Made by a program: the position numbers and the translations under genes
Notes under the pieces: model-generated
Database searches by the model: none
What the model was told of the DNA's origin: nothing
The model's input: the letters and a program-made list of their open reading frames with translations, nothing else
Shown here: positions 1-32,131 of the stretch, piece by piece
Position numbering within the stretch: position 1 is the stretch's first letter
How the letters are laid out: the number at the start of each line of letters is the position of its first letter
From: Candidatus Syntropharchaeum sp.
GTDB taxonomy: Archaea; Halobacteriota; Syntropharchaeia; Syntropharchaeales; Syntropharchaeaceae
NCBI GenBank assembly: GCA_026134025.1
Contig: JAOQII010000018.1
Location: 1-32,131, forward strand
Direction: 5' to 3'
DNA length: 32,131 nt

Positions 1-29
1 TTGTTGAGGCGTTGAATGGGTATCGAGAA

Positions 30-60
30 AGGTGTACTAAATAAAAAAATAGGTATTTGT
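30..60 (-). terminator. Possible U-tract terminator after serS
   Basis: On the minus strand a run of seven T (complement of 43-49) in an AT-rich stretch lies about 90 nt beyond the serS stop. Archaeal transcription commonly ends at such U-tracts without a hairpin. No further complete gene is visible between here and the window edge, so this is a plausible end for the phosphohexomutase-radA-serS transcript. Low to moderate confidence. Confidence 0.35.
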
Positions 61-136
61 TTAGCTCCCATCCTCAACTTCAACCTCAAGATTGCCTTCG
101 GCGACTTCTCATATCCGCAGAACGTACAAAGCCTGT

Positions 137-1633
137 TTACACCAATCTCACAGCACCCTCTTCAACATCTCCAACAATCGCGCTGAATCGATCTGGCCAA
201 TTCTCCTGGTCAAGCCCTTTTTGAGCCAGAAATGCCGCAGCCCACCTTTCAAGCCCCACGCCTGAGCACCCGCTCCACAATTCTTCCCCTGACTGGAGTT
301 TAACATTGAAACCTTTCGGGTATTTATCTCCATTGACGCTCAAATTCTGGAATTCAAGCCAGGTCTCGTTATATGGGAGGATCGCCTCATAATCGATCGT
401 TCCAACCTCCCCCTTTTCAGAAAGCCCACTCATCCCTTCCTGAGCCATGAACCAGGGGGTAACCCATGCACTTCTCCATTCAAGCTCAAGTATCTCGTCA
501 AATATCTTTTTATACCGTTCCTGTAAGGCTTTTGACTGTTTCACAACCTGATCAGGCGTTCCGAGCCAGAGAATCTCAATCCTGTGGAACTCATCGACCC
601 GCTCAATCCCATGGATCCCGCCGCTCTCATACCTGTGAGATGTTCCTGAGCGGTCAAAGACCCTGACAGGCACCGACTCATTTGCGATCGTCTGTCCCTG
701 CAAGAAGGGCCAGAAAGGCGGGCACTGAGCATAACAAAGCCCCCCGATCGGATCGCCCATTCGTTCGCGGATCATATCGATCGGAACCTCCTGCGTAACA
801 CGGTAGTAATTTATAACATCCTCCCAAAGTTCCGGATCGCGGCTTTGAGGAGGGGATACGTAGTAAATCTCAGGATAAACCCCTTTCAAATGTCCCGATC
901 GTTTCCAGACATCCCATCCAACGACCTTGGGAAAGATCATCTCAGCATAACCCAGGGGCTTCAGGATCTCATCAACGACGATTCTTTCAAACGCCCTGAA
1001 GATACGCGTTATCTGGATGCCATGAATCCACTGCCCACGGACAGCACCGTGTATGAGCCACCGCCGTTTTATCATCTCCTCTGTTGGATCTTTATTAAAT
1101 ATGCGTTTTTTGGGTTCACTCTCTGTTAGGAGCTCCCAGTGCTCAGACTTGCCACCAAAATCTTTTTTTGCAATCTTCTCCTCAATAAGCCGTATTATCC
1201 GATCTGGCACTCTGTCTTCAAGCTCCTTCAGCGAAAGCTCAAGCTCAAGATTGATCATGCCTGCATTGTATGAGATCTCACGAACAAACGGGATCTTCAT
1301 GGGCTTTGGCGGTTCATCTGAGGGGATCTTTACCGTGAATGCGTCAACCTCGACCCCTCGCACTCCTATATGGTGCTCCTTCCCAAGATACGCGGATAAA
1401 GCCTTTTTGAGCCGAAGAAGTGCATCATGCGCCCTCACATATCTGCCAGATTTGATCTCAAATTCTACTCGTCCAGATTCAATCCCGAGAAGCCTCGATG
1501 ACGCGCCTTCTCCATGAGGTGCACCCTTCGTGAGAACCGTCTTATTTGCATCAGCGAAGACTGCTTCAATTCCATCAAAAACTTCAGATACGTCCTTACT
1601 GCATTTAAACGATCCTTTGAGCCTGAATTCCAT
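137..1633 (-). CDS. serS: Seryl-tRNA synthetase, type 2 (methanogenic type)
   Basis: Charges tRNA-Ser with serine in the cytoplasm. The protein is the rare zinc-dependent SerRS found in methanogens and relatives, not the ordinary bacterial/eukaryotic form. Counting from the chosen ATG (498 aa), Cys304 (in CYAQCPPF), Glu353 (in RIEILW) and Cys456 (in SGCSGVGLERW) have nearly the spacing of the zinc ligands Cys306/Glu355/Cys461 known in the Methanosarcina barkeri enzyme. The last of these adjoins the class II motif 3 arginine (GVGLERW). The N-terminal ~160 residues form the idiosyncratic tRNA-binding domain of this family. The ATG at 1633 is preferred because MEFRLKGSF matches the usual N-terminus; an in-frame GTG at 1642 is possible. 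It is the last gene of an operon, starting 12 nt after radA. Confidence 0.95.
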   Translation of the reverse strand: MEFRLKGSFKCSKDVSEVFDGIEAVFADANKTVLTKGAPHGEGASSRLLGIESGRVEFEIKSGRYVRAHDALLRLKKALSAYLGKEHHIGVRGVEVDAFTVKIPSDEPPKPMKIPFVREISYNAGMINLELELSLKELEDRVPDRIIRLIEEKIAKKDFGGKSEHWELLTESEPKKRIFNKDPTEEMIKRRWLIHGAVRGQWIHGIQITRIFRAFERIVVDEILKPLGYAEMIFPKVVGWDVWKRSGHLKGVYPEIYYVSPPQSRDPELWEDVINYYRVTQEVPIDMIRERMGDPIGGLCYAQCPPFWPFLQGQTIANESVPVRVFDRSGTSHRYESGGIHGIERVDEFHRIEILWLGTPDQVVKQSKALQERYKKIFDEILELEWRSAWVTPWFMAQEGMSGLSEKGEVGTIDYEAILPYNETWLEFQNLSVNGDKYPKGFNVKLQSGEELWSGCSGVGLERWAAAFLAQKGLDQENWPDRFSAIVGDVEEGAVRLV

Positions 1634-1645
1634 AAAAACCACAGC

Positions 1646-2608
1646 TCAGTCTCTTATCCCTTCACCAGTCACGGTTATGACCGCTTCTCCATCTGGCAGG
1701 TGTGGTGAATCAACGAGTCTCGCAATCCGCTTATCCCCTTTCGACTTTCTCAGATACAGCCTGAACGTTGCCGTATGTCCCAGGACATGCCCACCTATCG
1801 GCTTTGTTGGGTCACCAAAGAACGCGTCTGGTTTTGCCTGAACCTGGTTTGTCACCATTACAACAGCGTTATTCAGATCTGCAAACCTCAAAACTTCATG
1901 AAGATGTTTGTTCAGCTTCTGCTGTCTATCAGCAAGTGTTCCTCTCCCCACATACTCAGCCCTGAAGTGTGCAGTAAGTGAATCAATTATGAGAAGTCTC
2001 ACAGGTTTTTCAGAGTCTTTAAGGCTGTCTGCAAGCTCTGATGCCTTCTCAACCAGTAGAATCTGGTGATTTGAGTTGTATGCCCGTGCCACATGGATAT
2101 TCTTCAGCGCTTCTGTTGGATCAAGTCCCACCCCATTTGCCATCTGGTTGATTCGCTCAGGGCGAAACGTATTCTCTGTATCGATTATAATAGCCGAGCC
2201 ATTCAAACCCCCCTCTGATGTGGCAAGCTGGACATTTACCGCAAGCTGATGTGCGATCTGGGTCTTCCCACAGCCAAACTCTCCATAGAACTCGGTGATA
2301 GATTGTGTCTCAATACCTCCAGCCAGAAGATCGTTCAAGGAATTTGCCCCTGTTGTAAGCTTTCCAACGAGTTTTCTGCGCTCGAATACCTGATCCCCTG
2401 ATTCAAACCCCCCGATATCAGCAGCCTCTCTTGCAGCCTGGATAATCTTGGCAGCAGTCGTCTCCCCTACCTCAGCCGTTGTCACAAGATCTGCGGGTGA
2501 TGCAACAGCTATCGCCTCGATCGAAGAGTATCCAGCCTCCAGGAGCTTCTCTGCTGTTGCAGGACCAATGCCTGGTAATTCTTCAAGTGTAATATCGCTC
2601 TTCTCCAC
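1646..2608 (-). CDS. radA: DNA repair and recombination protein RadA
   Basis: Archaeal RecA/Rad51 recombinase that forms filaments on single-stranded DNA and drives strand exchange. The 320 residues match the family length. A helix-hairpin-helix DNA-binding domain occupies roughly residues 8-60 ([16 protein letters not shown]). Walker A is GEFGCGKTQ at 109-117, with Cys where most RadA proteins have Ser. Walker B is LLIIDSL near residue 205. The polymerisation motif region [13 protein letters not shown] and the C-terminal loop segments ([30 protein letters not shown]) are present. There is no intein. The start is a GTG directly after the TGA of the phosphohexomutase, with an AGGAGG about 9 nt upstream, so translation is probably coupled. 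serS follows 12 nt downstream. Confidence 0.96.
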
Positions 2609-3985
2609 TCACTTTTCCTCCTCTTTTATCTTTTCCCTGATTGCTTTCGTGAAAGGTTCAGCGATTGTTCCAAGATCTTCTTCACGTCGCGCTTCCACAG
2701 TAAGCCTGATCGTTGGTGATGTATTCGATGCCCTTACAAGTGCCCATCCTTCATCCAGATCTATCCTGAGTCCACCAAAGGTGTTTATTTTATCATAAGA
2801 CGCGCTGAATGTCTCTTTGAGTGAGTCCATAACCGAGAACTTACACTCATCCAAGCACGTCATATCAATCCGCTCCTTTGGGTAGATTGGGATCTCATCC
2901 ACCATCTCTGACAGCTTCTTTTTAGATTTTGAGCATATTTCTGCGATTTTAAGTGGGATGAGAATCGCATCATCGAAGAGGAAGTATTCAGGCATCACCA
3001 TGTGCCCGCTTGATTCGATACCAAGCATCGCTTTCTGCTTCTCTGCCTCAAGCGTCAGGTATGTATGTCCTACAGGTATCCTTGAGACCTTAGCCCCGAG
3101 TGGTTCAAGCTGATCTTCGATCGCCCTTGAACACTCGACATTTGCAACCACTTTCCCGCTTCCCTTCTCCTGTAGCATCTCCTTTGCGATTATTATCCCT
3201 GTCTGCTCGGGGGTTAGGAGCCTGCCCTTATCATCGACGATCACACCTCTATCCCCGTCTCCATCGAATGCAACACCAAAATCAACATCAAGTTTCTTCG
3301 TATGCCCCATCAAAACCTTTAGAGATTCTTTTGTTGGCTCACTCGCCCTGTGTGTGAACTTTGGGTCCCTGTTAGAGAAGAGGAGATATGCGCTTATCCC
3401 AAGTTTCCTACAGACGTGCGGTGCTATGATGCTCATGCTACCGCCACCACAGTCCATGACGGTCCTTACACCCTCGATATCAAACTTCGACGCTAAGTAC
3501 CGTGTGTACTCCTCATTCATCGAAATCTCATCGGAAACACCAACAGCATCCCAGGGTACAGACCGTTTCATCAGGCTTTCATCATCCGCAACCATCTCAC
3601 CGATTCTCATGTTGTACTCTGCAGAGAAGCCGATCCCCTTACCGCTGTAAAACTTAATCCCATTCCACTCTGGTGGAAGATGGGAGGCTGTGATATATGC
3701 CATGACATCCCGTTTAAGCATCAATCCTGAGAACGCTGCAAGACCTATCGGTGATCTACCAGTCCATGTGACATCGACACCGCCTGCGAGAACGCCTGCG
3801 AGAAAAGCTCCTGATAAAAGCTGCCCCGATCCGCGCACATCATGCGCGACGAGAACCGTATTACCCATTCCCTCCTCATCCATTAACGCTGCGAGGGCTC
3901 GCCCTATCTTCAGCATAATCTCAGGAGTGAGATCTTCTCCAAAGATGCCCCTTATATCATAAGCCCTGAATATGCGTGATTCCAT
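2609..3985 (-). CDS. Phosphomannomutase/phosphoglucomutase (alpha-D-phosphohexomutase)
   Basis: Interconverts hexose 1- and 6-phosphates, probably mannose or glucose phosphates for glycan precursors. All four signatures of the superfamily are visible in 458 residues. The phosphoserine loop is ITASHLPPEWNG with catalytic Ser101. The Mg-binding loop is DGDGDR at 241-246. The sugar-binding loop is ESSGH at 324-328. The phosphate-binding loop is RASNTSPT at 418-425. Leu after TASH, where most relatives have Asn, is a variation seen in part of the archaeal branch as far as I recall. Substrate preference (PMM, PGM or GlmM) cannot be told from sequence alone. It is the first gene of the operon with radA and serS. 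The ATG at 3985 is preceded by AGGGATAA and by a clear TATA box at 4027-4036. Confidence 0.9.
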   Translation of the reverse strand: MESRIFRAYDIRGIFGEDLTPEIMLKIGRALAALMDEEGMGNTVLVAHDVRGSGQLLSGAFLAGVLAGGVDVTWTGRSPIGLAAFSGLMLKRDVMAYITASHLPPEWNGIKFYSGKGIGFSAEYNMRIGEMVADDESLMKRSVPWDAVGVSDEISMNEEYTRYLASKFDIEGVRTVMDCGGGSMSIIAPHVCRKLGISAYLLFSNRDPKFTHRASEPTKESLKVLMGHTKKLDVDFGVAFDGDGDRGVIVDDKGRLLTPEQTGIIIAKEMLQEKGSGKVVANVECSRAIEDQLEPLGAKVSRIPVGHTYLTLEAEKQKAMLGIESSGHMVMPEYFLFDDAILIPLKIAEICSKSKKKLSEMVDEIPIYPKERIDMTCLDECKFSVMDSLKETFSASYDKINTFGGLRIDLDEGWALVRASNTSPTIRLTVEARREEDLGTIAEPFTKAIREKIKEEEK

Positions 3986-4024
3986 TATTTATCCCTACTA
4001 CTGTGAAAGATACGTACGCTTCAC

Positions 4025-4040
4025 GCTATATAAATTTACT
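4025..4040 (-). promoter_or_regulatory. TATA box for the phosphohexomutase-radA-serS operon
   Basis: Reading the minus strand, AATTTATATAG lies about 45 nt upstream of the ATG at 3985. Transcription should start near 4000-4005, giving a short leader that contains AGGGATAA as ribosome binding site. The 70-nt gap between this gene and cofE holds nothing else I can identify. Confidence 0.6.
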
Positions 4041-4055
4041 CAATGATGTCAGGGA

Positions 4056-4805
4056 CTAAAGACGTCTCAGCGCATCAAGGATTACATCCTCGCTCTCATC
4101 CCGTATAACCTCATCAAACGCCTCAACATCCTCGAATATCTCAAGTCCCCGAATGATAACTGCAGGTGTACCGTCACCACCTTCTCCCATCATGAGGTTT
4201 GCAAACCCGGCAATCTCATCGATTATAGCCTCATTCGTGATCGTAAGGACGTTTCCAAATAGATCAGAAAGTCCAATCCAGTTCTTACACGGCGACATCC
4301 CTGATGCACCGATCGCAACACCTGTCTGTCCAACTCTGAAAGCTCTCCCATTTGTGTCGGTGATGATGACCGTAACTTTCCGTCCCGCCTCATCAAATAT
4401 CCTTGATCTGATCTCTGCCGCAGTTTTTGATGGATCTTGAGGGAGGATAAGTAACTTTCCCGCTTCGATATTGGATCTATCGATGCCTGAGCTTACACAG
4501 ATATGCCCATCTTCTCTTCGAACGAGCATGAATGGTGCCTCGATCAGAACCTCCTCACACTCATCAAGAACAGCCTCAACAAATCTCGGATCTTCATCGA
4601 GTTTGGAAGCGATTCTCATAGCCTCAGCAGAGGGTGTGATATCTGCGATCTCACGCACCTTCCCCATCGTTTTTGAGATCACGGTTGATGCGATAACCAG
4701 GATATCGAAATCTTCAAACTCGACCCTATCAAGTATCATACCAACAAGATCATCGCCCTCAGATATCAGCGGAAGATCATCGACCGTGAAAGCCTCGATT
4801 TTCAT
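4056..4805 (-). CDS. cofE: Coenzyme F420-0:L-glutamate ligase
   Basis: Adds L-glutamate residues to F420-0 in a GTP-dependent reaction, completing the F420 cofactor used by methanogen redox enzymes. The 249-aa protein is the stand-alone archaeal form, without the FbiB nitroreductase extension. Recognisable family blocks are LILPQDPSKTAAEIRSRI, VTVIITDTNGRAFRVGQTG (metal/GTP site), VAIGASGM and LFGNVLTITNEAIIDEIAG. It is the last gene of a four-gene minus-strand operon, starting 9 nt after the DUF35 gene. The ATG at 4805 has GGCGGT just upstream. Why F420 ligase sits with a thiolase-fold/DUF35 pair is not obvious; this may be operon packing rather than a shared pathway. Confidence 0.93.
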   Translation of the reverse strand: MKIEAFTVDDLPLISEGDDLVGMILDRVEFEDFDILVIASTVISKTMGKVREIADITPSAEAMRIASKLDEDPRFVEAVLDECEEVLIEAPFMLVRREDGHICVSSGIDRSNIEAGKLLILPQDPSKTAAEIRSRIFDEAGRKVTVIITDTNGRAFRVGQTGVAIGASGMSPCKNWIGLSDLFGNVLTITNEAIIDEIAGFANLMMGEGGDGTPAVIIRGLEIFEDVEAFDEVIRDESEDVILDALRRL

Positions 4806-4814
4806 ACCGCCAAC

Positions 4815-5222
4815 CTACACCAGAACCGCATAAATATCACGCATCCTGCAAGCACCTTCTCTGAATTTCACTTCAACCCGTGCACCACATACAAGATCGT
4901 CGAAATCCACCTCAAGACGCATCATCAAACTCGTACTGCATCCATCCACCCTGATAAGCCCTAAAATTAACGGCAGATCATCGAGATGCTCCTGTGTGCT
5001 GAGACCAAGGAGTGTATAGGACTCAAGAACCCCCCTGGGCTCAAGCTCAATCCATTCGGTCTCAGCGAGCCTGCACTCCTGAGATGGGCAGTGTGCTCTT
5101 GGTGGACAGTACACCCTTTCACACGCAGGGCATCTTGTGCCATATAACCTCTTCTCCCTCAAGCCCTGGAAGAACGGTGCGATCATACCCCAATCATCGC
5201 TGTATTCAAGCAGAAAACCCAT
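4815..5222 (-). CDS. DUF35 OB-fold / zinc-ribbon protein, partner of thiolase-like protein
   Basis: 135-aa protein of the DUF35 family. An N-terminal helix (residues about 10-25) is followed by a zinc ribbon with four cysteines (CPACERVYCPPRAHCPSQEC contains CxxC and later cysteines, about residues 35-54). A C-terminal OB fold follows from about residue 60 (GVLESYTLLGL onwards). In archaea such proteins bind thiolase-fold enzymes; the solved acetoacetyl-CoA thiolase/HMG-CoA synthase complex uses DUF35 as the bridging CoA-binding scaffold, and ChsH2-DUF35 binds the aldolase Ltp2. The thiolase-like gene is directly upstream (9 nt), so a two-protein complex is likely. No HMG-CoA synthase gene is adjacent. 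The ATG at 5222 has a full AGGAGG 5 nt upstream. Confidence 0.87.
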   Translation of the reverse strand: MGFLLEYSDDWGMIAPFFQGLREKRLYGTRCPACERVYCPPRAHCPSQECRLAETEWIELEPRGVLESYTLLGLSTQEHLDDLPLILGLIRVDGCSTSLMMRLEVDFDDLVCGARVEVKFREGACRMRDIYAVLV

Positions 5223-5231
5223 AAATTCCTC

Positions 5232-6380
5232 CTATCTTCCAAATATGCCGACAAAAACTGCTGTTCCAACCCCACCATGACTGTGGACAAGCCCACGTGC
5301 TGCACCATCGACCTGGTTACAGCTCTCGCCCCTGAGCTGCCAGAAGATCTCTGCAACCTCTGCGACAGGGGATGCTCCGATCGGATGTCCCATCCCTTCA
5401 AGCCCTCCACTCATGTTAACAGGTAATCGTCCTCCGATCTCAGCCTCTTCGATGAATTGGACTCCTTTTCCCTTATCGGTAAAGCCGAGATCCTCGTAAC
5501 TCTGGAGCTCGACGGTATCGAAGGAGTCGTAGATCTCGGCACAATCAATCTCGCTTACAGGATTCTCAACCCCAGCCATCCTGTATGCCTTCCTGGATGC
5601 GCTTCTGCAAGCAGGGAAATTTTCAATCTCCACGCGATCGCCAAGACGCATCGTATCTGTTGCGATTCCAAGTCCTTCGACAAAGACAGGATCGTCTGTT
5701 ATCTCCTTTGCACGCTCTCTTGATGAGAGGATCAGGACCGCTGCACCATCTGAGATCAGTGAGCAGTCAAGTACCTTCAATGGGTATGCAATGAGCCTTG
5801 ATTCGAGGACGTCATCGACGGTTATCCGTTTTTTCCACTGGCCCTTCGGGTTTTTGAGTGCGTTGTTACGGTTCTTGACCGCGATTCTCGCAAAGTCTTC
5901 CTCACGCTCTCCATAGAGATACATGTGCCTGACAGCCATCATGCCGTAACACGCGGTGTAGATCGCGCCGACGTCAAAGTCAAAGTCTATGTCAAGCCCC
6001 CGCGCTATAAGCTCATTCGCCATCCTCGATCGGTAGAGACTCATCTTCTCCCAGCCTGCAAGAAGAACGGTCTCTGAAAGTCCGCTCTTGATGAGTGAAC
6101 AGGCAGCATAAAGTGCTGATGCACCCGACCCGCCCCCGTTCTCGACCCTGAATGCCGCTTTTGGTCGATGTCCGAGATAATCCTGGATGATCCACTCCTC
6201 TGCAACCTGCCGTGCATCGATGAAGTAGGAGGTTACAAGCGTATCAATATCATCCAGTACAAGTCCTTTTGTGCTTTCAAGTGCATCAAGGAGCGCTTCT
6301 GAAACAAGCTCCTCTGCACGCTTGTTGATTCTGTAATCAAAGTTTGTCATCCCAGCAGCAACGAGTGCAACATCTCTCAT
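5232..6380 (-). CDS. Thiolase-fold (SCP2-thiolase-like) protein lacking the catalytic cysteine
   Basis: 382-aa protein with the full thiolase fold, of the sort usually annotated acetyl-CoA acetyltransferase in archaea. Ordinary thiolases carry the nucleophilic Cys in a motif such as VEAACASGG. Here residues 79-86 read VENGGGSG, so Gly83 replaces it. GHPIGA (331-336) keeps the oxyanion-site His. The usual His of the HDxF block is Tyr284 (EIYDSF). The C-terminal Cys block is replaced by HSHGGVG (366-372). This enzyme therefore probably does not form an acyl-cysteine. Related cysteine-less thiolase-fold proteins include the Ltp aldolases that work with DUF35 partners. A CoA-thioester aldolase or decarboxylase-like role is my inference. 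DUF35 follows directly. The start is ATG with GAGG 8 nt upstream. Confidence 0.85.
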   Translation of the reverse strand: MRDVALVAAGMTNFDYRINKRAEELVSEALLDALESTKGLVLDDIDTLVTSYFIDARQVAEEWIIQDYLGHRPKAAFRVENGGGSGASALYAACSLIKSGLSETVLLAGWEKMSLYRSRMANELIARGLDIDFDFDVGAIYTACYGMMAVRHMYLYGEREEDFARIAVKNRNNALKNPKGQWKKRITVDDVLESRLIAYPLKVLDCSLISDGAAVLILSSRERAKEITDDPVFVEGLGIATDTMRLGDRVEIENFPACRSASRKAYRMAGVENPVSEIDCAEIYDSFDTVELQSYEDLGFTDKGKGVQFIEEAEIGGRLPVNMSGGLEGMGHPIGASPVAEVAEIFWQLRGESCNQVDGAARGLVHSHGGVGTAVFVGIFGR

Positions 6381-6401
6381 CTCAAATTCCTCTTTTGATC
6401 C

Positions 6402-6662
6402 TCATTTCAAGCTTTTCCGTTCCTCCTCTGCAATAAACTCCTTAAGTCGTGCGAACATGTAATCCTTCGCTTTCGTAACCTCCTCAAAGCTTCCTCTAAG
6501 TGTTGGCTTGCTTTCATCACCGTCTACACATGAAGGTCGCACGTCGAACCGATCGAGTGCCTCTCCGATTATATCCATCGGTAACCCATCGGGAAGGAGA
6601 AGATCGAAAAGCTCTTCACCCTCTTCGCTTTTGCTCCCCGCTCCATTTTCATCCTCTCTCAT
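6402..6662 (-). CDS. Uncharacterised 86-aa acidic protein
   Basis: I do not recognise this protein. The first ~20 residues are a charged, probably disordered tail (MREDENGAGSKSEEGEELFD). The remainder looks like a compact alpha/beta domain (LLLPDGLPMDIIGEALDRF, then LRGSFEEVTKAKDYMFARLKEFI). The LRGSFEEVTKAK pattern could be a small ligand- or nucleic-acid-binding fold, but this is not established. The start ATG at 6662 has GGTGA 5 nt upstream, and the stop lies 21 nt before the thiolase-like gene. It is therefore the first gene of the operon that continues with thiolase-like, DUF35 and cofE. It may be an accessory subunit. Confidence 0.7.
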   Translation of the reverse strand: MREDENGAGSKSEEGEELFDLLLPDGLPMDIIGEALDRFDVRPSCVDGDESKPTLRGSFEEVTKAKDYMFARLKEFIAEEERKSLK

Positions 6663-6751
6663 GCATTCACCTGATCCTGAGCGATAACAAACCTTTTATC
6701 AGGGGAGATTATATAAGATTCACTGAGTAAATAAAAAAGGGGATCTTACTC
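6663..6751. promoter_or_regulatory. Divergent promoter region with a near-symmetric TATA element
   Basis: The 89-nt gap separates two divergent genes. A single TATA-like element TTATATAAG at 6709-6717 reads similarly on both strands, about 35 nt from the plus-strand GTG (6752) and about 47 nt from the minus-strand ATG (6662). It could serve either direction. AGGGGATC upstream of the GTG and GGTGA upstream of the ATG are the likely ribosome binding sites. The short inverted repeat GATAA/TTATC (6683-6687 and 6696-6700) flanks the minus-strand start region. Confidence 0.5.
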
Positions 6752-7708
6752 GTGGCTATACCGATCTTCAATAAACGCGCGAATTCTTCGGCAGATGAGT
6801 ACTGGAAGCTAAAATCGCTCAAAGGAGAAGGTGGAAAAACCAAGGAGCAGGAACTTGAAGAGATAGAGAAGCTTCTCGAAAAGGGCATCGGGGGAAAACT
6901 TCGAGATGACCTTGAGAACCGGGCGAGCCAGCTCAGAAGCGAGGTTATGAGTGAGTTTGAGGTTGACCGAAGGATGAGGGATGTGATGGATGATATCCTT
7001 GATGCCACATCCAAGTTCGCTCCTAACCTTGAGCCAAGAACGGATGAGATCTATCCTTATGACGCCAAACAGGGACCGATCCATGAGGCATATTTCAGGG
7101 CGATTACAGAGATCCTCTTTGGTAAAGCAGATGATCATATCGAGTTTGATGACGCGATCATCTCATCGAAGGGTATAGAGATTAAAAACAAACAATCTGA
7201 CGAGATCGAGTCGCTCAAAGTCCTGAACCGAGTCACGATGCTCATGCAGGAATCTGCAAAGAAGAAACTTGGAATATTCAACCAGTTTGATGAGGCATGG
7301 TCGAATCTGGTACAGCAGGACTTTGCATACAGGGCTTTTGAGATGATCGTGAAGAGCAGGGAGGGTATGAACCTCTCTGAGATCCAGGATCTCTGCCACA
7401 GGGTCGATCAGGAGTACCAGGAGCTTGTCAGGGACATCTATGATGAAAAACTTGAGAAAGAGCTTGAGGGAATGCTTTCAGATGTTATCTGGCAGAACAG
7501 GTTGATTGAACGCTCAAATGACGGACTTTACAGGGCGACAGAGTTTGGGAAGTGGATGTGGGAGCTATGCAAAGACGATCATCATGTGAAGATCGAGCGG
7601 GAGCCCAGGGGTCGGAGTTCGCTCGATAAACTCAAGGCACTTGGGGGGTTTGGCAGGAGCGATAGAGACAAAAAAAGCGGTAAGGTGGGTGGAAAATGGA
7701 AGCTGTGA
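6752..7708 (+). CDS. Uncharacterised 318-aa protein, predicted helical with winged-helix-like C-terminal part
   Basis: I do not recognise the family. There is no signal peptide or membrane segment, so it is probably cytoplasmic. Residues about 20-75 are highly charged and helical (EQELEEIEKLLEKGIGG), likely a coiled coil. A middle domain (about 95-220) includes GPIHEAYFRAITEILFGKAD and LNRVTMLMQESAKKKLG. Residues about 215-275 resemble a winged helix (DVIWQNRLIERSNDGLYRAT). The C-terminal ~35 residues are basic and glycine-rich (GGFGRSDRDKKSGKVGGKWK), suggesting contact with nucleic acid or acidic membrane lipid. The start is a GTG with AGGGGATC upstream. Its end overlaps the next gene by 13 nt, so the two are probably translated together and act together. 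Confidence 0.8.
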   Translation: MAIPIFNKRANSSADEYWKLKSLKGEGGKTKEQELEEIEKLLEKGIGGKLRDDLENRASQLRSEVMSEFEVDRRMRDVMDDILDATSKFAPNLEPRTDEIYPYDAKQGPIHEAYFRAITEILFGKADDHIEFDDAIISSKGIEIKNKQSDEIESLKVLNRVTMLMQESAKKKLGIFNQFDEAWSNLVQQDFAYRAFEMIVKSREGMNLSEIQDLCHRVDQEYQELVRDIYDEKLEKELEGMLSDVIWQNRLIERSNDGLYRATEFGKWMWELCKDDHHVKIEREPRGRSSLDKLKALGGFGRSDRDKKSGKVGGKWKL

Positions 7709-8505
7709 AGACAACAGTCGTTGATAAAGTTGTTTCATACTCAAATTCAAGGTTCTTTCCATGGAATATTCTTCTTGAACCGCTTGAACTCAACGCGATT
7801 GAGCATTACATGCCACTCGCGATACAGGCAGCATGGATGAAGGGCAGCTACAAGGATATGGACAGGATCCAGCATCTGATAGGTGAGGATGTGAAGATGG
7901 TGGTGAATGACTATCTCCTCTCTCCATACAGCAGGGAAGCAGAGGAGATACATCGTGAGTTTGCAGCTGACTACCCGTTCGCATACACACAGGCACTCAT
8001 CTTTACGCGGCTTTTTGATACATCTCGTGATCTAAGGCTTCGTGACATCATCGATATCGCGAGAATCGCAGAATTGATAGGTGTTGACATATCCTCGTTC
8101 AATCGACGCGAAGAGCAGATAAAAGAGCTTATATCGGTCTATAAGAAGCGGATGAAAAAACCGAGATCGTTCACAAAGCGTATCATTGATCAGAAGGTTG
8201 TATCTGCAGATGGCGAGATCATCGGGGTTGTCAGGGATATAGTGTTTGATCTTAATACAGGAGATCTCATTGAGCTTTTAGTTGCACCGAGAAAGGGCGC
8301 TGACCAATCGATCTTCAAGGATATCTATGAGAAAAAAGATTATGAGGGGTTAATACAGAAAACGATTCGAGGACTTTTCACATTCTTCAGGGGGCTTTCT
8401 GGGACGGGAGATGCTACAATGGAATATGAAACGTATCTTGCAGGAATCTCAATAGAGAATGTCCATGTTAGCCTCTACAATGACTATGTGGTCTTTAATC
8501 GCTGA
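7696..8505 (+). CDS. Uncharacterised protein with C-terminal PRC-barrel domain
   Basis: 269 aa. The N-terminal ~155 residues form a helical domain I cannot assign (NAIEHYMPLAIQAAWMKGSY; RLFDTSRDLRLRDIIDIARI). From about residue 160 to the end is a PRC-barrel (SFTKRIIDQKVVSADGEIIG, VVRDIVFDLNTGDLIELLVAP, then ENVHVSLYNDYVVFN), split by a lysine-rich insert. PRC-barrels occur in RimM, photosynthetic reaction centre H subunit and archaeal proteins including haloarchaeal cell-division proteins, usually as binding modules. The ATG lies inside the upstream gene with GGTGG before it, and the overlap implies coupling. The gene ends 13 nt from the convergent rfcS stop. Function is unknown; RNA processing, division or membrane scaffolding are all open. 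Confidence 0.82.
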   Translation: MEAVKTTVVDKVVSYSNSRFFPWNILLEPLELNAIEHYMPLAIQAAWMKGSYKDMDRIQHLIGEDVKMVVNDYLLSPYSREAEEIHREFAADYPFAYTQALIFTRLFDTSRDLRLRDIIDIARIAELIGVDISSFNRREEQIKELISVYKKRMKKPRSFTKRIIDQKVVSADGEIIGVVRDIVFDLNTGDLIELLVAPRKGADQSIFKDIYEKKDYEGLIQKTIRGLFTFFRGLSGTGDATMEYETYLAGISIENVHVSLYNDYVVFNR

Positions 8506-8518
8506 ACTTAGGGACAGA

Positions 8519-9469
8519 TCATTTTCCTCTCAAACTCACATAAGCTATCAACGCCTCCATCTGAAGTCGCTCATTCGCACCCTCTGATATCCTGAAGTCC
8601 GCCTCACCGATTCGTTCCATAAGTTCAATCTTCATCCGATCAGAGACTGGGATATCGAATATCCTTCTTGCAAGAATATCAAGGATCTCCCCTGATGCAA
8701 CCCCTCTATCGATCGCCTCATCCAGCTTCGTTCGTGCACCCTCAAAATCGCCGTCAAGGCAGAGGTTGATGAGGCTAATAACCTCCCTCGATGAGACCGT
8801 GGCGGTGACATCATAGATCATCTCCCGCTCGATCACTTTATCAAGGGCTGCTGCAGATTGTAGTGCGTTTATTGCCCGCCGCATATCACCGCGAGCAACC
8901 TCAGATATAGCTTCTATTCCTTCATCGCTGATCATGATACCCTCTTTTTCTGAGATCCATCTCACCCGCTTGCTAATGTCCCCATGTTCGAGTGGCTTAA
9001 AGCGGAAGATCGCACATCTCGACTGTATCGGTTCAATGATCTTTGAGGAGTAGTTACAGCTCAATATGAACCTGCAGGTTGAAGAATACTGCTCCATTGT
9101 CCGCCGAAGGGCTGATTGTGCCGCATCTGTCAGCGAGTCGGACTCATCGAGGAATATGATCTTGAAATCTGCTCCGCCACGTGGAGCGAGTCTTGCAAAT
9201 GTCTTTATCTTCGTTCTAACAGTATCTATCCCCCGTTCATCCGATGCATTAAGCTCGATGAAATTTTCATGCCAGCGTTCTCCGAAAAGTTCTCTTGTGA
9301 GTGCAATCGCAGCAGCAGTCTTTCCAACCCCTGGGGGACCTGAAAATAGAAGATGCGGGAGTTTCTCATGCTCAACATAGGATTTGAGCCTTGAGGTAAC
9401 GCTCTCCTGCCCGATTATCTCATCAAGACGCCTGGGTCTGTATTTCTCGATCCAGATCTCTTCCTTCAT
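8519..9469 (-). CDS. rfcS: Replication factor C small subunit
   Basis: AAA+ subunit of the clamp loader that opens and loads PCNA at primer-template junctions. The 316 residues are the usual length for archaeal RfcS without an intein. The conserved RFC box is IEKYRPRRLDEIIGQ at 7-21. Walker A is SGPPGVGKT at 43-51. Walker B is LDESD at 107-111 (Ser where DEAD is more common). The SRC arginine-finger motif is at 150-152, and sensor 2 sits in the GDMRRAINALQ block. The C-terminal collar domain is complete. It is the last gene of a seven-gene minus-strand operon, starting 17 nt after the KH-domain gene. The large subunit gene rfcL is not in the window. Confidence 0.95.
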   Translation of the reverse strand: MKEEIWIEKYRPRRLDEIIGQESVTSRLKSYVEHEKLPHLLFSGPPGVGKTAAAIALTRELFGERWHENFIELNASDERGIDTVRTKIKTFARLAPRGGADFKIIFLDESDSLTDAAQSALRRTMEQYSSTCRFILSCNYSSKIIEPIQSRCAIFRFKPLEHGDISKRVRWISEKEGIMISDEGIEAISEVARGDMRRAINALQSAAALDKVIEREMIYDVTATVSSREVISLINLCLDGDFEGARTKLDEAIDRGVASGEILDILARRIFDIPVSDRMKIELMERIGEADFRISEGANERLQMEALIAYVSLRGK

Positions 9470-9486
9470 AGGCGCTTTTAAACTCC

Positions 9487-10020
9487 CTAAAGTTCCATCT
9501 TAGACTTCTCTTCAAGTCGCTTCTTCTCAAGATATGAATAGACGTTTCCATGAGGCGCACCATCGATGAGCATATCTATCGCACCCTCAACGAGCTTTAC
9601 CTTCTCAGGGTAGCCGATTACAGCGACTGTCTCCCCATAAACCGAGATCTTTGACTCTGTCAACTCCTCCATAAGTTCCCTGGTTGATCCATCTTTCCCG
9701 ATTATTCTTCCCTTTATCCTTGCAAGTTCTTTGGGAGATCCACTCAAATGCGAGAGGTCGATGATCGTGAAGATCAACTCATCATCCTCAAGGATTTTTG
9801 ATGCGTTCTGTGGTGAGAAGCCGTGAGAGATTGCTTTTACGATATCGCTTGCTCTCAAGGCTTTGAATGGTTCACCCTTTGATTCCAGTCTGACACTCCC
9901 ATTCTCACTATCGATCTCGAGTTCAACCTCACAGTTTTCTTCTATAAATTCCTTTACGCTCCCGTTGACACCTATCAATGACCCGATTCTATCTGGCGGT
10001 ATTCTTATATGTTCAATCAT
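9487..10020 (-). CDS. KH-domain RNA-binding protein, archaeal Dim2/Pno1-like
   Basis: 177 aa with two KH domains. KH1 (about 5-70) contains IGSLIGVNGSVKEFIEE, and KH2 (about 85-160) contains IKGRIIGKDGSTRELMEE with an intact GxxG-type loop. This is the architecture of archaeal Dim2 (eukaryotic Pno1/Krr1 group), which binds the 3' end of 16S rRNA and assists small-subunit maturation; archaeal Dim2 also associates with initiation factor aIF2-alpha. The ATG at 10020 has GGGGTGA 4 nt upstream and follows the sirtuin stop by 4 nt. An upstream ATG at 10044 would overlap the sirtuin and lacks support. The C-terminal tail is charged (LEKKRLEEKSKMEL). Confidence 0.88.
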   Translation of the reverse strand: MIEHIRIPPDRIGSLIGVNGSVKEFIEENCEVELEIDSENGSVRLESKGEPFKALRASDIVKAISHGFSPQNASKILEDDELIFTIIDLSHLSGSPKELARIKGRIIGKDGSTRELMEELTESKISVYGETVAVIGYPEKVKLVEGAIDMLIDGAPHGNVYSYLEKKRLEEKSKMEL

Positions 10021-10024
10021 AGGT

Positions 10025-10777
10025 TCACCCCACTTTCTCCTCAACTTTTCTCAGAATATCACTCAATACCCTTGCTGATCTTCCCTTGATGAATATATCT
10101 GCGATATAGGTGAGCGCAGACTCCTCTGGATTTATCTCAATGATCTTTGCCCCATTCTCCGCTGCGATCAATGGCATACTTGCAGCAGGTTGTACCAGGG
10201 CTGTTGTTCCGATCACAAGCATGAGGTCACACGTCTCTGCTGCTTTGCGAGATTCTACAAGTTCATCAAATGGTATCGCCTCCCCGAATAGTACGGCATC
10301 GGGTCGAAGTACACCATTACACGCACATAGCGGCGGAATCTCATCGAGCGAGATCTCTGAGGCGAGGTATTTCTTACCACACTCCATGCAGCTCAAATTT
10401 AGTGTATTTCCATGAAATTCGATGACGTGCTTACTTCCGGCATCCTGATGAAGGTTGTCGACGTTCTGCGTGATGATTACAGAAAGAAGCCCCATATCTT
10501 CGAGTTTTGCCAGAGCAACGTGCGCCGGGTTTGGTTCTCCCTTACGTATCGTCTCGATCATCTCCTTGAAGAGTATCCACGCCCTTTCGGGATTGCTTCT
10601 CAATTTTGCGATATGTGCGTACTCCTCCGGGTCGTATTTCTCCCAGAGTCCACCTGCTCCTCTGAATGTGGCTATACCACTCTCAACAGATATGCCAGCA
10701 CCCGTAAGCGCCACGGTATTCTTCGAATTTAAAATCTCAGAAGCTGCCCTTTCGATCAGTTCATCATACGTTGACAT
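10025..10777 (-). CDS. cobB: NAD-dependent protein deacylase, Sir2 family
   Basis: Removes acyl groups from lysines using NAD+. The Rossmann NAD-binding motifs GAGISVESGIATFRG and TQNVDNLHQDAG are intact. The catalytic His is in IEFHGN. The zinc module has CxxC (CMECG) and a second pair spaced CxC (PPLCACNG) instead of the common CxxC, which should still allow four-Cys binding. The C-terminal GTTALVQPAAS block is typical. About 250 aa, the usual length. I use the ATG at 10777 (GGGAG upstream) instead of the in-frame GTG at 10789. It overlaps the preceding COG2122 gene by 14 nt. Possible substrates include chromatin protein Alba or acetyl-CoA synthetase, but context points to neither. Confidence 0.92.
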   Translation of the reverse strand: MSTYDELIERAASEILNSKNTVALTGAGISVESGIATFRGAGGLWEKYDPEEYAHIAKLRSNPERAWILFKEMIETIRKGEPNPAHVALAKLEDMGLLSVIITQNVDNLHQDAGSKHVIEFHGNTLNLSCMECGKKYLASEISLDEIPPLCACNGVLRPDAVLFGEAIPFDELVESRKAAETCDLMLVIGTTALVQPAASMPLIAAENGAKIIEINPEESALTYIADIFIKGRSARVLSDILRKVEEKVG

Positions 10778-11495
10778 ACTCTCTCCCACACGTTATCAAT
10801 TCTGGATCTACGTCTGCCCTGACAAGCACGGGAAGCTTGCCCCATAAAGCAAGTCTATCCTGATGTATAATAAGTGCACCATCGATCCCACTAATATCTT
10901 TTACCACTGAGAAAGCTTCCTCTATATCACACTCTAACCGCACGGCATTCCCGAGAACAGTCGCGGCAGCATCTGCAAGCGAGACGTCACGTGAAACAAC
11001 ACACGCAGCATCAGCCACGCCAAAGCTTATAGAGGGTCCAACGGTAGCCGATGAGGTGCAGATTCCAAGTAGGGGTGTTGGTTCAATCTCAAATGCGAGG
11101 TCACGGATCACAGATCCTCCCGCATAGATCCCGACTTTTATAACTCGATCAGCCGTTAATGCGATATCTCCGCCGTTATCAACCACGGCGTAAGATGCAC
11201 CTTCTTCAATCATCGCAGCACGTGCAAGCTCTGCGATCGTACCAGCAACCGCGGCCATCGGACCACATCCGACCTTTCTCGATGCTTCAACCATTTTCTC
11301 AACGATCAGAGGCGGATCATCAATCTCTACACGGTAAGGCTCAAGTGTCGTCATAAAGAAGGGATCTTTTATGATAAAAGATTCAAGCTCCTGTCTGTGA
11401 TGCCGAATCGCAGAGATTGCAGCCTCGATTTCAGACTCATGCGCTGCAATTATCGTTACGATCGTCTCCCTGAGCTGGAAGTGCCTCCTTATCAT
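10764..11495 (-). CDS. UPF0280 / COG2122 ApbE-like protein, homocysteine biosynthesis factor
   Basis: 243 aa of the UPF0280 family, distantly related to the FAD-binding ApbE/thiamine-biosynthesis lipoprotein fold. Typical blocks are GPMAAVAGTIAELA, YAVVDNGGDIAL and GICTSSATVGPSISFG. Comparative genomics in methanogens links this family to the DUF39 and NIL-ferredoxin proteins that make homocysteine from aspartate semialdehyde and sulfide. Here all three genes are consecutive, which supports that role. The exact reaction of this member is not settled; a redox or sulfur-transfer accessory function is likely. The start overlaps the NIL-ferredoxin stop by 4 nt (ATGA), and the end overlaps the sirtuin by 14 nt, so translation is coupled on both sides. 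Confidence 0.85.
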   Translation of the reverse strand: MIRRHFQLRETIVTIIAAHESEIEAAISAIRHHRQELESFIIKDPFFMTTLEPYRVEIDDPPLIVEKMVEASRKVGCGPMAAVAGTIAELARAAMIEEGASYAVVDNGGDIALTADRVIKVGIYAGGSVIRDLAFEIEPTPLLGICTSSATVGPSISFGVADAACVVSRDVSLADAAATVLGNAVRLECDIEEAFSVVKDISGIDGALIIHQDRLALWGKLPVLVRADVDPELITCGREYVNV

Positions 11496-11887
11496 ACCTC
11501 ACCCTCTGAAAGTGCCAGCGCAGATGTTGGGCAGACCGCTACACATACACCGCACTGGATACACCTCTCAGCTTCCAATGAGATAGACCAGTCCTCTTCG
11601 ATCGTAAAGACGCCTATGGGGCAGATCAACGTGCAGATTCCACACGCAATACACCGCGCATCATCTCTGAAGATCGGTTGGTGTAAGAGCGAGATCTTAA
11701 GACCTTTATCCCTGAAGAGACGGACGACCCTGTTGTATTTATCCTCAGGGACATCTACGACCATCTCGCCACTCACAGCACCGATGTCTGCTCGATTTAT
11801 GTTAATTTTAGCCCCTGTCTCAAGGATTATCTCAGCAATCAGCGGCTCCTGGATGATCGATGGTGTGTACACAAGCCGTATTTTCAT
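11492..11887 (-). CDS. NIL-domain ferredoxin, homocysteine biosynthesis (MA1822-like)
   Basis: 131 aa. An N-terminal NIL (ACT-like) domain (about 1-75) is followed by two [4Fe-4S] motifs, CIACGICTLICP and CIQCGVCVAVCP. Proteins of this make-up act with the DUF39-CBS enzyme in reductive sulfur transfer to aspartate semialdehyde; the M. acetivorans homologue MA1822 was shown genetically to matter for growth on sulfide as homocysteine source. The ATG at 11887 (MKIRLVYTPS) is preferred over an upstream in-frame start at 11905 because it sits after GGGCGGTAAG and just beyond the DUF39 stop. The gene ends in a 4-nt overlap with the COG2122 gene. Confidence 0.9.
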   Translation of the reverse strand: MKIRLVYTPSIIQEPLIAEIILETGAKININRADIGAVSGEMVVDVPEDKYNRVVRLFRDKGLKISLLHQPIFRDDARCIACGICTLICPIGVFTIEEDWSISLEAERCIQCGVCVAVCPTSALALSEGEV

Positions 11888-11888
11888 C

Positions 11889-13388
11889 TTACCGCCCCCT
11901 CCCAATCAGTCGGCTTATCATATCACCAGTTATGATCCCGATCACACGATTTTCTGAATTAACGATCGGCAGGGCTGAGATATTGTACTTCTCAATCTTC
12001 CTTGCTGCAAGCTCGACCGGCTCATCGAGATCTGCTGTAAGTACTTTTCTGGTCATAATTTCACCTGCCAACGCCTCTCTCCCCTGAGCGACCATCTTGG
12101 CGATATCCCATGCCGTCAGCATCCCAACAAGCTTACCCTCATTCGATACAACAGGAACATGTGTGATCTGTCCATCAACCATCGTTTTTGCAACCTGCTG
12201 GACGTTGTAGTCTTCCTTGACCGTGATAACGTCCTGTACCATCACGTCCATCACAAGTGGGTGTTCTTTCGTCTCCCGCATCGGGTTCTGTACCATGGTA
12301 GTTGAAAGTGGTTTCACAGACTCTGATAGGAAGAACTCACCACGTTTGATCTGATCTGAAAGCGTATCTGCAACCTTCTTTGCCAGCGAATAACTTGATA
12401 GTGGGTAGGTCTTGATCACCCTCCCCTCAACCTCGATCTCACCTGACTTGAGGTCGCTGTACGAGACTTTTGCAAGTACAGGACGATCTCTTCTCTGTAT
12501 GCCATAGTCGAGGAGATCTGTTAAGAGATCTTCATCCCTGACACCGGTATTTTCTGCAATTTTTTCATTCAGGATCGGGATTGGAACGCCTATACCGATA
12601 TAGAGCGTTGGACCGTAGTTTTTGAAGCTTGCGCCTCGCAGAAACTCGGGGTTCATCCCTTTCATATCGCCGGTTACCATCAACGTGGAGAAGTGACCTC
12701 TGGGGTTGTGCTGGGTACCCTCCCCTATTATGTAACCTTCTCCTCCGCATAGAAAGATCCTGGTTCCGATCCCGATCGTATCAAAGTTTGGATCGTTTGG
12801 TATCGGAGATAGCTCACCGGCGCCAGAGTAGGTTGCGTTCTGAAAGTTCGGGAAGAGTGGCCCCATATAAGTATCAAGCATACGCTCTGTGCTGTTTGTT
12901 GCGACTGCGTAACGCTGGTAGGCGTTTCTCGGGTTGAGCATGATAGCCTGATTTAGATCATCGATCTGTATCGTGGTCTCAAGCTCCTTTCTCGGATAGC
13001 AATCAGTCCCAGGAGATCTTGCAAACACATCGATCGGCTTTTTTGAGATTAGATCCTCGATGACGTGTCCACCGCCATACACCTCACCCCTGGATCGTGA
13101 AGCCTGTGTCGCACCAATGAATAGATCCACTGCGGCAATCCCACCATAAGCTTTCACATCGTTGAGCCAGACATCGACGAGCTTCATCGGTGGATCTGAG
13201 TGTCCGAAGTTCAAGAAAGCCCCTGATGAGCACATCGCACCGAATGTGCCTGTTGTAACAACATCGACCTCCTCAAAAGCTTTCTGTGGCCCAAGTTCAG
13301 AAACAATCTCGCTCATCCGATCTGCGGTAACAACAGCAACGCTACCGTCCTTTATCCGTTCATTGATCTCATCAATCGTCTTTTTCAT
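11889..13388 (-). CDS. L-aspartate semialdehyde sulfurtransferase (DUF39 + two CBS domains)
   Basis: 499-aa homologue of M. acetivorans MA1821, the key enzyme of the methanogen route that makes homocysteine directly from aspartate semialdehyde and sulfide. The DUF39 domain spans about 1-365. Cys53 (GAMCSSGAFLNFGH) and Cys130 (GTDCYPRKE) align in position with two cysteines reported as critical in the homologue. Two CBS repeats fill about 375-499 (VMVQDVITVKEDYNVQQVAK and IMTRKVLTADLDEPVELAARK) and may bind an adenosyl ligand such as SAM as feedback signal, which is inference. pgi lies 6 nt upstream, and the NIL-ferredoxin follows at once. The ATG at 13388 is preceded by a weak GTGATAAAGG. Confidence 0.93.
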   Translation of the reverse strand: MKKTIDEINERIKDGSVAVVTADRMSEIVSELGPQKAFEEVDVVTTGTFGAMCSSGAFLNFGHSDPPMKLVDVWLNDVKAYGGIAAVDLFIGATQASRSRGEVYGGGHVIEDLISKKPIDVFARSPGTDCYPRKELETTIQIDDLNQAIMLNPRNAYQRYAVATNSTERMLDTYMGPLFPNFQNATYSGAGELSPIPNDPNFDTIGIGTRIFLCGGEGYIIGEGTQHNPRGHFSTLMVTGDMKGMNPEFLRGASFKNYGPTLYIGIGVPIPILNEKIAENTGVRDEDLLTDLLDYGIQRRDRPVLAKVSYSDLKSGEIEVEGRVIKTYPLSSYSLAKKVADTLSDQIKRGEFFLSESVKPLSTTMVQNPMRETKEHPLVMDVMVQDVITVKEDYNVQQVAKTMVDGQITHVPVVSNEGKLVGMLTAWDIAKMVAQGREALAGEIMTRKVLTADLDEPVELAARKIEKYNISALPIVNSENRVIGIITGDMISRLIGRGR

Positions 13389-13394
13389 CCTTTA

Positions 13395-14126
13395 TCACGC
13401 CAGAATATCCTCAAAAATATCTACAAACGCTGCTGGTTTTGTAAGAAAATCGAGAGACTCAATCTCGCCTCTCACAAGTCCATACATCTCCTTTGCCTTC
13501 ACAAGCCCGAATATGGGTATATCTCTCGGCTTCAAGAACCTGATCGGTGGGAGATTATCGTATAGCTCATTTTTAACAAAACCATCCAGCGTCTCAAAGT
13601 ATGCGCCGCCGCGCTTCGCACGGATTGGATCATAGATCGATGAAAAATTTCTTGCAACCCAGTTAGCCATCTTCAGGCGCTTATTCGATGCGTTTATCGT
13701 GATGTGGCCATAACCTGGAGGGATGAGGACTTTATCCCCTGCCTCTGCCTCTACAACCACAACATCCGTGATTTGATCATTCTCAAGTCGCTGGAGAAGA
13801 TAATGTGCCTCGCCTTCAAGCACCTCATAGACCTCTGGATAGGTGATCTCTCCACTATCAATTAGAGGATGATAATGCCCTGCGGTCTTGATAAATTCTT
13901 TTCCGAGCATCCTGGGCGGGATTATCGTGATATCATACCTCAAACCCGCTTCTTTTATTATCTCCCAGTCATTCTTGCTCAGATAAAGATCCCGATACAT
14001 ATAGTAGAGATCCATGTCATCGGCATCCACCGCAAATGATTTATCGAAAAGCAGCTCTCGCATATCAGATAGTCGCCGTATAACAGGCTGGATAACCTTA
14101 TCACCAAACGTGAGTGAAAGATCCAT
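13395..14126 (-). CDS. pgi: Glucose-6-phosphate isomerase, archaeal cupin type
   Basis: Metal-dependent isomerase converting glucose 6-phosphate and fructose 6-phosphate, unrelated to the bacterial/eukaryotic PGI fold. The cupin signature is complete: GHYHP and EVYEVLEGEAHYLLQ supply His/His/Glu, and IPPGYGHITIN supplies the last His. At 243 aa it is longer than the ~190-aa Pyrococcus enzyme; the cupin core spans about 60-190, with extra N-terminal (about 1-40) and C-terminal (about 195-243) segments. It is the first gene of the seven-gene operon that continues with the homocysteine genes, sirtuin, KH protein and rfcS. A TATA-like element at 14151-14163 would place transcription start a few nt before the ATG. 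Confidence 0.9.
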   Translation of the reverse strand: MDLSLTFGDKVIQPVIRRLSDMRELLFDKSFAVDADDMDLYYMYRDLYLSKNDWEIIKEAGLRYDITIIPPRMLGKEFIKTAGHYHPLIDSGEITYPEVYEVLEGEAHYLLQRLENDQITDVVVVEAEAGDKVLIPPGYGHITINASNKRLKMANWVARNFSSIYDPIRAKRGGAYFETLDGFVKNELYDNLPPIRFLKPRDIPIFGLVKAKEMYGLVRGEIESLDFLTKPAAFVDIFEDILA

Positions 14127-14150
14127 GCTGTAAATATCGCTGCTCTACCG

Positions 14151-14163
14151 ATAAATAAGTTTT
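14151..14163 (-). promoter_or_regulatory. TATA-like element for the pgi-rfcS operon
   Basis: On the minus strand AAAACTTATTTAT lies 25-37 nt upstream of the pgi ATG at 14126, so transcripts would be nearly leaderless. The upstream stretch to 14225 is strongly AT-rich. Confidence 0.4.
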
Positions 14164-14191
14164 CATTTCTCAACCTGCAGTTAGATTAAAT

Positions 14192-14203
14192 CAAATTAAT
14201 TTG
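14192..14203. repeat. 12-bp perfect palindrome between divergent promoters
   Basis: CAAATTAATTTG reads identically on both strands. It sits between the pgi TATA element and the TATA box at 14225-14236 serving the plus-strand genes, a position suited to an operator. The AT-rich composition makes chance occurrence quite possible. Confidence 0.4.
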
Positions 14204-14223
14204 TTTTTTTTAAAGAAAATAGT

Positions 14224-14238
14224 AAACTATATATAGAG
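14224..14238 (+). promoter_or_regulatory. TATA box upstream of the mini-ORF / binding-protein gene
   Basis: ACTATATATAGAG at 14226-14238 is the best TATA match in this gap. Transcription should start near 14255-14260, almost on the ATG of the 47-codon mini-ORF (14258) and about 165 nt before the binding-protein start. The binding-protein mRNA thus has a long leader. Confidence 0.55.
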
Positions 14239-14257
14239 TGATCACCAACCTCCTTCT

Positions 14258-14401
14258 ATGATACCATTGAAACTTGATAGAACACTCAGAGAGTGCGCAG
14301 GTTCCGAGATATGGATCGATGCTATCGGGATGTGGAATGGGAGGCTGGAAGATTCCGCAATCCTTGAGAGAGATAGTTTTGTATGGGGATATGGGTCATA
14401 A
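14258..14401 (+). CDS. Possible 47-aa mini-ORF in the leader of the BtuF-PEBP gene
   Basis: An ATG-to-TAA frame of 47 codons (starts MIPLKLDRTL, ends SFVWGYGS) lies exactly where a leaderless transcript from the TATA box at 14226 would begin, and ends 22 nt before the lipoprotein start. I do not recognise the sequence; it has three Trp and no obvious domain. It could be a leaderless small protein, a leader peptide, or chance within a structured leader. The segment CCAACCTCC (14246-14254) could pair, with one mismatch, with GGAGGCTGG (14339-14347). Confidence 0.25.
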   Translation: MIPLKLDRTLRECAGSEIWIDAIGMWNGRLEDSAILERDSFVWGYGS

Positions 14402-14423
14402 TTGTATAAGTAGTGGATAAACA

Positions 14424-15821
14424 ATGGTAAAGTATAAGCTTTTTGCAGTAGTATTTGCGCTGATTGCACTCGCCACATTCTCGATTGGATGCATGGAATC
14501 TATAAATATCGAGGAAGCGAGGCCGACCATCACACTTATAGACGACCTTGGACGGGAAGTTACAATCCCACAAAATCCTGAACGAATCGTATCGCTCGCA
14601 CCGAGCACAACAGAAATTGTATTTGCGATCGGGGCTGGTGATAGAGTTGTCGGGGTTGATGAGATCTCAAATTATCCTCCAGAGGTTGAAGCAATCCCGA
14701 AGGTTGGAAGCTATGCGACGATAAACACTGAAAGGGTCGTTGATCTCGATCCTGATCTTGTACTTGCGGCTTATGGAAATGGAATTGAGACGATCGATAC
14801 ATTATCTGATCTTGGAGTGCCTGTTATCGGACTCAACCCCACGACACTGAACGAAACATTACAGAGCATCAATCTCGTCGGGGAGGCCACTGGATGCGAG
14901 GAGAATGCGACCATGCTCACCAGTAATATGCGTATGCAGATCGATGCGGTCAAAGCTGCAGCAGCAAAAGTAGCATACGAGCCGAGTGTGCTCTATGTGA
15001 TCTGGCATGATCCACTCTACTCAGCAGGCAACACTACATTTGAGGATGAGATGATGCGTATCTGCAGAGCTGAGAATATCGCATCTGATCTTCCTGGATA
15101 CAGCATAATGACACTTGAGAACGTGATTAAGCGTGATCCAGAGGTTATAATCACGACAAGTGGTGGCGGGATGGGTGTAGAGGAGACAAACCTCTCATAC
15201 GACTATATAACAACGGATCCGAGATTTGCAGGCATCAAAGCGGTTAAAGATGGGAAAGTTTATGTGATCGATGCCGATATCGCATGCAGACCTGGACCAA
15301 GGATCGTTGATGCGCTTAAGGAGATATTTGGGTATATTCATCCTGAACTCCAAAATTATATAAATGAAGAAGGGATAGAAAAAAATGGTATGAGACTTAC
15401 AAGCACCGCTTTTGAAGAGGGTGGTATGATTCCTTCGAGATATACCTGCGATGGGGAGGATATAAATCCACCGCTTAAGATAGAGGAGGTTCCAGAAGGT
15501 GCAGTAACGCTGGTTCTGATCGTCGACGATCCAGATGCACCGATGGGCACATGGGATCACTGGTTGGTCTGGAACATCCCAATAATCTCAACAATCGAGG
15601 AAAATAGCGTACCCGGCGTGCAAGGAAAAAATTCCTGGGGAAGAAACGACTATGGCGGACCGTGTCCACCATCAGGAACACACAGATACTTCTTCAAGCT
15701 GTATGCCATTGATACCACGCTGGATATTGGAGAAAACTCGACGAAAGAAGATCTTGAAAGTGCGATGGAAGGGCATATCCTCTCCCACACGCATCTCGTT
15801 GGGTTGTACTCGAGGGCGTAA
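14424..15821 (+). CDS. Lipoprotein: BtuF-like ABC substrate-binding protein fused to a PEBP/YbhB domain
   Basis: 465 aa exported and anchored outside the membrane. Residues 1-22 are a lipoprotein signal ending FSIG-Cys23. Residues about 35-310 are a helical-backbone (cluster A-II) binding protein as in vitamin B12 or iron-siderophore uptake: DDLGREVTIPQNPERIVSLA, then VVGVDEISNYP, RVVDLDPDLVLA and a C-terminal IHPEL. Residues 323-465 are a complete phosphatidylethanolamine-binding protein domain of the YbhB/YbcL type, with DPDAPMGTWDHWLVWNIP and GPCPPSGTHRYFFKLYA. The junction is in one open frame next to an A7 run (15379-15385). No permease or ATPase gene is near, so its transporter must be elsewhere or it acts alone. 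I know of no common protein with this fusion. Confidence 0.88.
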   Translation: MVKYKLFAVVFALIALATFSIGCMESINIEEARPTITLIDDLGREVTIPQNPERIVSLAPSTTEIVFAIGAGDRVVGVDEISNYPPEVEAIPKVGSYATINTERVVDLDPDLVLAAYGNGIETIDTLSDLGVPVIGLNPTTLNETLQSINLVGEATGCEENATMLTSNMRMQIDAVKAAAAKVAYEPSVLYVIWHDPLYSAGNTTFEDEMMRICRAENIASDLPGYSIMTLENVIKRDPEVIITTSGGGMGVEETNLSYDYITTDPRFAGIKAVKDGKVYVIDADIACRPGPRIVDALKEIFGYIHPELQNYINEEGIEKNGMRLTSTAFEEGGMIPSRYTCDGEDINPPLKIEEVPEGAVTLVLIVDDPDAPMGTWDHWLVWNIPIISTIEENSVPGVQGKNSWGRNDYGGPCPPSGTHRYFFKLYAIDTTLDIGENSTKEDLESAMEGHILSHTHLVGLYSRA

Positions 15822-15827
15822 GGGGTA

Positions 15828-17519
15828 TTAATCCTCACCTATCACCATCAATAGATCGCCCTGCATCACGGTATCCCCTTCGTCGATGAAGATCTCTTTC
15901 ACTGTTCCACTCTTTGGTGCATGGATATCGTTCTGCATCTTCATCGCCTCAAGCACGCAGATAACATCTCCCTCTTCAACCTCTCCTCCAGCGCCGACAT
16001 TGAGCTTGACGATCATCCCCTGCATAGGGGCGAAGACACCACCCTTGATCTCGGCCCTTGGACGCGTATCATCCTTCTTCTTGATCTCCATGCCTGCAGG
16101 GAGTATACGCACATTATAGATCTCGCCGTCGACCTCAACTCCAAACTCAGCCTCGAAGGTCTCTGTTGTATGTCTTTTCGGGATCGCCTCTTCCTCAAGT
16201 TCGCCACTCAGGAATTTTATCGCAACTGCGGGATAGAGGGCATACGTCAGTATATCCTCTTCCTTTTTCACGATATGCATCCGCTCAAGTTCTTCTTTTG
16301 CAAGCTCATAGTACGGCTCAAGGAGGTCTGCAGGTCTCACCGTAATCGGTTCTTCCTCGGATACGATTTCACGCACTTTTTCATCGATCTCACCAGGAGG
16401 TCTGCCATAGAAACCGCTTATATACTCGCGCACCTCCTTTGTGACCATCTTGTACCTGCCATTCAGAACATTTAGAACTGCCTGGATACCGACGATCTGA
16501 CTTGTTGGTGTTACAAGTGGAGGATAGCCAAGCTCTGCTCTGACCTTTGGCACCTCTTCAAGGACTTCTTTATACTTTTCAAGCTTGTTCTGCTGTTCAA
16601 GCTGTGATACAAGGTTTGAAAGCATCCCGCCTGGAATCTGGTAGAGGATGACGTTTGTATCTATACGCTCCGAGATCGGGTTGATGAGTCCTTCATACTT
16701 TTCCCTAACTTCCATTAACCGCTCCTTAAGTTCTGTGCAGTAAGCAAGGTCGAGACCTGTATCATACGGCGTACCTGCGAGTGCTGCAATAAAAGGTTCA
16801 AGCGGCGGCTGCGATGTCCCGCCTCCAAATGGTGATAGGGCGGTATCGAGAATATCAACATTTGCTTTACATGCTTGATAGTAGCTTAGGGGTGCCATCC
16901 CTGACGTGCAGTGGCAATGCAAATCAACCAGAACTCCAACCTCTTTTTTGAGTGATTTTATGAGGTTATAAGCCTCTGTGGGCGAGATTAAACCCGCCAT
17001 ATCCTTGATACAGATCGAATCTGAACCGAGATCAACGAGATCTTTCGCCATTCCAACGAATGACTCAATCGTATGAACAGGACTTATCGTGTAGGATATC
17101 GTCCCCTGGACATGCGCCCCAAGGCGTTTTGCGGTCTTGATCGAGACCTCCATGTTCCTCACATCGTTCAAGGCATCAAATATCCTGAAGATCTCAATCC
17201 CGTTCTCAAACGCCTTCTCAACGAATTTACGAACGATATCGTCGGGGTAATGTCGGTATCCAACGAGGTTCTGACCTCTAAGAAGCATCTGGAGCGGCGT
17301 CTTCTTGATCCTGCTCTTCAGGCTCCGTAACCTTTCCCATGGATCCTCGTTGAGATACCGTATACATACATCGAAGGTCGCACCACCCCAGACCTCCATC
17401 GAGAAAAAGCCAACCTCATCCATCTCCTCTGCGATGGGCAACATATCTCGCGTACGCATACGGGTTGCGATCAATGATTGATGAGAATCCCTGAATGTCG
17501 TATCCGTTATCTTAACCAT
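15828..17519 (-). CDS. pycB: Pyruvate carboxylase subunit B (carboxyltransferase + biotin carrier)
   Basis: Transfers CO2 from carboxybiotin to pyruvate to make oxaloacetate. The carboxyltransferase (HMGL-like TIM barrel) covers about 1-290, starting with ITDTTFRDSHQSLIATRMRT and including the metal-site DLHCHCTSG. The conserved PYC/OADA domain follows, and the biotinyl domain at the C-terminus carries VLEAMKMQ with the biotin Lys about 37 residues from the end. The two-subunit methanogen enzyme needs PycA (biotin carboxylase), which is not in the window. It could instead be an oxaloacetate decarboxylase alpha chain, but no membrane subunits are nearby. The ATG at 17519 (MVKITDTTF) fits homologues; a TTG at 17558, directly after the endoQ stop and behind GAGGT, would add 13 residues. 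Confidence 0.9.
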   Translation of the reverse strand: MVKITDTTFRDSHQSLIATRMRTRDMLPIAEEMDEVGFFSMEVWGGATFDVCIRYLNEDPWERLRSLKSRIKKTPLQMLLRGQNLVGYRHYPDDIVRKFVEKAFENGIEIFRIFDALNDVRNMEVSIKTAKRLGAHVQGTISYTISPVHTIESFVGMAKDLVDLGSDSICIKDMAGLISPTEAYNLIKSLKKEVGVLVDLHCHCTSGMAPLSYYQACKANVDILDTALSPFGGGTSQPPLEPFIAALAGTPYDTGLDLAYCTELKERLMEVREKYEGLINPISERIDTNVILYQIPGGMLSNLVSQLEQQNKLEKYKEVLEEVPKVRAELGYPPLVTPTSQIVGIQAVLNVLNGRYKMVTKEVREYISGFYGRPPGEIDEKVREIVSEEEPITVRPADLLEPYYELAKEELERMHIVKKEEDILTYALYPAVAIKFLSGELEEEAIPKRHTTETFEAEFGVEVDGEIYNVRILPAGMEIKKKDDTRPRAEIKGGVFAPMQGMIVKLNVGAGGEVEEGDVICVLEAMKMQNDIHAPKSGTVKEIFIDEGDTVMQGDLLMVIGED

Positions 17520-17558
17520 CGAAGATAATTTCTGGAGGTAGGCAATAAACTTTTCCAA

Positions 17559-18764
17559 TCAGACCTCATCATACGAATCGAAGAGCGAGCGCTGTCCATT
17601 TGAAAGAACCTTATCCAGGTTTGCTGGGAGTTTGATCGTGCCGTACCTTCCGCCACCACCAGGTTCTACAATAACACGCCCCTCTTTGAAGGCACAAATT
17701 GCGCTAACAACCGATCTGTCGAATCCTTCAAAGTCCTCAGGCTTTGAGTCCACAAGCACTGCAACCTCAGATCCGAATCGCATAACAAGCTTTTCCCAGA
17801 GTTCTCTGACTGATTTTGTATCTACACCACGATGAATCGCGAGTGATATGATCTCTGAAAGCGGAATCAGGTGAAGATATGGGGGACGGTGTGGCGGATG
17901 TATGGGAGTTTCGAGATCTGCAAGCTCCCTGACTCTGTCAAATACACCTTTTTTGATCAGCCCCCCACATTCGCATCTCCACCTATAAGCAACCGCTTCT
18001 TCAGGACTGAATTTCCTGTAACACCTGGTACATGCGGTCTGGTTGTATTTACCCTCTTCTGGAGGGAGTCCAACATTCAATATCGGACGTCTGCCCTTCT
18101 TGCGCAAAATTGCCAGTTTAAGCTCATCAAAGGTTATATCCTCCATCTCGAATCGGTTGAACTCGCGTGCAAGCCGTATAGCCCAGGGTGAATGCGCATC
18201 CGAATTTGTGAGAAATGTAAGATCGCGATGGTCAGAGATCAGATCAGCGTAAGACGAATCAGCGCTGAGTCCGAGTTCGATGAATGAGATGTAATCTCGC
18301 ATATCCTCATAGCAGTCCTTCAGGGAATCGTGATAAGCATAGATCGCTGTCCATGGCGTGAACGCGTGGGCAGGACCTATGAGCGCTTCTATATCACTTG
18401 CAGCCTCTGCGATCTCAGCGCCGGAGAGGTTCACTCTCGGTCTCCCGTCCTTGTCGATATCGGTCGAGTATCGTACAAAAGCCTCACGAAGCTCCTCTGC
18501 CTTTGTGAGAGAGGGGAGTATCATGAGGTGATGGACGCGATTTGCATCTTCAACCTCGCAGGTTGGTAGAAAAAACTCATCAAAGAGATCTTTATTTGCT
18601 TTTATCTCAGAGATCCAGCCTGGATGCAGGCAGTCCCCACTCCCGATTAAGTTTATCCCCTTTTTTGGCGCCTCTCGTGCGAGCGTTTCAATCGTCATCT
18701 TCTTTGATGATGCCGCTGCAAAGTGAGAGTGTATGTGAAGGTCGGCGTTGACGCTGATCGGCAT
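17559..18764 (-). CDS. Endonuclease Q-like PHP-domain nuclease
   Basis: 401 aa of the family formerly annotated TIGR00375, now known from Thermococcales as EndoQ, which nicks DNA 5' of uracil, hypoxanthine, xanthine or abasic sites. The N-terminal PHP domain shows metal-binding blocks ADLHIHSHFAAASSKKM (7-23), GSGDCLHPGW (41-50) and TNSDAHSPWA (186-195). A zinc module has Cys245/Cys248 and Cys264/Cys266. The C-terminal helical region (about 290-401) follows. Length is close to the known enzymes. A TATA element at 18785-18794 is so close that the mRNA is probably leaderless. pycB follows with no gap if its TTG start is used; this pairing has no evident functional logic. Confidence 0.86.
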   Translation of the reverse strand: MPISVNADLHIHSHFAAASSKKMTIETLAREAPKKGINLIGSGDCLHPGWISEIKANKDLFDEFFLPTCEVEDANRVHHLMILPSLTKAEELREAFVRYSTDIDKDGRPRVNLSGAEIAEAASDIEALIGPAHAFTPWTAIYAYHDSLKDCYEDMRDYISFIELGLSADSSYADLISDHRDLTFLTNSDAHSPWAIRLAREFNRFEMEDITFDELKLAILRKKGRRPILNVGLPPEEGKYNQTACTRCYRKFSPEEAVAYRWRCECGGLIKKGVFDRVRELADLETPIHPPHRPPYLHLIPLSEIISLAIHRGVDTKSVRELWEKLVMRFGSEVAVLVDSKPEDFEGFDRSVVSAICAFKEGRVIVEPGGGGRYGTIKLPANLDKVLSNGQRSLFDSYDEV

Positions 18765-18784
18765 ACCTCTAACTCGACCACGAG

Positions 18785-18794
18785 GTATTTAAAC
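18785..18794 (-). promoter_or_regulatory. TATA box of the endoQ-pycB operon
   Basis: Minus-strand GTTTAAATAC is centred about 26 nt upstream of the endoQ ATG at 18764, the distance expected from TATA to transcription start. This suggests a leaderless or nearly leaderless transcript. Confidence 0.55.
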
Positions 18795-18874
18795 TTGGTT
18801 GAATCTATATTGATCTTATCTATCTCCTGCTTGACATGATTAATTTGTTATAAAGTAAAATGAATTACATGTCC

Positions 18875-18884
18875 ATAAAATTTA
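18875..18884 (+). promoter_or_regulatory. TATA-like element for the 57-aa protein gene
   Basis: ATAAAATTTA is centred about 31 nt before the ATG at 18911. The stretch between lacks a ribosome binding site, so a leader of only a few nt is expected. The gap 18765-18910 otherwise holds only the two opposed promoters and AT-rich sequence. Confidence 0.45.
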
Positions 18885-18910
18885 AGTAGTATGATAACGA
18901 CATATTAACT

Positions 18911-19084
18911 ATGCAGGTAAAACAACTATCTGAGGAAGAAGTCAAGGAGGTTCAGGCACTGGAGAAGGACCTTGGCGTGGTACTCGTCGCATACACACGA
19001 TATGCAGATCTCGATGCTGACGCGACAAAGAAAGTTCAGGCACTCGAGGAAAAGCTCGGGCTGACACTCCTTGCATTCGAGTGA
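18911..19084 (+). CDS. Small 57-aa protein made of two similar repeats
   Basis: A monocistronic small gene, MQVKQLSEEEVKEVQ at the start and LGLTLLAFE at the end. Two units align almost residue for residue: EVQALEKDLGVVLVAY (13-28) and KVQALEEKLGLTLLAF (41-56), each probably a helix followed by a beta strand. The protein is acidic, cysteine-free and without export signal. I recall similar tiny helix-strand proteins in methanogen genomes but know of no assigned function. Its own TATA element (18875-18884), probable leaderless start and a strong hairpin terminator after the stop argue that it is a real, separately expressed gene. The internal duplication argues against a random frame. Confidence 0.75.
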   Translation: MQVKQLSEEEVKEVQALEKDLGVVLVAYTRYADLDADATKKVQALEEKLGLTLLAFE

Positions 19085-19099
19085 AGATTTGAGTTGGGG

Positions 19100-19136
19100 G
19101 TAGGTTGAACCGTTTCGACCTGCTCTTTTTTATTTT
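19100..19136 (+). terminator. Hairpin plus U-tract terminator
   Basis: GTAGGTTGAA (19100-19109) pairs with TTCGACCTGC (19114-19123) over 10 bp including two G-T pairs, with a 4-nt loop CCGT, followed by TCTTTTTTATTTTA. This looks like a bacterial-style intrinsic terminator and lies 16 nt after the 57-aa gene. The T-tract overlaps the stop codon of the convergent helicase gene. Confidence 0.7.
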
Positions 19137-21951
19137 ACTCCCTCCAGAACCCCCTGGTTGCAGCATACTTACGCTCTGCATCCATTATATCACGGTAGAA
19201 GTCCATCTCATCATCCCTGAGCTTTGAGATGATCCTTGATGCAATCTCAGGCCCGACTCCCCTGGATGCGAGTGCGATCACGGCCTTCAGACCGTGCGAG
19301 AGAACAAGGTTTGCATTCCTGTACACACGTTTGATCCGTGCCTTCTCTCCACTCCCCTTCTTCAGAAGCTCGATCTCCTCATCCTCCCATGGTTTTAGGG
19401 CTGCAATCATCCTTGAGCCACAGACCAGGCACTCGATCGGCTCTTTCACATCTCTGACCTTCTGTTTAAGCCTCCATTTCTTACAGGTGGTGCAAAAAAG
19501 TATCACATGGTCGTTCATGATCCGCTCTTTCAGTGCGATTAGGATTGAGCGATCAACCCTCTTCGATGTCAGAAGATCCTTCCTACCACCATATCCACTC
19601 AAACCCACCGGGCTCAAGGTGCTGGTAAACTCAATCCTGATCTTTCCATCATTGATACGTTTCAGGAATTTCATACACTGTTCGATATCAAGGTTCTCAT
19701 GAAATATAGCCTGTATAGCCTCTCTCTCGATTGGTGTGTTGTGGAATAGATCATAGAGGCGATTTACAGGTATCTTACTGTAGTCTGCATCCTTTCCTAT
19801 CGCTCCAAACTTCTTTGCAACATTTACCATCTTCCATCGAAGGAGGATCGTGTTCTTGAGTGTCATCTTCAAGATCGGCTCAACATATTCAGGCTTTATC
19901 GATGATATGAGCTCCAGCATGTAGCTTCTTGAGATTGGTGCGGGTGTTCTGAACTTGATCCTGTATGGATCGATCTCAAGCGGGATGCTTGATCCAAACT
20001 TCGCTGCAATATAGGAGGTTATAACTCTTCCAAGCGTATCGTTTGCCCTGTGACCAAGAGCAACGTTTATCACAACCGAATCCTTCTCAATCTCGATCAG
20101 GATCGTCTTATCATCTGGAACGATGAAACCCTGATCGATCTGTTTTCTTAAAAGCTCTGTAACCCTGCATACCGTATTTATATCTGTATCGCACACTTTA
20201 AGAACTTCTTTATAAATTTCAGAATCAGATAGACCTTCTTCTATCATATCAGCGATCATTCTTCGCATTTTCCCGACCTGCTCGGCAACCTCGAATGGCA
20301 CAGGTATCTCCTCACCAACCCAGCTTGGAAGTTCACCTTCTGGATCTCTGACTGGCTCAACATTGAGCTTTCGTTCCTCGATCGTTATTATCCGCCACAT
20401 CTCCCCACGAGTCACAAATACCGCACCAACCCTGGCAAAATTGATTACAAACGCCTCATCGAGCATTCCGATCCGCCTGCGACTCACAATATCATAGACC
20501 TCGTAGCGTTTCTCATCAGGGATCATCGAGAGGTTCTCGTAGTAGTAACTCCTGCCCCTTCCACGGCGCGAGATGCCTTCGTCATCAACCCAGATCAGCC
20601 TGTGATCTTTTAGATCTGTGATGATATTCTCACATGCCTCCTTTGTGAACCTTCTGAACGGGTACGCTCGCTTTATTATCGAATAGAGACCATCCGCATC
20701 CATTCTGTCATACTCAAGAAGCATACCACAGATCTGGTTTGCAACAACGTCAAGTGCTCCTTCTCTGATCCGCTTCACCTCTGCCAGACCCTTCTTCGCC
20801 ATCCCTGCGATCACCCATGACTCGATTATCTCATCAGGATCTTCTGCGATGATGATACCTTTTGATACCCGATCCATCGAGTGACCCGACCTTCCAACCC
20901 GCTGGATAAGCCTTGTAACCTCCCTTGGGGACATGTACTGAATTACAAGATCCACTGACCCAACGTCGATCCCGAGCTCCATCGATGATGTGCAGATGAG
21001 CCCTCGAATTTTTCCCTCCTTGAACCTGTCCTCGATCTCGATGCGCATCTCCTTTGAGAGTGAACCATGGTGCACACCGATTGAGTCGGGATCTGTGATG
21101 AGTCGAAGTCTGTATGAAAGTGCTTCTGCGGACTGACGGGTGTTTACAAATATGAGCGTTGATCTGTGAGAAGATATAAGGTCCCTGATCATCCTGATAT
21201 GCGATGCAGTCGCTGTTTCTATCGAAAGAAGCTTTGAGATCTCGATATCCTCCTCATTGATCGCGGGGGCGCATACCTCAACCGATAACGATTTTGCAAA
21301 GGAGACATCGATGATCCTGGGTGCACCCTCAGATCCCCCAAGAAACTTTGCAACATCCTCAGGGTTTCCAATTGTGGCGGATAATCCGATCCTCTGAAAG
21401 TCCCCTGAAACCTCTCTCAGCCTCTCAAGCGTTATTGCAAGCTGCAACCCACGTTTTGAGTCTGCAAGCTCATGTACCTCATCAACAACAAGCCATGAAA
21501 GATCTTTGAGGTGCTGTCGCATCCGTCCACCAACTAAAAGAAGCTGGAGTGTCTCTGGTGTTGTTATGATAAAATCTGGAGGGTGTAAAGCCTGTCTTCT
21601 CCGCTGGGACTGTGGTGTATCGCCATGTCGAACCTCGACGCTGATCCCAAGCTCATTGCCCCACTCAAAGAGTCTTTTCAGCATATCACGGTTCAAAGCC
21701 CTGAGTGGTGTCACGTAAACAGCAGATATGCCATTCCTCACTCTTTTATTCAGGATCTTATGAAAGATCGGGAGCACCGCGGCTTCGGTCTTGCCGGTTC
21801 CGGTGGGTGCGATCAGGAGAATATCGTTTCCCGAGAGAATTGCTGGTATCGCCTCAATCTGTGGCGGACTCGGTTCTTTTATTCCGTTTTTATCAAGTAA
21901 CTCTCTGATTCGCTCGTCGAGGAGTTTGAATACATTACCATTCTTCATCAC
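19135..21951 (-). CDS. Lhr-type superfamily 2 DNA/RNA helicase
   Basis: 938-aa archaeal Lhr-family helicase. The motor domains cover about 1-420: Q-motif region EPSPPQIEAIPAIL, Walker A APTGTGKTEAA (48-58), motif II VVDEVHEL, motif III GLSATIGN, motif V/VI GIDVGSVD and RLIQRVGRSGH. The winged-helix and Lhr core follow (about 430-800). Near the C-terminus a probable zinc ribbon pairs CTTC and CLVC, and the tail includes HhH-like ASRGVGPEIASRII. Family members unwind DNA or anneal RNA and act in repair or RNA metabolism. I cannot assign the aLhr1 or aLhr2 subgroup with certainty. The start is GTG 21951 or ATG 21948, only 13-16 nt after a tRNA gene on the same strand, leaving no room for a separate promoter. 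Confidence 0.93.
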   Translation of the reverse strand: MMKNGNVFKLLDERIRELLDKNGIKEPSPPQIEAIPAILSGNDILLIAPTGTGKTEAAVLPIFHKILNKRVRNGISAVYVTPLRALNRDMLKRLFEWGNELGISVEVRHGDTPQSQRRRQALHPPDFIITTPETLQLLLVGGRMRQHLKDLSWLVVDEVHELADSKRGLQLAITLERLREVSGDFQRIGLSATIGNPEDVAKFLGGSEGAPRIIDVSFAKSLSVEVCAPAINEEDIEISKLLSIETATASHIRMIRDLISSHRSTLIFVNTRQSAEALSYRLRLITDPDSIGVHHGSLSKEMRIEIEDRFKEGKIRGLICTSSMELGIDVGSVDLVIQYMSPREVTRLIQRVGRSGHSMDRVSKGIIIAEDPDEIIESWVIAGMAKKGLAEVKRIREGALDVVANQICGMLLEYDRMDADGLYSIIKRAYPFRRFTKEACENIITDLKDHRLIWVDDEGISRRGRGRSYYYENLSMIPDEKRYEVYDIVSRRRIGMLDEAFVINFARVGAVFVTRGEMWRIITIEERKLNVEPVRDPEGELPSWVGEEIPVPFEVAEQVGKMRRMIADMIEEGLSDSEIYKEVLKVCDTDINTVCRVTELLRKQIDQGFIVPDDKTILIEIEKDSVVINVALGHRANDTLGRVITSYIAAKFGSSIPLEIDPYRIKFRTPAPISRSYMLELISSIKPEYVEPILKMTLKNTILLRWKMVNVAKKFGAIGKDADYSKIPVNRLYDLFHNTPIEREAIQAIFHENLDIEQCMKFLKRINDGKIRIEFTSTLSPVGLSGYGGRKDLLTSKRVDRSILIALKERIMNDHVILFCTTCKKWRLKQKVRDVKEPIECLVCGSRMIAALKPWEDEEIELLKKGSGEKARIKRVYRNANLVLSHGLKAVIALASRGVGPEIASRIISKLRDDEMDFYRDIMDAERKYAATRGFWRE

Positions 21952-21964
21952 AGATCGACCATGA

Positions 21965-22037
21965 CGGACTCGCCGGGATTTGAACCCGGGTTCTTGGATC
22001 CGGAGCCCAAGAGGATAGTCCGCTACCCCACGAGTCC
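21965..22037 (-). tRNA. tRNA-Arg (anticodon CCG)
   Basis: The minus strand folds as a cloverleaf with acceptor GGACTCG/CGAGTCC, anticodon stem TTGGG/TCCAA (one G-T pair), loop CTCCGGA (anticodon CCG, codon CGG) and T-arm CCGGGTTCAAATCCCGG. The discriminator base is G, and CCA is not encoded. No intron. It lies 5 nt after tRNA-Arg(TCG) and 13 nt before the Lhr helicase start. Confidence 0.95.
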
Positions 22038-22042
22038 ACCTA

Positions 22043-22115
22043 CGGGCCTGCTGGGATTTGAACCCAGGTTATCGAGTCCGAAGCCCGATAGGATAGTCCG
22101 CTACCCTACAGGCCC
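22043..22115 (-). tRNA. tRNA-Arg (anticodon TCG)
   Basis: Cloverleaf with acceptor GGGCCTG/CAGGCCC, anticodon stem TCGGG/CTCGA, loop CTTCGGA (anticodon TCG) and T-arm CTGGGTTCAAATCCCAG. G discriminator, no encoded CCA, no intron. The D-arm is identical to that of the adjacent tRNA-Arg(CCG) (GGGTAGCGGACTATCC), suggesting descent by tandem duplication or strong identity constraint. Confidence 0.95.
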
Positions 22116-22121
22116 TTTGAG

Positions 22122-22194
22122 AGCCTCGGGCGGGATTTGAACCCGCGACCTCGTGCTTACCAAGCACGCGCTCTGCCAGCTGAGCCACCGAGGC
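22122..22194 (-). tRNA. tRNA-Thr (anticodon GGT)
   Basis: Cloverleaf with acceptor GCCTCGG/CCGAGGC, D-arm GCTCAGCTGGCAGAGC, anticodon stem CGTGC/GCACG, loop TTGGTAA (anticodon GGT) and T-arm GCGGGTTCAAATCCCGC. Discriminator T, no encoded CCA, no intron. First gene of the minus-strand cluster; tRNA-Arg(TCG) follows after 6 nt. Confidence 0.96.
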
Positions 22195-22211
22195 GCACAC
22201 CACAATTTAGT

Positions 22212-22228
22212 CTCGGTGGTATATGAAG
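22212..22228 (-). promoter_or_regulatory. Possible promoter of the tRNA-lhr cluster
   Basis: Minus-strand TTCATATACC is centred about 27 nt upstream of tRNA-Thr, a suitable distance for its start site, though the match to a TATA box is modest. The adjoining CTCGGTGG (plus strand, 22212-22219) is an inverted copy of CCACCGAG at the tRNA-Thr 5' end. Confidence 0.35.
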
Positions 22229-22517
22229 ATAGTTGTTTTTCCATCATCGCGATATGAATTTGTAAGCTCCATGGCTACATTGCGATGGTCGATGGGTCAC
22301 CTCTATAAAATTGTAGTGATCCCAGTCAGCAGGGAAGTTCGTGTAAAGCAGCCGTTTTTTATCCTGCAATCTGATAAATATAGTCCTCCGCAAAACTTTA
22401 TCCACTATCTCATCTCATTCCCTCCTGTGAGGGGGAGACTCAATCGCCCATCATCTACCAAAGGTGGACTTTCGCGTATAGGCACAAGCCTGCCCTGGTG
22501 GGATTAACGCAAATTCG
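22229..22517. other. Gene-poor stretch, no confident feature
   Basis: About 290 nt between the tRNA cluster promoter and the transposase relic. Open frames exist on both strands (plus 22223-22507; a shorter minus frame within about 22245-22400) but neither gives a recognisable protein. A small GC-rich inverted repeat, TCCCTC/GAGGGGGA, lies near 22424-22438. This is most likely remnant sequence left by earlier insertions next to the tRNAs. Confidence 0.4.
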
Positions 22518-22812
22518 GCATATGATTCAGATGGAATACGGAGTTACCTTAGGAGAAGAGGTATAAAGTCTAATATTACCGTTAACAAGAGAAACAGGAA
22601 GAAACCGAAGATAAGAAGACCTTTGAGGTTTGATGGAATGGGGAGTCATGCAGGAGCAAGGGTGCTGTAGAGCGGTTTACGATTGGTTAGAGTCCTTAGA
22701 AAGGATTTTAGTGAGATTTGAGCGGTTGAAGGTGACTTTCATGGCTTTTGTTAGTTTGAGATCTTCGTTGATGCTGTGGGGGGTTTTGAAGTGGGTTCAA
22801 GTTTGCTCCTGA
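22518..22812 (+). pseudogene. Relic of an IS5-type transposase (C-terminal part)
   Basis: Two frames together rebuild the C-terminal third of an IS5-type DDE transposase. From 22518 one frame gives AYDSDGIRSYLRRRGI then NITVNKRNRKKPKIRRPLRF before a stop, matching the block that carries the second catalytic Asp and the RNRKKPKRGRP basic motif. From about 22665 another frame gives RAVYDWLESLERILVRFERL and TFMAFVSLRSSLMLW, the conserved ER..WL..RRI..RYERL..TFMAF tail. The frame change plus in-frame stops show it is dead, and the N-terminal half is absent. The intact-looking start of a transposase of the same broad type is at the window end. Confidence 0.75.
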
Positions 22813-22834
22813 GGTAGTTTTTTTATCGGTGGAT

Positions 22835-23875
22835 TTATACAACTCCAAGAAGCATCAAACCTCCGATTAAGAGCATAACAACCCCTCCAAATAACCTGAT
22901 GTATCTTTTTTTACCCTCTCTCATCTCATCAAGGGCCGCAGGGTCTGTACCGAAGTAAACGAGTGCGATTATGCCAAATAGAGGTAATGTATAGATTAAA
23001 TCATAGAGCATGAGGTAGAAAAGGGCATGAATTGGCGGTTCAGCCGAGAGTGCATTTAGAATAGGCAAATAGACGCCTACGGTGCAGGGAAGCCCGACGA
23101 GCGTTGCAAATACGCCGAGAATTCCTGCAGCAGGGAGTGATGCATACTCGATCATCTCTTTGATCTTTGGTTTTGCGAACCCTGGAATCGCAAGGGTTGA
23201 TTCACCTGTAAAATAATCTCTGACGTTTACAACGCCTGCCACGAGCGCAATCACGATCACAACGCCCCTGACATAGGATTCAGCTCTTGCAAATAGGAAC
23301 GTATTGATGAGTCCAAATCCCACAAACAAGTAAGTTACATAGACTGCTGATATGAATGAGATGCCGATTAAAAAAATCTTTCTTCTCTCATTCAGGCTTA
23401 GAAGAGAGGTTAAGAGGAGTATCAGGACAGCGAATGTGCAGAGATTGATCAGACCGTTCACGATCCCTGATATAATGAGAAAAGAGAGCGAGATCTCAGT
23501 TTTTACCGTCTCAACCTTCTCCCCTTTTTCAATTCGCGCGATCTCTGTCTCAATCTCTTCTTTAGTAACATCTCCCGCGAGGTACGTATCATTGAAAAAA
23601 AATACAGGAACTCCTCCGACTTTAATCCCGTATCGATCTCGAAATTCATCGAATATGGCGTAATTCGTATCGTTGTAGTAGACCTCATAGCGGTGGATTA
23701 TCAGGTTGGGATGAGCCGCTTCGATCTCATCAAGCTGAGGATTAAGTTCCTGGCAGTGCGGACAGTCTGCGCCATAAAAATAGTACATCTCGATCGTTGG
23801 TGCTGCAAATGATGCCTGAATAAGGAGTGAAAGAATAAAAAGCAGTATTATTGTAAGGCTTCGTAGATTGGGCAT
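22835..23875 (-). CDS. Thioredoxin-domain / CcdA-like membrane protein
   Basis: 346 aa. A signal segment (about 5-25) precedes an extracytoplasmic thioredoxin-like domain (about 27-120) with the redox motif CPHC at 38-41 and a cis-Pro loop GGVPVFFF. About six hydrophobic helices follow (130-345), arranged like CcdA/DsbD-beta. Each half has one cysteine at the expected place: INLCTFAVLILL in the first helix and VGLPCTVGVYLPIL in the fourth. This suggests a self-contained system passing electrons across the membrane to an outer thioredoxin. It stands alone, with an IS relic downstream and tRNA-iMet divergent upstream. The substrate is unknown; cytochrome maturation or disulfide reduction in surface proteins are possible. 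No clear ribosome binding site precedes the ATG. Confidence 0.87.
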   Translation of the reverse strand: MPNLRSLTIILLFILSLLIQASFAAPTIEMYYFYGADCPHCQELNPQLDEIEAAHPNLIIHRYEVYYNDTNYAIFDEFRDRYGIKVGGVPVFFFNDTYLAGDVTKEEIETEIARIEKGEKVETVKTEISLSFLIISGIVNGLINLCTFAVLILLLTSLLSLNERRKIFLIGISFISAVYVTYLFVGFGLINTFLFARAESYVRGVVIVIALVAGVVNVRDYFTGESTLAIPGFAKPKIKEMIEYASLPAAGILGVFATLVGLPCTVGVYLPILNALSAEPPIHALFYLMLYDLIYTLPLFGIIALVYFGTDPAALDEMREGKKRYIRLFGGVVMLLIGGLMLLGVV

Positions 23876-23945
23876 ATCTGTTTAACTATAGGGTCTAAAG
23901 TTCTTTATCAATCTTACCTCAGGCTAAAGCCTACTGCTATACACA

Positions 23946-23958
23946 ACCTTTATTAACA
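23946..23958 (+). promoter_or_regulatory. TATA-like element for tRNA-iMet and the ferredoxin/GGR genes
   Basis: CCTTTATTAACA lies about 23-34 nt upstream of the initiator tRNA. It may also drive the following ferredoxin and reductase genes, since the 20-nt gap after the tRNA has no room for another promoter. Confidence 0.45.
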
Positions 23959-23980
23959 TCTCGTTGTTAGATTAGGATGA

Positions 23981-24055
23981 AGCGGGGTAGGGTAGTCAGG
24001 AGATCCCGTCGGGCTCATAACCCGAAGATCGATGGTTCGAATCCATCCCCCGCTA
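23981..24055 (+). tRNA. Initiator tRNA-Met (anticodon CAT)
   Basis: Acceptor AGCGGGG/CCCCGCT with the A1-T72 pair, anticodon stem TCGGG/CCCGA giving the three consecutive G-C pairs of initiators, loop CTCATAA and T-arm GATGGTTCGAATCCATC. Discriminator A, no encoded CCA, no intron. These features mark it as initiator, not elongator or tRNA-Ile2. Confidence 0.95.
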
Positions 24056-24075
24056 TTAGTTCAGGGTGAGAGGCA

Positions 24076-24252
24076 TTGATTATTGTAAACAGGTATAAAT
24101 GTGGCTATTGTGGGACATGCGTGGGTGTCTGCCCTGTCGGTGCTCTCGATCTTATTGAACTGTGGCTTGAGATCGACCAGGATAAATGTTCGGGATGTGA
24201 GTCATGTATCGAGGTCTGCCCTGTCGGCGCGCTTGAGATGGAGGGTGACTGA
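24076..24252 (+). CDS. Two-cluster ferredoxin, electron donor to geranylgeranyl reductase
   Basis: 58-aa bacterial-type 2[4Fe-4S] ferredoxin with CGYCGTCVGVCPVGA (residues 9-23) and CSGCESCIEVCPVGA (38-52). The start is a TTG (MIIVNRYKCGYC) with GGTGAG 5-10 nt upstream; no ATG is available. The stop overlaps the ATG of the geranylgeranyl reductase by one base (TGATG), so the two are coupled. In M. acetivorans the equivalent neighbouring ferredoxin is needed for full saturation of archaeal lipids by the reductase, so the role is well supported by context. It starts 20 nt after the initiator tRNA on the same strand. Confidence 0.9.
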   Translation: MIIVNRYKCGYCGTCVGVCPVGALDLIELWLEIDQDKCSGCESCIEVCPVGALEMEGD

Positions 24253-25427
24253 TGGAGTTCAAGGATAAATATGACCTTATCGTCGTTGGAGCAGGACCCG
24301 GGGGCTCGATGGCTGCAAAGACCGCATCAGAAGAAGGGCTTGATGTTCTCTTAATTGAGAAGCGACAGGAGATCGGGACACCTGTCAGATGCGCAGAAGG
24401 GGTTGGCAGAGAGGAGCTGGCTCGGTATATATCCCCAGACGAGCGCTGGATATCCTGTGATATCGATGGTGCAAAGATATACGCTCCTGATGGATCTTAT
24501 GTTACGATGTCTCAGACAGGGAAGAGCGGATATGTCCTTGAGCGGAAGGTATTTGACCGTGCGCTTGCACAGGAGGCTGTCAGGGCTGGTGCTGAGGTGG
24601 TCGTCAAGTGCAGGGCATCAGGGCTTTTATTTAATCAGGGAAAGGTTTCTGGTATCGAGATCATGCACCTTGGAAAGCAGCATCGCATAAAATCAGATAT
24701 CGTGATTGGAGCAGATGGGATCGAGTCGAAGGTTGGAAGGTGGGGTGGGATCGATACAAGTCTCAGTGTGGATGATATCGAGACCTGTGCCCAGTATTTA
24801 ATTACAGGGATCGAGCTTGATGGCTTCTTCACCGAGTTCTATCTCGGAAATAACCTCGCCCCTGGTGGATATGCCTGGGTTTTTCCCAAGGGTGAGCGTA
24901 TGGCAAATGTCGGCATCGGGATCAATGGTGGGATGGTAGGCGATCTCAGATCCGTCGATTACCTCAATCGATTCGTGAAATCAAAGTTCCCTGATGGCAA
25001 GATCCTCGAGATCGTCGTGGGTGGTGTTGCAATCTGTGGCCCCATAGAACGGACGGTTGCAGATGGTCTGATGCTTGTGGGCGATGCTGCAAGACAGAGC
25101 GATCCATTAACAGGCGGCGGGATCATAAATGCGATGAAAGCAGGGGTTATCGCAGGTGAAGTTGCAGCAGATGCTATAAAGCGTGGTGATACCTCCGCAG
25201 ATGGACTTAAAGCCTACGAAAAACGATGGCGATCCGATATAGGGAAGAAGATCGGTAAGATGTTCAAGGCAAAGAATGTAGTATTTGAGTTGAGTGATTC
25301 AGACCTCAATAAGATCGCAGCCTCGCTTCAGGGTGATAATATCGATGGTTTCAGCAGCACAGAGCTTCTGATCAGGATCGTCAAGAAGAACCCGACACTC
25401 CTCAAAGGTCTTCTTACAATGATATAG
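24252..25427 (+). CDS. Digeranylgeranylglycerophospholipid reductase (geranylgeranyl reductase family)
   Basis: 391-aa FAD enzyme that saturates the isoprenoid chains of archaeal membrane lipids. The N-terminal Rossmann motif is VVGAGPGGSMAAKTASE (about 11-27), followed by LLIEKRQEIGTPVRCAEGV, in which PVRCAEG is typical of the family. The second FAD motif is LMLVGDAARQSDPLTGGGI (about 275-293). The middle region has IGADGIESKVGRW. The C-terminal ~60 residues are a helical cap. The gene is translationally coupled to the ferredoxin that probably reduces it. Paralogues acting on other polyprenyl substrates cannot be excluded, but the ferredoxin pairing favours the lipid enzyme. Confidence 0.92.
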   Translation: MEFKDKYDLIVVGAGPGGSMAAKTASEEGLDVLLIEKRQEIGTPVRCAEGVGREELARYISPDERWISCDIDGAKIYAPDGSYVTMSQTGKSGYVLERKVFDRALAQEAVRAGAEVVVKCRASGLLFNQGKVSGIEIMHLGKQHRIKSDIVIGADGIESKVGRWGGIDTSLSVDDIETCAQYLITGIELDGFFTEFYLGNNLAPGGYAWVFPKGERMANVGIGINGGMVGDLRSVDYLNRFVKSKFPDGKILEIVVGGVAICGPIERTVADGLMLVGDAARQSDPLTGGGIINAMKAGVIAGEVAADAIKRGDTSADGLKAYEKRWRSDIGKKIGKMFKAKNVVFELSDSDLNKIAASLQGDNIDGFSSTELLIRIVKKNPTLLKGLLTMI

Positions 25428-25841
25428 TCAGTTCCCCCTACTCTTCTATCCCCTTTCGCGAAACGAACGATGAGAAGAAGATTATTGCTGGTAAATCACT
25501 GATTTTGAAGCAGACAAGCTCCAGAAGATTTATCATGGGAAGTGGCTGGATTTATACTCCCCAACAAAACTAAATCCACGATGGGATGAATTTTTCTATC
25601 CACGACTTAGCAAATGATAAACTCGCTGCAAGCCTGCTGAATGTTCTTTTTATGCTCTTCCATACAATCCCAGGCTGTTCGGCCTCTTTTCTCGTTGTAT
25701 AGGAATTTATACATCTCAACATGCTTAAATCCCATCTTCTCATATCCTATACGTGCCAATAAAGATCAGATCTATCTTCCTTGATCACAAACTCGTTTCA
25801 GGTTTAAGGAAAACTACAGAGAGATGCTTTCGGGTGTTTGA
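25428..25841. other. Decayed intergenic zone
   Basis: About 410 nt between the reductase and the cystathionine gamma-synthase fragment. No intact gene is present. Apart from the possible acetyltransferase tail on the minus strand (25607-25759), I see only short frames broken by stops on both strands. Confidence 0.5.
25607..25759 (-). pseudogene. Possible remnant of a GNAT acetyltransferase C-terminus
   Basis: A minus-strand frame of 50 residues begins LARIGYEKMGFKHVEMYKF and ends with CSEFIIC. ARIGYEKMGFKHVEMY resembles the last motif of GNAT N-acetyltransferases (A..LYEKLGFK.VE...). A stop lies just upstream in the same frame and no N-terminal half is present, so it would be a fragment. The family assignment rests on one short motif and is tentative. 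Confidence 0.3.
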
Positions 25842-26240
25842 GATAGAAGAAGTAGAGAAGATGCTCCAATGTGGAACGCAAACAAAGTTGCACACTTCCT
25901 TGAAGATGAAAAAGAGGTTGAATCAGTGATCTATCCATATCTTTCTTCGCATCCACAGCATAAGCTTGCAAAGCGACAGATGACCTGCGGTGGTGGTATG
26001 ATCGCGTTTTACATGAAAAGTGAGGCAGCTGTGAAGAAGCTTCTGGGAAATGTCGAGCTATGTTCACCTGCTGTCAGTCTTGGAAGTGTTGAAACACTGA
26101 TCGAGCATCCTTACTCGATGACGCACGCCAATTATCCGAAGAAAGAGCAGATCGGGATCAATAAACGTCTTGTGAGAATCTCCGTGGGGCTCGAAGATCC
26201 TGAGGATATCATAACGGACCTGAAGGAGGCACTTGAATGA
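25842..26240 (+). pseudogene. C-terminal fragment of a cystathionine gamma-synthase/lyase (PLP enzyme)
   Basis: The frame from 25842 (first Met 25869) encodes only about the last third of a Cys/Met-metabolism PLP enzyme. VIYPYLSSHPQHKLAKRQM, then GGGMIAFYMKS, CSPAVSLGSVETLIEHPYSM and RISVGLEDPEDIITDLKEAL match the C-terminal domain of MetB/MetC family members. The PLP-binding lysine and the whole N-terminal domain are missing. An in-frame TGA (25839) precedes the fragment, and upstream sequence shows no trace in other frames that I can recognise. The retained part is free of stops, and its TGA overlaps the ATG of the next gene, so the decay may be recent or the fragment may still be translated. 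A functional stand-alone role seems unlikely. Confidence 0.8.
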
Positions 26241-26449
26241 TCGATGAAATCTTTGATCCAGAGCTTGAAAAATGGCTTGGAAAGCATGTTGAGGTGCTGA
26301 TAGAGGTTGTGTGCCTTGATGGCGATAAGAAATCACTCACCATTTCTGGGGTTCTGAAGCGAGAGCCATTTGGGTATCTGATAGAGGATGATGCAGGAGC
26401 TGAATATCTCATCGATTCCGAGATTATTGTAAAAATAAAAGAGATTTAG
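26237..26449 (+). CDS. Uncharacterised 70-aa protein, Sm/SH3-like beta barrel
   Basis: I do not recognise a named family. After a short N-terminal helix (FDPELEKWLGKHVEVLIE) the sequence alternates strands and turns (VVCLDGDKKSLTISGVLKRE, GYLIEDDAGAEYLIDSEIIV) in the manner of small Sm-like or SH3-like barrels, without the Sm motifs needed to claim RNA binding. The ATG overlaps the stop of the cystathionine gamma-synthase fragment (ATGA), so it was once the distal partner of that enzyme gene. It now depends on whatever promoter remains upstream. It ends 22 nt from the convergent surface-protein gene. Confidence 0.6.
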   Translation: MIDEIFDPELEKWLGKHVEVLIEVVCLDGDKKSLTISGVLKREPFGYLIEDDAGAEYLIDSEIIVKIKEI

Positions 26450-26500
26450 GGGGTGTTAATCCACCAACCTTTCATCTCTTTTTATAGTAGTACACCCCTA
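26447..26500. terminator. Long inverted repeat with T-tract between convergent genes
   Basis: TAGGGGGTGT (26447-26456) pairs with ACACCCCTA (26492-26500) with one bulged G. Between them the plus strand has CTCTTTTTAT (26477-26486). The position at the junction of convergent genes suits a transcription terminator for the 70-aa gene, but the loop is long and the 3' arm lies in the coding sequence of the minus-strand gene. Confidence 0.3.
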
Positions 26501-27899
26501 TTCCTGCTGCAATTATCGCCACAATCAATATCACGCCCACTAAAGTTGCGCCATTTCTCGAGGTCTTCGCAGGTGCAGGTGTCGTCGCGGTGGGACTCTT
26601 CTCCTGGACATTTGTCTCTTCCTCTGGATTTGTCTCGGTGAAATATCCTGCTGGTATTGCAGGGCTCGTCTCAGGTAGCATCAGTGCAAAGGGTGTGAAG
26701 TGCTCAACCTTGGTGGTAGCCGTATGCGCAGTGGTATCTATCGTGGTATCAAGTGTGTTCCAGCTTCCGTTCTCATAGACCTTTATCACAAGGTCTTCTT
26801 CATCGGCATTCTCGGGAATATCTGCTGGGTCATATCTGAACTCAAGCTCAATTGCAGGATCGAAGGTTGCACCATTCGGTCCAAACTCGAATGCAATTAT
26901 TGCATCCTCGAACGAAACCTCCACCATCGAGATATAGCTCACAGAACTACCAGATCTACTCGTTGCAACTGTCCCTTCCTCTATTGTAAGGCTCGCTTTT
27001 CCATCATCCGATCTGAGTATCGTTGTTGACTTCACCTTACCGTAAATATCGATCGGGACGTTGGTGGTTGTACTGCTTCCGCCCCCTCCTCCCCCACCAC
27101 CAACTACTTGGTTCTGAGTGGATGTTGGTGTAGGCGTAGGTGTTGGTGTAGGCGTAGGTGTTGATGTGCCTGACACGGTTATCGTCTCTGATGCAGTAAC
27201 TGATGCGGCGTTGTCTGCGCTCAGCGTCACGGTAACGGTCTTTGTTCCTGAGGAAGTTGCGTTTAGGGTCCAGCCTGGTGTGAATATGGCATCAGCGGCG
27301 ATCGATGTGGATGTTGTTCCAGATGAATCTTCAACCGTGAACCCTGAGGCTGAGATCGAGGCTGTCGCATTCTGGATTGCGTAATCTCCTGAGTTCTGGG
27401 TTGTTACGTTGAATGTGAACGTATCTCCCAGATCAACAGCGGTTGTTGTTGTGATCGTTGGTGTTGTGAATCTTGCAGGATCTTTCACCGTGACGCTCTC
27501 ATAAACAGGAGATCCTGTGATGTCTGTTCCGCTCTGCTTGACATTGATCTGGATCTGGTTGGCGTATGATCCAGCACTGAATCCATATATTGTCCATGAT
27601 TTTGTTACAGAGTTGCCTGCAGAGATTGTCTGTGACTCTGTCTGATCCTGCAGGTCTGTCGTTGTTGCATTGAGGCTCAATCCCCCATTTGCAGATGAAA
27701 GATCGATCTCAATTGTGACACCTGACTGGGATGTGGTTCCGGTATTTGAGACCTGTACAGTCAGTGTGATGCTGCTTCCTGTTGTAATCTCACTGCTTGA
27801 TGTCGATGTTGTTATTGTGAGCCCTGATGCTGCCGCAGGCAAACTGCATGAAAATAAAAGGATCAGAACCCATGTTAGAACTGATATTACTTTCTTCAT
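26472..27899 (-). CDS. Membrane-anchored surface protein with CARDB-like domains and Pro-Thr stalk
   Basis: 475 aa. A signal peptide (MKKVISVLTWVLILLFSCSL, about 1-24) precedes two beta-sandwich domains like CARDB/NEW3 (about 26-130 and 140-240; SNTGTTSQSGVTIEIDLSSA is typical). Then come a TPTPTPTPTPT stalk, a GGGGGGG linker, a second extracellular domain (about 280-410, ending VEHFTPFALMLP), a Thr/Ala/Pro-rich spacer and one C-terminal helix (GATLVGVILIVAIIAAGIGV) with a YYKKR stop-transfer tail. It is therefore held in the membrane facing out. The ATG at 27899 has AGGAG 9 nt upstream; a TTG at 27908 overlapping the previous stop has no usable spacing. It is the second gene after the 1327-aa secreted protein, 5 nt away. 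Confidence 0.82.
   Translation of the reverse strand: MKKVISVLTWVLILLFSCSLPAAASGLTITTSTSSSEITTGSSITLTVQVSNTGTTSQSGVTIEIDLSSANGGLSLNATTTDLQDQTESQTISAGNSVTKSWTIYGFSAGSYANQIQINVKQSGTDITGSPVYESVTVKDPARFTTPTITTTTAVDLGDTFTFNVTTQNSGDYAIQNATASISASGFTVEDSSGTTSTSIAADAIFTPGWTLNATSSGTKTVTVTLSADNAASVTASETITVSGTSTPTPTPTPTPTPTSTQNQVVGGGGGGGGSSTTTNVPIDIYGKVKSTTILRSDDGKASLTIEEGTVATSRSGSSVSYISMVEVSFEDAIIAFEFGPNGATFDPAIELEFRYDPADIPENADEEDLVIKVYENGSWNTLDTTIDTTAHTATTKVEHFTPFALMLPETSPAIPAGYFTETNPEEETNVQEKSPTATTPAPAKTSRNGATLVGVILIVAIIAAGIGVYYYKKR
27124..27159 (-). repeat. 18-bp tandem repeat encoding the Pro-Thr stalk
   Basis: GTTGGTGTAGGCGTAGGT occurs twice in direct tandem (27124-27141, 27142-27159) and partly once more. 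It encodes Thr-Pro repeats inside the anchored surface protein. The unit is a multiple of 3, so gain or loss of a copy would change stalk length without breaking the frame. Confidence 0.85.
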
Positions 27900-27904
27900 C
27901 GCGA

Positions 27905-30900
27905 TCAACTCCTAACCATAAAAGCTTTGGATGCAATTGCTATCGTTGAACTTGTATCGAGCCTGATGTAGTAGGTACCTGTCGCACCTGGTGTGTACTG
28001 GATGGTTGTATTCGATTGTGTGACCGTATCTGACTCTACTATCTCACCTGTCTCGTTGAAGATCTTCAATGTCGTTGTATTTATCCCTTCATAGATCACG
28101 GTTATATTCACGGTCTCGTTCAATGAGAAGGTCGTTGTGTTAGCGGTTGCGTTCTGAACGATTATCTCTGCATCGATATTCGAGTTCGTAACATCGATTG
28201 AACGTTCTTTTGCACCCATACTACCATCCGCAGCTGTGACGATCGCTTTTATGCTGTATATCCCTGGTTGTGCCGTCTGTGGCAGATCGAGTGTGACCGA
28301 TACAGGCATCGAGGTTGCTGTTGTCTCGTTGTAATCAAGTATCCTGTGTGATGGGCTGAGCAGGAGAACTTCAACCTTTGCAGGTGTTGTAGCGCCGCCT
28401 GCTCCAATTGTCGTATTTATCGTGCTCCCTGCTGTTGTCTCATTGGCCGAGGTTATCGTAACATCGAAGCTCTTTACAAAGAATGGTACCCCTCCCCCGG
28501 CGACAGTTGATCCATCCGATGCGATGACAAGGGCGAAGTACTCACCTGAGATGCCGTTTGAGGTATCGTAGGTTGCTGTGTAGTTACCTGTTGACTCATG
28601 GGTCACGTTGAGTTCGTACTCATCCCCGGGTCCAAATACGATCAGTTTGCCTGGTGTACCCATATCGGTCTGGAGGGTTACATCACAGGGTCCGGTTGAG
28701 TTTGTCACATTTATCGTGAATTGGACGGTATCACTGGTTTGGTACTCAAACGCATCGGTTGTGATCGAAACTGAAAGATCGGTTATAAAGATCGGTATCT
28801 CCTCTATGCAGGACTCACCATTTCCAGATGCCTCTGCTTCTATGATGAAGGGCGGTGTTCCAACCATCCTCATATCCCGCATAGGAATTGAGGTGTTTCC
28901 TGTGAAGTTATCACTGTCAAGCGTGAAGTTGATCCAGCCTGTACCGTTCAGGATCGAGAGCCCGGTTCTTGTGATGCGTGGACCTGATATACCCAACGCA
29001 TCCCGTTCATCTTCTGGCATGAAGAGTTCCCATGGCATCCCGACCGAGAAATTGAGCGTGCCGTTTGAGACTGCGGTGCCGTTGAGGTTGGTCACGTAGA
29101 CCGAAAGGTTCACGCTATCGTTGAGTTTGTATGGTTCAAAGATATCTCTTTCTGAGAGGAACTTCATCTCGAGGTTGCCGAGGACTTCAAATTCTGTGAA
29201 CTCAAAGGCAGACGGCTCACCCATAGTTGTATTAACGAGTATCACGATCAGCTCATAGAAGCCTGGATCCAGCCCTGTGGTATTATACGATCCTGTGTAG
29301 GTGGTCGATCCGCTGATATTTATCGTGCTCATTGTACCCTCGTCAGGATTCATCACTACCACTGTCCCATTCTTTCCATTCATCGCTGCAGTAATCCCTG
29401 CATCAAAGGGATCGCTGAATGAGACGCTCGCATTGTGGTAGAAGTTGAGACCACTCACCGTGTTACCAGACTGATTGGTCACACTCACGGTTATGTTCAC
29501 CGTATTTCCTTCGTAATACTCGTTGTGGTCGGTATCAACCTCGATCTCAAACTCAGGGACAAAGGCAAACGCCTCTGCATAGGAGGTTGAACTGCCGTTT
29601 GTTGCTGTAAGTGAGAATATGCAGGGACCTGTATTGTTTATCGTATAATTCAGCGTTGCTTTTCCGTTTGAATCGGTTGTAACAGGCGAAATAGATGTGT
29701 TGACATCCTCCCAGTTTCCCATCGGATTCCAGTGCACCGCAACCGTGATATTAGCCCCTGAGATCGGTGTTCCGTCAAACTCGGTTGTCTGCAGATATAC
29801 TCTCACAAGGTCGTTCAGCCTGTACTTTTCCTGATCCGTGTATGCGGTGAACTTAAAGTCCTGTACCATGAGTGGCCTGTGATCTCTTGCATAGTGCGTA
29901 TTGTTGGCGTTACCGGTGAATGTGAGGAAGTAGTTTCCTGAATGATCGGGTGCTGTGAACGTGATTGTTGTCTTCCCATCACTGCCTGTTGTGTTTGAGG
30001 CTTTTAGAACCTTCCACCACTGATTATCGCCGGGATATGTTGCATAAAGATCGACCGTCATATTTGGGATCACATTTCCTGATAGATCAGTCGCTGTGAC
30101 ACGAACGTTTACAGTGCTTCCAGGTTCTGCTGTCATATCATTCATCCTGATCTCAAGCCTTGAATTTGTCAGGACAAAAGTTTGCCCACCCCGTATAAAC
30201 TGTGAGTGTGTTCTATTTATTGCATCCACGATGAGCATATATTCACCTGGGTTGAGTCCTGTTGATGGTATACTGATACCTGAGGAGGTTGTACCACTCA
30301 TCATGAGTGTGGGCTTTGCAAGTTTGTCAGCTGAGTATGTGTAGACGTGGTATCTATACTCATCGACTGCAAAACCATCTGGTATATTGAAGTTTGCAGT
30401 TATGTTATTTCCCTCGCTCACACGATCATCCATAAACATGTACGAATTCTCAACGGCCGGCATCTGCGGGAGATCAACGGTGACATCCGAGCCGTTTATC
30501 GTGATATTTCGCGTAAACGCTGAGACATTACCCCACATCTTGAAGACAAAGTCGTACGTCCCGTTTGGCAGGTAAACATCATCATAAAACCCGTATGGCT
30601 GGTTATACCCGGTGATTAATGTTACAATGCTATCGTTAAACGGTGCGTGGTTGTTCGTTGCATTATTCCGTACCTCTATCGTCAGGCTCTGGGTGTTTCC
30701 TGAAAAGTTGAACGTGACGTTGTAGCCCTTTTCAAGCGTGGGTGATATCGAGGTCACGCCACCCTGGGTAAGTTCGCTCAGCCTCGTATAGTTTACAAAG
30801 TTTGTGCTGTTTTTAAAGACGATGTCCTCTGTGTCTGTCATTATCGATAGATCGTAGCTTCTCTGAGGTGAATAAGCTGTTGTGAAGTAGTACTGGCTCC

Positions 30901-31888
30901 AGGAAGCTGTATCGTTGAGTGTTCCGTTATCAACCCTTGCGGATACGTTGAACGTGCTCTCATTACCCGCAAAGTACTGCCTGTCCATGACAAAACTTAT
31001 GTTACTCCCTGAGATCGATGCAATACCTGTCTCGAGTGGTGAACCTCCCGCCGATAGATGACTCTCCCCTGTTGTACCGTTGTAGGAAGCGGTAAAATCT
31101 GGCGTATCACCAAGACTTGTATTGATCAATATCTGGTATTCGTAATCTGTTGAAATGGGAATTGATCCGTTTAACTGCAGCATGAGAAGAAGGCTCTCGT
31201 TGTTATCGCCTCCATAGACCTTCGTGAGGTTTGCATAATCTGGAAGTGATGGATCTGGTAGGGTATCGGTGATATTCCATGAGGCGTTTGGTTCTGGAAT
31301 GGACGCATTGCGGGTGTATGATGTGAATGTTGTATACTCACCAAAACCTGTTGAAATATCGTATTCATACTTTGTCGCCCTGATATCATTCTCGGATGAT
31401 AGTGGGCTTTCCATCTGGATGCTTAAGTTTGCAGCAGGTCTCAGTGGGACATCCACGATGTTGTATGTGCTGTTCAGGTACGTGATATTGAAGTTCTGCA
31501 CATCGTTCACGTCATAGCGACAAATACTGTAATTTATAAACTGGATGCCAATGTTTGTTGAATGGGATGCATAATCCCTACCAGCTGTTGACTGGTTATC
31601 TCCGCCCATGACGTACAGAAAATGATACAGCGATGAATTGGCATTACTGTATAATACAACACCACTTGCAGATGAATTATTGAACTCATACTCTCCCTGA
31701 TTCAGGTTATATGAATCGTACTGTGTCGTGCCGTTTGCAAAGAATACTGTTGAGTTCGGGATTAAAGATCCTGTCGATGCATCTCTAACCCTTACCTCAA
31801 GCGTTGAAGCAGACGTGAACGGTACACTCACCGAAAATACGACTGCAAGTACCAATACCAATGTCATTATTTTACTTCTTTCATTCAT
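27905..31888 (-). CDS. Large secreted multi-domain beta-sandwich surface protein
   Basis: 1327 aa with a signal peptide (IMTLVLVLAVVFSVSVPFTS, about 7-28). It begins with a carboxypeptidase-regulatory-like domain (LEVRVRDASTGSLIPNSTV). A long run of Ig-like or macroglobulin-like domains follows. Four or more share an opening of the type DxxxYxxNDxVxxxVxxTxxxGxP: TDQEKYRLNDLVRVYLQTTE, DTDHNEYYEGNTVNITVSVT, SERDIFEPYKLNDSVNLSV and TTDAFEYQTSDTVQFTINVT. Asn-x-Ser/Thr sites are very dense, as in heavily N-glycosylated archaeal surface proteins. Cysteines are few. There is no C-terminal membrane helix or sorting motif; it ends ASKAFMVRS. The downstream anchored protein may hold it at the cell surface. 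The start ATG has GGGGGTCA upstream. S-layer, adhesin or extracellular matrix roles are possible. Confidence 0.85.
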   Translation of the reverse strand: MNERSKIMTLVLVLAVVFSVSVPFTSASTLEVRVRDASTGSLIPNSTVFFANGTTQYDSYNLNQGEYEFNNSSASGVVLYSNANSSLYHFLYVMGGDNQSTAGRDYASHSTNIGIQFINYSICRYDVNDVQNFNITYLNSTYNIVDVPLRPAANLSIQMESPLSSENDIRATKYEYDISTGFGEYTTFTSYTRNASIPEPNASWNITDTLPDPSLPDYANLTKVYGGDNNESLLLMLQLNGSIPISTDYEYQILINTSLGDTPDFTASYNGTTGESHLSAGGSPLETGIASISGSNISFVMDRQYFAGNESTFNVSARVDNGTLNDTASWSQYYFTTAYSPQRSYDLSIMTDTEDIVFKNSTNFVNYTRLSELTQGGVTSISPTLEKGYNVTFNFSGNTQSLTIEVRNNATNNHAPFNDSIVTLITGYNQPYGFYDDVYLPNGTYDFVFKMWGNVSAFTRNITINGSDVTVDLPQMPAVENSYMFMDDRVSEGNNITANFNIPDGFAVDEYRYHVYTYSADKLAKPTLMMSGTTSSGISIPSTGLNPGEYMLIVDAINRTHSQFIRGGQTFVLTNSRLEIRMNDMTAEPGSTVNVRVTATDLSGNVIPNMTVDLYATYPGDNQWWKVLKASNTTGSDGKTTITFTAPDHSGNYFLTFTGNANNTHYARDHRPLMVQDFKFTAYTDQEKYRLNDLVRVYLQTTEFDGTPISGANITVAVHWNPMGNWEDVNTSISPVTTDSNGKATLNYTINNTGPCIFSLTATNGSSTSYAEAFAFVPEFEIEVDTDHNEYYEGNTVNITVSVTNQSGNTVSGLNFYHNASVSFSDPFDAGITAAMNGKNGTVVVMNPDEGTMSTINISGSTTYTGSYNTTGLDPGFYELIVILVNTTMGEPSAFEFTEFEVLGNLEMKFLSERDIFEPYKLNDSVNLSVYVTNLNGTAVSNGTLNFSVGMPWELFMPEDERDALGISGPRITRTGLSILNGTGWINFTLDSDNFTGNTSIPMRDMRMVGTPPFIIEAEASGNGESCIEEIPIFITDLSVSITTDAFEYQTSDTVQFTINVTNSTGPCDVTLQTDMGTPGKLIVFGPGDEYELNVTHESTGNYTATYDTSNGISGEYFALVIASDGSTVAGGGVPFFVKSFDVTITSANETTAGSTINTTIGAGGATTPAKVEVLLLSPSHRILDYNETTATSMPVSVTLDLPQTAQPGIYSIKAIVTAADGSMGAKERSIDVTNSNIDAEIIVQNATANTTTFSLNETVNITVIYEGINTTTLKIFNETGEIVESDTVTQSNTTIQYTPGATGTYYIRLDTSSTIAIASKAFMVRS

Positions 31889-31924
31889 AATGCTGACCCC
31901 CCGATCAGATTTACTTCAAATATC

Positions 31925-31956
31925 TATTATACTTTTACTTAGATATGTATAAAAGC
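31925..31956 (-). promoter_or_regulatory. TATA-like elements upstream of the surface-protein operon
   Basis: On the minus strand CTTTTATACATATC (about 31943-31956) and AAAGTATAATAG (about 31925-31936) are both TATA-like. The nearer one would start transcription close to 31905, leaving a short leader with the GGGGGTCA ribosome binding site. Which is used cannot be told. The stretch 31960-32040 is AT-rich with no gene. Confidence 0.4.
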
Positions 31957-32042
31957 ATTGACTGTATTCTAAAAATAGTTTTATAAATAGTGGTGTAAAT
32001 TTTACTAAAACTTGATATTAAAAGAGAACTCATTTCAAAACA

Positions 32043-32050
32043 TTTATATA
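32043..32050 (+). promoter_or_regulatory. TATA box of the terminal transposase gene
   Basis: TTTATATA is a strong TATA match. The usual distance puts transcription start near 32070-32075, inside the spacer of the inverted repeat at 32053-32089, so the element's own mRNA would lack the upstream arm. Confidence 0.55.
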
Positions 32051-32052
32051 AG

Positions 32053-32089
32053 ATCCCCTCAATAACAAATTAACAGGTTCTGAGGGGAT
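32053..32089 (+). repeat. Inverted repeat that covers the transposase ribosome binding site
   Basis: ATCCCCTCA (32053-32061) and TGAGGGGAT (32081-32089) are perfect 9-bp inverted repeats separated by 19 nt. The downstream arm contains the probable ribosome binding site GAGGGGAT, 3 nt before the ATG at 32093. If both arms are in one RNA the site would be base-paired. Confidence 0.75.
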
Positions 32090-32092
32090 GAT

Positions 32093-32131
32093 ATGAAATT
32101 TGAGGAATTGACTGACGAGGAATGGGAACTT
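32093..32131 (+). CDS. IS5-type transposase, N-terminus only (cut by window end)
   Basis: Only 13 codons are present: MKFEELTDEEWEL. The LTDEEWEL pattern is the characteristic beginning of many IS5-family (IS1182/IS427-like) transposases, where it continues with I.PLLP. The TATA box and ribosome binding site upstream are intact, so this may be a live copy. The rest, including the DDE residues, is outside the window, so completeness cannot be judged. Confidence 0.6.
   Translation, partial: MKFEELTDEEWEL

Follow-up and report, generated by a model that had tools for sequence, protein, structure and literature searches.

Thiolase-fold proteins that lack the catalytic cysteine and work as aldolases alongside a DUF35 protein are already known. 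The experimentally proven examples, the steroid aldolases Ltp2-ChsH2(DUF35) and Sal-Shy(DUF35), stem from steroid-degrading bacteria and have a glycine at the position of the thiolase nucleophile. Ltp2 uses the tyrosine of its YDHF motif (Y294) as the base and Y344 as the acid; for Sal, the base is Y302 and the acid C304 (PMC12329534). A further protein, TbSLP, carries a tyrosine (Y297) at the same motif position. TbSLP decarboxylates malonyl-CoA slowly and was proposed to be an aldolase by the authors of the Sal study (PMC12329534).

We describe here a thiolase-fold protein and its DUF35 neighbor encoded in a stretch of 32,131 nucleotides (the window) from Candidatus Syntropharchaeum sp. The class Syntrophoarchaeia unites Ca. 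Syntrophoarchaeum and Ca. Alkanophagales with ANME-1, with four Acr copies in the first and three in the second (PMC10322722). The window genome has four McrA/AcrA genes, as does the only other genome of the same genus (G001); three are found in G019, which belongs to another family, and one in G003, a genome of the largest family. By these counts, too, a Ca. Syntrophoarchaeum species is the most probable source of the window.

The cassette and its genomic setting

The cassette is a row of three genes on the reverse strand. At its head stands an ORF of 86 amino acids (6402..6662) with no family match, followed by the gene of the thiolase-fold protein (5232..6380), which is of the SCP-x type, has 382 amino acids, begins with ATG and contains no internal stops. 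The gene of the DUF35 partner (4815..5222) begins after a further 9 bp, directly behind the thiolase gene as the preliminary description had it. This partner of 135 amino acids consists of a zinc ribbon (CxxC-x10-CxxxxC) and an OB fold and matches the Pfam domains zf-ChsH2 (2e-9) and OB_ChsH2_C (1e-8), while the thiolase-fold protein matches Thiolase_N (PF00108, 1e-15) and Thiolase_C_1 (PF22691, 1e-33). Downstream of the cassette lies cofE (4056..4805, reverse strand), the gene for coenzyme F420-0:L-glutamate ligase. Upstream, alignment with G001 points to a putative promoter region (6663..6751, reverse strand) with the TATA-like sequences CTTATATAAT and TGATAAAAGGTTTGT. Two divergent genes at 6752-8505, for a protein of 318 amino acids without a family and a PRC-barrel protein of 269, have this promoter region in common with the cassette, and both are kept in G001 at 66-68% identity. 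Elsewhere in the window (14424-15821), a single ORF encodes two domains, first a periplasmic-binding-protein domain (PF01497) and then a phosphatidylethanolamine-binding-protein domain (PF01161).

The corresponding region of G001 is colinear, but the genes for the 86-residue, thiolase-fold and DUF35 proteins are absent from it, and cofE directly follows the intergenic region. This intergenic region, with GATCCCC and both TATA-like sequences, is conserved before cofE in G001 and before the 86-residue gene in the window, so that exactly the three cassette genes separate cofE from an existing promoter region. In G005, from a related family, cofE is likewise found without the three genes. Insertion of the three genes is therefore a simpler reading than the alternative, their loss in G001. 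Because the same promoter stands directly before cofE in G001, the neighborhood of cofE says little about function; a role deduced from linkage to cofE was considered and set aside, the linkage looking incidental.

A gene that is missing at the same locus of a genome from the same genus, and that has no close orthologues among 58 genomes of the class and 394 of the phylum, could be a relic or a new arrival without function. We hold this to be very improbable, as both frames are intact and tightly spaced behind a conserved promoter region, residues typical of their relatives are retained in both proteins, and G+C content and GC3 are near those of neighboring genes. The 86-residue protein, which the preliminary description offered as a possible third subunit, fared less well. 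Its distant homologues in six other genomes (27-32% identity), all from the same class, lie in unrelated contexts, with neighbors such as lysA/moeA, an MCM helicase or mutS and no thiolase gene alongside, and none was noted near the relatives of the thiolase-fold protein. It was dropped as a candidate subunit.

The active site of the thiolase-fold protein

The window protein aligns over its full length with solved thiolases, and its best matches are archaeal and SCP2-type enzymes (E about 1e-55 to 1e-39). Its AF2 model (pLDDT 81.6, pTM 0.86) is poor at residues 115-138 and 244-253. Foldseek comparisons of this model give TM scores of 0.8-0.9 against thiolases and aldolases, with 7YVY, 6ESQ, 4YZO, 4U4E, 6OK1, TbSLP and 9MYR among the top matches. 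The protein is thus predicted to have the two-domain thiolase fold, a model that is silent on the reaction.

Residues were compared in an alignment of 69 proteins, 32 of which are canonical Cys-bearing thiolases. At position 83 (codon 6132..6134, reverse strand), within VENGGGSG (residues 79-86), the nucleophilic Cys is found in all 32 canonical rows and is replaced by Gly in the window protein. The same Gly is present in 18/18 rows of its closest Cys-free relatives, groups A and B (see below), as well as in Ltp2, Sal and 4U4E. The loss of the nucleophile claimed at the outset withstood re-registration of the alignment, which uncovered no alternative active-site Cys. It is most improbable that the protein is an ordinary thiolase using another nucleophile, for instance Ser85 or the non-aligned Cys93 or Cys144. 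The protein does have several cysteines, and Cys144 lies in the stretch Tyr141-Tyr145, which the alignment places near residues of the Sal active site; however, none of them is conserved as a catalytic position, every A/B row has Tyr at residue 144, and Gly occupies position 83 throughout the clade. Two proteins from genomes of the same phylum, both of family f10 (L036 and L056), have instead an Asp for the nucleophilic Cys (ETGDASGG and ENADASGG) and keep the His of the HDxF motif.

The second catalytic residue is changed as well. At position 284 (codon 5529..5531, reverse strand), the HDxF His is present in all 32 canonical rows and is Tyr in the window protein (IYDSF, residues 283-287), in agreement with the preliminary description. 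Taken together, these replacements go well past what chance would give. Of the residues that the window protein shares with catalytic SCP-x thiolases, apart from the fold, His332 of the GHP loop is retained (codon 5385..5387, reverse strand). The C-terminal block HSHGGVG (residues 366-372) is real, although it had been described as the site of a missing Cys: archaeal SCP-x thiolases have H-N-x-G-G here and also lack a Cys, so the notable residue is the additional His368 (codons of His366-Ser367-His368, 5277..5285, reverse strand). This His is invariant in the clade, whereas canonical thiolases mostly have a hydrophobic residue.

The window protein keeps every clade-specific residue (G82, G83, Y141, R245, Q293, S367 and H368). 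Among the 87 positions invariant in groups A and B, it retains 69, compared with 57-61 in five Cys-bearing thiolases and 31-38 in Ltp2, Sal and 4U4E. This combination argues for an active site that has been rebuilt and is still constrained, rather than one in decay, as far as conservation can tell.

How closely does this site resemble that of the steroid aldolases? Like Ltp2 (6OK1) and Sal (9MYR), the window protein has a Cys-free thiolase fold with Gly at the nucleophile position and a DUF35 protein alongside, and its Tyr284 aligns with the YDxF tyrosines Y294 and Y302; TbSLP has Y297 at the same motif position. Arg195 aligns with Sal R216, which binds the CoA pyrophosphate (Sal numbering here carries an offset derived from Y302). 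The acids do not correspond, and this was counted against an aldolase: the column of Ltp2 Tyr344 holds His332 in the window protein (Gln352 in Sal), and that of Sal Cys304 holds Ser286. The putative thiolase 4U4E from Sphaerobacter thermophilus comes closest in its motifs, with an identical IYDSF, Gly in the nucleophile loop and the GHP-loop His, but phylogeny places it with Ltp2 and Sal. The archaeal thiolase-DUF35 system encoded beside HMG-CoA synthase is near in fold (TM about 0.88) and, unlike the window protein, has the catalytic Cys and an HDCF motif. ST0096 from Sulfolobus tokodaii (4YZO) is an archaeal thiolase-like protein with Ser in place of the Cys; it differs in keeping the HD motif and in being placed among Cys-bearing rows.

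Across the alignment, Tyr at position 284 occurs in 15 Cys-free rows and in none of the 32 Cys-bearing ones. This association between Tyr and Cys loss is not significant, as there are too few independent events (three well-supported independent pairs). Outside the clade, proteins from two other families of the class (L151 in G025 and L146 in G004) belong to another Cys-free thiolase type, whose HD position holds Tyr (YAPFSPQEL) and which forms a deep, separate branch.

The cysteine-free clade and its gene neighborhoods

In the maximum-likelihood tree, the window protein and groups A and B form a single Cys-free clade (support 100/98) adjoining Cys-bearing archaeal thiolases, with the window protein sister to group B (99/94). 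The clade holds when the motif columns are removed (96), without group B (95) and without group A (99). Group A comprises proteins of about 420 amino acids from Thermoplasma and its relatives (RIEGGGATGG ... HDAYT ... HSHAGTG) and corresponds to NCBIfam PRK06365; group B comprises proteins of about 416 amino acids from other Thermoplasmatota (RVENGGNTGG ... HDAFS ... NSHAGTG). Seven of 297 Acidobacteriota genomes also encode a group A protein, 61-75% identical to that of Thermoplasma; the gene appears to have passed between Thermoplasmata and Acidobacteriota and hence across domains. Judged from these sequences, the loss of Cys is no novelty of the window genome but the defining trait of a clade widespread in Thermoplasmatota and found in some Acidobacteriota.

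PRK06365 (NF004982), annotated in Thermoplasmata as a 'thiolase domain-containing protein', shares with the window protein the Gly at the nucleophile position, the HSH residues and a DUF35 gene directly downstream. The two differ in that identity is about 40-45%, that group A has an insertion after position 250 and that its members keep His (HDAY), except for L175; the score of the window protein against the PRK06365 equivalog is 352.7 bits, below the curated cut-off of 695. A literature search returned nothing on the Thermoplasma thiolase-DUF35 pair. No close orthologue of the window protein was found in Thermoplasmatota (293 genomes) or in the class and phylum, the best matches reaching 42-45%. 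The same was true of the phylum of a Bathyarchaeota match, L065 (398 genomes), where all matches listed were Cys-bearing.

Ltp2, Sal and 4U4E group in another clade, also with support 100/98, so that any mechanistic similarity would be convergent. The parallel first drawn with Ltp2 and ChsH2-DUF35 thus stands for the Tyr, which takes the place of the base in Ltp2, Sal and TbSLP, but not for kinship. Moreover, unlike the known aldolases, the window protein has no fused or adjacent MaoC hydratase and no steroid cluster: its DUF35 partner contains no MaoC domain and has no MaoC hydratase beside it, and the thiolase gene has no hydratase, mutase or dehydrogenase gene next to it in the window. The clade as a whole lacks two defining features of the known aldolases. 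From its sequences it is a separate lineage, mostly archaeal as far as sampled.

Pairing with DUF35 is constant. In all A/B loci (37/37, two of them from one genome), the next gene downstream, in the same orientation, encodes a DUF35 protein, which bears out the pairing suspected from the window. The best relatives of the window DUF35 protein are mostly the partners of A/B proteins, with some from bacterial Ltp3/4-like proteins, and its zinc knuckle CxxC-x10-CxxxxC is common to group B, while group A has CxxC. In group B, 14 of the 16 informative loci have a CoA-transferase or acyl-CoA synthetase gene no more than 5 kb upstream in the same orientation, 11 of them immediately upstream, and acyl-CoA dehydrogenases are often near. 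At L246, the locus that encodes the Tyr-bearing protein L175, an acyl-CoA dehydrogenase gene abuts the thiolase gene.

Could the protein instead be a non-catalytic subunit whose role is to bind acyl-CoA and hold another enzyme in place, as a partner of HMG-CoA synthase/thiolase or in a heterodimeric thiolase? Adjacent pairs of Cys-free thiolase-like genes do exist, both in Bathyarchaeota (L064_2/L064_3) and among bacterial Ltp3/Ltp4-like proteins. However, no second thiolase gene lies beside that of the window protein or was seen next to its A/B relatives, and the conserved pocket residues also speak against such a scaffold, which we regard as improbable. On other contigs, the window genome encodes HMG-CoA synthase paired with another thiolase (contig C19) and, in a beta-oxidation cluster, a Cys-bearing thiolase, a DUF35 protein, an enoyl-CoA hydratase and an acyl-CoA dehydrogenase. 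In the Bathyarchaeota loci L064 and L065, one Cys-free protein of the adjacent pair has RVFVGGGTG and YDPF and the second is without the loop.

A B12-dependent mutase recurs near members of the clade. In Acidobacteriota, four of the six informative loci show the order acyl-CoA dehydrogenase, mutase L, mutase S, thiolase-like protein, DUF35 (L284:5224-10713, L285, L286 and L288), followed in L284-L286 by a thioredoxin-like gene. In the group B locus L244, genes for a mutase, MeaB and a cobO-like protein are adjacent on the opposite strand. When columns were compared with MCM and HCM chains, the clade-associated mutases were found to have Phe at MCM Tyr89 and Gln at MCM Arg207, a pattern that we take to be that of isobutyryl-CoA mutase (Cracan/Banerjee; Jost 2015). 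The window genome (G000) encodes one such Phe/Gln mutase on contig C38 (L305:3661-5358); two further mutases, encoded on C4 and C22, are more distant. No Phe/Gln mutase was found in G001, which has no cassette. Outside Acidobacteriota, Phe/Gln is present in six of the seven clade genomes with aligned mutases (G000, G394, G489, G502, G585 and G605), the seventh (G530) showing the MCM pattern; conversely, G019 has a Phe/Gln mutase and no clade protein. The co-occurrence is suggestive, and within this genus it is based on a single genome pair. The L064 locus, too, carries a B12 mutase of the Phe/Gln type.

A putative C-C lyase and what it would mean

These neighborhoods of relatives are in line with the suggestion made at the outset that carbon-carbon chemistry on CoA thioesters is the most likely, if putative, role. 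More specifically, we would give about an even chance to the window protein being a non-covalent C-C lyase or aldolase that acts on acyl-CoA in complex with DUF35. This reading draws on the same Cys-to-Gly and His-to-Tyr changes in the proven aldolases Ltp2 and Sal. Within the clade, only the window protein and L175 have Tyr at position 284 among the sampled members, the others having His (HDAF/HDAY). Most simply, then, Tyr arose twice within the clade, and an aldolase is a weaker proposal for the clade as a whole than for the window protein.

That most members have lost only the Cys and keep the HD His favors another kind of CoA enzyme built on this fold, one that would also work without an acyl-cysteine but as a decarboxylating, Claisen-type, acyl-transfer or hydrolytic enzyme. 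The neighboring CoA-transferases and acyl-CoA synthetases would suit many acyl-CoA reactions. On the other side, decarboxylating condensing enzymes usually keep the Cys or replace it with Gln, and Gly is not their usual substitute. TbSLP, with the same Tyr, can be read either way, having slow malonyl-CoA decarboxylation and having itself been proposed as an aldolase by the authors of the Sal study (PMC12329534). We consider such an enzyme a real, though clearly lesser, possibility.

As an aldolase, the thiolase-fold protein would form a complex with DUF35 in the Ltp2-DUF35 or thiolase-DUF35 architecture, in which DUF35 would close the pocket for substrate and CoA as its second wall. Gly83 in the nucleophile loop would allow a CoA thioester to be held in the pocket and handled without an acyl-cysteine. 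Tyr284 may act as a general base on the beta-hydroxyl (retro-aldol) or as an acid on the carbonyl (aldol), and His332, His368 or both may protonate or stabilize the CoA enolate. The substrate would probably be a short or branched beta-hydroxyacyl-CoA, placing the enzyme in short or branched acyl-CoA metabolism. Such an activity would have originated inside the Cys-free clade near archaeal thiolases, independently of the steroid aldolases.

Whatever the reaction, this clade of archaea and some Acidobacteriota is separate from the proven aldolases, and it is made distinct by its constant DUF35 partner, its conserved active-site-loop residues and the operons that tie it to a B12 acyl-CoA mutase. 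A family annotated as 'thiolase' or 'acetyl-CoA acetyltransferase' is very probably neither. A broader and more doubtful proposal, which we put forward tentatively, is that the clade may be a second, separately evolved family of thiolase-fold/DUF35 C-C lyases (aldolases) that works with an isobutyryl-CoA-mutase-like B12 enzyme on branched short-chain beta-hydroxyacyl-CoAs. In a Ca. Syntrophoarchaeum-like genome, this would amount to a branch of alkane or branched-acid breakdown not described before.
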